From assembly GCA_900473745.1 (NCBI GenBank), contig UCMW01000016.1, positions 1-64,000 of the forward strand: a stretch of DNA of 64,000 nt, written 5' to 3'. Position numbers and translations under genes: made by a program. The stretch comes from Hyphomicrobiales bacterium. GTDB lineage: Bacteria > Pseudomonadota > Alphaproteobacteria > Rhizobiales > Rhizobiaceae. Of the stretch, positions 1-64,000 are shown one piece after another. Each line of letters starts with the position of its first letter. Position 1 is the first letter of the stretch. The notes beneath the pieces are model-generated. The model made no database searches. It saw only the letters and a program-made list of their open reading frames with translations, and was not told the DNA's origin.

Positions 1-153
1 TTCATCGTCGTGTACCTTGGAACCTTGTTCGATCGAACTGTGCGGTTCGATGATTTAGATTTGGCGCAGAACGATTGGAATTACAATACCCCATTGCGCA
101 CAATCGAACTGATTGGTTCGGTTGCTGTACCCGGTATCAAGATTGGCACTTGA
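1..153 (+). CDS. 3' end of an unidentified gene (partial)
   Basis: Frame 1 is open from the window edge to a TGA at 151-153, giving 50 residues of a C-terminus that includes FDDLDLAQNDWNYN and ends in VPGIKIGT. I do not recognise the family. The stretch is more AT-rich than the genes to its right, and the next gene starts almost 300 bases later, so this is probably the true end of a gene whose body lies left of the window. It could also be a chance open frame, since there is no start codon to test. Confidence 0.5.
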   Translation, partial: FIVVYLGTLFDRTVRFDDLDLAQNDWNYNTPLRTIELIGSVAVPGIKIGT

Positions 154-440
154 AATTCGGAGTGAGTGAAATCAACGGCTTAGTCTGTCTTTTTGCCGTC
201 ATTTAACTATGACATAGAACGATTATTTTTTATTTCTTTCACCCTTTTGTGACTGCTGCTTGAGGGCTTTCGGGGCTGGCGGAGGCTTTTCACTCGGTGC
301 TCGGACAGGTGCGGGCGTGCCCAAAAAGAAGACTCGCGACACAGGCAGCTGCCGCTATTTTCTTCAATTGCCCCTTGACCTCGCTTGCGGTGCCGGACAT
401 AAGTATGGCGAACCGTACCGTACGGTACCAGGAGCCGTCC
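154..440. other. AT-rich intergenic region upstream of tetR-type gene
   Basis: About 290 bases without a convincing gene. The left half is AT-rich (T-rich run near 220-245). The right half turns GC-rich, and an open frame continues upstream of the regulator's ATG, but it has no good start signal. The promoter of the downstream regulator should lie here. The only clear structure is the palindrome described separately at 415-428. Confidence 0.5.
415..428. promoter_or_regulatory. 14-bp palindrome, likely TetR-family operator
   Basis: GTACCGTACGGTAC is a perfect 14-bp palindrome ending 12 bases before the ATG of the TetR-type regulator. It sits inside a wider repetitive run of ACCGTACC/TACGGTACC half-sites. 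TetR-family repressors usually bind palindromes close to their own promoter, so autoregulation is a reasonable inference. No second copy was noticed elsewhere in the window. Confidence 0.55.
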
Positions 441-1127
441 ATGTCGATCGACAATCAGATATCGGAGTTCACGCCACGCCAGAATGCCGTTCTGGCCGAG
501 GCCCTGCGTCTGCTCGTTGAGGGCGGGGACAAGGCCGTCACGACAGCCGGTCTGGCACGCGCTGCCAATTGCTCCAAAGAAAGCCTCTACAAGTGGTTCG
601 GCGATCGCGATGGCCTGCTGTCAGCGATGATTTCCTATCAGGCGAGCAAGGTTCGTACCTTTGAGCGGCCGGGCGAGCGCCTGACGGTGGCCACGCTGAC
701 GGAGCATCTCGACGTTTTCGCACGCGACCTGCTCGAAGTTCTGGCCGGCGATGTCTCGCTGGCACTCAACCGCCTCGCCATAGGCCAGTCGAGCCGCGAC
801 GGCTCCAAACTCGGCACCCTGCTTCTGGAGCGTGGACGTCGGCAAATCGATCGCCGGGCGAGGGCGCTGCTCGACGCTGGTCAGCGCGATGGCCTCCTGC
901 GTTTCGGCGATGGCGAAGACGCCTATCGCACGCTTTACGGCCTGATCGTCAGCGACCTGCATGTGCGCATGCTGCTCGGCGAGGCACCCCAGACACAGAA
1001 ATTCGGCGCCCGGGCGACAAAGGCAGTTTCCGCCTTCCTCGCTCTCTACGGCACCGACCGCGTATTGGCGGGCCTCGACGGGGCGTCCCGTTCCGGCTCG
1101 CCGACCAACAACATCCACCACAACTGA
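441..1127 (+). CDS. TetR/AcrR family transcriptional regulator
   Basis: 228-residue regulator with an N-terminal helix-turn-helix at about residues 15-60. The segment TTAGLARAANCSKESLYKWF has the usual TetR recognition-helix pattern, with Y/W-F after the turn. The C-terminal half is all-helical and would bind a ligand and dimerise. I chose ATG 441 because the TetR fold begins right after it; the open frame runs back to 297, but that extension has no domain character. ilvC follows 24 bases downstream on the same strand, so the two may share a transcript or the regulator may act on ilvC. The ligand cannot be predicted from sequence. Confidence 0.88.
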   Translation: MSIDNQISEFTPRQNAVLAEALRLLVEGGDKAVTTAGLARAANCSKESLYKWFGDRDGLLSAMISYQASKVRTFERPGERLTVATLTEHLDVFARDLLEVLAGDVSLALNRLAIGQSSRDGSKLGTLLLERGRRQIDRRARALLDAGQRDGLLRFGDGEDAYRTLYGLIVSDLHVRMLLGEAPQTQKFGARATKAVSAFLALYGTDRVLAGLDGASRSGSPTNNIHHN

Positions 1128-2171
<1,044 letters not shown>

Positions 2172-2192
2172 TCTGGATTCCACCGGATGCAA

Positions 2193-2226
2193 GAAAGGCC
2201 GGGGAGGGAGACCTTCTCGGCCTTTT
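2193..2226 (+). terminator. rho-independent terminator after ilvC
   Basis: The stem AAAGGCCG (2194-2201) pairs with CGGCCTTT (2218-2225), with a 16-base loop followed by a T-rich tail. It lies 22 bases after the ilvC stop, and also just past the 3' end of the convergent GGDEF gene, so it may work in both directions. Confidence 0.75.
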
Positions 2227-2250
2227 CCGTTTTGCCAGATCGGCTTTCGT

Positions 2251-3465
2251 TCAGAGGGAGCCGAAGACGGGTTCGGCCCGGTCGGATGCGCAGACGCGGT
2301 CGCGGCCGGCGGCCTTGGCACTGAGGCGGCGGTCGGCCCGCGAAATCAGAGCGCGCTCGTCATCGGCCGGCTTTGCATTTGCCACACCAATGCTCACTGT
2401 CAGCCTGCCGGCACTCCCATCACGCGCCGGGAGCGGCAGGCTTGCGACGCAAGCACGCAGTTCTTCCGCGAATGCCTCTGCGCGCGCAGCCTCTCCATCG
2501 TGCAGAATGATCGCGAACTCTTCGCCGCCGTAACGTGCGGCAATGCCCTTTGACGGGGCAACGAGGCCTGCCAGAAGCTCCGCGACTATCCGCAAACACG
2601 CATCGCCTGCCTGATGGCCATAGGCGTCGTTGAAACGCTTGAAATGATCGACGTCGATCAACAGCAATGCCAGCGGCCGGTCGATTTCGCGCGCTCGTTC
2701 GAGATGGCGATGCAGTTCATCATCGAAGCCGCGCCGGTTCTCCAGTCCCGTCAGGGCATCAGTGCGGGCATGGCGGTGCAATTGTTCGTTCGCCTGGACC
2801 AGCATCGCATTGCTTTCGGCCAATGCCTTGACCAGCACCCGCGTTTTCCTCTCGGCGTCGATCCGTTTCTCATCCATGGCAATCAGCCGGACCATGTAGC
2901 TCGCAAGGAAGCCGACGTAGGCGGCACAGATCGGAACCATGATCCAGTTGCCCTCGCTGATGGCGGCGGCATTGACGATGGCCGTCACGATCACGATGAC
3001 CATCAGTGTCGATCGGGGTGCGAGATAGGCGCGAGCCGCACACGACTGGACAATGCCGCAGCCGACGGCGAGGACGACGACCTGCGTGTCGGGACTGCCG
3101 CCTGTGTAGAGGATCGCAAGTGCGCTGCCCCAGGCCAGGCCGGAGACGAGGGACAGCGGGACGAAACGGGAGAGCCAGAGTTTCAGCGGTTCGTCGTCTG
3201 AGCGTCGGCGATAGGCGTAATCGCCCCAGGCTCTGAGGCCGACCTGCATGGTGACAACAAGGGCGACAATCGCAACCTTTGCCGTTTGACCTTCGAGATA
3301 GGGCAGGACCGAAGCAGACAGGATCGCGATAGCGGCGATCAGATGGGGGACGATGCTATATAGGGTCGCCAGATAGCCCCAAGGGGGATCAGTCTCGTCG
3401 TCGGCGCCAAGAATTGGCAGGGTAAGCTTTTCCAGCAGCAAGTCTTCAGTCCTTGAGATTCCCAT
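2251..3465 (-). CDS. membrane-bound GGDEF diguanylate cyclase
   Basis: 404-residue protein with six predicted hydrophobic segments in residues ~35-200, a short coiled stretch, and a C-terminal GGDEF domain (about residues 235-395). The active-site loop reads ARYGGEEFAIIL and the metal-binding start reads LLLIDVDHFKRFND, so the catalytic residues for making cyclic di-GMP from two GTP are intact. No RxxD inhibitory site sits ahead of GGEEF (sequence there is APSKGIAA), so product inhibition by that route is unlikely. The gene is convergent with ilvC and divergent from the aminotransferase. The membrane part belongs to no sensor family I can name. Confidence 0.92.
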   Translation of the reverse strand: MGISRTEDLLLEKLTLPILGADDETDPPWGYLATLYSIVPHLIAAIAILSASVLPYLEGQTAKVAIVALVVTMQVGLRAWGDYAYRRRSDDEPLKLWLSRFVPLSLVSGLAWGSALAILYTGGSPDTQVVVLAVGCGIVQSCAARAYLAPRSTLMVIVIVTAIVNAAAISEGNWIMVPICAAYVGFLASYMVRLIAMDEKRIDAERKTRVLVKALAESNAMLVQANEQLHRHARTDALTGLENRRGFDDELHRHLERAREIDRPLALLLIDVDHFKRFNDAYGHQAGDACLRIVAELLAGLVAPSKGIAARYGGEEFAIILHDGEAARAEAFAEELRACVASLPLPARDGSAGRLTVSIGVANAKPADDERALISRADRRLSAKAAGRDRVCASDRAEPVFGSL

Positions 3466-3555
3466 AGAAGTATAGGGGAGCCGTCAGTTGGTTGCAGAGC
3501 GAACTCTCGAACAAATCCAACATGGTTGGCAAACGGTAAATTTCCGAGACCAAGA

Positions 3556-3596
3556 AAAACCACGATAGGTCAGCATTGTTGACCTATCGTGGTTTT
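3556..3596. promoter_or_regulatory. perfect 17-bp inverted repeat between divergent genes
   Basis: The arm AAAACCACGATAGGTCA (3556-3572) and its exact reverse complement (3580-3596) are separated by 7 bases. Because the arms end in A-runs and T-runs, the element looks like a bidirectional rho-independent terminator. However, it lies between two genes that start away from it (2251-3465 on minus, 3641-4864 on plus), so no gene ends here. It may be a leader attenuator for the aminotransferase, the end of a small RNA, or a large operator. Confidence 0.7.
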
Positions 3597-3640
3597 CGTG
3601 ATCTCCTCCCGTCATAACGACAGGTTTTGAGGAAACACCG

Positions 3641-4864
3641 ATGCTGAACTGGGACCACGTCTTTGCCACGCGTTCGTCACGCATGCGCGCCTCCGAAATC
3701 CGCGAACTGCTGAAACTGCTCGACAAGCCTGATATCATCTCGTTTGCCGGTGGCATCCCCGATCCGGCGCTCTTTCCGCAAGCGGAGTTCGCCGAGGCTT
3801 ATGCCGCTCTCTTTTCGGATGGCCGTGCGAGCGCAGGGCTGCAATATTCGGTCTCGGAAGGCTATCTGCCGCTTCGCACATGGCTGAGACAAGAGATGGG
3901 CCGGGTGGGCATCGACTGTGACGTCGACAACATCTTCATCACGTCAGGATCGCAGCAGGCGCTGGACTTTCTCGGCAAGCTGTTCATCTCACCGGGCGAT
4001 ACCGCGCTCGTGACCTGGCCGACCTATCTCGGCGCGCTGCAGGCCTTCAATGCCTATGAACCTACTTATGACCAGTTGGGAACGGGCAATCGCACTCCGG
4101 CCAGCTACCGGGCCACGGCGGAGGCGCAGGCAAGTGCGGTCAAGTTCGCCTATCTCTCCACAGATTTTGCCAATCCGACCGGCCAGACGGTAAGCCTCGA
4201 TGAACGGAAGCAGATACTCGCGCTTGCTGATGAACTCGACATCCCTGTCATCGAGGACGCCGCCTATCAGCACCTGCGCTATGACGGCGAGCCGATCCCG
4301 CCGATCCTTTCGCTCGACATTGCCCGCAGCGGCGGCATCGACTCCACCAGAACGATCTATTGCGGCAGTTTTTCCAAGACGCTGGCCCCTGGCCTGCGCG
4401 TCGGTTACGTGGTGGCGGCGAAGCCCGTGATCCGGAAGCTGGTCCTGATGAAACAGGCGGCTGATCTTCATTCCTCGACGATCAACCAGATGGTCGTGGC
4501 CGAGGTGGCCGAGAAGCATTTTCCTGCGCAGATCGCAAAGATCCAGGCGGCTTATGTCGCGCGGCGCGATGCCATGCTGGCAGCCCTCGAGCGGCACATG
4601 CCGGATGGCACGCAGTGGACCCGACCGGAGGGCGGCATGTTTGTCTGGGTGACATTGCCTAAAGGGATGGACGGCGCCGGACTGCTGGCGCGATCGGTCG
4701 AAACGGAGAAGGTGGCCTTCGTGCCCGGGCAGGCCTTCTTTGCGGACCGGTCGGGTACGAACGCGATCCGGCTCTCTTTCTCCTGCGCCAACGAGGCGAT
4801 GATCGAGGAGGGCATCAAGCGCCTGGGGCGGCTTATCGGAAGCGCGCTCGTTCAGGCAGCCTGA
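3641..4864 (+). CDS. PLP-dependent class I/II aminotransferase (MocR/LysN-like fold)
   Basis: 407-residue fold-type I aminotransferase. The N-terminal IISFAGGIPDPALFP and the YSVSEGYLPLRTWLR segment are typical of the 2-aminoadipate/aromatic aminotransferase branch. The PLP lysine is in GSFSKTLAPGLRVGYV (about residue 247), and the substrate-carboxylate arginine is in NAIRLSFS near the C-terminus. TDFANPTGQT and EDAAYQHLRYD supply the cofactor-contact Asn and Asp/Tyr. The exact amino donor cannot be read from sequence; 2-aminoadipate or branched/aromatic amino acids are plausible. A TTTTGAGGAAAC ribosome site precedes ATG 3641. The gene stands alone. Confidence 0.92.
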   Translation: MLNWDHVFATRSSRMRASEIRELLKLLDKPDIISFAGGIPDPALFPQAEFAEAYAALFSDGRASAGLQYSVSEGYLPLRTWLRQEMGRVGIDCDVDNIFITSGSQQALDFLGKLFISPGDTALVTWPTYLGALQAFNAYEPTYDQLGTGNRTPASYRATAEAQASAVKFAYLSTDFANPTGQTVSLDERKQILALADELDIPVIEDAAYQHLRYDGEPIPPILSLDIARSGGIDSTRTIYCGSFSKTLAPGLRVGYVVAAKPVIRKLVLMKQAADLHSSTINQMVVAEVAEKHFPAQIAKIQAAYVARRDAMLAALERHMPDGTQWTRPEGGMFVWVTLPKGMDGAGLLARSVETEKVAFVPGQAFFADRSGTNAIRLSFSCANEAMIEEGIKRLGRLIGSALVQAA

Positions 4865-4960
4865 CAGAGTAAGACTTATGCCCGGTGGTTGCGGCGGCGG
4901 AGAGGGCGTGGTTCAGTGCGCCCGATCCAACTGCCTCCAAGCACAGTGTCACGGGTGTAC

Positions 4961-6070
4961 ATGACCATTCGCATCGCGACCTTCAACATCGAAAATTTGA
5001 TCGCCCGTTTCGATTTCACCGGTTTCCGCAACCAGCTCAGGTCGGACCGGGTGATGAAGCTGTTCGAGATCAAGTCGGAAGCCGACTATCAGCGGCTGGA
5101 GGCGGCGAGGGTCATCTCGTCCGCCGATGACACACGCCAGCTGTCGGCACTTGCGATCGCGGACACCGATGCCGACATCCTCTGCCTGCAGGAAGTCGAC
5201 AATATGGAGGCCCTTAAGGCCTTCGAATATGGCTATCTGTTCCGCATGATCGGATCGGGCTACCGGCAGAAATATCTCGTCGAGGGCAATGACAGCCGCG
5301 GGATCGATGTCGCGGTCCTGATGCGGGAGCAGACCCGGGACGGGCAGCCGATCGAGTTGCGCGACGTGAAAAGCCATGCCGCGCTGACTTATCACGATCT
5401 CGGCCTCTATCATCCAGGGCTTGGGCCCAATATCCAGCCGGAGGATCGGATCTTCAAGCGCGACTGCCTGGAACTGGACCTTCGTATCGGCGGCCGTCCC
5501 CTGACTGTTTATGTCGTCCATTTCAAGTCGATGACCAATGGTCGCGACGGCGTGGACGGGCGGACCGCGACCATGCCGATCCGCGAGGCCGAGGCCAAGG
5601 CCGTGCGCCACATCATCGAGAACCGTTTCGGCCGCGACCATGTCAGCCAGCGAAACTTCGTCATTTGCGGGGACATGAACGATTATCAGGAGAAGGTCGA
5701 TGTCATCGGCGACCGCCGCCATGGTTATGACTATGCCGTACAGTCGGATCTGCCGAGCGCGCTCGACGTCTTTTCTCACGACGGTTTTGCTGAGAATGCC
5801 ATGCGGCGACGGGATCCGCTCGACCGCTGGACGCTCTATCATGCGCGCGGACCGGAAGAGCAGCATCTTTGCCAGCTTGACTATATCTGGCTCTCCAGCG
5901 GGCTTGCTGCGGCCAACCCGACGGCCATGCCCGAGATCATCCGCAACGGTCAGCCCTTCCGCACGCCCTTTCCACCGGGGCAGGAGGTCGAACGCTACCC
6001 ACGGATCGGCTGGGATCGGCCGAAAGCCTCTGACCACTGCCCTGTTGCCATCACGTTGCACCTGCCGTGA
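4961..6070 (+). CDS. endonuclease/exonuclease/phosphatase family protein
   Basis: 369-residue protein with all four hallmarks of the EEP (DNase I-like) superfamily in order: TFNIEN near the N-terminus, LCLQEVDN (metal-binding Glu), ICGDMNDYQ (catalytic Asp/Asn) and KASDHCPVAI (catalytic His) near the C-terminus. The family cleaves phosphodiesters in DNA, RNA, lipids or small molecules, and the substrate here is unknown. There is no signal peptide. ATG 4961 begins directly at the fold (MTIRIATFNIEN); the upstream open frame is low-complexity Arg-rich and was rejected. Its stop overlaps the next start by four bases (GTGA at 6067-6070), indicating translational coupling. Confidence 0.9.
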   Translation: MTIRIATFNIENLIARFDFTGFRNQLRSDRVMKLFEIKSEADYQRLEAARVISSADDTRQLSALAIADTDADILCLQEVDNMEALKAFEYGYLFRMIGSGYRQKYLVEGNDSRGIDVAVLMREQTRDGQPIELRDVKSHAALTYHDLGLYHPGLGPNIQPEDRIFKRDCLELDLRIGGRPLTVYVVHFKSMTNGRDGVDGRTATMPIREAEAKAVRHIIENRFGRDHVSQRNFVICGDMNDYQEKVDVIGDRRHGYDYAVQSDLPSALDVFSHDGFAENAMRRRDPLDRWTLYHARGPEEQHLCQLDYIWLSSGLAAANPTAMPEIIRNGQPFRTPFPPGQEVERYPRIGWDRPKASDHCPVAITLHLP

Positions 6071-6804
6071 GCGAGGTTGCGATCGATGACGTTGGTCTGC
6101 CGGCCGATGGCAGTCTGCATGTCGTGCACTCCCTCGATTTGCTCGTGTCTTCAGAGCCTCATCCGCTGGATCTCCTGGCGGCCGAGGCCGTGGCGGAAAA
6201 CTGGGAGCGGGAGATTGCGGCCAACCCCGCTCTGTTCAATGGCCGGACCATCCTGCACAGACAGATCCGCTATTCTGACGGGCATCTGACAGCCGAGGGC
6301 CATGTATCGAGTTTCGCCACCTTTCTCTGGTGGCGGAGGCAGTCTGGTCTCGCCGGGGCCTGCCACCTGTTCGGCTATCCTGTGATCGTATCCGCCGACG
6401 GCGCCCTGATCGCGGTTGAGATGGCGCCGCATACCGCCAATCCGGGTCAGGTCTATTTCGCCGCCGGTTCGCTCGATCTCTCCGATGTCGTCGACGGGCG
6501 TTGCGACATCGAGGGCAATATGCGCCGCGAGGTTATGGAAGAGACCGGGCTCGACCTCGAAGCGGCAAGGGCCGATCCGGTTCTTTATGCCAGCTATCGT
6601 TCGAGGCGGCTGACCCTTCTGAGGATCTTCCGGTTCTCCGAGACTGCCGACGAGCTCGTCGCGAGGATCGACGCTTTCGCGGGCGATTGCGTCGAGCCGG
6701 AGATATCCCGGGCGGTCGCGATCCGGAGCGGTGATCGGGGGGCGCATCGATACGGGCTGGCCATGCTGCCTGTCCTCGCCTGGTATTTCGGCGACAGGGG
6801 CTGA
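6067..6804 (+). CDS. NUDIX hydrolase-like protein
   Basis: 245-residue protein starting with GTG inside the stop of the preceding gene. Residues ~155-170 contain REVMEETGLDL, the core of a NUDIX box (REUxEExGU), preceded by a Gly-rich strand and a GNMRR helix start. The upstream Glu expected seven residues before the REU motif appears to be replaced (the residue there is Cys), so the box is not fully canonical. NUDIX enzymes hydrolyse nucleoside diphosphates linked to another group. The conserved FLWWRRQSGLAGACHLFGYP segment before it looks like a lineage-specific N-terminal domain. Coupling to the EEP gene suggests a joint role in phosphodiester or nucleotide clean-up, which is inference. 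Confidence 0.75.
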   Translation: MSEVAIDDVGLPADGSLHVVHSLDLLVSSEPHPLDLLAAEAVAENWEREIAANPALFNGRTILHRQIRYSDGHLTAEGHVSSFATFLWWRRQSGLAGACHLFGYPVIVSADGALIAVEMAPHTANPGQVYFAAGSLDLSDVVDGRCDIEGNMRREVMEETGLDLEAARADPVLYASYRSRRLTLLRIFRFSETADELVARIDAFAGDCVEPEISRAVAIRSGDRGAHRYGLAMLPVLAWYFGDRG

Positions 6805-6880
6805 TCCCTCCTCGACTTGCCTTGCCGTGCCGCCTCGGGCAGTGTGTGCCGCGAGCGTGACCTTCAACGGAGAACGGCCC

Positions 6881-7801
6881 GTGGCGAGAGATTATGCCAT
6901 CTACGACGTGTTTACCGACCGCAAACTGGCAGGCAATCCGCTTGCGGTCATCTTCGATGGCACAGGCCTCTCCGATCAGGCCATGCAGGCGATCGCTGCC
7001 GAGATGAACCTCTCGGAGACGGTCTTCATCCTGCCGGCGGACCATGCCTCCCATACGGCCCGCATTCGTATCTTCACACCCGGTCGTGAGCTTCCCTTTG
7101 CCGGTCACCCGACGGTTGGTTCAGCCATTGCGCTCGCGGAACGGACCTATCCCGGCGATGCGGCCAGCATGGATATCGTGTCGGTGCTGGAAGAGACGGT
7201 CGGGCCAGTGCGTTGCGCCGTGCGTGTGCGTCCGGGGGAGGCGAGTTTCGCCGAATTCGACCTGCCACGGATCTCGGTCAGTCATCCGGAGCATCAGCTG
7301 GACCGTCAGGGGCTTGCCGACGCGCTTTCGGTCAAGGTCAGTGCCATCGGCTTCGAAAACCATCTGCCGATGGTCTGGAGTGCCGGCGTGCCCTTCCTGC
7401 TGGTGCCGCTGCATGACGTGGCATCAATGGAAAGTGTCGATTTCGATCCGCAGCTCTGGGAGCGGGTCGCGCCTCTCACCGAGGGACGGCTCACCTCAGC
7501 CTATGTCTACTGTCGCGGGGGTGTACATCATGCTGCCAAGTTCCATGCGCGGATGTTTTCACCCGACATGGGCATATCCGAAGATCCCGCCACGGGCTCG
7601 GCGGTCGCAGCACTGTCTGGGGCGATCCATCATTTCGACGGATTACCGGATGGGCACCACCCGATGATGATCGAGCAGGGGGTCGAGATGGGACGCCCCT
7701 CCTATATCCATCTGCAGGTCGAGGTGAAGGATGGCGGCATTTCTCGCGCGCGGATCGGTGGGCAGGCTGTTCGTCTGGCGACAGGAATTCTGGACCTTTG
7801 A
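6881..7801 (+). CDS. PhzF family isomerase
   Basis: 306-residue member of the PhzF/diaminopimelate-epimerase fold. The N-terminal YDVFTDRKLAGNPLAVIFDG, the RIFTPGRELPFAGHPTVGSA block and the C-terminal DMGISEDPATGSAVAALSG block are family signatures. The Glu of MNLSET is the expected catalytic acid. PhzF itself isomerises a phenazine precursor, but no phenazine genes are present, so the substrate is unknown. GTG 6881 is chosen because GGAG lies 8 bases upstream and the fold begins immediately. The open frame extends back into the NUDIX gene, but that part is not protein-like. It may form an operon with the two genes upstream. Confidence 0.9.
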   Translation: MARDYAIYDVFTDRKLAGNPLAVIFDGTGLSDQAMQAIAAEMNLSETVFILPADHASHTARIRIFTPGRELPFAGHPTVGSAIALAERTYPGDAASMDIVSVLEETVGPVRCAVRVRPGEASFAEFDLPRISVSHPEHQLDRQGLADALSVKVSAIGFENHLPMVWSAGVPFLLVPLHDVASMESVDFDPQLWERVAPLTEGRLTSAYVYCRGGVHHAAKFHARMFSPDMGISEDPATGSAVAALSGAIHHFDGLPDGHHPMMIEQGVEMGRPSYIHLQVEVKDGGISRARIGGQAVRLATGILDL

Positions 7802-7950
7802 AAATAAAAGATAATTTCCGGTTTTTGAAATTTTTTTGACCAAAGGGCCAAGATTTTTGGCGGTGGCGCTGGACAAGGTGCATGATCCTGTTTATACGCC
7901 CGGTCACGCCACCGGAAACGGCGGCGTCGGCACCGGAAAGCGGCGCAGGC

Positions 7951-8026
<76 letters not shown>

Positions 8027-8347
8027 AATTTCCCTAGAAATCAATACGATGGCAAATCAGGCTAGTCCAGGTTCAGTGCCGTTGTCCATTGTTGCTGTGC
8101 GCTCGTCGCGTCATTTTAGGTCGACATATTTCGTCGCTCATTCGACGCCGGTCACAGGCTTTCAACAGAGTTAGCCGGGCAACGGAAATATCGACCGACG
8201 ATAGGATCCCGCCGGCGACCTGTTAAACTGCCGCGTTCGGCAAACGTTCCCCTCACCAGTCGCCAGTGTTCCTGCTCTGTATCGGATTTGCCTGCCAAAT
8301 CGGCTGCGATGCCCTGTGGATAACTGTGGACAACTCCGGTAGCCGGC
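8027..8347. other. intergenic region with DnaA-box-like pair
   Basis: About 320 bases without a gene, between the tRNA and the end of hmuV. The right end contains TGTGGATAA (8315-8323), an exact match to the reverse of the classical DnaA box, followed at once by TGTGGACAA (8325-8333) with one change. No AT-rich unwinding region and no replication gene adjoin, so an origin is unlikely. I see no repeat of the tRNA 3' end, so there is no sign of an integration site. Confidence 0.45.
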
Positions 8348-9139
8348 TCAGCGTGTCATGCCGAGCCGTGCCTGGGGCAGGACATAGGGGATCGCGGCTG
8401 CCGGCAGCCGCCCGACGGTGCCCGCGATACCGTAGACATGGGCAATGGTCTCGTCGTCGATCGTGTCCTTCGGGCTTCCCTCACGCACCAGCCGGCCGTG
8501 GTGGAGGATCGCCAGATGGTCGGCGAATTCTGCGGCCAGGTTGAGATCGTGGAGGATCGCGAGCACCACGCCGCCGCGCCTCGCAAAGTCACGCGCGAGT
8601 TCCAGCACCGAGATCTGGTGGCCGATATCGAGGCTCGCGGTTGGCTCGTCGAGAAAGATCGCGCGGGGGCGGGCGTCGATGTGCGGTTCCGGCATCTGGG
8701 CGAGCACGCGGGCGAGCTGCACGCGCTGCTGCTCGCCGCCGGACAGGGCGTTGTAACTGCGACCCTCGAAGCCTGCGAGGCCGACCCGCGCCAGGGCCTG
8801 ACGTGCCGACAAGTTGGGGTCGCGGCTGCCATAGGCGACCGCGCCCATGCGCACCACTTCCAGCGCGGTGAAGGGGAAGGAGAGGGCGGTGGACTGCGGA
8901 AGGACGGCTCGCTCGCGTGCGAGGTCCAGCGGGCTGAGTGATGCGATCTTGCGATCTGTATACAAGACCTCACCGCCATCCGGACGCAGTTCGCCGGAGA
9001 AAGCCTTGAGCAGTGTCGATTTTCCGGCACCGTTCGGTCCGATGACGACGGTGAATTTCCCGGCCTCCAGCTGCAGGCTGACCTTGTCGAGAAGATTGCG
9101 TCCGCCGCGGCGGATGGTGACGTCGCGCGCGCGGATCAT
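8348..9139 (-). CDS. hmuV: haem ABC importer, ATP-binding protein
   Basis: 263-residue ABC ATPase. Walker A is IGPNGAGKSTLL, the signature is LSGGEQQRVQLARVL, Walker B is AIFLDEPTASLD, and the switch His is in LAILHDLNLAAEF. These features and the HmuU-like permease next to it identify the energising subunit of the haem importer that moves haem across the inner membrane. ATG 9139 is preferred over GTG 9142, because GGAGG lies 7 bases ahead of it and it shares one base with the hmuU stop. It is the last gene of a tight hmuT-hmuU-hmuV operon. Confidence 0.94.
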   Translation of the reverse strand: MIRARDVTIRRGGRNLLDKVSLQLEAGKFTVVIGPNGAGKSTLLKAFSGELRPDGGEVLYTDRKIASLSPLDLARERAVLPQSTALSFPFTALEVVRMGAVAYGSRDPNLSARQALARVGLAGFEGRSYNALSGGEQQRVQLARVLAQMPEPHIDARPRAIFLDEPTASLDIGHQISVLELARDFARRGGVVLAILHDLNLAAEFADHLAILHHGRLVREGSPKDTIDDETIAHVYGIAGTVGRLPAAAIPYVLPQARLGMTR

Positions 9140-10227
9140 CACAACCCCTCCATGGCCTGGCGTCCCTGCTTGCCGAGCAGCAGCATGAGAAAGACCGGCG
9201 CTCCGAGGATCGCCGTGATGATGCCGATCGGCAGTTCTGCCGGGGCCGCGATCGTGCGCGCCACCGTATCGGCGAGAAGTAGGAGGGCTGCTCCGCCAAG
9301 GGCCGAAGCCGGCAGCAGAAAACGATGGGCCGGGCCGATTGCGAGCCTGAGCAGATGCGGGACGACGATGCCGATGAAACCGATCGAGCCGGCAGCGGCA
9401 ACTGTCGCGCCACAGGCGGCGGCAACTGCGAGGATCGTCATACGCTTCAGTCGTTGCACGGGCACTCCCATATGGAAGGCCGCCGCATCGCCGAGAATGA
9501 GGGCATCCAGGCCGCGGGCGACGAAGGGTATGATGGCCAGCACGAAGAGGACAAAAGGCAGGATCGCCGCGATCTTGGCGGTCGTCGCCCCACTCAGCGA
9601 GCCCAGCGACCAGAAGGTGATGTCGCGCAGTGCCCGGTCGTCGGCGATGAAAATCAGCAGGCCCGTCGCCGCACCCGTCATTGCGGCAATCGCGATGCCC
9701 GAGAGGATAAGGGCCGTCGTCGAGGTCTGGCCGTTGCGGGTGGCGATCGCGTAGAGAAGCAGGGTATTGCCGAGGCCGCCGAGGAAGGCCATCAGCGGCA
9801 GGAACTGGCCGCCGAAGAAGGCCTGCAGCGGATAGAGCAGGGTCGGCCCGAGTACGATCGCGACGACGGCTGCGAGTGCCGCCCCCGAGGTGACGCCGAC
9901 AATGCCGGGATCGGCCAGCGGGTTGCGAAACAGGCCCTGCATCATCGCGCCGGAGACGCCCAGCGCCGCTCCGATCAAAAGGCCCATGCCGGTGCGCGGC
10001 AGACGGACGGCCTCGAGAATCATCAGGTTCTGCTGATCGAGCGCTGCACCATTTCCGGTCAGGTAGTCGATGAGATGCGGTAGCCCGACACCGGTCGGGC
10101 CGACCACGATCGAAACCACAATGGCGGCGGAGAGAAGTAGGGTCAGCAGGCCGATGACCAGGATGCCGAGACCGGAGCGGTCTCCATCGCGCCTGCCAAG
10201 TGAGGACATCAGGGCCAAGGTATTCAC
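9139..10227 (-). CDS. hmuU: haem ABC importer, permease (FecCD family)
   Basis: 362-residue polytopic membrane protein of the BtuC/FecCD family, with about ten hydrophobic helices. It carries the family segments RLPRTGMGLLIGAALGVSGAMMQG and IGFIGIVVPHLLRLAIG, the latter being the loop that couples to the ATPase. It forms the haem channel in the inner membrane with HmuV. It starts with GTG 10227, two bases after the hmuT stop, with GGAGG about ten bases ahead, and it overlaps hmuV by one base. The substrate assignment rests on its neighbours (haem-binding protein, haem oxygenase, HutX). Confidence 0.93.
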   Translation of the reverse strand: MNTLALMSSLGRRDGDRSGLGILVIGLLTLLLSAAIVVSIVVGPTGVGLPHLIDYLTGNGAALDQQNLMILEAVRLPRTGMGLLIGAALGVSGAMMQGLFRNPLADPGIVGVTSGAALAAVVAIVLGPTLLYPLQAFFGGQFLPLMAFLGGLGNTLLLYAIATRNGQTSTTALILSGIAIAAMTGAATGLLIFIADDRALRDITFWSLGSLSGATTAKIAAILPFVLFVLAIIPFVARGLDALILGDAAAFHMGVPVQRLKRMTILAVAAACGATVAAAGSIGFIGIVVPHLLRLAIGPAHRFLLPASALGGAALLLLADTVARTIAAPAELPIGIITAILGAPVFLMLLLGKQGRQAMEGL

Positions 10228-10229
10228 GG

Positions 10230-11117
10230 TTACTGTGCCTCCGGATAGAGGAGGGCGTTCAGGTCCCGCGCAGCGTCTGCGGCGCGCGGTCCGAGGCCGA
10301 GCAGGTAGAGACCGTCCATGGTGAGGAAGGCCTTATTGCGGCCTGCAGGCGTGGCCGCCAGCGCCGGCAGTTCGAAGGCTTTCTCGGCCGTCAGGTGCTG
10401 GGCGCCGCCGCTCATCACGAGCACGACATCCGGGGCGGCGGCGATCACGGCTTCATCCGTCAGGGGCTTGTAGCCCGAGATCGACGAGACCGCATTCTCG
10501 CCGCCGGCGAGACGGATCATGGCATCAGCGGAGCTGTGGCTGCCAGCCGCCATCACGCGGCCGTTGGCGAGGGACAGCGCGAACAGCACCTTCTTCTTCG
10601 GACCCGCAGCCGTCTGCACCTCGTCGTCGATAGCCTTAAGGCTCGTCTCTACCGACGTTGCTAGTTCCTCGGCCCTCTCGGCCCGTCCGATGGCTGCCCC
10701 CACGGCGCGGATCTTGTCGGGGATGGCCGAAGTCTCGGGTGGCGAGGGAATGCTGACGAAGGATAGGCCGCTCGCTTTGAGAATGTTGATGGAATCGACC
10801 GGACCGGCACCGGATTCGGCTATGATCAGATCCGGCTTCTGGGAGAGAACGCCCTCTGCCGATATCTGCCGGACATAGCCGATATTCGGCTTGGCCGTGG
10901 CTTCCTGCGGGTAAAGGCTCGTCGTGTCGACGGCCACGACGCGATCGCCTTCGCCCAGCGCATAGATGATTTCCGTGACCGTCCCGCCGATCGCGACGAT
11001 ACGCTCCGCATCCTTGGCGACAAGCGTCGAGGGAGCGAGCAGGGGCAGGCTCAGGGTGAGGGCGGCAGTGGCGGAAAGGACCTGGCGGCGCGAGGAGCGA
11101 AGGGACAAAAAGGACAC
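10230..11117 (-). CDS. hmuT: periplasmic haem-binding protein
   Basis: About 295 residues. The N-terminus has a twin-arginine motif (SSRRQVLSA), a hydrophobic core and a cleavage region near STLVAKD, so export is probably by the Tat route. The mature part is a cluster-A-2 periplasmic binding protein, with RIVAIGGTVTEIIYALGEGD at the start and GYVRQISAEGVLSQKPDLII in the first lobe, both typical of HmuT/HemT. It hands haem to HmuUV. No ATG lies near the signal peptide; GTG 11117 with AAAGG about 8 bases upstream is the best start, and a TTG six bases further up is the alternative. Confidence 0.9.
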   Translation of the reverse strand: MSFLSLRSSRRQVLSATAALTLSLPLLAPSTLVAKDAERIVAIGGTVTEIIYALGEGDRVVAVDTTSLYPQEATAKPNIGYVRQISAEGVLSQKPDLIIAESGAGPVDSINILKASGLSFVSIPSPPETSAIPDKIRAVGAAIGRAERAEELATSVETSLKAIDDEVQTAAGPKKKVLFALSLANGRVMAAGSHSSADAMIRLAGGENAVSSISGYKPLTDEAVIAAAPDVVLVMSGGAQHLTAEKAFELPALAATPAGRNKAFLTMDGLYLLGLGPRAADAARDLNALLYPEAQ

Positions 11118-11210
11118 GTTCAAACCTTTGATCCGGGCGATCGCAGGCGAGCCATTTGCCTCCTTCCGATCGCCGATAATGATGATGTCATGCCGGATTT
11201 GGGTCCCGAC

Positions 11211-11242
11211 ATTTAACTTGACTGCAATACACAAGTTTAAAT
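11211..11242. promoter_or_regulatory. AT-rich inverted repeat in the hmuT/haem-oxygenase divergent promoter
   Basis: ATTTAACTTG (11211-11220) and CAAGTTTAAAT (11232-11242) form an imperfect inverted repeat, with a one-base insertion, around an 11-base centre containing ACTGCAATAC. It lies between two divergent haem genes, where iron regulators (RirA, Irr or Fur-type) act in rhizobia. I could not match it firmly to a published consensus, so the regulator is left open. Confidence 0.4.
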
Positions 11243-11355
11243 AGGAAGGCAACAGAGCGTGGTCGTTCCATGGCGGCGGAATTGGCAGTAAGCTGCATCC
11301 CGCAGACGTGCACGACCTCGACTGATCAGCATCTTGCAGAGAGGGATACAGACCC

Positions 11356-11700
11356 ATGTACATCGCCATGAACCGTTTTCGCGTCGTCCCGGGCTTCGAA
11401 GAAGCCTTTGAGAACCAGTGGAAGGCGCGTGAAGGCCGTCTGGCCGAAATGCCCGGCTATATCGAGTTTCACATGCTGAAAGGCCCCAAGGCCGAAGACC
11501 ATACGCTCTATGCATCGCATACCGTGTGGGAGAGCCACGCCCAGTTCGTCGCCTGGACGAAGTCGGAACAGTTCCGCGCGGCCCATGCGCGCGCCGGTGA
11601 GAGCAAGGTGCAGTATCTCTCCGGTCCGCATTTCGAGGGCTTCGACGTCATCATCCACGAAGACCGCGCCGGCAAGCGCTCCGCGCCGGAAGCTGCGTGA
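11356..11700 (+). CDS. hmuQ: haem-degrading monooxygenase, IsdG/HmuQ type
   Basis: 114-residue protein of the antibiotic biosynthesis monooxygenase (ABM) fold: N-terminal strand MYIAMNRFRVVPGFEEAFE, helix WKAREGRLAEMPGYIEFHML, then W-containing helix SHTVWESHAQFVAWTKSEQF. The Asn of MNRF, the Trp and the His of the helix match the haem-binding triad known for IsdG-like enzymes, which cleave haem to release iron in the cytosol. It is divergent from hmuTUV and 7 bases ahead of hutX. The name hmuQ follows the rhizobial usage for this neighbourhood and is an inference. Confidence 0.82.
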   Translation: MYIAMNRFRVVPGFEEAFENQWKAREGRLAEMPGYIEFHMLKGPKAEDHTLYASHTVWESHAQFVAWTKSEQFRAAHARAGESKVQYLSGPHFEGFDVIIHEDRAGKRSAPEAA

Positions 11701-11707
11701 GGACACG

Positions 11708-12226
11708 ATGGATACGCTGACCCAGACGACTGACGAAAGGCGCCAGCGGGCGCTCGCTGCACTGGCCGAAAAAACTGACGGCGTGATCGAGCAGATCGCG
11801 GCCAAGGCCGAAGTCACGCCGGCCGAAGTCCTCGCCATCCTGCCCGAGGGTGCCGCCATTCTGGCGCCCTCGGAGCGATGGGAGCCGATCTGGAAAGATC
11901 TCACCTCCTGGGGCGAGATCCTGATGATCGTGCACACAGACGACATCGTGCTCGAAGTCGAGGGCAGGCTGCCGGAAGGCAGCGAGGGGCATGGCTGGTT
12001 CAACATTCACGGCGACAGCCCGATCGGCGGGCATATCCGCAAGGAACGTTGCGTCTCGATCGCCTTCGTCGATCGCGGTTTCCATGGTCGCCGTTCCTGT
12101 TCGGTCTGGTTCATGAATGCCGACGGCCGGGCGATGTTCAAGGTCTTCGTTCGTCGCGACAAGGAGCGCAATCTGCTGGAAGACCAGGTGTCGCGCTTCG
12201 AAGCACTGCGCCAGTCGATCGTCTGA
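11708..12226 (+). CDS. hutX: haem utilisation cytosolic carrier HutX-like
   Basis: 172-residue protein similar to the HutX/HuvX family. The segments VTPAEVLAILPEGAAILAP, WGEILMIVHTDDIVLEVEG and GWFNIHGDSPIGGHIRKERC are characteristic, as is IAFVDRGFHGRRSCSVWFMNADG. Members bind haem in the cytosol and pass it to a degrading enzyme. It follows the monooxygenase by 7 bases, so both should be on one transcript and divergent from the importer. The order uptake (hmuTUV), carrier (hutX) and degradation (hmuQ) forms a complete inner pathway; the outer-membrane receptor is not in the window. Confidence 0.88.
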   Translation: MDTLTQTTDERRQRALAALAEKTDGVIEQIAAKAEVTPAEVLAILPEGAAILAPSERWEPIWKDLTSWGEILMIVHTDDIVLEVEGRLPEGSEGHGWFNIHGDSPIGGHIRKERCVSIAFVDRGFHGRRSCSVWFMNADGRAMFKVFVRRDKERNLLEDQVSRFEALRQSIV

Positions 12227-12235
12227 GCAAATCGG

Positions 12236-12271
12236 GCATGACCGACGATCCTTGGCGATCGGCGGTCATGC
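12236..12271 (+). terminator. possible terminator after hutX
   Basis: GCATGACCG (12236-12244) pairs perfectly with CGGTCATGC (12263-12271) over an 18-base loop and is followed by a T-rich stretch (TGTTTAACCCG then TTCTTTCTTTTG). It lies nine bases after the hutX stop, so termination is the likeliest role; the long loop lowers confidence. Confidence 0.45.
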
Positions 12272-12347
12272 TGTTTAACCCGTTCTTTCTTTTGCCTTTA
12301 ACTGGATCTATTGTTCCGTCGAAATCATCCACCGACTGGACCCAGCC

Positions 12348-14954
12348 TTGATCCGAACCCGTTCGTTCTCCCTCGTCGTCGCACTCATCCTGCTCGCGAC
12401 GGGTCCCGCGTTCTTTCCGTTTGCGCAATCCGCCACAGCGCAAGACGGGAACGCGGCTCCGCCAGCTGCCACAACGGAAGCACCCTCGTCCCCGGGATCG
12501 ACGCCTGACCAGCCGTCACAGCCTCCGGCCGAACCCGCCACTGCGACGGCGCCTGCCGCTACCGAAGCGCCTCAACGTGACGAGCAGATCGTTGCGGCCG
12601 AGCGCCGTATCGAGGAAGCGCGGGCGCGGCTTGCTGCCCTTCGCGCCGAGGTCGAGAAAAACCTCGAGGAAGACGGCATTCTTGCCGACATCAAGGTCAA
12701 GGTCGATGCCCTCGTACGCGATGCTCTGGCCATATCGGTGGACCTTCGGCCGCGCATCGACGACATCCAGGCACGCCTGACCGAATTGGGCGAGCCTCCG
12801 GCAGAGGGGCAGCCTGCAGAAAGCCCGAGCGTCACCGAGGAGCGGGGCCGGCTCAACGCCGCCCGTGCCGAGGTCAACGCCCTGACGGGCCAGACGGAAG
12901 ACTTGTCGATCGAGGCAAAGGCGCTTTCCGACCGGATTTCCAACATCCGCCGAGCACTCTTCACCAGCCGTCTGTTCGAGCATACCGAAATCAACGGCAG
13001 CGTTGTGCAGGAGGCGCTGCAATCCTTCTCGGCAGATGCGGCGCGCGTCCAGCGCAGCATCATGAGCTGGCTGACATTCGTCTTCAAGTTCAAGGCGCTG
13101 TCGCTGGCGATTGCCGTGTTAATGTCGATGGCGCTCGCTTCGCTGATCCTCTTCCTCGAATACCGCTTGTTTGGCCGGATCAATCGACGGGATCTCACAG
13201 TCGAGGACCCGTCCTATCTCAGCCGATTCTCCGTGGCGTTCTTTTCGACGATCCTTCCGTCGCTGGCGCTTAGCTTCTTTCTGTCGTCGACCTATTTCCT
13301 GCTGAACACCTTCAATGTCCTCAGATCCGACATCTCGCCGATCGTCGCCTCCGTCTTCGGGCTGATCGGGCTCGTCTTTTTTGTCACGGCCATTTCGCGT
13401 GCGGTTCTGGCACCTGCGGCACCCAATTGGCGTCTCGTGCGGCTGTCTAACAAGGGCGCGCGTGATCTCAGCATCGCAATCTTCCTGATGGCCCTGGTGA
13501 ATGGGCTCGACTATGTGTTGTCGGTGATCAGCGAGACCTACAGTTCGCCGGTCGTGCTCACGGTGATGAAGAGCTTCACCTCCTCGCTCATCGTCGGCTT
13601 CCTGCTGCTTATCGTTTCGTTCCTCAGGCCGGTCCTCGCCGACAGTGGTGACCCCTCTGCGCAAGGCAGGCCCTGGCCGCGTGCTGTGTCGATCACGCTA
13701 CGGGTGGTCGGTGCAATCCTCATTCTCGCCGCCGGCATCGGTTATGTCGGTCTTGCCCGCTTCCTCGCGACGCAGATCGTGCTGACCGGCGCGGTCGTTG
13801 CGACCATGTATATCGGCGTCTTGACCGGCAAGGCGATCTCCGCGCCGAACCAGTTTGGCGAGACGCGCGTGGGCCAGTTCATCGGCCGCCGCTTCCGCCT
13901 CTCGGCCGTCGGCCTCGACCAGAGCGGTATTGCGGCGGGCCTCTTCATCTATGTGTTCGCGCTGATCACCGGCGTGCCGCTCATCCTGATGTCTTGGGGC
14001 TTCCAGCCGCGCGACCTGCAGCTATGGCTGTTCAATCTCTTCACTGAGATCAATATCGGCACGATCCGGATCTCGATCTTCGGCATTCTCGGGGGCGTGC
14101 TTCTGTTCGCAGGTGGCCTCGTCGTCACACGCTGGTTCCAGAAATGGCTGGACGGCAATGTCATGGCGCGTTCGCATGTCGATGGCGGTGTGCGCAATTC
14201 CGTCAAGACTGGTGTCGGCTATCTCGGCACGGCCATAGCCGGGATCATCGGCATCTCGGCGGCCGGCATCGACCTGTCGAGCCTCGCTCTGGTTGCCGGT
14301 GCCCTGTCGCTCGGCATCGGCTTCGGCCTGCAGAACATCGTCTCGAACTTCGTTTCGGGTCTCATCCTTCTCGTCGAACGCCCCTTCAAGGTCGGCGACC
14401 ATGTGATCACGGGCGTGAACGAGGGTATCGTCAAGCGCATATCCGTGCGTGCCACCGAGATCGAGACCTTCCGCCGTCAGTCGATCATCGTGCCGAATTC
14501 GGAACTCATCAACGCACCGCTCGGCAACTGGACCCATCGCAACAAGGTGCAGCGCTCCGAAGTGCCTGTCAGCGTGGCCTATGACACGGATCCGCAGGAG
14601 GTGATCGACCTCTTGCTGGAGGTGGTCAACGAACGTCCGGACGTGCTGCGCAATCCCGAACCGCATGTCGAGTTCCTGCGTTTCGGAGCGTCCTCGCTCG
14701 ATTTCGAGCTCCGCTTCCACCTGGCCGACATGGGCGAAGGCCTGAATGTCCGTAACGACGTGCGGATGGAAATCCTGCGTCGGTTCCGGGCACGGGGCAT
14801 TGTCATGCCTTACCCGCACCAGGATGTCATGCTGCATATCCAGGATCACGACCGACAGGCGCTCCTCCGGCGCAAGTCTCGCACGACGGATTCACAGGCC
14901 GGGCAGGGGGAGGAATTGTTTCCGGACCCGGATGATGACAAACTCCTGCCATGA
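12348..14954 (+). CDS. MscS-family mechanosensitive channel with DUF3772-type N-terminus
   Basis: 868-residue envelope protein. A signal peptide (to about residue 28, FAQSATAQ) is followed by a Pro/Ala/Thr-rich linker and a periplasmic coiled-coil domain (residues ~75-220, of the DUF3772 type). About ten membrane helices come next, then the MscS core. The pore-lining helix reads LALVAGALSLGIGFGLQNIVSNF, followed by SGLILLVERPFKVGDHV and the cytoplasmic vestibule. It should open under membrane tension and release solutes during osmotic downshock. The start is TTG 12348 with no strong ribosome site in view, so the exact N-terminus is uncertain by a few residues. The gene is monocistronic. Confidence 0.92.
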   Translation: MIRTRSFSLVVALILLATGPAFFPFAQSATAQDGNAAPPAATTEAPSSPGSTPDQPSQPPAEPATATAPAATEAPQRDEQIVAAERRIEEARARLAALRAEVEKNLEEDGILADIKVKVDALVRDALAISVDLRPRIDDIQARLTELGEPPAEGQPAESPSVTEERGRLNAARAEVNALTGQTEDLSIEAKALSDRISNIRRALFTSRLFEHTEINGSVVQEALQSFSADAARVQRSIMSWLTFVFKFKALSLAIAVLMSMALASLILFLEYRLFGRINRRDLTVEDPSYLSRFSVAFFSTILPSLALSFFLSSTYFLLNTFNVLRSDISPIVASVFGLIGLVFFVTAISRAVLAPAAPNWRLVRLSNKGARDLSIAIFLMALVNGLDYVLSVISETYSSPVVLTVMKSFTSSLIVGFLLLIVSFLRPVLADSGDPSAQGRPWPRAVSITLRVVGAILILAAGIGYVGLARFLATQIVLTGAVVATMYIGVLTGKAISAPNQFGETRVGQFIGRRFRLSAVGLDQSGIAAGLFIYVFALITGVPLILMSWGFQPRDLQLWLFNLFTEINIGTIRISIFGILGGVLLFAGGLVVTRWFQKWLDGNVMARSHVDGGVRNSVKTGVGYLGTAIAGIIGISAAGIDLSSLALVAGALSLGIGFGLQNIVSNFVSGLILLVERPFKVGDHVITGVNEGIVKRISVRATEIETFRRQSIIVPNSELINAPLGNWTHRNKVQRSEVPVSVAYDTDPQEVIDLLLEVVNERPDVLRNPEPHVEFLRFGASSLDFELRFHLADMGEGLNVRNDVRMEILRRFRARGIVMPYPHQDVMLHIQDHDRQALLRRKSRTTDSQAGQGEELFPDPDDDKLLP

Positions 14955-15062
14955 ACGCCGCATTCAGCCGCCATTCAGGCACAATGCGGCACAAGAGGGG
15001 CAGGAGCGATCGGGATAGCCGACCGCCTAGGAGAGGACGGAGCCTTTGGCTCCGCTGTCGGC

Positions 15063-15335
15063 ATGAAGCAGTTCTATGCGCAGCTGGTTGTCGTGATGGG
15101 TAGCGTCCTGGTTGCCGGGTCGGGACTCGCCGCGTCAATCCACAATGCGGGCTCCTCGGCTGTGGTCCTCGTCGTCGTCGAGGATGGCAACAAGACGGAG
15201 GTGGCGCTGGATGCCGGCGGGTCCGACGTAATCTGCTCTTCCGGTTGTTTCCTCACTCTGCCCAATGGTGATCGCATCGGGCTTGCCGGCGGCGAGACCG
15301 TCGAGATCAAGGATGGGGTCGCCACGATCAAGTGA
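15063..15335 (+). CDS. small exported protein of unknown function
   Basis: 90-residue protein with a clear signal peptide (MKQFYAQLVVVMGSVLVAGSGLA, cleavage after AA near residue 25). A short beta-rich domain follows, with two cysteines close together (VICSSGCFLTLPNGD), likely forming a disulphide in the periplasm. Similar small exported proteins are common in rhizobia, but I cannot assign a function. It starts 108 bases after the MscS gene and could be read from the same transcript. Confidence 0.75.
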   Translation: MKQFYAQLVVVMGSVLVAGSGLAASIHNAGSSAVVLVVVEDGNKTEVALDAGGSDVICSSGCFLTLPNGDRIGLAGGETVEIKDGVATIK

Positions 15336-15485
15336 CGGTGTTGGGGTGGCATCCTTATACCGCGATAATCCGAAACGCTTAACTATGACTTTGTCCGAAT
15401 GCGGTGACAGTTGCTCAATTAACGCTTCCGCAAAGGGCCTTTGATAGATGTCTTGTTATCGAACAGGTCACACAGAAGGCAAGTC

Positions 15486-16310
15486 ATGGCAGTTCTCGGC
15501 GTATCTGGAATGCAGTATTCGGGAGAAACCTTTCCCGATGTTCGGATCGTTCTCGGAGAGGACTCCAACGTCTTCACCCAGATGATCAGTCAACGCCTCA
15601 AGGAACTGATGGGCGTCGATATCGAGATCTGCCGGACCTTCGAGGATCTGCAGATGGCGAACGAGCTCTCGGACGAACCGGTAAAGCTCGCGATCTCGAA
15701 CATCAACCTGCCGGGTGCTGAAAACGGCGAAGCGCTCGAATACCTCATCGACTGCAACATCCCGACCGTCGTCTTCACCGGCACTTTCCAGGACGAGATG
15801 CGCGAGAAGCTGCTGGCCAAGGACATCGTCGACTACATCCTCAAGGACAATATCTTTGCGGTCGAGATGCTGGCGGAATCGGTCTATCGCTTCCTCACCA
15901 ATCATCGCCATCATGTGCTCATCGTCGATGACAGCCCGACGGCGCGTGCGCTTCTCTCGAGCCGTCTCCGCCGCTATAATTTCCGCGTCAGCCTTGCTGA
16001 AAGCGGTGCGAAGGCGATCGAGATCCTGAAGGCGAATTCGGACATCGGGCTTGTGGTCACCGACTACAACATGCCCGATATCGACGGTTTCGAGCTGACA
16101 CGGCGCATCCGTTCCGTGCGCGGCTCGCACGAGCTTCGAATCATCGGCGTCTCATCGTCGACCAACCGGCTGCTGTCGGCCCGTTTCCTGAAGGTGGGCG
16201 GCAACGACTTTATGCTGCGCCCGTTCATCGACGAGGAATTCTACTGCCGTGTCAATCAGAACCTCGACACTCTGGTGCAGATTAAAGCTGCGCAAGCCCG
16301 CAAAAAATAG
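15486..16310 (+). CDS. double-receiver response regulator, first receiver degenerate
   Basis: 274 residues with two receiver domains in tandem (about 19-137 and 142-262) and no output domain. In the second, the acidic pair DD148-149 and phosphoacceptor D193 (TDYNMPD) are present, but the usual lysine is Arg (LRPF). In the first, the acidic pair ED25-26, T98 and K120 remain, while the phosphoacceptor position is Asn72 (SNINLPG). It is therefore probably a pseudo-receiver that cannot be phosphorylated normally. ATG 15486 has AAGG six bases upstream. The next gene is a paralogue with a GGDEF domain, so this protein may act as a partner or phosphate sink for it. Confidence 0.9.
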   Translation: MAVLGVSGMQYSGETFPDVRIVLGEDSNVFTQMISQRLKELMGVDIEICRTFEDLQMANELSDEPVKLAISNINLPGAENGEALEYLIDCNIPTVVFTGTFQDEMREKLLAKDIVDYILKDNIFAVEMLAESVYRFLTNHRHHVLIVDDSPTARALLSSRLRRYNFRVSLAESGAKAIEILKANSDIGLVVTDYNMPDIDGFELTRRIRSVRGSHELRIIGVSSSTNRLLSARFLKVGGNDFMLRPFIDEEFYCRVNQNLDTLVQIKAAQARKK

Positions 16311-16396
16311 GTGCGACTTATAACCAACGACGCTAAGCTCCGGCCATTGGGGGGAGATCGCTTATTAAGCGGTCTCGGAAGAGTGGCAGGTAGTTT

Positions 16397-17719
16397 ATGT
16401 ATTTTCCCGAACAGATTTATGCGCGCGAGCCGTCTATGCAGCGCGGTCGGGCGGAGCAGGGGCGGATACTGGTCATTGAGGATTCGCGATCGCTGTCCTC
16501 GATCATGCGCCACAAACTCGAGACCGACTTCTCCTGCCAGGTAACCCAGTGCGCCTCGGCAGATGTCTTCAGAGAGGTCATGCAGGGCGGGCAAACTTTC
16601 GACGTGGCGGTCGTCGATCTCAACCTTCCGGGCGCCTCCGATGGTGAGGTTCTCGATGCCGTGATCGCCGAGGGCATTCCGGCCGTGGTCTTCACCGCCG
16701 ACTTCAATCGGGACCTGCGCGAGCGACTGCTGCAGAAGGGTGTCGCCGACTACCACGTCAAGAACAACGAGCATGCGATCGATCTCGTCCTATCCTCGGT
16801 CATCAGGCTCCTGGGCAATCGCGATGTCGGCGTGCTCGTGGTCGATGACCTACCGTCCGCGCGCACGATGCTGGCAGACCTTCTGCGGGTGCAGAAATTC
16901 CAGGTTTATGAAGCCTCGACGGGATATCAGGCAATGGAGATCCTCGCCCGTCAGCCGCATATCGAACTCGTCATCACCGACTATCATATGCCCGACATGG
17001 ACGGTTACGAGCTGACACGGCGGATCCGGCGCGACCACAGCAGCGATCGGCTTCGCATCATCGGGATTTCGTCATCTGCCGATCGGCTCCTCTCGGCGAG
17101 CTTCTTGAAGGCCGGCGCCAATGATTTCGTCTACAGGCCCTATGTCATCGAGGAACTACAGTGCCGGATCCAGCACAATATCGAGACTTTGGCGCAGCTC
17201 CAGCAACTGCGCGTGGCCGCCTTCAGTGACTATCTGACGGGCTTGCCAAACCGGCGCTATTTCTTCGATGCGGGACCGGCACAGGTCGCCGGGCGGCTGG
17301 AGCGGGCAGAACCCTGCTGCATCGCCATGCTCGATATCGACCATTTCAAGAAGCTTAACGATACCTATGGTCACGAGATCGGCGATCGCGTGCTGCAGGC
17401 CGTGGGCGCGAAGCTCGCGCGCCGGCTGGAAGGCAGTGGCCACCTGCTGGCGCGGCTCGGCGGCGAGGAATTCAGCGTGCTGATTCTGGGACTCGATGTC
17501 GAGGCCGGTTCAGCGCTCTGCGAAACACTGCGCAGCGATATCGAATCCCTGCGCGTCGCGCTGGACGATCAGGATCTGAACGTCACGATTTCGATCGGGC
17601 TGGCTGAAATCGCCGGGCGCGAGAGCTTCAGCAACTATTTGGCGGCTGCCGATCAGCTGCTCTATCTCGCCAAGAGCTATGGCCGGAACCGGGTCTATTC
17701 CGAGAGCATGCTTTCCTGA
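16397..17719 (+). CDS. double-receiver GGDEF diguanylate cyclase (PleD-like)
   Basis: 440 residues: receiver 1 (about 15-135, acceptor Asp in VVDLNLPG, Lys in YHVKNN), receiver 2 (about 142-262, acceptor Asp in TDYHMPD, Arg at the usual Lys in VYRPY), then GGDEF (about 270-435) with LARLGGEEFSVLI and AMLDIDHFKKLND intact. The layout matches Caulobacter PleD, in which phosphorylation of the first receiver drives dimerisation and cyclic di-GMP synthesis. No RxxD inhibitory site precedes GGEEF. Receivers 1 and 2 are clearly related to those of the gene 86 bases upstream, so the pair arose by duplication. No cognate kinase is adjacent. Confidence 0.92.
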   Translation: MYFPEQIYAREPSMQRGRAEQGRILVIEDSRSLSSIMRHKLETDFSCQVTQCASADVFREVMQGGQTFDVAVVDLNLPGASDGEVLDAVIAEGIPAVVFTADFNRDLRERLLQKGVADYHVKNNEHAIDLVLSSVIRLLGNRDVGVLVVDDLPSARTMLADLLRVQKFQVYEASTGYQAMEILARQPHIELVITDYHMPDMDGYELTRRIRRDHSSDRLRIIGISSSADRLLSASFLKAGANDFVYRPYVIEELQCRIQHNIETLAQLQQLRVAAFSDYLTGLPNRRYFFDAGPAQVAGRLERAEPCCIAMLDIDHFKKLNDTYGHEIGDRVLQAVGAKLARRLEGSGHLLARLGGEEFSVLILGLDVEAGSALCETLRSDIESLRVALDDQDLNVTISIGLAEIAGRESFSNYLAAADQLLYLAKSYGRNRVYSESMLS

Positions 17720-17800
17720 GCCGACGCCGCGATCGCGCTCTGGTCCTGCCGGGTGCAGGTCACTATATGTGTCCGACCTTCCGCAGACCGGAGTGCCCTC

Positions 17801-18727
17801 ATGGCTCCCATTATCTCCATCAATTCGCTCTCCAAGACGTATTCCAATGGGTTCACGGCCTTGGACAATGTCAGTTTCGACATAGAGGAGGGCGAGATCC
17901 TCGCGCTTCTCGGTCCGAACGGGGCCGGCAAAACGACGCTGATCTCGATCATCTGCGGCATCGCCAATCCGAGCGGCGGGCAGGTGACTGTGTCCGGCCA
18001 TGACGTCGTCAAGGACTTCCGCCAGACCCGGGCCGAGATCGGCCTCGTGCCGCAGGAACTCACGACCGACATGTTCGAGACCGTCTTCAACACGGTCAGC
18101 TTTTCGCGCGGCCTGCACGGCAAGAAGCCCGACCCTGCCTATATCGACCAGGTGCTCAAGGATCTCAGCCTGTTCGACAAGCGTGACAACACGCTGCGGG
18201 AGCTGTCCGGCGGTATGAAACGGCGTGTGCTGATCGCCAAAGCGTTGTCCCATCAGCCACGCATCCTGTTCCTTGACGAGCCGACGGCCGGCGTGGACGT
18301 CGCGCTGCGCAAGGACATGTGGCAGTTGGTCGAACGGCTGCGCAAGACGGGTGTCACGATCATTCTGACTACCCATTACATCGAAGAGGCGCAGGAGATT
18401 GCCGACCGGGTCGGAATCATCAACAGGGGCAAGCTGCTGCTCGTCGAGGAGAAGAAGGCCCTGATGCGCAAGCTCGGGCGCAAGCAGCTGACAATCGAAC
18501 TGCTCGAGCCAATCGGAGCCATTCCGACGAGCCTCGACAGCTATGCGCTCACGCTCGGCGAAGGGGGCAAGGAGCTGGTCTACGATTATGACCTTGGCAG
18601 TGGAGACGGCGAGATTGCGAGGCTTCTCCTGGCGATCGATGCCGCCGGTCTCAGATTCGACGACGTATCGACCCGCCAGACATCCCTTGAAGACATTTTC
18701 GTTTCGCTGATCGGAGAGGCCGCATGA
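17801..18727 (+). CDS. ABC-2 type exporter, ATP-binding protein (YadG-like)
   Basis: 308-residue ABC ATPase: Walker [14 protein letters not shown], signature [15 protein letters not shown], Walker [13 protein letters not shown], switch His in [15 protein letters not shown]-terminal extension after residue ~220 is typical of the DrrA/YadG/NodI group. It powers export of an unknown substrate with the permease encoded next, whose ATG overlaps its stop (ATGA at 18724-18727). ATG 17801 starts exactly at the domain ([14 protein letters not shown]); the longer upstream frame has no support. It is probably its own promoter unit, 81 bases after the GGDEF gene. Confidence 0.92.
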
Positions 18728-19485
18728 ACATCGAAGCGATCAAGTCGATCTACTTCTACGAAATGGCGAGGACCCGCCGCACCCTGTTGCAGAGCGTGAT
18801 TTCGCCCGTCCTGTCCACCGCGCTCTATTTCATCGTCTTCGGTGCGGCCGTCGGATCGCGCATGCAGGAAGTGGGCGGAGTCTCCTATGGCGCCTTCATC
18901 ACGCCCGGTCTGATCATGCTGGCGCTGATCACCCAGTGCATATCCAACGGGTCGATCGGCATCTATTTCCCAAAATTCACTGGGACGATTTACGAAATTC
19001 TCTCGGCGCCGGTTGCGATGGGCGAAATCCTGATCGGTTATGTCGGTGCGGCGGCGACCAAGGGCTTGATGATCGGCGTCATCATCCTGTTCACCGCCAT
19101 GTTCTTCGTCGATCTCCATATCGCCCATCCCGTGCTCATGCTGGTGTTCATGGTGCTGACCGCGATCACCTTCAGCCTTGCCGGCTTCATCATCGGCATC
19201 CTCGCGAAGAATTTCGAGCAGCTGAACCTCGTGCCGTCGCTCGTCGTGCCGCCGCTGACCTTCCTCGGCGGAACCTTCTACTCGATCGACATGCTGCCGC
19301 CATTCTGGCGCGCGGTCAGCCACCTCAATCCGGTTCTCTATCTCGTGAGCGGCTTCCGCTGGAGCTTTTTCGAGGCTTCGGACGTGCATCCGATGATCAG
19401 CGTCGCAATGATCGGCATCTTTCTGGCGACTTGCCTGGGGTTCCTCGTCTGGATATTCAAGACCGGATACAAGCTCCGTCCTTGA
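18724..19485 (+). CDS. ABC-2 type exporter, permease (YadH-like)
   Basis: 253-residue membrane protein with six hydrophobic helices and the ABC-2 signature region [26 protein letters not shown] followed by [16 protein letters not shown]. This arrangement is common to YadH, NodJ and drug or polysaccharide exporters. Its start overlaps the ATPase stop by four bases, so the two are co-translated. The substrate cannot be deduced. Confidence 0.92.
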
Positions 19486-19492
19486 GCGATGG

Positions 19493-20191
19493 TCAATCGC
19501 GCAGTCTGAGTTCATCCGTCTGCATCTGCATCGAACTCAGCGTCGACAGGAAGCTCATGCCGAGGAGGCTCTGATCGAGCAGGCCTTCTTCCAGGACCAC
19601 GGCTTCCACATTGGTGCGCATGATCGATCCGAGGCGGATTTCGGGGATGCGGAGCGGTGCTGCGGATGCGCGACCATTGGCCGTCAGGACCGTGCGGGTG
19701 AAGCTGAGGTCGCCGGGATCGATGCCCATGCGCATGGCGTCCTCGTAGCGGAGGGCGACCGAACTCGCTCCGGTGTCGATGAGTACGGGCACTGAAACCG
19801 TGCCCATGCCGACGGATGTTTCGAAATGTCCGCCGAGGGTCTTGTGAAGCACCACTTCGGCGCGACCGTCCGCGGTCGTCACGGTGACCGCGCGTCCGGG
19901 TATGAGGCCGGCGACAACCCGCTCGCCGATGCTTTGGAAGTCGCCACGATAGAGGTAGCCGGTGACGAGGGCGAGCGCGATCAAGACCCAGATCGCCATC
20001 TGCCGCAGGCTCTGGCCGAGATTGCGCCGGCCGAGCACGATTCCGGCTGAGATCATCAAGAGGATCGGAAGCGCCACGACCATTCGGCCGAAGTCTTCGT
20101 TGTCGACGCCGAAACTCTGTCCGCTTTCGTGATTAAAGACGAGAATGCCGAGACCGATGGCAAGAATTGCTAGGCCGATGATGAAGCGCAT
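19493..20191 (-). CDS. membrane-anchored retropepsin-like aspartic protease (TIGR02281 type)
   Basis: 232 residues with two or three N-terminal hydrophobic segments (MRFIIGLAILAIGLGILVF and ALPILLMISAGIVLG), then a clan AA aspartic protease domain with the catalytic motif LIDTGASSVALR and the flap/C-terminal LLDQSLLGMSFLSTL. The single DTGAS motif implies a homodimer with the active site outside the membrane. The start ATG 20191 overlaps the stop of the DUF1289 gene by one base, so they are coupled. The gene ends 7 bases from the convergent ABC permease. Confidence 0.88.
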   Translation of the reverse strand: MRFIIGLAILAIGLGILVFNHESGQSFGVDNEDFGRMVVALPILLMISAGIVLGRRNLGQSLRQMAIWVLIALALVTGYLYRGDFQSIGERVVAGLIPGRAVTVTTADGRAEVVLHKTLGGHFETSVGMGTVSVPVLIDTGASSVALRYEDAMRMGIDPGDLSFTRTVLTANGRASAAPLRIPEIRLGSIMRTNVEAVVLEEGLLDQSLLGMSFLSTLSSMQMQTDELRLRD

Positions 20192-20412
20192 CAGCCGCCC
20201 TCGCGCTCGCGCACCATGCGGGTGCGGCGCGTCTCGCGGCGCGGCTTGCGCTCGACATTTTGGAGGCGGGCGGGAAGTTCGGCCATGATGGTTCGGCGCT
20301 CGAGGCTGGTATAGGTCGTCCACAACCCGATCTCGTCGCGCGTGCGTCCGCAGCCGAAGCAGAGGCCGGTCTTGTCATCGATCGAACAGATGAGAATGCA
20401 GGGGGATTCCAT
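20191..20412 (-). CDS. DUF1289 domain protein
   Basis: 73-residue protein with four cysteines arranged as SPCILICSIDD and GLCFGCGRTRDEI, the DUF1289 signature, followed by a WTTYTSLERR segment and an Arg-rich tail. The four cysteines could bind a metal or an Fe-S cluster; the function of the family is not known. It is the first gene of a two-gene unit with the aspartic protease, an arrangement I take as conserved in rhizobia from general knowledge. Confidence 0.9.
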   Translation of the reverse strand: MESPCILICSIDDKTGLCFGCGRTRDEIGLWTTYTSLERRTIMAELPARLQNVERKPRRETRRTRMVREREGG

Positions 20413-20447
20413 CGCGAGCCCTTTGGTTTCGCTTCTATATCGGGTCT

Positions 20448-21233
20448 CTAAACTATGATGGCAAGGGTGAGGAGGAAGGCGATCTCGCAGAGTTGTTGGC
20501 TGGCCCCGATCGTGTCGCCCGTATGCCCTTCGAGCCGCTTGCGGCAATGCCGGGTGAAGACGAAAACCGCTGCCAATCCGAATGCACAGGCCAAAAACCA
20601 GCCATGAAACGGCAGCGTAAAGATGCAAAGTGCGACCGTGAACGCCACGCCGAGGGCATAGGCTGTCCTCGTCGCCTCCATGTCGGGCGTGCCAGCCGAA
20701 GCGGCCACACCATCCGTACGCGCCGAGGGCAGCGACGACCAGTGCCAGACCAGCAGCGTCCGAGACAGGACCGCTGCTGCCAGCCATGATAATGCCGCGG
20801 CGAGTGGAGGCAGTGCTTCGAGCAGAATGGTGAGGGCCGCAACACGGATTGCAACCGAGAGGATCAGGGCCAACGCGCCATAGGTGCCGATGCGGCTATC
20901 CTTCATGATCGACATCGCCTTGTCGCGGCTGCCGCCACCACCCAGACCATCGGCGCTATCGGACAGGCCATCCTCGTGCAGGGCGCCAGTCACCACGATC
21001 TGCGCAGTTACGGCAATGAGCGCGCCGAGCACGGCTTCTGCTCCGGCGGCAGAGAGCATACCGATCACAAGGGCAGCTGGCAGGGCGATCACGAGACCGG
21101 CAAGGGGGAAGGCTGCAACGGTCTTGCTCAGGCTGCCGTCATGACCGGCAAAATAGCGATCCGGCACCGGCAGGCGGCTCAGAAAGGAAATGGCGCGCGC
21201 CGTTTCCGTCAGAAGGTTGTCGACGACCTGCAT
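20448..21233 (-). CDS. cobV: adenosylcobinamide-GDP ribazoletransferase (cobalamin synthase)
   Basis: 261-residue integral membrane enzyme that joins adenosylcobinamide-GDP to alpha-ribazole, the last assembly step of cobalamin. The cytoplasmic motif GALHEDGLSDSADGLGGGGSRD (Mg2+-binding acidic residues) and MKDSRIGTYGALAL are diagnostic of the CobS/CobV family. The remainder forms about six helices. ATG 21233 is the start; the frame stays open far upstream, antisense to cobT, but that is not coding. It is divergent from cobT, which makes the ribazole precursor. I saw no cobalamin riboswitch in the 141 bases between them. Confidence 0.95.
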   Translation of the reverse strand: MQVVDNLLTETARAISFLSRLPVPDRYFAGHDGSLSKTVAAFPLAGLVIALPAALVIGMLSAAGAEAVLGALIAVTAQIVVTGALHEDGLSDSADGLGGGGSRDKAMSIMKDSRIGTYGALALILSVAIRVAALTILLEALPPLAAALSWLAAAVLSRTLLVWHWSSLPSARTDGVAASAGTPDMEATRTAYALGVAFTVALCIFTLPFHGWFLACAFGLAAVFVFTRHCRKRLEGHTGDTIGASQQLCEIAFLLTLAIIV

Positions 21234-21374
21234 GATCCCCGTTTTCCGTATTTCAGCATTCCGTTGTGTCCTCGACCGCCTGCGTCGTTTTTTGAGTTGA
21301 GCGGCACGGGTCCGGTCAGTATGAGAGAGGCCACAAAGCCTGATTTGCTGGAAGAATACAAGGAAGCCCGATCC

Positions 21375-22397
21375 ATGAGCGTCACCGGCCTGCCATTCGA
21401 CGATTTTCGCGCCCTGTTGCGCGACCTGCCGGGACCTCATACCGCATCGCTGGTCGCTGCGCGCGAGCGTGACAAGCAGTTGACCAAGCCGCCGGGCGCA
21501 CTTGGTCGTCTCGAAGAGATCGCCATGTGGCTCGCCGCCTGGAGCGGCCGTGCGCCGGCGGTCAACCGACCGCTGGTCGCGATCTTCGCCGGCAATCACG
21601 GCGTGACGAAACACGGTATCACGCCGTTCCCGCCATCGGTTACCCAGCAGATGGTTGAGAATTTTGCAGCCGGCGGTGCGGCGATCAACCAGATCTGCGT
21701 GACGCATGACCTTGGCCTCAAGATCTTCGATCTCGCGCTCGACTATCCTACGGGTGACATCACTTGCGAGCCCGCGCTTTCCGAACGCGACTGCGCAGCC
21801 ACCATGGCCTTCGGAATGGAAGCGATCGCCGGCGGCACGGACCTGCTCTGCATCGGCGAGATGGGGATCGGCAATACGACGATAGCCGCTGCCATCAATC
21901 TTGCGCTTTACGGCGGCGAGGCGGAAGACTGGGTCGGCCCGGGCACGGGTTCCGAAGGCGATGTGCTGGCCCGCAAGGTGGCGGCCGTGAAGCAGGCTGT
22001 CGCCTTCCATCAGGAGCACCTGTCCGACCCGCTGGAAGTCTTGCGTCGTCTCGGCGGTCGTGAGATCGCTGCCATGGCAGGCGCCATTCTGGCTGCGCGC
22101 ATGGAGAAGATACCGGTCCTGATCGACGGTTATGTGGCGACTGCCGCAGCCTCGATCCTGAAGGCCGCCAATCCGTCGGCGCTCGACCACTGCCTGATCG
22201 GCCATGTCTCCGGTGAACCGGGGCATCTGCGTGCGATCGAACGCCTCGGCAAGACGCCGCTTCTGGCACTTGGCATGCGGCTCGGTGAAGGCACTGGTGC
22301 CGCCCTTGCGGCCGGCATCGTCAAAGCTGCGGCTGCCTGCCATTCCGGCATGGCCACCTTCGATCAGGCGGGGGTATCCAACAAGTCGCATGCGTGA
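21375..22397 (+). CDS. cobT: nicotinate-nucleotide-dimethylbenzimidazole phosphoribosyltransferase
   Basis: 340-residue enzyme that transfers ribose phosphate from nicotinate mononucleotide to dimethylbenzimidazole, forming alpha-ribazole phosphate for the lower ligand of B12. Family motifs are TKPPGALGRLEEIA, IFAGNHGVTKHGITPFPPSV, LLCIGEMGIGNTTIAAA and the C-terminal GEGTGAALA. The catalytic Glu appears in ALRLGEG-type context near residue 310. ATG 21375 (MSVTGLPFDDF) matches the usual rhizobial start; an ATG at 21321 would add 18 residues. The next gene starts within its last codons. Confidence 0.95.
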   Translation: MSVTGLPFDDFRALLRDLPGPHTASLVAARERDKQLTKPPGALGRLEEIAMWLAAWSGRAPAVNRPLVAIFAGNHGVTKHGITPFPPSVTQQMVENFAAGGAAINQICVTHDLGLKIFDLALDYPTGDITCEPALSERDCAATMAFGMEAIAGGTDLLCIGEMGIGNTTIAAAINLALYGGEAEDWVGPGTGSEGDVLARKVAAVKQAVAFHQEHLSDPLEVLRRLGGREIAAMAGAILAARMEKIPVLIDGYVATAAASILKAANPSALDHCLIGHVSGEPGHLRAIERLGKTPLLALGMRLGEGTGAALAAGIVKAAAACHSGMATFDQAGVSNKSHA

Positions 22398-22812
22398 TCG
22401 AAAGCCAAAGGGAATCGGTGCCGAGCCGCTCGCCTCCACCGTCATCAAGAAGAAGACCGGCGTCGCGCATCTGTTCGCGGCTGCGCAATATTCGGCGCAG
22501 GGCTTCAAGCGCCTGATCCAGGAATCAGCCTTCAGGCATGAATTGCTGGGCTTTGTCGGCGGGCTCGTCGTCTTCGCCGTGATCGGTGCGAGCCTGTTCG
22601 AATTCCTCGGCTTCATCGTGCTGATGATGCTGATGTTCTCGGTCGAAGCGTTGAATACGGCGATCGAGGAGTTAGTGGATCGCGTCTCGCCGGAAATCTC
22701 GACGGTCGGGCGAAATGCCAAGGATCTCGGTTCCTTCGCGGTCTTCTGCCTGATCATCGCCAATGCCGCATTTGCAGTCTATGTCGTGGTGAGCCGGTTG
22801 TTCCTCGCCTGA
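22390..22812 (+). CDS. dgkA: diacylglycerol kinase
   Basis: 140-residue small membrane kinase, slightly longer than the ~120 residues usual for DgkA. It phosphorylates diacylglycerol for phospholipid recycling; rhizobia generate diacylglycerol when making membrane glucans and betaine lipids. Key residues are present: the N-terminal amphipathic AAQYSAQGFKRLIQESAFRHE, the catalytic motif VEALNTAIEELVDRVSPE, and the RNAKDLGSFAV segment. Three transmembrane helices are evident. ATG 22390 overlaps the cobT stop. It is convergent with the histidine kinase gene, whose stop abuts it. Confidence 0.93.
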   Translation: MRDRKPKGIGAEPLASTVIKKKTGVAHLFAAAQYSAQGFKRLIQESAFRHELLGFVGGLVVFAVIGASLFEFLGFIVLMMLMFSVEALNTAIEELVDRVSPEISTVGRNAKDLGSFAVFCLIIANAAFAVYVVVSRLFLA

Positions 22813-24348
22813 TCAGGCGAACTGCCGGCGGCGGGGCTCAACGGCCTTGACTTCGCTGATGGCCGGGAGACTTTCCAGCACGCGGCTGGACGGCAGGATC
22901 GCAACGACTTCCGTGCCTTCGCGCAGCTTCGACCTCAGCTTGAACTCCCCGCCATGCTTGGCGAGGATCGCTTGAACGATGGGGAGCCCGAGGCCTGTTC
23001 CCTGTTCTGCACTCTTGATGGCGATTGAGCCCTGACCGAAGGCCGAGAGCACGACCGGGATTTCGTTTTCCGGGATGCCCGGGCCATTGTCGCGGATCGA
23101 AACATATTGGCCGCCGCCCGCGGTCCAGCCGGCCTTCACGACGATCTCGCCGCCCTGGGGGGTGAATTTCACGGCGTTCGACAGGAGGTTCAGGATGACC
23201 TGGCGCAAGGCCTTCTCATCGGCCCAGAGTGACGGCAGGCCGCGTTCGAACTGTTCCTCTATGCTGATGTTTTTCGACTTGGCGCGCAACTGGATCATGC
23301 CGATGCAATCCTCAGCCAGTTCCAGCAGTGAGACGCTTTCCTCGCTGAGCTCGTATTTGCCGGCCTCGATGCGCGACAGGTCGAGGATCTCGTTGATCAA
23401 TTCGAGCAGATGGCTGCCCGACCGGTGAATGTCGCCGGCATATTCCTTGTAGAGCGGATTGTTGAGCGGTCCGAGCACTTCCGTCGCCATCACTTCGGAG
23501 AAGCCGAGGATGGCGTTCAGCGGCGTGCGGAGTTCGTGGGACATCGAGGCGAGGAAGCGCGATTTCGCCATGTTGGCTTCCTCGGCCCGACGGCGCGCCT
23601 CGTCCGAAAGGGATTTTGCCACTTCCAGTTCCGCAATCAGGTCGTCCTTTTCCGTCTGATAGGAAAGAAGTTTCAGATTGGCCTGATGCAGGCGGCTCGT
23701 GATGTAGATGAAGAAGATCAGGGCCGTCGTGAAGACGGCGGTCAGGCCGAGATCTAGGATGTTACCGCCCGTGCCGGCCACATAGGTGAGCGCCACAACC
23801 GTCGGCAGGAAGCCGAACAGCACCGCTTGACGGAGAAGCATGCTGGCCATGGCGGTTATCGAAAGCGCCAGGAGCAGGACGGCGCCCTTATAGAAGATAA
23901 AGGCCGTCGGGTTGCAGCTGGCACAGTCCTGCAGGGCGAAGATCGCCCAGGACATGCCCATGGCGACTTGCGACAACAGCAGGAGGCGCCGCCATTTGTG
24001 CTGGTTGTCGAGGGTGATCTCGTGCTTCGAGGCGCGCCGGACCAGCAGGATGCCGATCGCATGCATGGTGAGCGCAAAGAGACCCCAGACGAGGAAGTGC
24101 GGTTGCGCGGTGAAATAGGCCCCGGAGGCGGCGATAAGCAGCGTGATGAGCGGGATGACGGCAGCGCCCTGCAGGGATGCTGCCACATGCATGCCAAGCA
24201 TTTCGACATCGAAGGCCGGCGATGAGCCCTGCGGAGATTGCAGTCGCTCCCGGGTTGCGCGGACGGCACGTGTCGTTGCCCTGTTGCGCGAGCTGCGCGT
24301 CAGGTCCAGAACGTTTTTGTCCGCCGATGTGTCTACGCCGTTACTCAT
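22813..24348 (-). CDS. membrane sensor histidine kinase (PdhS/DivJ-like catalytic core)
   Basis: 511 residues. Residues ~50-230 form about six membrane helices, followed by a coiled segment (LIAELEVAKSLSDEARRRAEEA). The H-box is FLASMSHELRTPLNAILGFSE (phospho-His), then come the N-box LRQVILNLLSNAVKFTPQGG, the G1 box RDNGPGIPE, the F-box FGQGS and the G2 box GTGLGLPIVQA. All catalytic elements are intact. The core resembles the PdhS/DivJ/PleC cell-cycle kinases of alphaproteobacteria, which would fit the PleD-like gene at 16397 as a possible partner, but that link is inference. No response regulator is adjacent. Confidence 0.9.
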   Translation of the reverse strand: MSNGVDTSADKNVLDLTRSSRNRATTRAVRATRERLQSPQGSSPAFDVEMLGMHVAASLQGAAVIPLITLLIAASGAYFTAQPHFLVWGLFALTMHAIGILLVRRASKHEITLDNQHKWRRLLLLSQVAMGMSWAIFALQDCASCNPTAFIFYKGAVLLLALSITAMASMLLRQAVLFGFLPTVVALTYVAGTGGNILDLGLTAVFTTALIFFIYITSRLHQANLKLLSYQTEKDDLIAELEVAKSLSDEARRRAEEANMAKSRFLASMSHELRTPLNAILGFSEVMATEVLGPLNNPLYKEYAGDIHRSGSHLLELINEILDLSRIEAGKYELSEESVSLLELAEDCIGMIQLRAKSKNISIEEQFERGLPSLWADEKALRQVILNLLSNAVKFTPQGGEIVVKAGWTAGGGQYVSIRDNGPGIPENEIPVVLSAFGQGSIAIKSAEQGTGLGLPIVQAILAKHGGEFKLRSKLREGTEVVAILPSSRVLESLPAISEVKAVEPRRRQFA

Positions 24349-24455
24349 TGCGTTGCAGTCTTCCGCGCCTTGCATGAACCCTAGCGGCGAATTCTTAAGA
24401 AGATCCTGTCTCGGAAGGATTTGTTTGCCATGTGTGAAAAGGATTCGTTCTTGAA

Positions 24456-25040
24456 GTGGGTTGGAATGTGACGAGGATTGTTCGACGCCTGCGCGATTGG
24501 GTGGTCGGGCTCGCCATACTCGCTCTCACGCTTTTGATCATCGCCAAGCTGGAGAACGGGCAAGCGCTGCGGTTCAGCGGCACTTTCCTTGCGGTCGACG
24601 GAGACACGCTGGTGGTCGAGGGTGAGCGTTTGAGGCTGGAAGGGATCGATGCTCCGGAACTCGGGCAGACCTGTGACCGGTCCGTGGGTGGATCTTATGC
24701 CTGCGGAACTGACGCCCGGCAGACCCTGGCGGATCTGATCAAGGGCAGAGACTGGGAATGTCTTGGAACGGGTCGCGACCGCTACGAGCGTTTGCTCGTC
24801 ACCTGCCGACGCGGCCTCGACGATCTTGGCAGTCTCCTGGTCCGTTCTGGTTCGGCTGTCGCGGATGGCCGTTATCTGGCGGAGGAGGCAATGGCGCGGC
24901 GGGACGGGAAGGGGATCTGGGGCGGTGCGTTCGAGCGTCCCTCGGACTGGAGGCGGATGCAAAAGCTCGAAGACGTGGAACAGATGGCTCGGCTCCGGAC
25001 GTTGCTACCCCGTTGGATCGTGAACTGGTTCGAGGAATGA
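24456..25040 (+). CDS. thermonuclease-like (SNase domain) protein, membrane-anchored
   Basis: 194 residues: an N-terminal hydrophobic helix (WVVGLAILALTLLIIAKL), then a staphylococcal-nuclease-like domain with FLAVDGDTLVVEGERLRLEGIDAPE. The Asp/Thr of VDGDT and the Arg/Asp of LEGIDAPE are the conserved metal and catalytic positions. The later DRYERLLVTC replaces the usual DRYGR, so activity is not certain. It is probably exported and tethered to the inner membrane. GTG 24456 is the likely start; GTG 24468 is an alternative. The UDG-like gene follows almost without a gap. Confidence 0.82.
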   Translation: MGWNVTRIVRRLRDWVVGLAILALTLLIIAKLENGQALRFSGTFLAVDGDTLVVEGERLRLEGIDAPELGQTCDRSVGGSYACGTDARQTLADLIKGRDWECLGTGRDRYERLLVTCRRGLDDLGSLLVRSGSAVADGRYLAEEAMARRDGKGIWGGAFERPSDWRRMQKLEDVEQMARLRTLLPRWIVNWFEE

Positions 25041-25046
25041 TTGAGA

Positions 25047-25721
25047 ATGCCGAGTGACGTCGAGGAGCCTCCGTCAATGCCATCAGGCTCATTGCCTTCG
25101 ACGATCGATGCGCTCTCGCAGGCGATTGCCCGCTGCCGAATCTGTCGCGACAGTCCTGCGGGCGGGCCGGAGCGGCGCATGCCGCATGAACCTCGGCCTG
25201 TCGCCTATCTCTCCTCGACCGCACGGGTACTCATTGCCGGCCAGGCGCCGGGCCTGCGGGTGCATGAGACGGGCATCCCCTTCAACGATGCCTCCGGTGA
25301 CCGTTTGCGACAATGGCTGGGTGTGGAGCGGGAGACCTTTTACGATTGCAGGCGATTTGCGATCGCGCCGATGGGCTTCTGCTTTCCCGGCTACAATGCA
25401 GAGGGACATGATCTGCCGCCGCGCCGGGAATGTGCGCCGCATTGGCGACAGACCGTGATGGGTGCCATGCCGCAGGTCGAGCTCATCCTGGCGATCGGTC
25501 AGTATGCGCAGGCTTGGCATCTCGGAGGCCTGCGCCGGAAGACGATGACGGAGACGGTATCCCACTGGCGGGATTTCCTGCTGACCAATCGCGAGGGGCC
25601 ACGTGTGCTGCCACTACCACATCCGAGCTGGCGCAATACGGGTTGGCTGAAACGTCATCCCTGGTTCGAGGCGGAGGTGCTCCCGGTGCTCAGGCGCGAG
25701 GTTTCCTTGTTGATAGGCTGA
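25047..25721 (+). CDS. uracil-DNA glycosylase family protein
   Basis: 224 residues. RVLIAGQAPGLRVHETGIPFNDASGDRL carries the GxAPG water-activating motif of family 4/5-like glycosylases, and LPLPHPSWRN carries the HPS motif that enters the minor groove. An N-terminal cysteine pair (RCRICRD) and a later Cys (FCFPGYN, RECAPHW) may bind an Fe-S cluster, as in family 4 enzymes. The conserved role would be excision of uracil from DNA, although some members act on other substrates. The start may be ATG 25047 or the TTG at 25041; it sits just after the SNase-like gene, so they likely share a transcript. Confidence 0.85.
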   Translation: MPSDVEEPPSMPSGSLPSTIDALSQAIARCRICRDSPAGGPERRMPHEPRPVAYLSSTARVLIAGQAPGLRVHETGIPFNDASGDRLRQWLGVERETFYDCRRFAIAPMGFCFPGYNAEGHDLPPRRECAPHWRQTVMGAMPQVELILAIGQYAQAWHLGGLRRKTMTETVSHWRDFLLTNREGPRVLPLPHPSWRNTGWLKRHPWFEAEVLPVLRREVSLLIG

Positions 25722-25787
25722 AATGATTTTCCATAAATCGTAATGAATCGGCTATATCAGGGAAAATCAGTCTTATCAGGATGCCCC

Positions 25788-26276
25788 ATGGACCGCCTCG
25801 ATCGTAAAATTCTTCGTATCCTCCAGGAAGACTCCACGCTCGCTGTCGCCGATCTCGCCAAGAAGGTCGGCCTGTCCACGACGCCCTGCTGGCGGCGTAT
25901 CCAGAAGATGGAAGAAGACGGCGTCATTCGCCGCCGCGTCGCGCTGCTCGATCCGGGCAAGGTCAATACCAAGGTCACGGTCTTCGTGTCGATCCGGACT
26001 TCCAGCCACTCGATCGAATGGTTGAAGCGGTTCTCCGAGGTCGTCTCGGAGTTTCCGGAAGTGGTCGAATTCTACCGCATGAGCGGTGATGTCGACTATC
26101 TGCTGCGTGTCGTCGTGCCCGACATCGCGGCCTATGACGCCTTCTACAAGCGCATGATCGCCAAGATCGAGATCCGCGACGTGTCGTCTGTCTTCGCCAT
26201 GGAGCAGATCAAGTACACGACCGAACTTCCGCTCGACTACATGATGATCGACAACCAGAAGTCCCAGGAAGACTGA
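25788..26276 (+). CDS. Lrp/AsnC family transcriptional regulator
   Basis: 162 residues: an N-terminal winged helix (MDRLDRKILRILQEDSTLAVADLAKKVGLSTTPCWRRIQKMEEDGVI, residues 1-47) and a C-terminal RAM effector domain with VVEFYRMSGDVDYLLRVVVPD. Such proteins form octamers, sense amino acids and often control one adjacent transporter or enzyme. The tail MMIDNQKSQED is typical of rhizobial members. ATG 25788 is chosen over the upstream start because the helix-turn-helix begins at once. No divergent target gene adjoins; the next gene is convergent. Confidence 0.93.
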   Translation: MDRLDRKILRILQEDSTLAVADLAKKVGLSTTPCWRRIQKMEEDGVIRRRVALLDPGKVNTKVTVFVSIRTSSHSIEWLKRFSEVVSEFPEVVEFYRMSGDVDYLLRVVVPDIAAYDAFYKRMIAKIEIRDVSSVFAMEQIKYTTELPLDYMMIDNQKSQED

Positions 26277-26296
26277 GGGGCGCTCTCAAGCGCCCC
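26277..26296. terminator. hairpin between convergent lrp-type and dehydrogenase genes
   Basis: GGGGCGCT (26277-26284) and AGCGCCCC (26289-26296) form an 8-bp perfect GC-rich stem with a 4-base loop directly after the stop codon at 26276. There is no strong T-run on either side, but the position between two converging genes supports termination in both directions. Confidence 0.6.
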
Positions 26297-26305
26297 ATCT
26301 GGTCG

Positions 26306-27175
26306 TTACTTTTCCAGCCGTGCCAGCAAAGACGATGTATCCCAGCGGCTGCCGCCGAGCTTCTGCACCTCGCCATAGAATTGATCGACCAGCGCCGTCA
26401 CCGGCAGGTTGGCGCCGTTGCTGCGGGCTTCGGTCAGGACGATGTCGAGGTCCTTGCGCATCCAGTCGACGGCAAAGCCGAAGTCGTATTTGCCCTGGTT
26501 CATCGTCTTGTGACGGTTCTCCATTTGCCACGAGCCGGCGGCTCCCTTGGAGATCACCTCGATGACCTTCTCGATGTCTAGGCCGGCCTTCTTGCCGAAA
26601 TGCACGCCCTCGGCGAGGCCCTGGACGAGGCCTGCGATGCAGATCTGGTTGACCATCTTGGTCAACTGTCCGGCGCCGGCAGGCCCCATTAGGCCCACCA
26701 TGCGGGCGTAAGCGTCGATCACCGGACGTGCCTGTTCGAACGTATCCGGATTGCCACCGCACATGACGGTCAAAAGTCCGTTCTCGGCGCCTGCCTGGCC
26801 GCCGGAGACGGGCGCATCGATGAAGCCGCAGCCCTTTGTCGCCGTCGCGTCGGCGAGTTCACGCGCAACCTCGGCCGAAGCCGTCGTGTTGTCGATCAGG
26901 ATGGCGCCCGGCTTCATGGCCGCGATCACGCCGTTTTCGCGTGTTGTCACCGAGCGCAGGTCGTCGTCATTGCCGACGCAGGTGAAGACGAAATCCGCGC
27001 CTTCGGCCGCTTCCGCCGGCGTGAGGCCGAGGCTGCCACCGAACTTCTCGACCCAGGCTTCGGCCTTGGCGGTGGTGCGGTTGTAGACTTTCACCTCGTG
27101 GCCACCCTTGACCTTCAGGTGACCTGCCATCGGAAATCCCATCACGCCCAAACCGATGAATGCGACCTTTGCCAT
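26306..27175 (-). CDS. NAD-binding beta-hydroxyacid dehydrogenase (tartronate semialdehyde reductase/3-hydroxyisobutyrate dehydrogenase family)
   Basis: 289 residues. The Rossmann start is VAFIGLGVMGFPMAGHLK, the substrate-binding loop is DAPVSGGQAGAENGLLTVMCGG, and the catalytic Lys is in GQLTKMVNQICIAG. These are the family's three signatures. Candidates are 2-hydroxy-3-oxopropionate reductase (glyoxylate/glycerate route) or 3-hydroxyisobutyrate dehydrogenase (valine breakdown); sequence alone does not settle this. ATG 27175 starts at the fold. The gene is single and separated by about 100 bases from the orphan membrane gene. Confidence 0.9.
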   Translation of the reverse strand: MAKVAFIGLGVMGFPMAGHLKVKGGHEVKVYNRTTAKAEAWVEKFGGSLGLTPAEAAEGADFVFTCVGNDDDLRSVTTRENGVIAAMKPGAILIDNTTASAEVARELADATATKGCGFIDAPVSGGQAGAENGLLTVMCGGNPDTFEQARPVIDAYARMVGLMGPAGAGQLTKMVNQICIAGLVQGLAEGVHFGKKAGLDIEKVIEVISKGAAGSWQMENRHKTMNQGKYDFGFAVDWMRKDLDIVLTEARSNGANLPVTALVDQFYGEVQKLGGSRWDTSSLLARLEK

Positions 27176-27271
27176 ATGTTCTGCCTCTGCCCTTTCGCTG
27201 AAGGCCAAGGCATAAAGCAGGAAAGCCGACAGGAAAAGGTCGCTTCGGTCCCGGTCCGACCTGACTTTGCT

Positions 27272-28786
27272 TCAGCCGACGGCGCGTGGGAGCGGCTGTT
27301 CGCCATCGAGACGCTTTGATCTCTCGCCGAGTGAATCCGAAATCTCCTGCCATATGCGGCGCAGACGCCGGACATGAAGATCGTCGGCGATCCAGCCCAT
27401 CATGTGTTCCACACGTGTTTTCACATCTGCAGGCGTGAGGCCGAGTTTTTCTCGGAACCAACGGCAAAATTCATCCGGATCCTGTGCGGCCTTCACGTTT
27501 GCCTCGTCAACCACCAGCAGGTTCGTGCCGCCGAATTTGCAAACGTCACGCAGGTTCTGCGTGGGGGCGACAAGAACGCCTGCAAGCAGAAGGTCGAATT
27601 CCTCGGGGCTTTCGCTATCCCCTGAGCCCGACTTTCGGAAATCGATCGCGCGTTCGAGGTCAAAGATCGTTCTGATCTGCAGTTCGCGAAGTATCAGGAA
27701 CTTCTCAATGCCAACGAGATGGCAGAGCTGGGCCTGTGCGATCCAGTCGACGGCCTGGTAGATGCCGTAGGGCGATTCGATATGCAGCATGATCGGATTG
27801 TAAGTGGCGAGCCCCTGCACATCGTAGATGCCGCATTCCTGCAGGCGAAAGCGTGTCGCATAGTCGATGCCGTCGAGCGCATCGAGGGGCGTGATGCGGG
27901 TGATTCTGTTGAAGCGGTCGTCGTCCATCTTGACCCATGACATCAGCGATTGGAGGCGCAGCAGCGCGAACTTGCTGGCACTGTCAGGCAGGTAGCCGAG
28001 AATGGGCGCAAGGATCAGCCAGATGCGTGAGGCGTCCGGCGTACAGGGCGTCGTCGGCAGTGAGCCAGGCGCCGTGGCGCACCTGTTTTCCAGAAGCGTA
28101 AAGCCGAAGGTCGGGTCCGGGATTGCCCTGTAGAGGGCGAGGATAAAGACGACGGAAACGATCGACTCGACGGTGTAGCGGATGAAGGTGAATGCGGAGA
28201 GGTCGAATACCGCCAGTCCACGCATGAAGCCGCGGATGGCCGCAAGATAGGCGCCGGCGAAAGCGAGGCCTCCGATCAGGTTGAGATGGGACCGCGCCTC
28301 TGCCGCGTTTGCCGGCGTCGTGAGGCCCGACGCGGCAAGCTCTAGGCCTGTGAGGAGCGCTTCTGTGCCGTAATAGGTGACGATCATCATTCCGATCGAG
28401 GCGAGGATGAGGCGGATGTCCGCCCAACTGCCGAAGCGGATCTTGCCGATGATCGCGGTAATCTGTTGGACGGGCGGCATCTGGTCGAAGCCTATCTCTT
28501 CCTTGATCGTGATCGGCAGGTCCTGGACATATTTCGAGCGCACGAATTCCAGCGATGGGTTGACCGTGCTTGGACCCTTTTCCTCCGACTTCGTCGTCGC
28601 TGGAAAAGACGTCAGAAAATCCCGGATGATCAGCAGCCGGCGGTTGCGCATTTCATGGCGGGCATAGATGAAGAGCAAAGGTGTCGCCACGGCGACGAGA
28701 AAGGCGTAGCCGTTCGATGGGCCGAGCGCGGACCAAAGATACGTCAATGCGCCAATTAGCGAATTGCCGAATTGTGTAGTGTCCAT
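27272..28786 (-). CDS. membrane protein of unknown function (504 aa)
   Basis: I do not recognise this family. An N-terminal helix (residues ~25-45) precedes a hydrophilic stretch. Three or four further membrane helices follow between about 130 and 290 (DIRLILASIGMMIVTYYG; LIGGLAFAGAYLAAIRGF; YTVESIVSVVFILALY; IWLILAPILGYLPDSASK). The C-terminal ~200 residues are cytosolic and rich in charged helices, with LDALDGIDYATRFRLQECGIYDVQGLATYNP resembling a helix-hairpin-helix-like 'ATxNP' element. It might act in DNA or protein contacts at the membrane, but no catalytic motif is clear. The start ATG 28786 is preceded by a perfect hairpin (28789-28815). Codon use matches neighbouring genes. Confidence 0.8.
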   Translation of the reverse strand: MDTTQFGNSLIGALTYLWSALGPSNGYAFLVAVATPLLFIYARHEMRNRRLLIIRDFLTSFPATTKSEEKGPSTVNPSLEFVRSKYVQDLPITIKEEIGFDQMPPVQQITAIIGKIRFGSWADIRLILASIGMMIVTYYGTEALLTGLELAASGLTTPANAAEARSHLNLIGGLAFAGAYLAAIRGFMRGLAVFDLSAFTFIRYTVESIVSVVFILALYRAIPDPTFGFTLLENRCATAPGSLPTTPCTPDASRIWLILAPILGYLPDSASKFALLRLQSLMSWVKMDDDRFNRITRITPLDALDGIDYATRFRLQECGIYDVQGLATYNPIMLHIESPYGIYQAVDWIAQAQLCHLVGIEKFLILRELQIRTIFDLERAIDFRKSGSGDSESPEEFDLLLAGVLVAPTQNLRDVCKFGGTNLLVVDEANVKAAQDPDEFCRWFREKLGLTPADVKTRVEHMMGWIADDLHVRRLRRIWQEISDSLGERSKRLDGEQPLPRAVG

Positions 28787-28788
28787 AT

Positions 28789-28815
28789 TCCTTTTCCCCC
28801 ATTTGGGGAAAAGGA
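28789..28815 (-). promoter_or_regulatory. leader hairpin covering the ribosome-binding region
   Basis: TCCTTTTCCCC (28789-28799) is the exact reverse complement of GGGGAAAAGGA (28805-28815), with a 5-base loop. In the minus-strand transcript the purine-rich arm (GGGGAAAAGGA) lies immediately before the ATG at 28786 and would supply the Shine-Dalgarno sequence. Folding would hide it, so the hairpin may control translation of the orphan membrane gene. Confidence 0.6.
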
Positions 28816-28885
28816 AAACAAGAACAACCCGGGATTGCCACAAACCACATGCAGCTTTAGATTGTTATTTGTGGCTATAGCGGGC

Positions 28886-29701
28886 TCAGCCGCGCTTTTT
28901 TGCCACGACGAGATGCCCCGGCGAGGGTTCTCCGTCCTGCATGCGGACATCGATGTCGGTGATTTCGACGAGTTCGAAGCCGGTGGCGGCAAGGCGCTCG
29001 CGCACATAGGTCTCGGCATGCACGAAGCGCTGGTGCGGTCCTACCATGAAGGGACGATCCGCCATTACCTCGACGGGCCTCGTCTCGGAGGAGAATATGA
29101 AGATGCCGCCGTCGGTCATGTTCTCGGCGGTGCCGAAGAACAGCGGCTCGAGGGCGCCGAGATAGGGCAGGACGTCGGTGGCGGTTACCAGGTCGAAGGC
29201 CTCGTCGTCATTGTCTTCGAGGAAGTCCTCGAGTTCGGCGACGTAGAGCGTCTTGTAGAGATCCTTCTCATGGGCGATCTCGACCATCTTCTCGGAGATA
29301 TCGATTCCCGTCATGTCGTCGACCATGTCGCGCAGCGTGCCGCCGGTCAGCCCGGTGCCGCAGCCAAGGTCGAGCAGACGCTTGAACGGCCCGAGGCCAA
29401 GGGCCTGAAGCCGCTGGCGGACCATCATCGGCACGGTGTAGCCGAGCTGTTCGACGAGGATGTCTTCGAAGGCGTCCGCATGCTGGTCGAAAAGGGTCTC
29501 GACATAGGCGTCCGGTGCCTTGGGCGGGGCTTCGCCGCGTCCGAGGGCTGCAATTCGGACGGAGGCGCCGCCGTGGTCGTCGGGATCGATGGCCAGGACT
29601 TCCTGATAGGCGTTCACGGCCGCGTCGATGTCGCCGGCCTTCTCGAGGCTCAGTGCGCGGTTATAAGCTTCCGCCAGGGCTTCTTCGTCGATCTTGGCCA
29701 T
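28886..29701 (-). CDS. TPR-containing class I SAM-dependent methyltransferase
   Basis: 271 residues. The N-terminus (1-60) has one or two tetratricopeptide repeats (LAEAYNRALSLEKAGDIDAAVNAYQEVLAIDPDD). A Rossmann methyltransferase follows, with motif I LLDLGCGTGLTGG, the acidic residue in MTGIDIS, and post-I FDLVTATDVLPYLG. The fold binds S-adenosylmethionine; the acceptor is unknown. Similar TPR-methyltransferases occur widely in rhizobia. ATG 29701 starts the TPR; the open frame continues upstream without support. It is divergent from the DUF2270 gene. Confidence 0.88.
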   Translation of the reverse strand: MAKIDEEALAEAYNRALSLEKAGDIDAAVNAYQEVLAIDPDDHGGASVRIAALGRGEAPPKAPDAYVETLFDQHADAFEDILVEQLGYTVPMMVRQRLQALGLGPFKRLLDLGCGTGLTGGTLRDMVDDMTGIDISEKMVEIAHEKDLYKTLYVAELEDFLEDNDDEAFDLVTATDVLPYLGALEPLFFGTAENMTDGGIFIFSSETRPVEVMADRPFMVGPHQRFVHAETYVRERLAATGFELVEITDIDVRMQDGEPSPGHLVVAKKRG

Positions 29702-29827
29702 ATCAGGCTCCTGTTTGCGTGGCCGTCTCGCCGACCTTTGCGGCTCGTCTAGCCCGTCGGGACCGGCTTGGCAATGAAAACGGAACCGTGCAGGGTCTCC
29801 CGATGTTTTCAGTGCAGGGAGCTTCGC

Positions 29828-30565
29828 ATGGAACAAACGACTGAAGATAAAGCCGGCATGCTGCCGCTGGAAAGCGCCAAGCCCGCCCGCCAGGCACCGG
29901 CCTTGCCGGCCAATTCGGCCGAAAAGGCCAATATGATCATCCACTATTATCGTGGGGAAATCGGACGCATGACCAGCTGGCGCGACCGGATCGATCGCAC
30001 GTCGAACTGGTCGATGACGGTGGTCGCCGGTCTCTTGTCCGTATCGCTGTCCACGCCGGCTTCGCATCATGGCGTCATCCTCTTTGCCATGCTGCTGATT
30101 TCGGTCTTCCTGCTGATCGAGGCGCGTCGCTATCGGTTCTTCGACGTCTATCGTGCGCGCGTGCGCCAGTTGGAGCGACACTACTTCGCCCAGGCGCTCT
30201 GCCCGCAGGCGGAACTCAAGGCCGATTGGGCCGAGGCGATCGCGGCCAGCCTGCGCAAGCCCGTCTTCCTGATCGATTACCGCGATGCGCTCTTCCGGCG
30301 CATCCGCCGAAACTACATCTGGATGTATCTCATCCTGCTTCTCGCCTGGGCGCTGAAGATCTCCAGCCCGAAGTTGCAACAGGGCGAGGCCCCAGTCGAA
30401 TTCGTCAGCAGCGTCTGGCAAGTGGTCGACAATGCCCATCTGGGGCCGCTGCATGGCGGCATGGTGCTGGTGCTGGTCGCCGCGTTTTACGGTTCACTGC
30501 TCCTTGCCGTCCTGCATCGGGAGCCTGATGATGGCGAGTTCGCCCATGGCGAGGTCCATGTCTGA
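29828..30565 (+). CDS. DUF2270 integral membrane protein
   Basis: 245 residues. A polar N-terminal segment leads to the highly conserved HYYRGEIGRMTSWRDRIDRTSNW. Two close helices follow (WSMTVVAGLLSVSLSTPASHHGVILFAMLLISVFLLIEARRYRFF), a soluble middle region, and two C-terminal helices (YIWMYLILLLAWALKI; LVLVAAFYGSLLLAVLH). This is the DUF2270 pattern; the function is unknown. ATG 29828 has GGGAG upstream. It is convergent with usg. Confidence 0.85.
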   Translation: MEQTTEDKAGMLPLESAKPARQAPALPANSAEKANMIIHYYRGEIGRMTSWRDRIDRTSNWSMTVVAGLLSVSLSTPASHHGVILFAMLLISVFLLIEARRYRFFDVYRARVRQLERHYFAQALCPQAELKADWAEAIAASLRKPVFLIDYRDALFRRIRRNYIWMYLILLLAWALKISSPKLQQGEAPVEFVSSVWQVVDNAHLGPLHGGMVLVLVAAFYGSLLLAVLHREPDDGEFAHGEVHV

Positions 30566-30579
30566 ACGCAGGTCCAACC

Positions 30580-30846
30580 TCAGTGGAGGATGAACTCGCC
30601 CTTCAACGAACGCCATTCGCTGGCCGCGATCATCTTTTTGTGCACGTAGGTGACGGAGTGGAGGGGGCCCTCGATCTTGTCCTGCCAGAAGCGCAGGAAG
30701 CCACGCATTTCCGGAAAATCGGGGGCGAGGTCGTAGTGCTGCCAGATGTAAGTCTGGAGCAGGGAGGGGTGGTCTGGCAGGCGGTAGAGGATCTGGGCGG
30801 TGGTCAGACCGTAGCCCTTCAGCATCAGTTCCATTTCACTGTTCAT
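30580..30846 (-). CDS. usg: Usg family protein
   Basis: 88-residue protein with the family pattern: GYGLTTAQILYRLPDHPSLLQTYIWQ, then DLAPDFPEMRGFLRFWQDKIEGPLHSV. Usg-like proteins are annotated widely in alphaproteobacteria, sometimes wrongly as tryptophan synthase-related; the real function is unknown. It is cytosolic, with no signal peptide. It stands alone, 14 bases from the end of the convergent DUF2270 gene. Confidence 0.9.
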   Translation of the reverse strand: MNSEMELMLKGYGLTTAQILYRLPDHPSLLQTYIWQHYDLAPDFPEMRGFLRFWQDKIEGPLHSVTYVHKKMIAASEWRSLKGEFILH

Positions 30847-31016
30847 GTCCGTTGCTCCGGCTCCCGTTGCAAGGGATCGGTGCGGACGGCGTCACGCTTC
30901 CGCGACCGACCGGGGCCGCGACCAACGCGGGCCCTGACATGATGGAAACACCGCTTGGTGAATGATGTCTTAACGGAGGTCGGGCGACACCAGGCCGGAT
31001 GCCGCCCGCAAGACCG

Positions 31017-31847
31017 CTATCGCTTCAAGTGACGGGTCAGGCGTGCCTCGATTGCCGCCCAGGCGTGACGCAGCGCCTCGACGATGGCGAGGTAGAAGAT
31101 CGCCGCCCACAGATAGGTCTGGTAATCGAAGGTACGGGAGAAGGCGTATCGCGTCTGCCCCATCAGATCGAGGACCGTGACGACAGCAACGACGGCTGAG
31201 CCCTTGATCATGAAGATGATCTCGTTGCCGTAAGGGCGCAGCGCCACGATCAGCGCCTGGGGCATGATGATCTTCCAGAAGGTGATCGATCGCGGCAGGC
31301 CGAGCGATTTTGCACCTTCCGTCTGGCCACGCGGCACGCTTTCAATCGCCCCACGCAGGATCTCCGCCTGATAGGCGGCCGTGTTCAGTGTCATGGCGAA
31401 GAGCGCGCAGTACCAGGCCTCGCGGAAGAACCACCAGAGGCCGAGCGCCTCGATCTGCGGGCGGAAGGAGCCGAGGCCGTAATAGATCAGGAAGATCTGC
31501 AGCAGCATGGGCGTGCTGCGGAAAACATAGACATAGGCGTAGGCAATGGCATTCAGCAGCCTATTCTTTGCCATGCGGGCGAAGGCCACCGGCAGGGAGA
31601 GGACGGCGCCCAGGGTGATGGAGCCGAAGGTCAGCATCAGCGTCGTGGCGAGACCGTCGAGATAACGCCAGCCATAGCGGGCGATCTTTTCCGGATCCCA
31701 GCTCGAAATGAGATACCACGCAAGAGAAATGCCGAGCACGGCCCAGAGCGTCAGGATCGCATAGCCGAACACGCGGGCGGGCGTGATGCGGCTTACCTTG
31801 GCGGGTGGCGCGGGGCGGGCGGGAATGATCTCGAGGGCATGGCTCAT
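31017..31847 (-). CDS. polar amino acid ABC importer, permease (HisM/OccM-like)
   Basis: 276 residues. An N-terminal cytosolic tail leads to five membrane helices. The EAA loop that contacts the ATPase reads EGAKSLGLPRSITFWKIIMPQALIVALRP, and the upstream VFRSTPMLLQIFLIYYGLG is the family signature. This is the second permease of a histidine/arginine/ornithine/octopine-type importer. Its ATG overlaps the stop of the HisQ-like gene (ATGA at 31844-31847). No ATPase gene follows; usg is the next gene downstream on this strand, so the importer must borrow its ATPase from elsewhere. Confidence 0.92.
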   Translation of the reverse strand: MSHALEIIPARPAPPAKVSRITPARVFGYAILTLWAVLGISLAWYLISSWDPEKIARYGWRYLDGLATTLMLTFGSITLGAVLSLPVAFARMAKNRLLNAIAYAYVYVFRSTPMLLQIFLIYYGLGSFRPQIEALGLWWFFREAWYCALFAMTLNTAAYQAEILRGAIESVPRGQTEGAKSLGLPRSITFWKIIMPQALIVALRPYGNEIIFMIKGSAVVAVVTVLDLMGQTRYAFSRTFDYQTYLWAAIFYLAIVEALRHAWAAIEARLTRHLKR

Positions 31848-32647
31848 CGGCCCACCTCCGCACGGTTCGCCCATCTTGAAATTGCATTCAGTCCGATCGA
31901 CGAGACGCTGGCCAGGATCAGGTAGAGGAGACAGGCGATGCCGTAGAACAGGAAGGCTTCCTTGGTCACGCGCGCGGCAACCCCGGTCTGTCGAACGATA
32001 TCGGCAAGCCCGATGACCGAAACGAGTGCGGTATCCTTCAACAGCACGAGCCAGAGATTGCTCAAGCCCGGCAGGGCGATGCGGATGAGCTGCGGCACAA
32101 TGACCAACCACATGGTCTTGCGCCTGGAAAGGCCGACGGCGCTGCCGGCCTCGTACTGGCCGCGTGGGATTGCCTGAAAGGCGGAAAGCAGAACTTCCGA
32201 GGCGTAGGATGAAAACACGACCGACAGGGCAATGATGCCGGCAATGAAGGCGTTGATCTCGACCCGTTGTTCGCTACCGAACCAGGTCAGGACCGACTGA
32301 ACCAGGATCTGGAAGCCGAAATAGACGATGAACAGCGTCAGGAGTTCGGGCAGTCCGCGGAAGATGGTGGTGTAGACACCTGTTGCTGCCCTCAGGCTCC
32401 ATTCTCCGGATTGACGTGCGAGTGCTATGAGGAAGCCGATCGCAAGTCCGATCGGCAGGGTCACGAGTGCGAGTGAAATCGTCACCTTCACGCCGAAGGC
32501 GATCTCGTCGCCCCAGCCGGTGTCACCACAGCCGACCAGTGTGTCCGACGCGAAAAGCCGGAAGAGCCCGATCGGGCCGCAGAGTGGATCGAACGTGTAG
32601 CTGATCCAGGCCCAGATCGAGCCGAGTGCGGAAGACAATCCGCCCAT
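31844..32647 (-). CDS. polar amino acid ABC importer, permease (HisQ/OccQ-like)
   Basis: 267-residue membrane protein with five or six helices. The family signature IFRGLPELLTLFIVYFGFQ is followed by the EAA loop EAGSAVGLSRRKTMWLVIVPQLIRIALPG. It pairs with the HisM-like permease to form the channel. It is about 110 bases downstream of the binding-protein gene, separated from it by a terminator-like hairpin (32708-32732). Confidence 0.92.
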   Translation of the reverse strand: MGGLSSALGSIWAWISYTFDPLCGPIGLFRLFASDTLVGCGDTGWGDEIAFGVKVTISLALVTLPIGLAIGFLIALARQSGEWSLRAATGVYTTIFRGLPELLTLFIVYFGFQILVQSVLTWFGSEQRVEINAFIAGIIALSVVFSSYASEVLLSAFQAIPRGQYEAGSAVGLSRRKTMWLVIVPQLIRIALPGLSNLWLVLLKDTALVSVIGLADIVRQTGVAARVTKEAFLFYGIACLLYLILASVSSIGLNAISRWANRAEVGR

Positions 32648-32707
32648 GCCATTCCCCCTTGGCGGTTTTTCCCGCCTTTTTGATCGTCATGCCGTTCAAA
32701 TGCAAAA

Positions 32708-32732
32708 TGGCGGAAGTGTTCGACTTCCGCCA
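32708..32732 (-). terminator. intra-operon hairpin between binding protein and permease genes
   Basis: TGGCGGAAG (32708-32716) and CTTCCGCCA (32724-32732) form a 9-bp perfect stem with a 7-base loop. On the minus strand it is followed by TTTTGCATTTG. Partial termination or 3'-end protection here would give more binding protein than permease, as is known for other amino acid importers. Confidence 0.65.
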
Positions 32733-32756
32733 CTCGTTTTCTCGGGTGATACGCGA

Positions 32757-33530
32757 TTACTCGCCGTAAACGTCGAAGTCGAAGTACTTCTTGTTGATTT
32801 CTTCGTATTTGCCGTTGGCGCGGATCGCGGCGATGGCAGCCGTAAACTTGTCGGCCAGCGCGGTTTCGCCCTTGCGGACCGCGATGCCTGCACCTTCGCC
32901 GTTGATCTCGACGTCGACCGGCAGCGGGGTCAGGATCTTGCAGCAGGCGCCTGCGTCCGACTTCAGCCATTCGGAGAGAACGACGATGTCGTCAACGACG
33001 GCATCGACGCGGCCGCCTTCGAGGTCGAGCTTGTATTCGTCAGCCGTCGGATAGAGCTTCAGCTCCGACTCGGCCATGTGCTTTTCGGCATAGTTGGCAT
33101 GGGTGGTCGACGACTGCGCGCCGACGGTCTTGCCGGCGAGGCCAGCCACGTCGGTGATGGCCGAATCCTTCGGCACGGCGACGGCCGGCGGGGTGTTGTA
33201 GTACTTCTTGGAGAAATCGACTTTTTCCAGACGCTCGGGCGTGATCGACATGGATGCGATGATCGCGTCGAACTTCTTTGCCTGCAGCGCCGGGATGATG
33301 CCGTCCCAATCCTGGGTCACGAATTCGCAGGTCACCTTCATCTCTTCGCAGAGCGCCTTGGCAACATCGATGTCGAAACCGACCAGCGAACCGTCGGCTT
33401 CAAGGTTGTTGAAGGGCGGGTAGGCGCCCTCGGTGCCGATGATCAGCTTTTCCTGAGCCATGGCCGAGCCGGCGAAAAGCGACAGGGCAGCGATCGAAGC
33501 TGCAGCCAGAAAACGTGTCGGAATACGCAT
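32757..33530 (-). CDS. periplasmic amino acid-binding protein (lysine/arginine/ornithine/octopine type)
   Basis: 257 residues with a signal peptide (MRIPTRFLAAASIAALSLFAGSAMA, cleaved before QEKL). The mature protein is a cluster-F binding protein: LIIGTEGAYPPFNNLEADGSLVGFDIDVAKALCEEMKV, then SMSITPERLEKVDFSKKYYN (ligand-contact Ser and Arg) and GKTVGAQSSTTHANY. This pattern matches the ArgT/HisJ/OccT group that binds basic amino acids or opines. It is the first gene of an importer operon reading leftwards and is the likely high-expression member. Confidence 0.93.
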   Translation of the reverse strand: MRIPTRFLAAASIAALSLFAGSAMAQEKLIIGTEGAYPPFNNLEADGSLVGFDIDVAKALCEEMKVTCEFVTQDWDGIIPALQAKKFDAIIASMSITPERLEKVDFSKKYYNTPPAVAVPKDSAITDVAGLAGKTVGAQSSTTHANYAEKHMAESELKLYPTADEYKLDLEGGRVDAVVDDIVVLSEWLKSDAGACCKILTPLPVDVEINGEGAGIAVRKGETALADKFTAAIAAIRANGKYEEINKKYFDFDVYGE

Positions 33531-33883
33531 GAGATCCTCTCTGTTGGTGGACGCCGCTTGTTGTTTTGACGCGGCTGCCCATGATCGTGCAGCCATCGGC
33601 AGCACTTGACCGAATATTCGTCCGGTTTTCGAACCGAAATCAACAACAAACCGCGTGGCCGCCTAAATTTGCTTCTTATAAGTGCGTTAGCGAGGGTGAG
33701 GGAATTTTTTGTTCCATTCGCTGCCGTCGGATGGAGCAAATGTCGTTCCCACTCGTTCAGGCACGGTTAATTATGCGAATTCTAGCTTGGCGGCAGTTTC
33801 GGTTCGCGTAATCGAGCACGCATTCAATGGCGTGGCACGGATGATCCCATCGGTGGCCATGCAGAGGGAAGGAAACGCAAGTT
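33531..33883. other. divergent intergenic region, no gene seen
   Basis: About 350 bases between the binding-protein start and the OmpA-family start. It is more AT-rich than its surroundings near 33600-33800 and must hold both divergent promoters. Small open frames here have no ribosome sites or family features. I see no repeats or strong hairpins. Confidence 0.5.
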
Positions 33884-36202
33884 ATGTTCAAAAACAGATT
33901 GCTGAACACGGTGGCTATTCCGATGCTGTCCGTGGCGGTGTTCGCGAAGCCCGTCGCGGCTTCGGTGACAGGACACCCCGAACGGCAGAGTCAGAGCCGG
34001 CAGGCCGAAGAGCAGCTGATCCAGCTCGCACAGGCCGTCGTCTGCAACGATGGCACCGAAGCTCCGGATGCGGAAACCTGTGCCGCCCGCGATGCGCAGG
34101 CCGCTGCCGAGGAAGAACAGCGTCGCGCGGCCGAAGCAGAGGCACAGGCCCAGGCGGAAGCCGAAGCCCAGCGTGCTGCCGAAGCCGAGGCGCAGGCCCA
34201 GGCAGAAGCACAGGCTCAGGCAGAAGCCGAAGCCCAGCGTGCTGCCGAAGCGGAGGCACAGGCCCAGGCAGACGCCGAGGCCCAGCGCGCGGCTGAAGCC
34301 GAGGCGCAGGCCCAGGCGGAAGCACAGGCTCAGGCAGAAGCAGAGGCCCAGCGTGCAGCCGAAGCGGAGGCACAGGCCCAGGCAGACGCCGAGGCTCAGC
34401 GCGCTGCAGAAGCAGAAGCACAGGCCCAGGCAGACGCCGAGGCCCAGCGTGCTGCCGAAGCGGAAGCACAGGCCCAGGCAGAAGCAGAAGCCCAGCGTGC
34501 CGCCGAGGCGGAAGCTCAGCAGCGGGCTGAAGAGGCCCAGCCGGCTGAAGAGCCGCAGGTCGTCACATGCGCCGATGGCTCGCAGGCTGCCACCGAGGCG
34601 GAGTGCCCGGCCCCGGCGACCGAACAGACTGAGGAACAGCCGGCTGAAGAACAGCAGCCCGCGCAGGAAGAGGCAGCACCGCAGCCGACCGATGAGCAGG
34701 CCCCTGTTGCCGAAGAGGAACTGCGCCCGAGCCAGGACGCCGCTGGCGAGCAGCCTGCAACGGAAGGCGAAGCGCCGGCCGATCAGGCTGAACAGCCTGC
34801 AGACCAGCAGCCTGCCGACCAGCAGGCTACCGGTGAAGAAGCCCCAGCTGACGCCCAGCCGGAAGGCGAACAGGTCGTCGTGCCTGCCGTCGAGCCGCAG
34901 GAAGACCAGCCGGTTCAGGAAATCACCGACACGCGGACCACGGAAGAGAAGCAGGCGATTGCTGAAGATCCGTCTCAGTCTTCCGAAACCGTGGTTCTGC
35001 CGGTCGACAACGGTGCTGCCGTGCTCGACAGCGACAAGGACGCCGACAACAGCGGCGGCCAGGACGTGCGTCAGCAGCGCAATGAACTTCGTGCTCAGGA
35101 AGACGTGGCTCCGCCGCCGGAATCCGACGCAGCCGCTCAGGCCGAGGCTGTTCAGGTCGATCCGCAGACCATCCAGGCCACCATCGCAGAGCAGGGCACG
35201 ACACTCGATGCTGCCCCGACCTTCGAAGTGCCGACATCGGTCACCAACAACGTGTCTAACAGCACGGTGACCACCAACGTCACGAACAATGTCACCAACA
35301 ACAACATCGTTCAGAACAACGTGGTCAATCAGGTCACAGAGATCCGGGTGATCGAGCAGGTCGACAATCGTACGGTCATCAATGTCGGCAACCAGATCGT
35401 CGTTCGCGGCGATGACCGCCAGCGCCTGCGCTGGGATGCCGAACAGACCTATTACGAGGAGCTGCCGCGCGGCCGCACCCGTGAAACCGTCGAGCGTGCC
35501 GACGGCAGCAAGCTGGTCACGGTCTACAACCGCTACGGCGACATCATCATCCGCTCGCGCATTTCTCCGCGCGGTCGTGAATATGTCCTGATGTATTCGC
35601 CGGAAGCCGACAGCGAACGTCCGACCATGTATGTCGATGTCGGTCTGTCCCTGCCGCCGATGCGTCTGACAATTCCGGTCAATGACTACATCGTCAGCAC
35701 GACCCGCGAGCCCGATCGTGACTACTATGACTTCCTTGCCCAGCCGCCGGTCGAACGTGTCGAGCGCGTGTACTCGATGGACGAAGTCAAGTCGTCGGCC
35801 CGTATTCGCGACAAGGTTCGTCGTATCGACCTCGACACCATCACCTTCCCGTCGGGTTCGGCAGAGGTGCCGCTGGAACAGGCTCGCACCCTGCGCAAGG
35901 TCGCTCAGGCCATGGAGCAGCTGCTCGAGAAGGATCCGGGCGAAGTCTTCCTGATCGAAGGGCATACGGATGCCGTCGGTTCGGATCGTTCGAACCTCGT
36001 CCTCTCCGACCAGCGCGCGGAAACCGTCGCCAATCTGCTGACCGAGGTCTACGGCATCCCGCCGGAAAACATGTCGGTCCAGGGTTATGGCGAGCGCTTC
36101 CTGAAGATCCGCACGGAAGTCGCCGAACAGCAGAACCGTCGCGTCGCCATCCGCCGCGTCACGACGCTGGTCCGTCCGGCCAATGTGTCGAGCAACGACT
36201 GA
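33884..36202 (+). CDS. OmpA family protein with Ala/Glu/Gln-rich repeat region
   Basis: 772 residues. The signal peptide is about 1-28 ([26 protein letters not shown]). Two similar cysteine motifs ([15 protein letters not shown] near 52-66; [16 protein letters not shown] near 225-241) flank a repeat region (about 80-213) with eight RAAEAEAQ units. A Glu/Gln/Pro-rich linker and an Asn/Val-rich stretch (about 450-490) follow. The C-terminal OmpA peptidoglycan-binding domain (about 660-765) contains [20 protein letters not shown] and VQGYGERF. It should sit in the periplasm or outer membrane and hold peptidoglycan. The strand-wide antisense frame is an artefact. A strong terminator follows at 36228-36260. 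Confidence 0.9.
34121..34523 (+). repeat. in-frame tandem repeat (16/22-codon units)
   Basis: Eight RAAEAEAQ units are spaced by 16 or 22 codons, for example [16 protein letters not shown] (16) and the longer form with an extra AEAQAQ. The nucleotide copies are nearly identical (CAGGCCCAGGCAGACGCCGA and close variants recur), suggesting recent expansion or recombination. The count could vary between strains. Confidence 0.9.
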
Positions 36203-36227
36203 TCGACGTCTAAACACCTGAACAAGA

Positions 36228-36260
36228 GAAGGGCCGCCGGAGCAATCCGGCGGCCCTTTC
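36228..36260 (+). terminator. terminator after OmpA-family gene
   Basis: GGGCCGCCGG (36231-36240) pairs perfectly with CCGGCGGCCC (36247-36256) over a 6-base loop, preceded by AAGAA and followed by TTTCT. It lies 28 bases after the stop and may also serve the convergent mobB. Confidence 0.85.
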
Positions 36261-36273
36261 TATGTGCCGGACG

Positions 36274-36795
36274 TTAGGCTTTCGGCGGAAGCCCGGTCAC
36301 TTCGGCGATGAAGTCGGCGATGGCTTTTGTGTCGTCGAGGTCGAAGACGGGCAGGGTGGTACCCGTCACGGCATGGTCTGCCGCGATCGCGCGGATATGC
36401 GGATCGGTCGGCGCCAGCGGCTCTCGTTTGGCGGATGCTTCCCGGCGGGCCTCGATCTTCGGCACAGGTTCGCGCTTGTAGCCTTCGATCAACACGAGAT
36501 CGCAGGGGCCGATGCGGGCTAGGATTTCTTCGAAACTCGGTTCGGGCGCGCCACGCAGCTCGTGCATGATGGCATAGCGCGTGCCTGAAACGATGACCAC
36601 TTCATGGGCGCCAGCTTCGCGATGCCGGTAGCTGTCGGCTCCGACCTTGTCGATGTCGAAGTCGTGATGCGCATGTTTGATCGTGGAGATGTGATAGCCG
36701 CGCCGTGTGAACTCCTCCACGAGCCTGACAGCCAGACCCGTCTTGCCGGAGTTCTTCCAGCCGGCAATGCCGAAGATGCGGGGGCTCGTCGTCAC
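36274..36795 (-). CDS. mobB: molybdopterin-guanine dinucleotide biosynthesis protein B
   Basis: 173-residue P-loop protein. Walker A is IAGWKNSGKTGLAVRLVEE, followed by STIKHAHHDFDIDKVGADSYRHREAGA, the MobB signature, and LVLIEGYKREPVPKIE. It binds GTP and assists MobA in adding GMP to molybdopterin, serving enzymes of the DMSO-reductase group. It starts with GTG 36795, overlapping the mobA stop by four bases (GTGA), so it is co-translated. Confidence 0.94.
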   Translation of the reverse strand: MTTSPRIFGIAGWKNSGKTGLAVRLVEEFTRRGYHISTIKHAHHDFDIDKVGADSYRHREAGAHEVVIVSGTRYAIMHELRGAPEPSFEEILARIGPCDLVLIEGYKREPVPKIEARREASAKREPLAPTDPHIRAIAADHAVTGTTLPVFDLDDTKAIADFIAEVTGLPPKA

Positions 36796-37418
36796 GGGGC
36801 ACCTCGTTCTAGAATGGTTCTGGCGAGCGCCAGATCTTCGGGCGTGTTGATGTTGAAAAAGGGGTCGATTGGGCCGAAAGGGCCGTCGAAAAAGGGGAAT
36901 TCTACGGTCCTTGCCGGATGTCGGGCAATGAAATCGAAGACGCGCCGATGGGCGGGATCGTTGAGCCAGGTTTCGAGGTCCTCTGCCAGACGAACCGGCC
37001 AGAGGGCCGTGACCGGGTGGGAGCGACCCGCTGAGGCAGCCATCACGATCGTCCCAGGATCTGCCTGTCCGGCGAGCCGCCTGACGAGATCAAGAGGCAA
37101 GAAGGGTGTGTCGCAGGGCACGGTCAGAATATGGGTGGGCGCGCCGGGACTATCGATGAAAGCCTTCAGACCTGCCAGCACGCCGGCCAGGGGCCCGGGT
37201 CTGTCCGGCCTCGGGTCGGGAAGGATAGGCAGGTTTCCAGTCAAAGCGTACCCCTGAGGCGCATTGAGGTGGAGGCTTTTGACCTGCGGGGCAAGGCGTG
37301 CGGCGACATGCAGGGCAAGCGGCATTTGACCGAGCTGGATCAGCGCCTTGTCATGCCCCATGCGCCGCGACAGGCCGCCGGCAAGAATGACTGCAGGGAA
37401 GGCGGTGGGTTCTGCCAT
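36792..37418 (-). CDS. mobA: molybdenum cofactor guanylyltransferase
   Basis: 208 residues. The nucleotide-binding start is AVILAGGLSRRMGHDKALIQLG and the metal-binding region is ILTVPCDTPFLPLDLVRRL, both typical of MobA. It transfers GMP from GTP to the molybdenum cofactor in the cytosol. The gene is 4 bases after the MFS gene stop on the same strand and overlaps mobB, so all may be one operon. moaA, an early gene of the same pathway, lies 5 kb away. Confidence 0.95.
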   Translation of the reverse strand: MAEPTAFPAVILAGGLSRRMGHDKALIQLGQMPLALHVAARLAPQVKSLHLNAPQGYALTGNLPILPDPRPDRPGPLAGVLAGLKAFIDSPGAPTHILTVPCDTPFLPLDLVRRLAGQADPGTIVMAASAGRSHPVTALWPVRLAEDLETWLNDPAHRRVFDFIARHPARTVEFPFFDGPFGPIDPFFNINTPEDLALARTILERGAP

Positions 37419-37422
37419 CAGC

Positions 37423-38634
37423 TCACCTTTCCTCGCCGGGTGTGAAGCGCAGGAAGATGACCGCGACGAGGGCGAGCACGCAGCAGGCGAGCATGACGAG
37501 CAAAAGCGGCATCGGCCCCGTCTCGACAGTCAGGATGCGGGAGGCAAGCCAGGAGACGAATGCGCCCCCGCCCATGGTAATTGCGCCGCCCAGTCCGGAG
37601 GCGGAGCCGGCAAGTTCCGGACGGACACTGACAATGCCGGCATTGGTGCTCGGCAGTGACAATCCGTTGCCGAAGCCGACGACGATCTGCGGCGCGAAAA
37701 GGGCCAGCGACGAGACGAAACCCTGGGCAATGAACAGGATGGGGACAGCCGCGCCGATGAGTGCCACGACACCGCCGACCAGCATCATCATGTCGATGCC
37801 AGCGCGCCGGGCGAAACGTCCCGAGAGGTAGTTGCCGGCGATGTAACCTGCAGCAATGAACATGAACTGCAGGCCGAGCATGCTCGGTGTGAGCCCCATC
37901 AGCGTTCCGCCGACGAAGGGGGCTCCGCCGAGAAAGGCGAAGAAGGCGCCCGACGTGAAGGTGCCGGCCATGGTGTAGCCCCAGAAGCGGGGTGAGGCGA
38001 GGAGACGCGGCCAAGCGCGGAACTGTTCGGAGAAGCTGCCACTCCTTTGCCGGTTCGTCTCACCGAGGTCGCGGTGCACGAGAACGAGCACGACGATTGC
38101 CGCGACGAGAATCGCCGTGAAGTTCGACCGCCAGCCGAAAGCGTCGCTGAGCAATCCGCCAAGCGTCGGGCCGACCATCGGGATGAGTGTCATGCCCATG
38201 GTGACATAACCGATCATCGAGGCGGCTTCATCCATCGGGACCATGTCACGGATGATGGCCCGCGACAGGACGAGGCCGGCGACGACCGATGTCTGGACCA
38301 TGCGGGCAAACGTGAGAACTTCGATCGAAGTCGCGACGATGCAGACGAGGGACGCTGCAATCAGGATCAGCAGGGCGCCGATCATGACCGGCCTGCGCCC
38401 GTAGCGATCCGAGAGCGGACCGATCACGAGCTGGACCAGAGCGGTCATCGCGATGTAGCCCGAGACTAGGATCTGCACACGGTCGTAGTCCACGCCCAGG
38501 TCCGACGCCATGGCCGGCAGCGAGGGTAGAAAGATGTTCATCGTCAGCGCCGAGAGACCCGCGATCGCGACGAGGCTGACGATATGCGGGGCTGTCGTTG
38601 GGTCGAGGAAGCGGGATGGCAGCTGCACGCGCAC
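37423..38634 (-). CDS. Bcr/CflA family MFS efflux transporter
   Basis: 403 residues with twelve predicted helices. Motif A is GPLSDRYGRRPVMIGALL after the second helix, motif C is in MTLIPMVGPTLGGLL, and the N-terminus has LPSLPAMASDLG, as in Bcr (bicyclomycin/sulphonamide resistance) and related drug/H+ antiporters. The start is GTG 38634. The substrate is unknown. It lies 24 bases after the DMT transporter gene and just before mobA, in one probable transcript. Confidence 0.92.
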   Translation of the reverse strand: MRVQLPSRFLDPTTAPHIVSLVAIAGLSALTMNIFLPSLPAMASDLGVDYDRVQILVSGYIAMTALVQLVIGPLSDRYGRRPVMIGALLILIAASLVCIVATSIEVLTFARMVQTSVVAGLVLSRAIIRDMVPMDEAASMIGYVTMGMTLIPMVGPTLGGLLSDAFGWRSNFTAILVAAIVVLVLVHRDLGETNRQRSGSFSEQFRAWPRLLASPRFWGYTMAGTFTSGAFFAFLGGAPFVGGTLMGLTPSMLGLQFMFIAAGYIAGNYLSGRFARRAGIDMMMLVGGVVALIGAAVPILFIAQGFVSSLALFAPQIVVGFGNGLSLPSTNAGIVSVRPELAGSASGLGGAITMGGGAFVSWLASRILTVETGPMPLLLVMLACCVLALVAVIFLRFTPGEER

Positions 38635-38658
38635 TTGTCCTTGGGCTCTAAAGCAGAT

Positions 38659-39564
38659 TCAACCCGGTGAGGCCGGATCGGCGCGGCGAGCGAGCGCCGC
38701 CTTCTTCTTGTTTTCACGATAGAACGTGTAGAGGCCCGAACCAATGACAATGGCCGAGCCGACGATCATCCAGATGTCGGGCGTTTCGCCGAAGAAGAGA
38801 ATGCCGAGCAGGATTGCCCAGAGCAGGCTGGTATAGCGGAAGGGCGCGATAAACGAGATCTCCCCCGTTCGCATTGCCATGATGATCGCCTGATATCCGG
38901 CAAAGAGGAAGACCGAGGAGAAGGCCAACGTGCCGAGTGCGGTATAGGAAACCGGCTGCCAACCACCGAAGGCCGGGACGAGTAACAGGCCCGCGAAGGA
39001 GATCGAGGCAGCCGTGAACAAGGTTACCGTGAGCGACGAGACGCCGGGATCGATCTTGCGCGTGACGAGATCGCGCGCTGCGGCGGTGAAGACGCACAAG
39101 ACGATGTAGAGCGAAGCCGTCGTGAACCCCTCGGGGCCAGGCTGAATGATGACGAGCACGCCCAGAAAGCCAAAGCCGATCGCCGTCCAGCGCCGCCAGC
39201 CCACAGGCTCGTTGAAGAAGAGCGCAGCGCCTAAGGTCACGGCGAGCGGCATCGATTGCAGAATCGCGGAGGCATTGGCGAGCGGAATCTGGCCGAGAGC
39301 CGCAAGAAACGCGACGGCTGCAACCGTCTCCAGGAGAATGCGCAGCAAGATCATCGGCTGCAGGATATGCCTGATATGATCCAGCGCTCCCATGCGGCGG
39401 GCAACGACATAGACCAGAACTGCTGTGAAGGCGCCGCGCACGAACATGATCTGCGCCACGGTCAGTTCCGCGGTCACCAATTTCGTCAGGGCGTCGTTGA
39501 AGGTAAAGCCAGCCATCGAGATCGCCATCAGAAGGGCGCCTCGGGTGTTCTCGGATAATGCCAT
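38659..39564 (-). CDS. DMT family (EamA) transporter
   Basis: 301-residue membrane protein with ten helices in two EamA halves. The N-terminal half begins MAISMAGFTFNDALTKLVTAELTVAQIMFVRGAF, and the second half has FRYTSLLWAILLGILFFGETPD, the usual family motif. Members export amino acids or metabolites. It is first in the leftward cluster with the MFS, mobA and mobB genes. A TGTTCA/TGAACA palindrome lies about 120 bases ahead of its start. Confidence 0.92.
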   Translation of the reverse strand: MALSENTRGALLMAISMAGFTFNDALTKLVTAELTVAQIMFVRGAFTAVLVYVVARRMGALDHIRHILQPMILLRILLETVAAVAFLAALGQIPLANASAILQSMPLAVTLGAALFFNEPVGWRRWTAIGFGFLGVLVIIQPGPEGFTTASLYIVLCVFTAAARDLVTRKIDPGVSSLTVTLFTAASISFAGLLLVPAFGGWQPVSYTALGTLAFSSVFLFAGYQAIIMAMRTGEISFIAPFRYTSLLWAILLGILFFGETPDIWMIVGSAIVIGSGLYTFYRENKKKAALARRADPASPG

Positions 39565-39685
39565 GCTCGATTCCCGTGCGTACCCCGAGGTTCTAGACCA
39601 AGCGACAGCAGTGAGAAACCCGAATTCCTATGTTCCCTGCACCAATCGATACTGCACTGCCAAAAAGACTGATCGCGATTAACCA

Positions 39686-39702
39686 ATGTTCAAACTGAAC
39701 AT
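39686..39702. promoter_or_regulatory. TGTTCA/TGAACA palindrome upstream of DMT and chemoreceptor genes
   Basis: ATGTTCA (39686-39692) and TGAACAT (39696-39702) form a perfect 7-3-7 inverted repeat in the divergent promoter region. The same half-sites occur in front of the MarR gene at 44373-44408, so a shared regulator is possible. Confidence 0.5.
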
Positions 39703-39792
39703 ATCAATCTCGCCCGTGGTGCACATGACGTCGCGCCGTTCCCTCGACCCTGCGCGATGATCTCGCAGGAATTCGACCTCTTAGAGGGTCTC

Positions 39793-42327
39793 ATGAGTTT
39801 TATCGATCGCCTCCTGCAAAGCCGCAGGATCGTCACCAAAGTTTTGCTTTTTGTCGTTCCTCTCGTTCTGCTCATGGCCGGTGTCGGCCTCTTGGGCTAT
39901 TGGACTGCCACAACTCTCAACGGCCATATGACCGTTACCCGTGCCACCATCGGCAACATCAGTGACCTGGAAGCTCTCCAGCAAGGGTTGCAGGAATTCA
40001 GCCTCGATCCGACGGAAGAGAGTAGGCAGGCTTTGCTCGCCGCCATCGACGGTCAGGAGAAGGGGCTCGGCGTGCTGAACGGTGTGCTGGCCGATCAGGC
40101 GCATACGACCGATCTTTCGGCCTTGACCGGGTTGCCAACCGATATGCGGGCTCAGACGGCCGCGCTTTGGGACGGCAAGACCGCGCAGGAGGAACTCGAT
40201 GCAGGCCTGAGCGCTGCGGTTGCCGCCCTGCAGGCGGAGAGCCAGCAGATCGTCAAGCAAGTCGATTTCGTCCGCACCGATCTGTCCGGCAAGGAACGCT
40301 TTGCCAAGGAGCTGCTGTTCGACGCCTCTGCCTTCAAGTCGCTTCTCGATCGCCTCGGCAAGTTGCGAGTCGGTGTCCAGATGGCGTTTACTCCCGAGGA
40401 ACAGCTTTCAGAAGCCAAACTCTATCTTGGGCCGATGCAGAAGGATCTCGCCAAGGCCGAGGAAATCGCGTCGAACAAGGGCAAGGTGCTCGTTTCCGAA
40501 GTTGCCGCCGCCATTCAGAAGATCGAGGCCATCCTTTCGAGTTCCGGTCCTGACGATGCGAAGGCGCAGGACCTGGGACGCGTGCTCGCAGAACTGGTCG
40601 AGATCGAACAGAAGATCACGCTGCAGGCGGCGAAGAACGGCGATATTGCCGCTGACCGATTCGTCAGCCTCGACAAGCTCGTCGCCGAACAGAAGGAACT
40701 GATGTCGCTAGTCGATACCGCAGCGCTCGACATCGCGACGCTGGAGCTCCGGGTCCAGCAGATGCTGGGCTCCCTCGACGAGAGAAGCCGTGCGGTGGTG
40801 ATCGGAGATGTCGAAGCGCTGCAGAAGGTCGCCGTGCGCATATCCGAACTCGGCGCGAAGAACAGCGCCCTCAGGGACTTTCCGCAGAAGATCGCGCCGC
40901 ATCTGACAGCGATCACCGAGAAGTCTCAGGCACGTCTCGACGCCGGACGTGGCTGGCAGGAGACGCGCCTGGCGGCCAATGCCTCGGTGTCGGCTGCGAT
41001 GGAATCGCTGCGCAATTTCGTCAGTCAGGCCCAGGAAGTCGGGCGCGAGGACAGCGAACGTTCCGCCACGATCTCGGTCATCACCATGGTGGCGGGCACC
41101 CTGCTCGCGATCATCGGTGGCCTGATGCTTGTCGAAACGCTGCGTGGGCCCCTGAAACGCATCAACAGTGTCATGTCGCGGCTGGCCAACGGCGATCTTT
41201 CGGTGCCGATCGAGGGGCGCAACCGCGGCGACGAGATCGGCGACATGGTCCGTTCGGTCACGGTGTTCCGCGATGCGGCGCTCGAAAACAAGCGCCTCGA
41301 GCATGAGGCTGAGGCAGCCCGGGCGCGATCCGAACATGACAGCGCGCAGCGGGCCCAGGAGCGGGCGCGTGTCGAGGCAGACCAGCGCTCGGCACTGGAG
41401 GCGCTATCCTCCGTTCTCGAGGCGCTCGCGAGTGGCCAGCTCAATGTGTCGATGCGTGAGGACCTGCCGCAGGACTTCGTCGCCATGGCGTCGACCTATA
41501 ATCAGGCAGTCGAGGCTCTCCGTGCCACGCTCGAAGACGTCAGGGCGGCCAGCAGCGACATCAATGCCGGGACGGAAAACCTGGCCGTGTCTGCCGACGA
41601 TCTGGCGCGGCGGACCGAGCAGCAGGCTGCCGCACTCGAAGAGAGCGTGCGGGCCCTGTCCCATCTCAGCCAAGTCGTGACGTCGACCGCCGACGGGGCA
41701 GGGCGTACCGCCCAATCCGTCCAGTCGGCCCGCGATCATGCGCGGCAGTCCGGCGTGGTGGTCCGGAAAGCCGTCGAGGCGATGGCGGAGATCAGCCGCT
41801 CGTCGGACAAGATCTCGACGATCATCGGCGTCATCGACGAGATCGCCTTCCAGACCAATCTTCTTGCGCTCAATGCCGGCGTCGAGGCGGCACGCGCGGG
41901 TGAGGCGGGTCGCGGCTTTGCGGTCGTGGCGCAGGAAGTGCGTGATCTGGCTCAGCGCTGCGCCAATGCAGCCAAGGAGATCAAGACGCTGATTTCCGTG
42001 AGTGGCGGTCAGGTGCGTTCCGGTGTCGAACTCGTCGAGAACACAGGGGTCGCTCTACAGTCCATCATCGACCAGGTCGAAGAGGTGCAGAAGCTCGTGG
42101 AGAGCATTTCTGCAGCCACGCGCGAACAGTCGACGGGGATCAGCGAAGTGACGTCGGCGGTGCGAGACGTCGAGCTGATCACGCAACAGAACGCCGCCAT
42201 GGTCGAGGAAAACAATGCGGAGATCCACGGTCTGCGCCAGCGAGTCGACATCCTGATGCACAAGATCTCGCGTTTCCGAACAGACATGCAGCGCGTCGAA
42301 CCGCAGCCTTACAGACGTTCGGCATGA
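39793..42327 (+). CDS. methyl-accepting chemotaxis protein
   Basis: 844 residues. The first transmembrane helix is about 15-37 ([22 protein letters not shown]). A large periplasmic, helical sensor region spans about 40-425, and the second helix is about 430-450 ([22 protein letters not shown]). A HAMP linker and a signalling domain of methylation helices follow, with the hairpin tip [41 protein letters not shown]. It reports a chemical stimulus to CheA/CheW. The ligand is unknown and no che genes adjoin. ATG 39793 has GAGGG upstream; an earlier in-frame start at 39757 would add 12 residues before the helix. Confidence 0.94.
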
Positions 42328-42340
42328 CCCGAAAATGGAT

Positions 42341-42361
42341 CCGGCGGCGTTCAGCCGCCGG
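42341..42361. terminator. hairpin between convergent chemoreceptor and moaA genes
   Basis: CCGGCGGC (42341-42348) and GCCGCCGG (42354-42361) form an 8-bp stem whose loop contains the moaA stop codon (42351-42353). There is no strong T-run on either strand, so termination is likely but not certain. Confidence 0.5.
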
Positions 42362-43397
42362 TGACGCTCATGTGTCGGGCCACCGCCGGTTTGCGATGGT
42401 TGCGGTCGATGATGAAGTCGTGGCCTTTGGGCTTGCGCGAGATGGCTTCATCGATGGCGGTGGACAGATAGGCATCGTCATCGGAGGCGCGGAGTGCCGT
42501 GCGCAGATCCGCGGCGTCATCCTGGCCGAGACACATGTAGAGTGTGCCGGTGCAAGTCAGGCGGACGCGGTTGCAGCTTTCGCAGAAATTGTGGGTGAGG
42601 GGCGTGATGAAGCCCAGCCGTCCACCGGTTTCCCGAACCTCGACATAGCGGGCCGGTCCGCCAGTCCGATAGGGAATCTCGTCCAGCGTGAACTGTTCTT
42701 CCAGACGCTGACGAACCAGGGATAAAGGCAGATACTGATCTGTCCGGTCTTCCTCGGTCTCGCCCATAGGCATGGTCTCGATCAACGTCAGGTCCATGCC
42801 CTCGCCATGGGCGAAGCGCATGAGTTCGGGGATCTCGTGCTCGTTGAAGTCCTTGAGGGCTACGGCGTTCAGCTTGACGTGGATGCCGGCAGCTTGCGCG
42901 GCGCGGATGCCTTCCAGCACCTTGTCCAGTTCACCCCAGCGGGTGATCGTCTTGAACTTGTCCGCGTCGAGCGTGTCGATCGATACATTGATGCGGCGCA
43001 CGCCACAGTCGGCAAGTTCGGCTGCATGACGGGCCAGCTGGGAGCCGTTGGTGGTCAACGTCAACTCGTCCAGCCCGCCGCCGATGTGACGCGACAGGCC
43101 GCGCACCAGATGCATGATGTTCTTGCGGACCAGAGGCTCGCCGCCGGTCAACCGCAGCTTGCGCACGCCCTTGGCGATGAAGGCCGAACAGAGCCGGTCG
43201 AGCTCTTCCAGCGTCAAGAGATCCTTCTTCGGCAGGAAGGTCATGTTCTCCGCCATGCAATAGGTGCAGCGGAAATCACAGCGATCCGTGACGGACACAC
43301 GCAGATAGGTCACTGCCCGTCCGAAAGGGTCGATCATCGGAGCAGCCCGGTCGATCAGTGGTTCTGCAGTTCGCCAATCGGCGGGTGTGTGGTCCAA
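42351..43397 (-). CDS. moaA: GTP 3',8-cyclase
   Basis: 348-residue radical SAM enzyme that performs the first step of molybdopterin synthesis. The radical SAM cluster is [20 protein letters not shown] (CxxxCxxC), the SAM motif is [12 protein letters not shown], and the second Fe-S cluster cysteines are in [21 protein letters not shown]. The C-terminus ends in MSVTGG, the usual Gly-Gly tail needed for activity. The start is uncertain: TTG 43397, with GGGAG about 10 bases ahead, gives the normal length; ATG 43337 would begin at [14 protein letters not shown]. It is convergent with the chemoreceptor. Confidence 0.95.
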
Positions 43398-43544
43398 CAG
43401 GGCTCTCCCGTTCGTTTCGTTTAATGTGGGGTCAAGCCGTTGTAGCGTCAAGCCGGCACGCGACGGGTCCGTGCTTATCCGATTGCAAATCCATGCTGTT
43501 GGCCCTAGGTCTCAGCCAGACTTACCGAGGAAGACGAGGGTCGC

Positions 43545-43907
43545 ATGAGCGAGATCTGGCCGAGCGAATTGAAAGTGTCGAAAGACAAGCGTCTGTTGAC
43601 GGTAACCTTCAACGACGGCGTCGTGGCGTCGCTTCCGGCGGAAATGCTGCGGGTCTTGTCGCCCTCGGCCGAGGTGCAGGGACATGGCCCCGGTCAGAAG
43701 GTCACGGTGCCGGGCAAGCGCCATGTCGGGATCCGCCAGATGGTCCCGACCGGCAATTACGCGGTGCGGATCGGCTTCGATGACGGGCATGACACAGGCA
43801 TCTTCACCTGGCTCTACCTGCGCGAACTCGGCGAGACCGGTGCGGAGAAGTTCGCCGCCTATGAAGCTGAACTCACTGAGAAGAACCTTAGCCGCGATCC
43901 TCGCTAA
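43545..43907 (+). CDS. DUF971 (gamma-butyrobetaine hydroxylase N-terminal-like) protein
   Basis: 120-residue single-domain protein. WPSELKVSKDKRLLTVTFNDGVVASLPAEMLRV and QMVPTGNYAVRIGFDDGHDTGIFTWLYLRELG define the DUF971 fold, which also forms the N-terminal domain of gamma-butyrobetaine hydroxylase. Related short proteins are linked with Fe-S cluster assembly and molybdenum-cofactor genes; moaA divergently upstream is consistent with that, but this is inference. Its 3' end overlaps the convergent MarR gene by 20 bases. Confidence 0.88.
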   Translation: MSEIWPSELKVSKDKRLLTVTFNDGVVASLPAEMLRVLSPSAEVQGHGPGQKVTVPGKRHVGIRQMVPTGNYAVRIGFDDGHDTGIFTWLYLRELGETGAEKFAAYEAELTEKNLSRDPR

Positions 43908-44379
43908 GCTCGGGGTCTGCAAGTCCATCCGACAAGAGAAGACGTTGGATCAGAAGGTCCATGTTGTCGGCCAGCTTCAGGCAGTCCTCGATCGGCGTGG
44001 CGGATAGCGTGCGCTCGATGAGTTCCGTCTGGATGCTCATGGCCCTCTCGCTCAGTACCCGGCCCTCATCCGTCAGAAAAAGCCTCAAAACGCGCTTGTC
44101 CCGCTGATCGGCTCGCCGCTCGAGAAGGCCCCGCTTTTCCATTTGTGGCAGAAGCATGCTCATGTTGGAGCGCCCGACGAGTAACTTGCGGGCCAATTCC
44201 TGCTGGGAAATACCCTCGAAGCGATAGAGATTGACGAGGATGTCGAGATGCGGCGGCTTGATGTCGAGCGGCGCCAGAGCACGGCCGAGCGCCTGCTGCA
44301 TCAGCTGGCAGGCGCGGGCAACCGATATCCAGCTGCGAAATCGAGGATGGTCCCAGGGGAAGGCTTGCTTTTTGTTCAT
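43888..44379 (-). CDS. MarR family transcriptional regulator
   Basis: 163 residues with a central winged helix: PHLDILVNLYRFEGISQQELARKLLVGRSNMSMLLPQMEKRGLLERRADQRDKRVLRLFLTDEG, which has the MarR recognition helix and the DxRxxxLxLT wing. It should bind a palindrome as a dimer and respond to a small molecule. The gene is divergent from the alpha/beta hydrolase gene; TGTTCA half-sites lie in the 47-base gap and over its start codon, fitting autoregulation. The stop overlaps the end of the DUF971 gene. Confidence 0.92.
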   Translation of the reverse strand: MNKKQAFPWDHPRFRSWISVARACQLMQQALGRALAPLDIKPPHLDILVNLYRFEGISQQELARKLLVGRSNMSMLLPQMEKRGLLERRADQRDKRVLRLFLTDEGRVLSERAMSIQTELIERTLSATPIEDCLKLADNMDLLIQRLLLSDGLADPELSEDRG

Positions 44380-44408
44380 TCTTGTACTTTATTGTTCATC
44401 ATTGAACA
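44373..44408. promoter_or_regulatory. TGTTCA half-sites in the MarR/hydrolase divergent promoter
   Basis: TGTTCA (44393-44398) and TGAACA (44403-44408) form a 6-4-6 inverted repeat. A further TGTTCA lies at 44373-44378, over the regulator's start codon. Position and symmetry fit binding by the MarR protein encoded beside it. Confidence 0.6.
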
Positions 44409-44426
44409 TTTGACGGGATTCCGACT

Positions 44427-45353
44427 ATGCCATCCTTTCCTCTCAAGGTCACCCGCCTGGCTTTCGCGCAGCTGGAGAAGCTGTCACCCACTGTTGCGGG
44501 GCGCATTGCTTTCGAGCTCTTCTGCCGGACGCCGAGCCGACGCCCGAAAGGAGTCAAGGCAAAGCAGGTCTTTCTCACAGGGCGCAATCGTCTGCGCCAG
44601 GCATCGACCGTGCGTCTTGCCTTGAGCCGCGGGATGGCGGCGGCGCATCATTTGCCGGCAGACTTGCATGGCGGGAGGACGAAGCGGATCCTTGTCGTCC
44701 ATGGCTGGGGATCGCGGGCCGAGTATCTGACCGATCTCGCCCTGGGGCTTCGTCGGAACGGTGCTGAGATCGTCATCCTCGATCTTCCCGGCCATGGCGC
44801 CTCTAGCGGGCGGCGGCTCGATCTGAAGATCGCCGCCGAAGCGATCGTTGCGGCCGAACGGCATTTCGGGCATTTCGACGGGGTCGTCGGCCATTCCTTC
44901 GGCGGGGCTGCCGTGATGATGGCGGCTGGACGCGTTTTTCCCGATCTCCGGTCGTTCCATCCGGGACGCATCGCGCTCATCGGCTCGCCCTCCAGCATGG
45001 GTGAGGTTTTCCATGGCTTTGCGGCCATGGTCGGCCTCGGCCAAGGCAGCATCGGCGCGATGCGGGCGCGGGCGATGGAGCTGGTCGGTGCGCGTGTGGA
45101 AGATCTGGACGGTGTCAGTGTCGCGCGGCGGATCGATAGGCCCTTGCTGGTCGTTCATGCCGAGGATGACAAGGAGGTCAATGTCGGCCATGCACAACGT
45201 TATATCGGTGTGTCGCCGCATGTGCGCCATCTCTGGGCCAACGGCCACGGCCATCGCCGGATCGTCAGCGCGCCGGAGGTGATTCAGGCCGTCGCGTCCT
45301 TCCTTACAGAGGCTGATGGTCTGAGCCTGTCGGATGTCCGTGCCGTGTCATAG
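44427..45353 (+). CDS. alpha/beta hydrolase
   Basis: 308 residues. The oxyanion region is ILVVHGWGSRAEYL, the nucleophile elbow is VGHSFGGAAV (Ser), the acid is in LVVHAEDDKEV, and the catalytic His is in ANGHGHRRIVSAP. The triad is complete, so it should act as an esterase, lipase or thioesterase in the cytosol. It has no signal peptide. It is divergent from the MarR gene and likely controlled by it, a common pairing for detoxifying hydrolases. Confidence 0.88.
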   Translation: MPSFPLKVTRLAFAQLEKLSPTVAGRIAFELFCRTPSRRPKGVKAKQVFLTGRNRLRQASTVRLALSRGMAAAHHLPADLHGGRTKRILVVHGWGSRAEYLTDLALGLRRNGAEIVILDLPGHGASSGRRLDLKIAAEAIVAAERHFGHFDGVVGHSFGGAAVMMAAGRVFPDLRSFHPGRIALIGSPSSMGEVFHGFAAMVGLGQGSIGAMRARAMELVGARVEDLDGVSVARRIDRPLLVVHAEDDKEVNVGHAQRYIGVSPHVRHLWANGHGHRRIVSAPEVIQAVASFLTEADGLSLSDVRAVS

Positions 45354-45419
45354 AGCCGTCATGCGACTTGCCTAAGCCGCCTTCATCGGAGATGTTAGGC
45401 GGTAACGGTGGAGCGATTC

Positions 45420-46028
45420 ATGACGATCATCAGCAGTGTCGAAGAATTGAAGGCTGTATATGGCGAGGTCACCGAGGCCTCGACGGCCAAGGTCACTGCG
45501 TATCTGACACCTGCCTATCGACAGATGATCGACAAGTCGCCCTTCGTCGCGCTGGCGACTGTCGGTCCGGAGGGACTGGATTGTTCGCCTCGTGGAGACC
45601 GCGGTGCTGTCGTTCGAGTCGAGGACGAGAAGACGCTGGCGCTGCCGGACTGGCGCGGCAACAACCGCATCGACTCGTTGCTCAACATCGTGCGAGACCC
45701 GCGTGTGGCGCTGATGTTCCTGATCCCGGGTTCGACCAGCGTCATGCGGATCAACGGGCGGGCCGTCGTCTCGGTTGCGCCGGATCTTCTCTCCAGCTTC
45801 GAAATGGAGGGACGTCATCCGCGCAGTGTCGTGGTGGTCACGATCGATGAGGCGTATTTCCAGTGCGCTCGGGCTGTGATGCGCGCCGAACTCTGGAACG
45901 CGGAGCGGCAGGTGGTCGCGGCCGACCTGCCGACACCGGGTGAGATGCTCAAGGCCGCCAAGGCGGACTTCGATCGCGACAGTTATGATCGGGAATGGCC
46001 GGCCCGTGCGGCCAAGACCATGTGGTAG
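45420..46028 (+). CDS. PPOX-type FMN-binding flavoprotein
   Basis: 202 residues of the pyridoxamine 5'-phosphate oxidase-like split-barrel fold: FVALATVGPEGLDCSPRGDRGAVVRVED, LALPDWRGNNRIDSLLNIVRDPRVALMFLIPG and MRINGRAVVS are characteristic. It probably binds FMN or F420-like cofactors; the substrate is unknown. ATG 45420 is preferred, with GGTGGAG 6 bases upstream; the track's GTG 45408 lies inside that site. It follows the hydrolase by 66 bases and is convergent with a GGDEF gene. Confidence 0.85.
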   Translation: MTIISSVEELKAVYGEVTEASTAKVTAYLTPAYRQMIDKSPFVALATVGPEGLDCSPRGDRGAVVRVEDEKTLALPDWRGNNRIDSLLNIVRDPRVALMFLIPGSTSVMRINGRAVVSVAPDLLSSFEMEGRHPRSVVVVTIDEAYFQCARAVMRAELWNAERQVVAADLPTPGEMLKAAKADFDRDSYDREWPARAAKTMW

Positions 46029-46040
46029 GTCTGCCCCGGC

Positions 46041-47105
46041 TTACCGCTTGTAGATCAGCCAGCTCTTGGCGAATTCCTTCTTCATCCCGTCTTCATAGGC
46101 CTTGGTGCGGTTGCGTCCCGCGTTCTTGGCGCAGTAGAGGGCAATGTCGGATCGCGCGTAAAGTTCGCCAGCATCCTCGGCTTCGGCTGCCATAGCAAAG
46201 CCCAGCGAGATAGTGATTGGCCCGTAATTTACGCCGGTTTTCGAATTCTTGAACGGCGTCGTTTCGAGCGCGGTGCGGATACGCTCGCAGATCTGGAACA
46301 TCTCGTCGGCGGTATTGCCCTCGACGATGATAGCGAATTCTTCGCCACCGGTTCTCGCAACGAAGCAGTCCTTGCGGACATTGTTTCGGATGACGGTGGC
46401 GACAGTCGCTAGGATCTTGTCTCCGACGGGATGCCCATAGACGTCGTTGACCTTCTTGAAGTTGTCGATATCGGCCAAGACGAGCGCCGCCAGAGGTCTG
46501 GCGCCACTCGTATAGACGGCGGCGAGTTTCTCGTCAAAAGCGCGGCGGTTGGCGATGCGTGTCAGCGAATCCGTATTGGCGATGCGCTTGTACTCGTCGA
46601 GTTCGCGCCGGACGTCGTCCATTTCCTGGGAGCGCTGCGACATCTGCACCACCGTCTCCTGGCCATGGGCCATGGTCGAGCCGGTGGCTTCCGTCAGGAT
46701 GCTGATGGCACTGCGCAGGATGTCTGTGCTGTTGGCGCTCTTCGAATTGATGCGGTGATAGGTTTCGCCCAGCAGTCTGTTGTAGCTCTGCAGCGAGGAC
46801 TGTTCTTGCTGCAGGGTGCGCAAGAGGCCGTCCAGTTCACCGATCAGCTTGGTATGAGCGTTTTCGATGACCCGGGTCTGGTGGTGGCCGAAATACTGTT
46901 CGCCGATCGCGTCGAGCTCGTCCTGGGTTGCCTTGCTGCCGAGGGCTGCGAGTTCACGGGTGAGCGACGGGTTGGAGCCGATATAGGCTTCGTAGAATAG
47001 TTCGTAGTTGCGCGGAATGGGGGCGACCCCCATTGAACGCATGGCGTAGGTAATGTGTGCCGCAACGTCAGGTGCCTGCGTTTTTGGCGGTGCCGCCGTC
47101 GTCAT
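46041..47105 (-). CDS. GGDEF diguanylate cyclase (soluble)
   Basis: 354 residues without membrane helices. The N-terminal half (about 1-180) is helical, with long coiled segments (HHQTRVIENAHTKLIGELDGLL and ETVVQMSQRSQEMDDVRRELDEYKRI). The C-terminal GGDEF domain has LVLADIDNFKKVND and VARTGGEEFAIIVEG, so catalytic residues are intact. No properly spaced RxxD inhibitory site is present. The start ATG 47105 is preferred over GTG 47129. The gene is convergent with the PPOX gene, and the terminator of fumA lies beyond its start. Confidence 0.9.
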   Translation of the reverse strand: MTTAAPPKTQAPDVAAHITYAMRSMGVAPIPRNYELFYEAYIGSNPSLTRELAALGSKATQDELDAIGEQYFGHHQTRVIENAHTKLIGELDGLLRTLQQEQSSLQSYNRLLGETYHRINSKSANSTDILRSAISILTEATGSTMAHGQETVVQMSQRSQEMDDVRRELDEYKRIANTDSLTRIANRRAFDEKLAAVYTSGARPLAALVLADIDNFKKVNDVYGHPVGDKILATVATVIRNNVRKDCFVARTGGEEFAIIVEGNTADEMFQICERIRTALETTPFKNSKTGVNYGPITISLGFAMAAEAEDAGELYARSDIALYCAKNAGRNRTKAYEDGMKKEFAKSWLIYKR

Positions 47106-47266
47106 TCGGCCAACTCCAGTGGTCGTCACTCGGCCCTCGAAGAGCCTAAGTAAAGTTAGGGGCAAATGATTGGAAAATGTTTAATGATCGCGCAATGACA
47201 ATTTGTCGGTGCAAAATGAGCGGTAACTGCTCTTTTTTGTTAAGTATCTGCGAAATAAGCAATAAA

Positions 47267-47298
47267 TGCCGTTGCGAAGAAGGCCTTCCGCAACGGCA
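47267..47298 (-). terminator. terminator after class I fumarase gene
   Basis: TGCCGTTGCG (47267-47276) and CGCAACGGCA (47289-47298) form a 10-bp perfect stem with a 12-base loop. On the minus strand it lies 23 bases after the fumarase stop and is followed by TTTATTGCTTATTTCG. Confidence 0.65.
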
Positions 47299-47321
47299 GT
47301 ACGTCGGGTCCGGGGAAAAAA

Positions 47322-48929
47322 TCAGCCGAGATTGAATTCCTGGAAGAAATCATTGCCCTTGTCGTCTGTGACGATGAAGGCGGGGAAGTCTTCGACCTCG
47401 ATCTTCCAGACGGCTTCCATGCCCAGTTCCGGATACTCCAGCACCTCGACCTTGCGGATGCAGTCCTGGGCGAGACGGGCGGCGGGGCCTCCGATCGAGC
47501 CGAGATAGAAGCCACCATGGGTCTTGCACGCCTCGCGTACGGCGCGCGAACGGTTGCCTTTGGCCAGCATGACCATGGAGCCGCCGAAGGACTGGAACTG
47601 GTCGACGTAACTGTCCATGCGGCCGGCAGTCGTCGGGCCGAAGGAGCCGGAGGCGTAGCCGGTCGGGGTCTTGGCCGGGCCGGCATAGTAGACCGGATGG
47701 TTCTTCATGTAGTCCGGCATGCCTTCGCCTTTTTCCAGCCGCTCGCGGATCTTGGAATGGGCGAGGTCGCGGGCGACGATGATCGTGCCTGTCAGGGACA
47801 GGCGCGTCTTGACCGGATGTCTGGTCAATTCGGCAAGGATCGTGCTCATTGGCTGGTTCAGGTCGATTTTGACCACCGACGAGGACAGCGCGGTGTCGTC
47901 GATCTCGGGCATGTACTTCGACGGGTCGGTTTCCAGTTGCTCGATATAGATGCCGTCCTTCGTAATCTTGCCTTTGGCCTGGCGGTCGGCGGAACAGCTG
48001 ACACCGAGGCCGATCGGAAGCGAGGCGCCATGGCGCGGCAGGCGGATGACGCGCACGTCGTGACAGAAATACTTGCCGCCGAACTGGGCGCCGACACCCA
48101 TGGATTGGGTCAGCTTGTGGATCTCCTGTTCCATCTCCAGATCGCGGAAGGCGTGGCCGCTCTCCGAGCCTTCGGTCGGAAGGTCGTCCAGATAACGCGC
48201 CGAGGCGAGCTTAACGGTCTTCAGCGTCATCTCGGCGGAGAGGCCGCCGATGACGATCGCCAAATGGTAGGGGGGACAGGCTGCCGTCCCTAACGTGAGG
48301 ATCTTCTCCTTGAGGAAGTCGATCATGCGATCATGGGTCAGAAGCGAAGGCGTTCCCTGATAGAGGAAGGTCTTGTTCGCCGAACCGCCGCCCTTGGCCA
48401 TGAAGAGAAACTTGTAGGCGTCTTCGCCCTCTTCATAGAGGTCGATCTGGGCCGGCAGGTTGGTCTTGGTGTTCTTTTCCTCGAACATCTTGATCGGGGC
48501 GAGCTGCGAGTAGCGCAGATTGCGGCGCTCATAGGCGTCACGCACGCCTTCGGCGAGCGCTGCGTAGTCCTGCCCGTCGGTCCAGACGCGGCGGCCCTTC
48601 TTGCCCATGACAATCGCAGTCCCGGTATCCTGGCACATCGGCAGGATACCGCCGGCGGCGATGTTAGCGTTCTTCAAAAGGTCGAATGCCACAAAGCGGT
48701 CGTTGTCGGTCGCCTCGGGGTCTTCGAGGATCGAGGCGAGCTGCTTCAGGTGGCCGGGGCGCAGGAGGTGATTGATGTCCGAGAGCGCGGTCTCGGCCAG
48801 CAGGCGCAGGCCTTCGGGCTCGACCGTCAGGATTTCCTGACCCTTGAAGGTCTCGACGGAAACATGGTCGGAGGTGATCTTGCGATAAGGGGTCAGGTCT
48901 TCGCCAATTGGGAACAGATCGTCTGCCAT
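47322..48929 (-). CDS. fumA: class I fumarate hydratase (iron-sulfur, oxygen-sensitive)
   Basis: 535-residue single-chain class I fumarase, the fused alpha+beta form. It converts fumarate to malate in the TCA cycle with a [4Fe-4S] cluster. Visible motifs are [19 protein letters not shown] (cluster Cys), [24 protein letters not shown] and the beta-domain [33 protein letters not shown] 48929 is chosen; a GTG three bases earlier is possible. The class II fumarase lies 1.1 kb to the right, a gene away. Confidence 0.95.
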
Positions 48930-49101
48930 CACGGGGCCTTTCGCGGCACAAGCTGGAAATTCCGGTGGTTTACGGGCAAGGGCTTAAGATTTCAATGCGG
49001 CGAAAGCCTTAAGCTACACGTTGACAGGACGGGTAGCCTTCTGGGAAAGCCCATAGGCGAACCTCTTCATCGTGAATGCCAGATCAGGAGCAAGACAAGG
49101 C

Positions 49102-49974
49102 ATGCCAATGGACTACGCCAACCGAGCGAAATGGCATCGGTCGATCGTCGCCATGATTTTTCTGGTCAGTTTCGTCTGCATCCATGTTCCTCTGATTGCG
49201 CTTCTGATCAATTTCGGAACAGCCTCGCAGTCCGATGCGCTGACGATCAGTCTCGTCGTGCTCGGCGCCACGCTCGTCGGCACCATCGCCTGTCTGGTGA
49301 CCATGTGGTGGCTGACGCGGCCGCTGCGCAATCTGGCAATGGCGATCAGCCGCTATCGCACGGGTGGCCCATTCGTGGAGGAGCGTCTCAACAAGCATGG
49401 CGACGACGAGATCGCCGTCGTGACGCGGGCCGTCTGCGGCATGGTCGGGGAGATCTCGGCGCTCGCCGAGCGCATCGAAGGCCAGCCAGGGCTCGATCCT
49501 CTGACAGGCCTTCTGAACGGCAGCGCCGCCTATGGCATGCAACTCGGCACGCTTGCTCGCCAGATCGGCAGCGGTGCGGAGATCGTCGTCGCAGTCTTCG
49601 AACTGGAAGCGGCAAATACACCCTTTGTGGGGCATGACCGCGAAACCGTCGATCTTGCCCTTGTGGCCGTGGGCGACGTCGTGCGCCAGCATTTTTCACC
49701 CCGGCCAGTGGCTGCTCGCATGTCCGACACGACCTTCGTGCTGCTCTTTCCCGGCGATGCACCCTCCGCCGTATCCGCCTGTTGCGAGGCGATCAGGAAA
49801 ACCGTCGCCGAACTCGAGGTCGGTCCTCTGGCGCGCGGCAGCCTGCGCGTGACGTTCGGGCTTGCCATTCGCCGCGGCAACGAGGCCATGGCGGACCTGC
49901 TGCACCAGGCTGACATGGCGCTCTTCCGGGCAAAGGACATCCGCCGCACCGGTCTGGAAGTGCTGCAGCGCTGA
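49102..49974 (+). CDS. membrane protein with degenerate GGDEF domain
   Basis: 290 residues: two membrane helices (about 18-40 and 50-70), a HAMP-like linker (LTRPLRNLAMAISRYRTGG), and a GGDEF-fold domain (about 135-285) starting at DPLTGLLNGSAAYG. The active-site loop reads MSDTTFVLLF instead of a GG[DE]EF motif, and the metal-binding D..F..ND region is altered (FELEAANTP). It should not make cyclic di-GMP, but may bind ligand or act as a scaffold. The start is ATG 49102 or 49108; GTG 49072 is less likely. It lies between the two fumarases and is convergent with fumC. Confidence 0.85.
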   Translation: MPMDYANRAKWHRSIVAMIFLVSFVCIHVPLIALLINFGTASQSDALTISLVVLGATLVGTIACLVTMWWLTRPLRNLAMAISRYRTGGPFVEERLNKHGDDEIAVVTRAVCGMVGEISALAERIEGQPGLDPLTGLLNGSAAYGMQLGTLARQIGSGAEIVVAVFELEAANTPFVGHDRETVDLALVAVGDVVRQHFSPRPVAARMSDTTFVLLFPGDAPSAVSACCEAIRKTVAELEVGPLARGSLRVTFGLAIRRGNEAMADLLHQADMALFRAKDIRRTGLEVLQR

Positions 49975-50025
49975 CCGAGGAAGCGAATGCGGCGGCCTGA
50001 AGTCCGCCGCCGCATGCCGTCTCCG

Positions 50026-51414
50026 TTACTGTGGTCCGATCATCAGTTCCGGACGCACAAATTGATCGAATTCCTCGTTTGTCAGGTAACCGCCGCCGAC
50101 CGCTTCTTCGCGTAGCGTGGTGCCGTTCTTGTGGGCCGTCTTCGCGATCTTGGCGCAGGTGTCGTAGCCGAGACGGCCGTTCAGCGCGGTCACCAGCATC
50201 AGCGAGTTCTCGACGCCCTTGCGGATGTTGTCCTCCCTTGCCTCGATGCCGACGACGCAATTGTCGGTGAAGGAGACGGCGGCATCGCCCAAGAGCTGGA
50301 CCGACTGGAGGAAGTTGTAGGCCATCATCGGATTGTAAACGTTGAGCTCGAAATGGCCCTGGCTGCCGGCGAAGGTGATCGCGGCCTGGTTTCCGAAGAT
50401 GTGGGCGCAGACCTGGGTCAGCGCCTCGGACTGGGTCGGATTGACCTTGCCGGGCATGATCGAGGATCCCGGTTCGTTTTCCGGAAGGGCGAGCTCGCCG
50501 AGACCGGCGCGGGGGCCGGAACCGAGAAAGCGGATGTCGTTGGCGATCTTGAAGAGCGCGGCTGCGGCCGCATTGATGGCGCCATGGGCGAAAACCATGG
50601 CGTCATGGGCGGCGAGCGCCTCGAACTTGTTCGGTGCCGTGACGAAGGGCAGGGCGGAGATCTTCGATATTTCCTCGGCCACTTTTTCGGCAAAGCCTAT
50701 GGGAGCGTTCAACCCGGTCCCGACGGCGGTCCCGCCCTGGGCGAGTTCATAGAGCCCCGGAAGGGTGATCTCGATCCGCTTGATCGACGAGGCGACCTGC
50801 GCGGCATAGCCGGAAAACTCCTGGCCGAGCGTCAGCGGTGTTGCATCCTGGGTATGGGTGCGGCCGATCTTGATGATGTGGTCGAAGGCCTTGGCCTTGG
50901 CATCGAGGGCTGCATGCAGATGCTTCAGGGCCGGCAGAAGGTGGTGGACCACGTGTTCGGCGGCGGCGATATGCATGGCCGTCGGATAGGTGTCGTTCGA
51001 AGACTGGCTCATGTTGACATGGTCATTGGGATGCACCGGCTTCTTAGAGCCCATTTCCCCGCCCAGCATCTCGATGGCGCGGTTGGAGATAACCTCGTTG
51101 GCGTTCATGTTCGACTGCGTGCCGGAGCCGGTCTGCCAAACGACGAGCGGGAAGTGTTCGTTCAGCTTGCCGTCGATCACCTCCTGCGCCGCCGCGACGA
51201 TGGGGTCACCGATGGCCGGGTCGAGCTTGCCGAGCGCCATGTTGGCGCGTGCCGCCGCCTGCTTGACAATGCCGAGTGCGCGGACGACCGGCAGCGGCTG
51301 CTTTTCCCAACCGATCTTGAAATTGCCGAGTGAGCGCTCGGCCTGGGCTCCCCAATAGCGATCGGAGGCAACCTCGATCGGTCCGAAAGTGTCGGTTTCA
51401 GTGCGATTTTTCAT
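50026..51414 (-). CDS. fumC: class II fumarate hydratase
   Basis: 462 residues, the standard length. The lyase-superfamily signature is [16 protein letters not shown] (catalytic Ser loop), with [22 protein letters not shown] and [18 protein letters not shown] also present. It is the iron-free, stable fumarase. With the class I enzyme nearby, the cell can keep the TCA cycle running when the Fe-S form is lost to iron shortage or oxidants; that is known biology for bacteria carrying both. ATG 51414 starts the protein. Confidence 0.97.
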
Positions 51415-51850
51415 CTGATGTCCTGCCTTTGACGGTGGCTCTGGCTGGTGCCGCGAACTCTTCCTGCATTTAGGTTGGCGCCGGCCCCTTGCAAGGCGAC
51501 CAACATAATCGGATTCAGCTTGTCAAGTAATTCGCCGGTGGCTCGCGTGGGGCCACTCTGTCTTGTAGCTGTGTCGTTTTCAGCACGTGTCACGACAAAT
51601 TGTCTGCGGATTTCTGGGGGTATGCAGCGCAGCGCGATGCACGTTTTGTTAACATCAATCAAAATTTAACGAATATTTCCATTTAGTTTGCGTCCAGGCG
51701 ATGGCTGCGATCGCGCATCGGGTCACGCTCAGTTGACGCTGACGGGCGAAGGTCTATGTCACCGTTCAACTTTTCAATGAAAAGCCGATGGGCTAGTGAT
51801 CCGCGCAACATGCGCATGTGCCGCGAGTGCGTCGGGACTTCGACCGGGAA
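51415..51850. other. divergent intergenic region, no gene seen
   Basis: About 435 bases between fumC and the L,D-transpeptidase gene. A minus-strand open frame (51411-51662) and its plus-strand mirror are short and have no ribosome site. The stretch near 51640-51690 is AT-rich (TTTTGTTAACATCAATC) and is a good place for promoter elements of both genes. Confidence 0.5.
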
Positions 51851-53737
51851 ATGGAACAGAGAATGACGAGAAAGACAAAATTCGTAGTCACGGCACTCCT
51901 CGCTGCGACGACTGCAGCCGGAACCTTACCGGGCGAGGCCGCTGCCACGACGCTTCTCGATCTGCTCCGTGGCGGGCCCGGTCGACAGGCGAAACAGCAA
52001 TCCGCTCCGGCTTCCCTGGAACAGCAGGCCCGCGGTGGCCTCGAAATGGGGGATCCCGAGCCGCTGCCTAAGGTCGCCGGCCCGCAGTATTACACCTACA
52101 AGCCGGAGGTGCAGCGCGCCATCAAGATCAAGCTTCCTGTGTCGGAACCGGTTGCTGGCTCCGCGGAAGCTGAGGCGACGCCGGAAGTCCTCGGCTCCCG
52201 CCGTTTCCTTTCGGACGTCTCCGTTCGGGCCACCGATGAGGTCGCAAAGACGGTCGAGGCCTATTACGGCAATCTCAACAAGCCCTTGATCTGGACCGAC
52301 AGCGAGGGCATTTCCGAGCGTGGCCGTGCGATGATCGAGGCGCTCGCCTCGGTCGATGCGGTCGGCCTCTCGCCGGATGATTATACCGTCACCATGCCCT
52401 CCGATGCGGTCGACCCTGCCAACCCGGAGATGCGCCAGCGGGAACTAATGACCTTCGAGGTTGGACTTTCTGCCAAGGTCCTGACCTATTTACAGGACAC
52501 CACCCGTGGCCGGATCGATCCCAACAAGATCTCCGGCTACTACGACTTCAAGCGCAAGGGCGTGAACATCGCACCGGTCCTCGACCTGTTGCGCATGAGC
52601 CCCGATGTCGCTGCCTATCTGCGCAATCGCGATCCGAAGAGCCCGCAATTCGTTGCCCTGCGTGACGAGCTTGCGCGTCTGCGGGCAGAGGATGCCGAAG
52701 CAACCACACAGCAGATAACGATCGCGCCCGGGACGCTTCTGAAGCCGGGCCAGAGCAATCCGGAGCTCACCAATGTCGTGGGCGCCCTGAAGCAGGTGGC
52801 GTCAGAGGCTGTTCTGACCGGTCACGCCGCCACGCTTTCCGCTTACGCCAATACGCCGGAATACACACCCGAACTGGTGGCGCTGATCGAGGCGTTCCAG
52901 GCCGAAAAGGGGCTGAAGCCCGACGGCGTCGTCGGGCCGGCCACGATCCGCGCCATGACCGGGCACAGCAATGCCGAGAAGATCGCAAAGCTGCTGGTCG
53001 CCATGGAAGCGGTGCGCTGGTTGCCGGCCGACCTCGGATCGCGTTACGTCTTCATCAACGCCCCGTCCTTCCGTGCCTCCTACTTCAACGAAGGCAAGGA
53101 GCAGGTCTCGATGCGGGTGGTCGTCGGGTCGAAGGCCAATCAGACCTATTTCTTCCAGGACCAGATCCAGACGGTCGAATTCAACCCGTATTGGGGCGTT
53201 CCGAAGTCGATCATCGTCAACGAAATGCTTCCCAAGCTCAGGGCTGATCCGTCCTATCTCGATCGTCTGGGCTATGAAGTTTCCTATGGCGGCCGCAAGG
53301 TGGCTTCGAGCCAGATCGACTGGAACGCCACGCATGCGGTCGATGTCCGCCAGCCACCGGGTGGCGACAATGCGCTCGGCGAATTGAAGATCCTCTTCCC
53401 GAATGAACATGCCATCTACATGCATGACACGCCGTCCAAGAGCTATTTCAATCGGGACATGCGGGCGCTCAGCCACGGCTGCGTTCGTCTCGCCGAGCCG
53501 CGCGTGATGGCAGCGGCGGTCATGGGCACGACGGTCGAGGAGATCGGCAAGCAAATCGCATCGGGTCAGAACCGCGCCGTTCAGGTGCCGGAGAAGATCC
53601 CGGTCTATGTGTCCTATTTCACGGCCTGGCCGAACAAGGACGGTGTCATCGAATATTTCGACGATGTCTATGGCCGCGACAACCACACGGCCAAGGCCTT
53701 CAAGGCGACGACGGATGCACGCGCCCCGCGCGCGTGA
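51851..53737 (+). CDS. L,D-transpeptidase (YcbB-like) with peptidoglycan-binding domain
   Basis: About 628 residues. The signal peptide is near the N-terminus (KFVVTALLAATTAAGTLPGEAAA). A scaffold region with WTDSEGISERGRAMIEAL and LSPDDY follows, then a peptidoglycan-binding helical domain (LIEAFQAEKGLKPDGVVGPATIRAM, about 330-360). The catalytic YkuD domain (about 400-560) has YMHDTPSKSYFNRDMRALSHGCVRLAEPR with the catalytic His, Ser and Cys. It makes 3-3 cross-links in the cell wall, which in rhizobia dominate polar growth. The start is ATG 51851 or 51863. It faces the convergent gph. Confidence 0.92.
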   Translation: MEQRMTRKTKFVVTALLAATTAAGTLPGEAAATTLLDLLRGGPGRQAKQQSAPASLEQQARGGLEMGDPEPLPKVAGPQYYTYKPEVQRAIKIKLPVSEPVAGSAEAEATPEVLGSRRFLSDVSVRATDEVAKTVEAYYGNLNKPLIWTDSEGISERGRAMIEALASVDAVGLSPDDYTVTMPSDAVDPANPEMRQRELMTFEVGLSAKVLTYLQDTTRGRIDPNKISGYYDFKRKGVNIAPVLDLLRMSPDVAAYLRNRDPKSPQFVALRDELARLRAEDAEATTQQITIAPGTLLKPGQSNPELTNVVGALKQVASEAVLTGHAATLSAYANTPEYTPELVALIEAFQAEKGLKPDGVVGPATIRAMTGHSNAEKIAKLLVAMEAVRWLPADLGSRYVFINAPSFRASYFNEGKEQVSMRVVVGSKANQTYFFQDQIQTVEFNPYWGVPKSIIVNEMLPKLRADPSYLDRLGYEVSYGGRKVASSQIDWNATHAVDVRQPPGGDNALGELKILFPNEHAIYMHDTPSKSYFNRDMRALSHGCVRLAEPRVMAAAVMGTTVEEIGKQIASGQNRAVQVPEKIPVYVSYFTAWPNKDGVIEYFDDVYGRDNHTAKAFKATTDARAPRA

Positions 53738-53764
53738 TCCTTTAGGACCCAAGGCGTGGAATTT

Positions 53765-53793
53765 CAAATGGCGGGCCTGTGGTCCGCCATTTG
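53765..53793. terminator. hairpin between convergent L,D-transpeptidase and gph genes
   Basis: CAAATGGCGG (53765-53774) and CCGCCATTTG (53784-53793) form a 10-bp perfect stem with a 9-base loop. It lies between converging genes and is followed by T-rich sequence only on the minus side, so a bidirectional role is plausible. Confidence 0.55.
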
Positions 53794-53807
53794 CGTTTCG
53801 AGCGGCT

Positions 53808-54479
53808 TCAGCGGGTCAATTGCTCGACGAGTTCGACGGTCAGCTCGTCGAAATGCCCGATCACGTGCGATGCGCCGAGGTCTTCCACCGGCACGTCCGA
53901 ATAACCGAAGGGAACCGCGATCGAGGGGATATTGCCGTTTCGGGCCGCCAGGATGTCGTTGATGCTGTCACCGATCATCAGGACCTTGTCCGGTGTGCCG
54001 CCGGCCCGCTCTACGGTCGCAAGGATATGCGCCGGGTCCGGCTTGCGGAAGGCGAAGGTATCGCCGCCGGCGATGGCGTCGAAATAGCCGGTCAAGTCGA
54101 GGCGCTCGATCAGTGGCAGCGCCAGCCGCTCCATCTTGTTGGTGCAGACAGCCATCCTGAAGCCGGCCGCACGCAGCCGGTCGAGCGCGTCCACCAGGCC
54201 GGGATAGGGAAGGCTCTTGCCCGGCATGCCGGCCTCATAGTGATCGATGAAGCGGTCGAGCAGGGCGGGGATTTCATCGTCGGCCAGCGGCGCGGAACGG
54301 AGGGCGAAGGCGCGCTGGATCATCACGCGTGCGCCCTGTCCGACGAGATGGGTCAGGTCCTCGTAGCCGACCGGTGGCAGATCGCGTGCGGCAATCGTGT
54401 GATTGAGGCTTTCGACCAGATCCGGGGCTGTGTCGATCAGGGTTCCGTCGAGGTCGAAGACGATGGTCGTGGCGGTCAA
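53808..54479 (-). CDS. gph: phosphoglycolate phosphatase (HAD family)
   Basis: 223 residues of the HAD superfamily: motif I TIVFDLDGTLIDTAPDL (nucleophile Asp), motif II AVCTNK, motif III FRKPDPAHI and motif IV MIGDSINDILAA. The cap region FALRSAPLADDEIPALLDRFI resembles Gph. It removes phosphate from 2-phosphoglycolate formed during DNA repair or photorespiration-like reactions. TTG 54479 has GGGAG 7 bases ahead, matching the start of the fold; ATG 54503 would add 8 residues. It is divergent from rpiA. Confidence 0.92.
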   Translation of the reverse strand: MTATTIVFDLDGTLIDTAPDLVESLNHTIAARDLPPVGYEDLTHLVGQGARVMIQRAFALRSAPLADDEIPALLDRFIDHYEAGMPGKSLPYPGLVDALDRLRAAGFRMAVCTNKMERLALPLIERLDLTGYFDAIAGGDTFAFRKPDPAHILATVERAGGTPDKVLMIGDSINDILAARNGNIPSIAVPFGYSDVPVEDLGASHVIGHFDELTVELVEQLTR

Positions 54480-54626
54480 GACGAAGCTCCCTTGCAATCT
54501 CATCAGTGCTGCCGGGGGTAGGGGAAATCCTCTGAAAAGGCAACGCCGCATGGCGATGCGGGGCTTTCACTCGGCCAAGGAGGCGTGTAAACAGCATCCA
54601 ACGAAACGGACGGGAGCTTTCGGCGC

Positions 54627-55328
54627 ATGGACGCCCGCGAAATGAAGATCAAGGCCGCAGCTGCGGCGCTGGAGCATGTCGAAGACGGCATGCGTCTCGG
54701 GATCGGAACCGGTTCGACCGCGGAAGAATTCGTTCGGTTGCTGGCGGAAAAGGTCGCCGGAGGCCTCAAGGTGCAGGGCGTGCCGACATCCGAACGGACA
54801 GCGCGGCTCTGCCTTGAACTCGGCGTGCCCCTGAAGTCCCTCGACGAGTTGCCAGAGCTCGACCTGACCATTGACGGCGCCGACGAAATCGATGCCGGGT
54901 TTCGCCTCATCAAGGGTGGCGGCGGTGCGCTGCTGCGTGAAAAGATAGTGGCGGCGGCTTCTGCACGGATGATCGTGATCGCCGACGAGACGAAGTTGGT
55001 TGATACACTCGGCGCCTTCCCCTTGCCGATCGAGATCAACCCGTTCGGCCAGGCCTCGACGCGGATCGCGATCGAGCGTCTTGCAGACGAACTCGGCCTT
55101 AACGGTCCGATGAAACTCCGGACCCGTTCCGACGAGAGCCTGTTCATGACCGATGGCGGGCACCTCATTCTCGACGCATCTTTTGGCCGCATTCCTGATG
55201 CAGACGCACTGGCAAGCCGGCTCAATCAAATCCCCGGCGTGGTGGAACACGGCCTATTCATAAACTTGGCATCGCTCGCGATCATCGCCGGACCGGCGGG
55301 TGCACGGGTGATGGAGCCGAAGAACTAA
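54627..55328 (+). CDS. rpiA: ribose-5-phosphate isomerase A
   Basis: 233 residues. Signatures are [56 protein letters not shown] (active-site Asp and Lys) and the C-terminal [20 protein letters not shown]. It interconverts ribose 5-phosphate and ribulose 5-phosphate in the pentose phosphate pathway, in the cytosol. The DUF2059 gene follows 17 bases after the stop, so the two are probably co-transcribed. Confidence 0.96.
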
Positions 55329-55345
55329 CAGGAGCATAGAATTTC

Positions 55346-55900
55346 ATGATCAGCTTTACGGGTATGGGCCGCTTTGCCTCGATCGCCGTCATCGCCGGCA
55401 GCGTGATGCTGGGAACCGTCTCCGCCAAGGCACAGGACGTGCCGGCCGAGCATATGCAGGCCGCACGCGAAGCCATCAGCGCCCTCGGCGTTACCAATCG
55501 CTTCGACGCCATTCTGCCCAACATCATGGACCGGCTGACGGCCCAGCTCATCCAGGCCTATCCGAACCTGCAGGACGTCATCTCGGCCAAGGTCGAGGAA
55601 GAAGCCCTGAAGCTCGCTGCACGCCGCGCGGATCTGGAGCGCGAGGCGGCCCTGGTCTATGCCAAGGCCTTCACCGCAGACGAGTTGAAGCAGATCACTG
55701 CCTTCTACGGCAGCGAAACCGGCAAGAAGCTGCTGAAGGATGGCCCGATCGCCACGCGCGAACTGCTGAAGGCTGCGGACATCTGGACCGCTGGCGTCGC
55801 CCGCGATCTCGAGCAGCAGGCCAATGCGGCCCTGTTGTCTGAGGTGCAGGCCCAGCAGCCGGCCGCGGCCGATGCTCCGGCCGAAGCGCCGAAGCCCTGA
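55346..55900 (+). CDS. exported DUF2059 protein
   Basis: 184 residues. A signal peptide (about residues 1-28, VMLGTVSAKAQDVP) is followed by an all-helical DUF2059 domain: ALGVTNRFDAILPNIMDRLTAQLIQAYPNLQDVI and YAKAFTADELKQITAFYGSETGKKLL. It ends in an Ala/Pro/Glu-rich tail. It is periplasmic, and the function is unknown. It follows rpiA closely and ends 21 bases before a strong terminator that separates it from gor. Confidence 0.88.
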   Translation: MISFTGMGRFASIAVIAGSVMLGTVSAKAQDVPAEHMQAAREAISALGVTNRFDAILPNIMDRLTAQLIQAYPNLQDVISAKVEEEALKLAARRADLEREAALVYAKAFTADELKQITAFYGSETGKKLLKDGPIATRELLKAADIWTAGVARDLEQQANAALLSEVQAQQPAAADAPAEAPKP

Positions 55901-55920
55901 GCGCATCGCTTTTGGATATC

Positions 55921-55953
55921 GAAGCCCGGGATCCGTCCCGGGCTTTTCTTTTT
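55921..55953 (+). terminator. terminator after the DUF2059 gene
   Basis: AAGCCCGGGA (55922-55931) pairs perfectly with TCCCGGGCTT (55936-55945) over a 4-base loop, followed by TTCTTTTTCG. This is one of the clearest rho-independent terminators in the window. Confidence 0.9.
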
Positions 55954-56012
55954 CGTCCGCGGCTTCCTATATGACCCGAAGCGCCCGCCAATATCCGACC
56001 CTAGGAGATCCC

Positions 56013-57401
56013 ATGAGCCAGTACGACTATGACCTCTTCGTCATCGGTGGCGGCTCCGGTGGTGTTCGCGCGGCGCGCGTGGCGGCGTCACTCGGCAAGA
56101 AGGTGGCGATTGCGGAAGAGTACCGCTTCGGCGGCACTTGCGTAATCAGAGGCTGCGTGCCGAAGAAGCTCTTCGTCTATGCCTCACAGTTTCACGAGCA
56201 TTTCGAGGACGCCGCCGGTTATGGCTGGACCGTGGGTGAGAGCAAGTTCGACTGGCCGTCGCTGATTGCAGCGAAGGACAGGGAAATCGATCGCCTCGAA
56301 GGCCTCTATCGCAAGGGCCTGGACGGAGCCGGTGCAGAGATTCTGGAGACACGCGCGGAGCTTACAGGACCGCACAGTGTGCGCCTGCTCAAGACCGGCC
56401 AGGAAGTGACCGCCGAACGCATTATCGTTGCTGTTGGCGGTGCGCCGAACCCGCATGCGGCGCTGCCCGGATACGAACACTGCATTTCCTCCAATGAAGC
56501 TTTCCACCTGGAGACGCTGCCACGATCGATCCTGATCGCGGGCGGCGGCTATATTGCGGTGGAATTCGCCAACATCTTTCACGGGCTCGGTGTCGAGACC
56601 ACGCTGATCTATCGCGGCGCTGAGATCCTCAGCCGCTTCGACCAGGATATGCGTCGCGGCTTGCACGAGGCGATGGAGGCCAAGGGCATTCGCATCCTTT
56701 GCCAGGATCACATTCAGAAGGTATCGAAGTCGGCGGCCGGCAATCTCGATGTCGAGACGATCAACAACGGCCGTCTCGTCGTCGAGCAGGTGATGCTGGC
56801 GCTCGGTCGCGACCCGAACACCACGGGCCTTGGTCTCGAAGCCGCCGGCGTCGAGACGAACGATCGCGGTGCGATCGTGGTCGACAAATATTCTCGCACG
56901 AATGTGCCAAGCATCTTTGCGCTGGGTGACGTGACCGATCGCGTCCAGTTGACGCCTGTCGCTATCCACGAGGCAATGTGCTTCATCGAAACCGTGTACA
57001 AGAACAACCCGACGTCACCGGATCACGAACTCATCGCGACCGCTGTCTTCTCGCAGCCCGAGATCGGGACGGTCGGCCTTTCCGAGGAGGCCGCCGCGAA
57101 GAAGTTCGAGGAGATCGAGGTCTATCGTGCGCAGTTCCGCCCGATGAAGGCGACACTGTCCGGCCGGGCCGAGAAGATGATTATGAAGCTGATCGTCAAT
57201 GCGGCCGACCGCAAGGTCGTCGGCGCGCATATCCTGGGTCATGATGCCGGCGAAATGGCCCAGTTGCTCGGCATCACGCTCAAGGCCGGCTGCACCAAGG
57301 ACGATTTCGATCGCACCATGGCCGTTCACCCGACAGCTGCGGAGGAACTGGTGACGATGTACAATCCGAGCTATCGGATCCGCAACGGCGAGCGGCTCTG
57401 A
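56013..57401 (+). CDS. gor: glutathione-disulfide reductase
   Basis: 462 residues of the pyridine nucleotide-disulfide oxidoreductase family: FAD-binding YDLFVIGGGSGGVRAARVAA, redox-active FGGTCVIRGCVPKKLFVYAS (CxxxxC), NAD(P)-binding IAGGGYIAVEFANIF, and the dimer-interface active-site FDRTMAVHPTAAEELVTM. Arg in the second nucleotide fold fits an NADPH-dependent glutathione reductase, which keeps glutathione reduced. ATG 56013 has TAGGAG upstream. It is a single gene after the rpiA-DUF2059 terminator. Confidence 0.93.
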   Translation: MSQYDYDLFVIGGGSGGVRAARVAASLGKKVAIAEEYRFGGTCVIRGCVPKKLFVYASQFHEHFEDAAGYGWTVGESKFDWPSLIAAKDREIDRLEGLYRKGLDGAGAEILETRAELTGPHSVRLLKTGQEVTAERIIVAVGGAPNPHAALPGYEHCISSNEAFHLETLPRSILIAGGGYIAVEFANIFHGLGVETTLIYRGAEILSRFDQDMRRGLHEAMEAKGIRILCQDHIQKVSKSAAGNLDVETINNGRLVVEQVMLALGRDPNTTGLGLEAAGVETNDRGAIVVDKYSRTNVPSIFALGDVTDRVQLTPVAIHEAMCFIETVYKNNPTSPDHELIATAVFSQPEIGTVGLSEEAAAKKFEEIEVYRAQFRPMKATLSGRAEKMIMKLIVNAADRKVVGAHILGHDAGEMAQLLGITLKAGCTKDDFDRTMAVHPTAAEELVTMYNPSYRIRNGERL

Positions 57402-57435
57402 TCCGCCACCGTTCGCTCGGCACGACCATTCGAGA

Positions 57436-57457
57436 GCAGACCCCGCTGGAGGTCTGC
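57436..57457. terminator. weak hairpin after gor
   Basis: GCAGACC (57436-57442) and GGTCTGC (57451-57457) form a 7-bp stem after the gor stop and before the small minus-strand gene. There is no T-run. A terminator shared by two convergent genes is plausible. Confidence 0.4.
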
Positions 57458-57467
57458 CCGAACGCGA

Positions 57468-57596
57468 TCAGAATTTGGAGATGAGATCCAGTCCGAGGAC
57501 CGGCGCCGACAGCGCGGCCAGAGTCAGCAGGGAAAGCAGGGCAATGCGCAGCCTGCGGGTTTTGCGGGTTTGTACGCCAGTCCAATCATACGCCAT
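57468..57596 (-). CDS. small membrane protein (42 aa)
   Basis: 42 residues: a basic N-terminus (MAYDWTGVQTRKTRRLRI) followed by one hydrophobic helix (ALLSLLTLAALSAPVLGLDL). GAGG lies about 9 bases ahead of ATG 57596, and the composition is not that of a shadow frame. It would insert once in the inner membrane with its basic end in the cytosol. No function is known; it is too short for usual gene finders. Confidence 0.55.
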   Translation of the reverse strand: MAYDWTGVQTRKTRRLRIALLSLLTLAALSAPVLGLDLISKF

Positions 57597-57844
57597 CACA
57601 CGATCCTCATGATCACTGCGGGAAGTCTCAGACTTCCCGAACACAACGCTACGCCCCCGCTGGATCGGGTTAGAGGGCGAGGCTTGCGTGTAGCTTGCCT
57701 TGGCACCCGGAGACGCGTCACGTCGGCGACGTGTCTGCGGGAGTCTCATGCTGTCATGAAGGCGTCGCTTTGCAAGGCATTGCTGAAGGGCAGGCTGGTC
57801 CATGGTTGTGAATTGTGTGGGTAACCATGTTGCGTTGCGGTAGG

Positions 57845-58705
57845 TCAGGTCCGCTTGATCCACTCGATCGCGGGTTCCCACAGCGTGTCCCGGAAGGCGG
57901 AGCGGAAGAAACCCAGATGGCCGACCGGCCCAGCGGCCTCGATCGGTGAAATCCAGCGGATCTCGGTCGGCGCGCAGGTGTAATATTTCAGCAAGGCATG
58001 CTGTGCCTTGGGCGTGCCCCAAGGATCGTCCGTGAGGCCTATCGCGAGGATCGGCGTCTGGACCTCTGAAAAGCGACGTGCGGCGTCCATCGTCGGATCG
58101 GCGAAGAAATATTCGGGATGCCGGCCCCATCTCGCCCATTCGCGAAAGACACTGCCGGGCAGCGTCTGGCCGAGGCCGATCTGCCCCGGCACCTTGCCGA
58201 GCAAGGCCGCGAGCGGTACGCCGACGAGATTCATCTGGCTGAAGACCCGAAAACGCGGTTTGGTATTGCCCCAGTATCCAGTCATCGTGGCTACCATCAG
58301 GTAGCGGGAAAACCTCTCGGAACGACCCCCGAGGGCCAGAACCTGTCCACCGAAGGACTGGCCGATGCCGACAACCGGGTGATCGGGACCCTCCTGCTCC
58401 AGCCGGTGAAGGGCCGCCGGCATGTCGAAATGCGCCCAGTCGCGCATCAATAGTGGGCGTTTCCAGCTCGTCGGGGCCTGGGAGGCGGCGACGCCGCGAT
58501 AGTCATAGGTGAGCGCTGCCCGGAAACCGTGCTGGGCGACGAGGTGTTCTGCGAATTTGGCATAGAAGCCCCGGGGCACGGCAGCAGCGGACGAGATCAG
58601 GGCGAGGGGACCATCTCCTGTCCCGCGCAGAAGCGTGCCGTGCAGCGGAAAGCGATCGGATGCCTCGAAGGTGATGTCTAATCGTTCCAGTTGATGCCGT
58701 GTCAC
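57845..58705 (-). CDS. alpha/beta hydrolase (esterase-like)
   Basis: 286 residues. The N-terminal strand pair DITFEASDRFPLHGTLLRG is followed by ALISSAAAVPRGFYAKFAEHL, nucleophile elbow GIGQSFGGQVLAL (Ser), and late FFRSAFRDTLWEP. The expected late acid and His are less easy to fix (LAIGLTDDPWG; VGHLGFFR), but the fold is clear. GTG 58705 is chosen because GGGAGG stands 7 bases upstream; the longer frame to 58837 is Arg-rich and not protein-like. It is divergent from the DAHP synthase gene. Confidence 0.85.
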   Translation of the reverse strand: MTRHQLERLDITFEASDRFPLHGTLLRGTGDGPLALISSAAAVPRGFYAKFAEHLVAQHGFRAALTYDYRGVAASQAPTSWKRPLLMRDWAHFDMPAALHRLEQEGPDHPVVGIGQSFGGQVLALGGRSERFSRYLMVATMTGYWGNTKPRFRVFSQMNLVGVPLAALLGKVPGQIGLGQTLPGSVFREWARWGRHPEYFFADPTMDAARRFSEVQTPILAIGLTDDPWGTPKAQHALLKYYTCAPTEIRWISPIEAAGPVGHLGFFRSAFRDTLWEPAIEWIKRT

Positions 58706-58949
58706 GCCGAACCTCCCGTTCCGGATGTCGACATTGAGATTACGTTTACGTGCAGGTAAATGCAATATCGGGTTCCCGGTGGCAGGGCGGCGGCGGCGGC
58801 GCACGCGGCACAATCTTCGCTGCGGCAGGTGCTTCATGCCCTTCCAAAGTGCCTAAACTACGCCTTTCCAAGCGGTGATTAACCGTTTATAAGCCCCCAT
58901 CCGATGCGGCCGGGAGGTTGCCGCAACTAGTGTAAAACAGGTGAAGACC

Positions 58950-60326
58950 ATGGCGCAGAATTGGACCCCGAGCAGCTGGAGACAGAAGCCGATCAAGCAG
59001 GTTCCGGCCTATCCGGACCTCGACGTATTGAAGGCCGCCGAGCAGCAGCTTTCGACCTATCCGCCTCTGGTTTTTGCGGGTGAGGCGCGTCGTCTGAAGA
59101 AGTCGCTGGCCCAGGTCGCAGAAGGCGAGGCCTTCCTGCTGCAGGGCGGTGACTGCGCCGAAAGCTTCGCCGAACACGGCGCCGACAATATCCGCGACTT
59201 TTTCCGTGCGTTTCTGCAGATGGCCGTCGTCCTGACGTTTGGCGCTCAGCTTCCCGTCGTGAAGGTCGGGCGGATCGCCGGCCAGTTCGCCAAGCCGCGT
59301 TCGTCCGACATGGAAAAGATCGGTGACGTCGAGCTGCCGAGCTACCGCGGCGACATCATCAACGGCATCGAGTTCACCGAAGACGCGCGCATTCCGAACC
59401 CGGAACGTCAGCTCATGGCCTATCGTCAGTCGGCAGCGACGCTCAATCTGTTGCGCGCCTTTGCGATGGGTGGTTATGCCAACCTCGAGAACGTGCATCA
59501 GTGGATGCTGGGCTTCGTCAAGGATAGCCCGCAGGCCGAGCGCTACCGCAAGCTCGCGGATCGCATTTCTGAAACCATGGACTTCATGAAGGCCGTGGGC
59601 ATCACCTCGGAAAACAATCCGAGCCTGCGCGAGACGGATTTCTTCACCAGCCATGAAGCGCTGCTTCTCGGCTACGAAGAAGCGCTGACCCGCGTCGATT
59701 CCACCTCGGGCGACTGGTATGCCACATCCGGCCACATGATCTGGATCGGCGACCGCACGCGTCAGGCCGACCATGCGCATCTGGAATACTGCCGTGGCAT
59801 CAAGAACCCGATCGGTCTCAAGTGCGGCCCGTCGCTTCAAGCGGACGATCTGTTGAACCTGATCGACATCCTGAACCCGCAGAACGAGGCTGGTCGCCTG
59901 ACCCTGATCTGCCGCTTCGGCCACGACAAGGTTGCCGAGCACCTGCCACGCCTCATCCGCGCCGTCGAGCGCGAGGGCCGCAAGGTCGTGTGGTCCTGCG
60001 ACCCAATGCATGGCAATACGATCACGCTCAACAACTACAAGACCCGTCCGTTCGAGCGGATCCTGTCGGAAGTCGAGAGCTTCTTCCAGATCCACCGTGC
60101 GGAAGGCTCGCATCCGGGCGGCATCCACATCGAGATGACCGGCAAGGATGTGACGGAATGCACCGGTGGTGCGCGCGCTGTCACTGGCAACGATCTCGCC
60201 GATCGTTACCACACCCATTGCGACCCCCGCCTCAATGCCGACCAGGCACTCGAACTCGCCTTCCTGCTCGCCGAGCGGATGAAGAGTGGTCGCGACGAGA
60301 AGCGCATGCTGGTTGCGAACGGCTGA
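58950..60326 (+). CDS. 3-deoxy-7-phosphoheptulonate synthase, class II
   Basis: 458-residue class II (plant-like) DAHP synthase, the first enzyme of the shikimate pathway, joining phosphoenolpyruvate and erythrose 4-phosphate. Family signatures include [15 protein letters not shown], the metal-binding Cys in that motif, [43 protein letters not shown] and [16 protein letters not shown] 58950 ([10 protein letters not shown]) is chosen, since AGGTGA lies 7 bases ahead of it; GTG 58941 is the alternative. The gene ends with a good terminator. Confidence 0.95.
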
Positions 60327-60350
60327 GGCGACCGACAGAGTGCTATAAAC

Positions 60351-60379
60351 AAGGGGCTGGCGCTATGCCGGCCCCTTTT
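60351..60379 (+). terminator. terminator after DAHP synthase gene
   Basis: AAGGGGCTGGC (60351-60361) pairs with GCCGGCCCCTT (60367-60377), one G-U pair, over a 5-base loop, ending in TTTT. It is also just beyond the end of the convergent TadG-like gene. Confidence 0.75.
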
Positions 60380-60395
60380 GCGTCTCGTTGCCCAG

Positions 60396-62120
60396 TTATT
60401 GTACCAGGACCGGCCGCTTGCAGCTTGCGAAGCTCACCCGAATGTCGGCTTCGCCGACCTTGATCCCGAGTGCCAGGAGTGTGTTGTAAACAATCGCGTC
60501 GAGCGGTTCCGTCAGTTTGGAGAGTGTGTCCACCACTGCGGCCTGCAGTGCCTTGGGCGTCCCGAGGGAGAGGCCGGCGGTTTTGATCTCCAAGTCGAGG
60601 TTCTTGAGGAGGGAGGTCTGCAGCGAGGTCAGAGTGTGTCGCGTCGATACCGACTTGATCCTTCCGTCTGCTATGTCCGAGGGGCCAAAACTCAAAGAGC
60701 TTGCGGCGAGGTTGGAGATGTTGGCGTAGCCCAGCGCGGATATGTCAAGCAGCGCCGAGTCGAGTAGTTTGGCTTTGGTGACACGTGGATCGCTGCCGAA
60801 GTTGGCGAAGGCTTTTGCGTCTACATTGCCGAGTGCCAGTTCGGCCAGGCCCGGAACGGCCAGGACCCGGGCTGCCGGTAGTCCGCCGGACGGGCATGTG
60901 ACATCGACGAGCTTCGCTTCGGCGTGAGCCACTTCCAGATAAAGTGGGATGCGCAATTGCAAGCCGCCGAGCGCGGCCAGTTTTTCGGTTTCCAACGCGA
61001 TTATCAGGCGGGTTTGCGCAGTTCGTACGATGGTTCCGGCTTCGCCTACTGCCGCGGGAGGTGTGCCGACAGGGGGCTCGCCGACCGCCAAGCGCACCAT
61101 TGCCGAGGCTATGCCAGGCAGTTCGAGCGCAAATTCCGAGGCAATCTGGTTCTGACGGTTTGAGACGGCCGCCGATGTGGAAAGAAGAGAGAGTGCGTCA
61201 ACGGATATGCCGAGATTGCTGGCGGTTCCGAGCGGCCTTTCCGCGAAGGATCCGAGATTGACGAGCTTGTCGAGGTCGATCACCACTGCGCTTCGTTTGA
61301 CAGAAGCCGAAAGTTTGCTGAGAGCGGAATTCAGCCTTGCCGACCCGGACCCCTTTGCCGACCGAGCCATTGCGTCGACGAGCGCCGGAAGTTGGACTTC
61401 GGTGTCAAGGACGTCCTGGTATGTGCCTGCCGTCAGGCCGAGATCAGTGCCGATGGCTTCAATCGTCTTCAGCATGTCTATGTCTGCAGCTGCCAGTGCT
61501 TGATAGTCCATCACATCGAGCTGGATTGCCGTGCCAAGGAGATTGGTCAGCAGACGGTTCAGAAGTCCACCATTGAGACTTGCCAAGCGGCTGCCGATGG
61601 AAAATGCGGCTTCCTTCCTCGATGTAGCTGTGGCCCTGGCATAGAGCAGAGGCGGATCTATCAGTGCACTGGCGAAAAAGAGTTCGGCCTCCTGGCTCAC
61701 GCCGACGACGACGGCGTCGGGAGAGACCTGCGTCGGTGCGAAGCGCGCGTCAACTTTCAGCGCAGCGTCGGGCGTGTAGCGTCCCTTCACGACGGTTGCG
61801 ACGGAGCGTGGTGTCTGAGCCTCTTCCAAAGGTTCGGCCCCATCGGGTGTCAAAAGAAACTGGTCAGACTTTACAGGGATGCCGAAACCATTTTTGTGCA
61901 GGTGATGCGCGACGCTTTGCTCTGCCGTTGCGATATCGGACGCCGCCGATATCGCTGCCAGATCGGCTGCCTGCTGCAGTTTTCGTTGCTGCAGTGTCAA
62001 GCTGCCATAGTCTACGCCGAGTGCCAAAGTGGATATGATCAATGGTGAAACAATAGCTGCAGACAGACCTATATTTCCGCGTTTGTCAGCCAGGAATTTT
62101 GAAGTGAAGGTCGTTTTCAT
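60396..62120 (-). CDS. TadG-like pilus assembly protein
   Basis: 574 residues. The N-terminus DKRGNIGLSAAIVSPLIISTLALGVDYGSLTLQQRKLQQAADLAAISAASD is the hallmark of TadE/TadG pseudopilin-like proteins: a hydrophobic helix followed by a helical stalk. The remaining ~500 residues are exported and rich in Ala, Leu and Ser, with no von Willebrand-A metal motif that I can see, unlike many TadG proteins. It begins directly after the TadE-like stop (0-base gap), so they are co-translated. No other tad or cpa genes are in the window. Confidence 0.82.
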   Translation of the reverse strand: MKTTFTSKFLADKRGNIGLSAAIVSPLIISTLALGVDYGSLTLQQRKLQQAADLAAISAASDIATAEQSVAHHLHKNGFGIPVKSDQFLLTPDGAEPLEEAQTPRSVATVVKGRYTPDAALKVDARFAPTQVSPDAVVVGVSQEAELFFASALIDPPLLYARATATSRKEAAFSIGSRLASLNGGLLNRLLTNLLGTAIQLDVMDYQALAAADIDMLKTIEAIGTDLGLTAGTYQDVLDTEVQLPALVDAMARSAKGSGSARLNSALSKLSASVKRSAVVIDLDKLVNLGSFAERPLGTASNLGISVDALSLLSTSAAVSNRQNQIASEFALELPGIASAMVRLAVGEPPVGTPPAAVGEAGTIVRTAQTRLIIALETEKLAALGGLQLRIPLYLEVAHAEAKLVDVTCPSGGLPAARVLAVPGLAELALGNVDAKAFANFGSDPRVTKAKLLDSALLDISALGYANISNLAASSLSFGPSDIADGRIKSVSTRHTLTSLQTSLLKNLDLEIKTAGLSLGTPKALQAAVVDTLSKLTEPLDAIVYNTLLALGIKVGEADIRVSFASCKRPVLVQ

Positions 62121-62537
62121 TTAGATTCCCCCTATCCTGATGGTCGCGTAGCGCTCGATCCGCGAGGAGGGCATTGCGAAAGCGTAGAGGCTCCAGATCG
62201 GCAAGTTGCTGGCATCATAGGAGATCTTGACCGTAAACTGCTCCTCATTTCCGGGATCGTCTTCCACCGCCACCGACATGTTGGCGGGCTCAAGGAAGGC
62301 GTGATCCGAGGTCACCTTTCCAATGAATTCCGATGCCAAGCGATTACGCTCCTCGGCATTCAGGCCTGCGATTGCCGTTCGGGCGGCGTCAGCCGTGATT
62401 TGCTGTACCGAATGGCTTGCGCTCAGATAGATGCCGTAGCCGATCATTGAGAATACGACCATGAAGAAGATCGGCGCCAATATGGCGAACTCGATTGCAG
62501 AGGTTCCGTCTTGGTCGCGAAAGAATAAGATTTTCAT
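62121..62537 (-). CDS. TadE-like pseudopilin
   Basis: 138 residues. The N-terminus FRDQDGTSAIEFAILAPIFFMVVFSMIGYGIYL is the TadE signature, with a G/T cleavage site, the conserved Glu after the cut and a hydrophobic helix, typical of Flp-pilus minor pilins. The C-terminal part forms a small extracytoplasmic domain. It is the first gene of a two-gene unit with the TadG-like gene. Confidence 0.88.
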   Translation of the reverse strand: MKILFFRDQDGTSAIEFAILAPIFFMVVFSMIGYGIYLSASHSVQQITADAARTAIAGLNAEERNRLASEFIGKVTSDHAFLEPANMSVAVEDDPGNEEQFTVKISYDASNLPIWSLYAFAMPSSRIERYATIRIGGI

Positions 62538-62754
62538 TCGCGTTCTCCTTTTGCGAGCATTAGAAACTCTTAAGGTAGGTTTCCCTGACTCGTTTAAAAA
62601 TTGATGAATGTCAATCTACAACATTTGGTAGCATGAGCAATTCAGACTATTCGGAAGCATGAAATGGCTCTCAAGGTAATGATCAGATTAATGAAATTGA
62701 CAGGAGTCAGTCCTCTTGAGACATTTGCCACCACAGAGGAAAAGGAGATGGAGC

Positions 62755-63153
62755 TTGCAACAAGAACACTCCGGACGCTGCCTGTGTGGCGCAGTGACGA
62801 TCACGGTAAGGGGCAAACTCGGGCCGGTCAGCTATTGCCATTGCACGCAATGCCGGCGGCAGACGGGCCTCTACTACGCTACGACGGATGCTGTCGTGGA
62901 CCAGGTCGAGATCACCGGGAGCGACAGGATCGGCGCGTTCCGCGCCAGTCCAGAGGCAGAACGGGCCTTCTGCCGTGACTGTGGCTCGCCGCTCTACTGG
63001 AAGGCGGATGGTGAGCAGAGGATGTCGCTGATGGCCGGACTGTTTCCCAACTCGACGGGTCTAGAGGGCGGATACCACATCTACTGCGCCGACAAGGGCG
63101 ACTTTTACGAGATCAATGACGGGTTGCCGCAATATCCGGCAAGCAGCAGCTGA
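62755..63153 (+). CDS. GFA (glutathione-dependent formaldehyde-activating) family protein
   Basis: 132 residues. The zinc-binding cysteines are in SGRCLCGAVTITVRG, GPVSYCHCTQCRRQTG and ERAFCRDCGSPLYW, matching the Mss4-like GFA fold. The family binds two zinc ions; real formaldehyde activation is unproven for most members. TTG 62755 is the likely start, with AAGGAG 7 bases upstream (62742-62747); nearby ATGs are out of frame. It is convergent with the gene at the right edge. Confidence 0.88.
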   Translation: MQQEHSGRCLCGAVTITVRGKLGPVSYCHCTQCRRQTGLYYATTDAVVDQVEITGSDRIGAFRASPEAERAFCRDCGSPLYWKADGEQRMSLMAGLFPNSTGLEGGYHIYCADKGDFYEINDGLPQYPASSS

Positions 63154-63159
63154 CGGAGG

Positions 63160-64000
63160 TCACGCGGCTTCGGCGTTTTCGATCTTGATACCGAGGTGCG
63201 ACAGCGCCTGGTGGTAGGACCGATCGATCGCAGCAAACTTGGCGGATTGCCAGGTGAAATAGTCTTCGACGAAGCGCCTGGAGAGCAGCAGCTCGCCCCG
63301 GCGGCGCGGCTGCTCCCATGCGAGGAGTTCGTCGCTTTCTGCCTTCTTGAACATGCGTTTCAGGTTGGTGGTCGAGACCTGGTAGGTCTCGCTCAGCTCT
63401 ACCAGCGTGACCGGTCCGCAAGACGTGGTGGGTGCGGTACGCTCCACATTGTCGAGACGCGCGAAGAGGTCGTGGAGGATGATACCACCGAGGTCGGACC
63501 AGAGGAAATGGCCGATCGAATCCGGTGGCTCGAGCCATACAGGATCCGACACCATGATGTCGGCTCCGATCGGCTGGGCGATCAGGAAAATCCTCTCCTC
63601 TGCCAGAGAGGTCATTTCACGATTGCCGCCATCCAGACGATCGAGGCAGGCGAGATGTCCGTTGAACCAGCTGCGCAGGCCATTGAGACTGAGTTCCGTC
63701 GGCTCCAGAACGCGCACTCGCTTGTCCGGCACATCGGGCACGTCCCGGAGGAATTTGTAGGCGACCAGTTCGCTGAGGTAGGCCGTTGCAGTATTGCGGC
63801 TTGCTGCACCCAGGCGCATGACTGTCTCGACGAAACGCGTCGCCGTAAGGCCTGACAACGGATCGTTGCCTGTTCGGCGAAGTGCCAGCGCGAAGACGGA
63901 TTGCGTCATCAGCCATTTGCGGTGAGAAGCCTTGAGGCGCGACATGCGCGGGGTGCGCATGTGAATGCCGATAAGATGCTGTGCGATCTGCTTCTCGATG
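63160..64000 (-). CDS. hypothetical protein, 5' end beyond the window
   Basis: On the minus strand the frame is open from the window edge to the stop at 63160-63162; codons upstream of ATG 63960 (IEKQIAQHLIGIH) also read as protein, so the true start may lie outside. At least 266 residues are visible. I do not recognise the family. Predicted helix-turn-helix-like segments occur near the middle (LVELSETYQVSTTNLKRMFKKAESDELLAW) and near the N-terminus (RFVETVMRLGAASRNTATAYLSELV), so it may be a DNA-binding protein. Confidence 0.65.
   Translation of the reverse strand, partial: IEKQIAQHLIGIHMRTPRMSRLKASHRKWLMTQSVFALALRRTGNDPLSGLTATRFVETVMRLGAASRNTATAYLSELVAYKFLRDVPDVPDKRVRVLEPTELSLNGLRSWFNGHLACLDRLDGGNREMTSLAEERIFLIAQPIGADIMVSDPVWLEPPDSIGHFLWSDLGGIILHDLFARLDNVERTAPTTSCGPVTLVELSETYQVSTTNLKRMFKKAESDELLAWEQPRRRGELLLSRRFVEDYFTWQSAKFAAIDRSYHQALSHLGIKIENAEAA

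Follow-up and report, generated by a model that had tools for sequence, protein, structure and literature searches.

The double-receiver locus

The window, i.e. the whole stretch of 64 000 nt of Rhizobiaceae DNA that was analysed, contains two neighbouring genes on the same strand, separated by 86 bases, whose products are 43 % identical over their receivers (Table 1). As had been proposed in a preliminary description of this DNA, Pfam assigns two Response_reg stretches to each protein and a GGDEF domain to the second one only, with no other domain above its cut-off in the first. The Asn that had been noticed at the acceptor position of receiver 1, where the paralogue has Asp, and the Arg replacing the usual Lys in both second receivers were also borne out by translation, leaving the first protein with a receiver 1 devoid of its acceptor Asp and a receiver 2 devoid of its Lys. 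Taken alone, receiver 1 of this protein reaches 25.9 bits, which is under the Pfam family cut-off of 30.2. The start of the first open frame is backed by 80 orthologues (the best 80 of 374 relatives), which match from residue 1. A scan for promoters and terminators gave no signal above shuffled sequences.

Table 1. Features of the claR locus, with positions counted from the first nucleotide of the window
Feature	Position	Strand	Details	Basis
claR (very probable orthologue)	15486–16310	+	274-aa double receiver, no output domain	translation and Pfam
ClaR receiver 1, pseudo-receiver	15537–15899	+	residues 18–138; Asn at acceptor; E25, D26, T98, Y117 and K120 kept	
Ser71	15696–15698	+	codon TCG; beside Asn72	
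Asn72, phosphoacceptor position of receiver 1	15699–15701	+	codon AAC; context LAISNINLPG	
ClaR receiver 2	15909–16265	+	residues 142–260; D148, D149, D193 and S223 kept; Lys to Arg245	
Asp193, acceptor of ClaR receiver 2	16062–16064	+	codon GAC	
Arg245, Lys position of ClaR receiver 2	16218–16220	+	codon CGC	
Paralogous probable diguanylate cyclase	16397–17719	+	REC-REC-GGDEF, 440 aa	translation and Pfam
Asp74, acceptor of cyclase receiver 1	16616–16618	+	codon GAT; context AVVDLNLPG	
Arg247, Lys position of cyclase receiver 2	17135–17137	+	codon AGG	
GGDEF domain of the second protein	17219–17692	+		Pfam

The second gene probably encodes a diguanylate cyclase, judging from its sequence, in which the GGEEF motif is intact and the RxxD I-site is absent. 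The earlier designation of this protein as a PleD-like cyclase holds for its REC-REC-GGDEF architecture but not for its identity, as it scores 203.6 bits with the NCBIfam PleD model, against a cut-off of 474, and a separate gene of the same genome reaches 698 bits. This true pleD lies on contig C28 (L197, 475–1848, minus strand); in the second receiver of its product, Asn occupies the acceptor position and Arg replaces the Lys, and the gene is directly preceded by a gene for a 123-aa single receiver, which has no NCBIfam match at 1e-30 and which we take to be DivK. The assignment of the second gene as DgcB was also rejected, since DgcB is not a response regulator according to an extract of PMC7003649. 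For both proteins of the locus, the best NCBIfam match is CbrR, a bile resistance response regulator (NF050064, 415 positions), and the matches are collinear (residues 20–265 of the first protein and 22–433 of the cyclase). Nevertheless, with scores of 136.7 and 213.4 bits, respectively, against a cut-off of 600, neither was accepted as a CbrR equivalog, and the first protein, unlike CbrR, has no GGDEF domain.

The first protein is predicted to fold as a double receiver. The mean pLDDT of its structure model is 78.8 and the five models span 60.0 to 78.8, for which reason the inter-domain angle was left unused. The solved structures that appear nearest, by both sequence and fold, are 3LUF and 3MF4 (response regulator/GGDEF domain protein), followed by PleD. 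The match to 3LUF extends over residues 19–269 (E 2.3e-49), although 3LUF and 3MF4 differ from the modelled protein in showing 35–36 % identity and a modest overall fit (TM 0.54–0.56).

Elsewhere in the window, a histidine kinase is encoded at 22813–24375 (minus strand), the transmitter of which is most similar to those of PdhS and TorS (194.7 bits each) and then DivJ (186 bits), all below the cut-off. A search of 14 family genomes found the kinase in every one of them, but near claR in this genome only; it was rejected as a conserved claR neighbour, as in all 13 other genomes the best match shares a contig with claR at a distance of 53–848 kb.

A very probable further member of the ClaR family

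The first gene is very probably an orthologue of claR of Agrobacterium tumefaciens, an assignment that links the locus to a known regulator of attachment to surfaces. Over residues 1–271, the protein shares 81 % identity with the orthologue of A. tumefaciens strain CNPSo 675 (L085), which has both N72 and D193, and the next paralogues are far off at 43–46 %. In the work of Feirer et al. (2017), A. tumefaciens ClaR, a CheY-like double receiver, reportedly has N72 in receiver 1 and a D193 in receiver 2 that is present and dispensable, and it is said to repress attachment independently of phosphorylation, with its effect depending on PruA and PruR. Like that protein, the window protein is a double receiver without an output domain, and its N72 and D193 presumably fall at the published positions. 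The A. tumefaciens gene is also taken to be atu1631 (rrpX). In an extract of PMC9138961, atu1631 is given as rrpX among genes called EPS-related. The ClaR family, which occurs in soil and plant bacteria, is already described (Feirer et al. 2017, Microbiology 163:1680) and the window protein is a further member of it, with a REC-REC-GGDEF paralogue directly downstream of its gene, unlike at A. tumefaciens L085. What the present analysis adds is the family-wide conservation of Asn72 and the partial independence of ClaR from its neighbour.

Conservation and origin of ClaR

A total of 271 double-receiver open frames were gathered from the named, family and genus genomes, including 159 assigned to the ClaR class by a score of more than 350 bits against the window protein; the 112 others did not exceed 223 bits. 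Asn72 was found in all 159 ClaR-class frames (143 distinct sequences, the window protein and those of near-identical species being counted), as well as in 80/80 named-genome loci (the best 80 of 374 relatives). The equivalent position in the 112 relatives outside ClaR is occupied by Asp (98), Gly (10), Ala (2) or Asn (2). Asn72 is fixed throughout the ClaR group and is not a peculiarity of one strain; the preliminary description had named variation of this residue among orthologues as a ground for abandoning its idea, and the residue is kept throughout. A GGDEF match was found in none of the 159 frames.

The remainder of the receiver 1 pocket is also constant, with E25, D26, T98 and K120 invariant in 159/159 frames and Y117 in the 143 distinct sequences. 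Given that 29 of the 121 receiver 1 positions are invariant, the chance that the four other pocket residues would all be among them is 0.0025, or 0.0005 when Y117 is included. For a plain lock, which could lose its pocket, such complete invariance is unexpected. Pseudo-receiver control 'remains a mystery' according to an extract of a 2025 review (PMC12632262), and a single D-to-N change in an otherwise invariant pocket offers a clean natural test of it. In receiver 2, D148, D149, D193, S223 and R245 are invariant in 159/159 frames, and the most conserved elements of ClaR are β1, β4, α4 and α5 of receiver 2, together with β3 of receiver 1 (mean conservation of 0.99 for α4 and 0.96 for α5 of receiver 2).

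In an outgroup-rooted tree that included 10 ClaR sequences (A. tumefaciens L085 not among them), ClaR was recovered as a single clade with 100/100 support, branching among REC-REC-GGDEF cyclases, in agreement with the paralogy of the two genes proposed earlier. A supported split separates the family, ClaR included, from six double-receiver proteins of other families, and the GGDEF part is matched by five of these six. Loss of the GGDEF domain and the D-to-N change would most simply be placed on the ClaR stem, a direction that depends on the position of the outgroup, with the exact sister group left unsettled by the tree.

ClaR was found in 70 of the 297 family genomes and was absent at E 1e-30 from 227. 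In a sample of the class, 7/384 other genomes gave a match, none with a ClaR-class protein, and the matching open frames (358–529 aa) were merely 32–39 % identical. Five of the 509 matching records in a plasmid collection were 60–80 % identical, all of them Shinella or Sinorhizobium records of 3.5–4.6 Mb, and the next reached 37 %. In the Sinorhizobium meliloti record CP090106.1 (2242462–2243282), the claR match is split in two, which may reflect a frameshift or an error in sequencing. A metagenome bin titled Arenimonas (L030, JAIBEK010000059.1) also contains a claR locus that shows 89 % identity to that of the window, probably as a result of a binning error.

Relationship between ClaR and the adjacent cyclase

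The paralogue is located directly downstream of claR in 46 of the 70 family loci, which suggests some functional link between ClaR and the cyclase, and in 32/80 named loci (the best 80 of 374 relatives). A GG(D/E)(D/E)F-type motif was detected in 74 of the 78 adjacent paralogues, at least one of which is cut by a contig end. Among the 46 of the family, the paralogue at L127 is cut by a contig end and those at L149 and L153 are output-less. No adjacent paralogue was found at the 24 other family claR loci; 6 of these genomes have an unlinked one and 18 have none at E 1e-30, with eight candidates scored per genome. The figure of 18/70 is an upper bound, as the adjacent paralogues of genomes G163 and G278 fell below this cut-off, and four of the 18 loci (L092, L094, L095 and L096) extend no further than about 1.5 kb past claR. 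A paralogue in the absence of ClaR was found in 9/297 family genomes. Within the 8.8 kb of A. tumefaciens claR locus L085 there is no paralogue, and the gene next to claR encodes a PLD-domain protein on the opposite strand.

The two proteins also differ in their rate of divergence. Across 78 paired loci, the median receiver identity is 78 % for ClaR versus 39 % for the cyclase, with ClaR showing the higher conservation in 99.8 % of pair comparisons. The distances of the two proteins correlate (0.82), as expected from shared species history alone. The identity of ClaR to its consensus is 0.839 at the 46 loci with the neighbour and 0.843 at the 24 loci without it (P = 0.44). The neighbouring cyclase, although often present, is unlikely to be the cause of the strict conservation of ClaR, because it is missing at many loci and diverges more, and because ClaR stays equally conserved without it. 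The idea that ClaR mainly exists to bind the adjacent cyclase is weakened by these comparisons of sequences; ClaR would be partly uncoupled from its neighbour, and some other partner probably keeps it so constant.

Two genomes belonging to a single genus have output-less neighbours of claR (L149, 2841–3755, and L153, 2874–3755, both on the plus strand), which form with it a tandem of two double receivers without GGDEF, of which one has Asn and the other Asp.

Proposed mode of action

The explanation favoured here, to which a probability of roughly 0.6 is given as a whole, is that the first gene encodes a ClaR orthologue of single origin that acts as a phosphate-insensitive adaptor, binding a conserved partner through the face of receiver 2, with the cyclase being optional. 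ClaR would have arisen once, within Rhizobiaceae, from a REC-REC-GGDEF protein by loss of the GGDEF domain and replacement of the receiver 1 acceptor Asp with Asn. With no acceptor Asp in receiver 1, and with the Asp of receiver 2 retained and its switch Lys changed to Arg, as in the second receiver of this genome's PleD, the protein would function as a constitutive adaptor, whose independence of phosphate is suggested by the result reported for A. tumefaciens together with the invariance of Asn72 and Arg245. Through the nearly invariant α4–β5–α5 face of receiver 2, it would bind a putative conserved partner and thereby keep attachment and outputs dependent on cyclic di-GMP low, the repressive role being that reported for A. 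tumefaciens. The neighbouring cyclase would be an optional, faster-diverging companion and not an obligate target. In a crude test for a pterin operon, the gene layout of a pruR–dcpA-like pair was sought at the three PF00174 loci of this genome, each covered over about 3.5 kb, and no GGDEF gene was found at any of them. According to an extract of PMC12632262, the α4–β5–α5 face is a common receiver surface for dimerisation or partners, and the second domain of PleD is involved in the change by which PleD comes to dimerise. The conserved receiver 2 face of ClaR may instead reflect a homodimer or folding.

The adjacency of the two genes is also compatible with a dominant-negative role, in which ClaR would pair with the adjacent cyclase by PleD-like receiver contacts to give a mixed dimer that, having only one GGDEF domain, makes no cyclic di-GMP. 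Such a role gives a concrete form to the binding or inhibition of the cyclase suggested in the preliminary description. Common ancestry of the two proteins, a similar α4 of receiver 2 (RLLSARFLK versus the consensus RLLSASFLK) and the short distance between genes on the same strand, kept adjacent in 46/70 family and 32/80 named loci, all point in this direction. However, this role is rendered unlikely by the 24/70 claR loci without the cyclase (including at most 18/70 genomes without such a paralogue) and its absence from an A. tumefaciens claR locus, by the lower identity of the cyclase receivers (39 % versus 78 %) and by the undiminished constancy of ClaR where the cyclase is missing. Receiver 2 could alternatively take phosphate from a kinase on Asp193, or bind the kinase, and thus draw phosphate away from other regulators. 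The invariance of D148, D149, D193 and S223 would suit such a sink or competitor, yet the replacement of Lys by Arg245 in 159/159 frames, the reported dispensability of D193 in A. tumefaciens and the fact that the nearby kinase gene is not a conserved neighbour make it very unlikely.

Another alternative is offered by CheY D57N, in which phosphorylation reportedly occurs at Ser56. Receiver 1 of ClaR would be a natural counterpart of this protein if it were switched, via the retained T98-Y117-K120 pathway, by partner binding or by phosphorylation of residue 71 instead of Asp; a literature search for the CheY D57N precedent found nothing usable. Of the 143 distinct ClaR sequences, 140 have Ser and 3 have Thr at residue 71, compared with Ser or Thr in 12/112 relatives outside ClaR, and E25, D26, T98, Y117 and K120 are all invariant. 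On the other hand, when 36 receivers with an acceptor Asp were taken from the 30 best-matching PF00072 loci of this genome, 8 of them also had Ser or Thr just before the acceptor, so that, in view of both counts, its presence is not rare in itself, and it is its retention in ClaR that matters. Some room for a residual switch in receiver 1, via Ser/Thr71 phosphorylation or partner binding, is left by its invariant pocket, whereas D, T and K are each found in only about 65 % of pseudo-receivers according to an extract of PMC12632262. Such a residual switch is nevertheless considered unlikely, and a full counterpart of CheY D57N very unlikely.

Acceptor loss in other paralogues

Substitutions at the receiver 1 acceptor were also observed outside ClaR. 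Three claR-adjacent paralogues have Gly at this position (L048, 4866–6218; L059, 5284–6648; L093, 2784–3815, minus strand). A clade of REC-REC-GGDEF proteins that are not encoded beside claR has Gly or Ala there and constitutes a second lineage with loss of the Asp, in which the GGDEF domain is kept; its members, with open-frame positions counted on the strand named, are found at L175 (995–2254, minus strand), L180 (1408–2772), L181 (1318–2745), L187 (1356–2804, minus strand), L188 (1244–2701), L192 (1734–3059, minus strand), L189 and L190.
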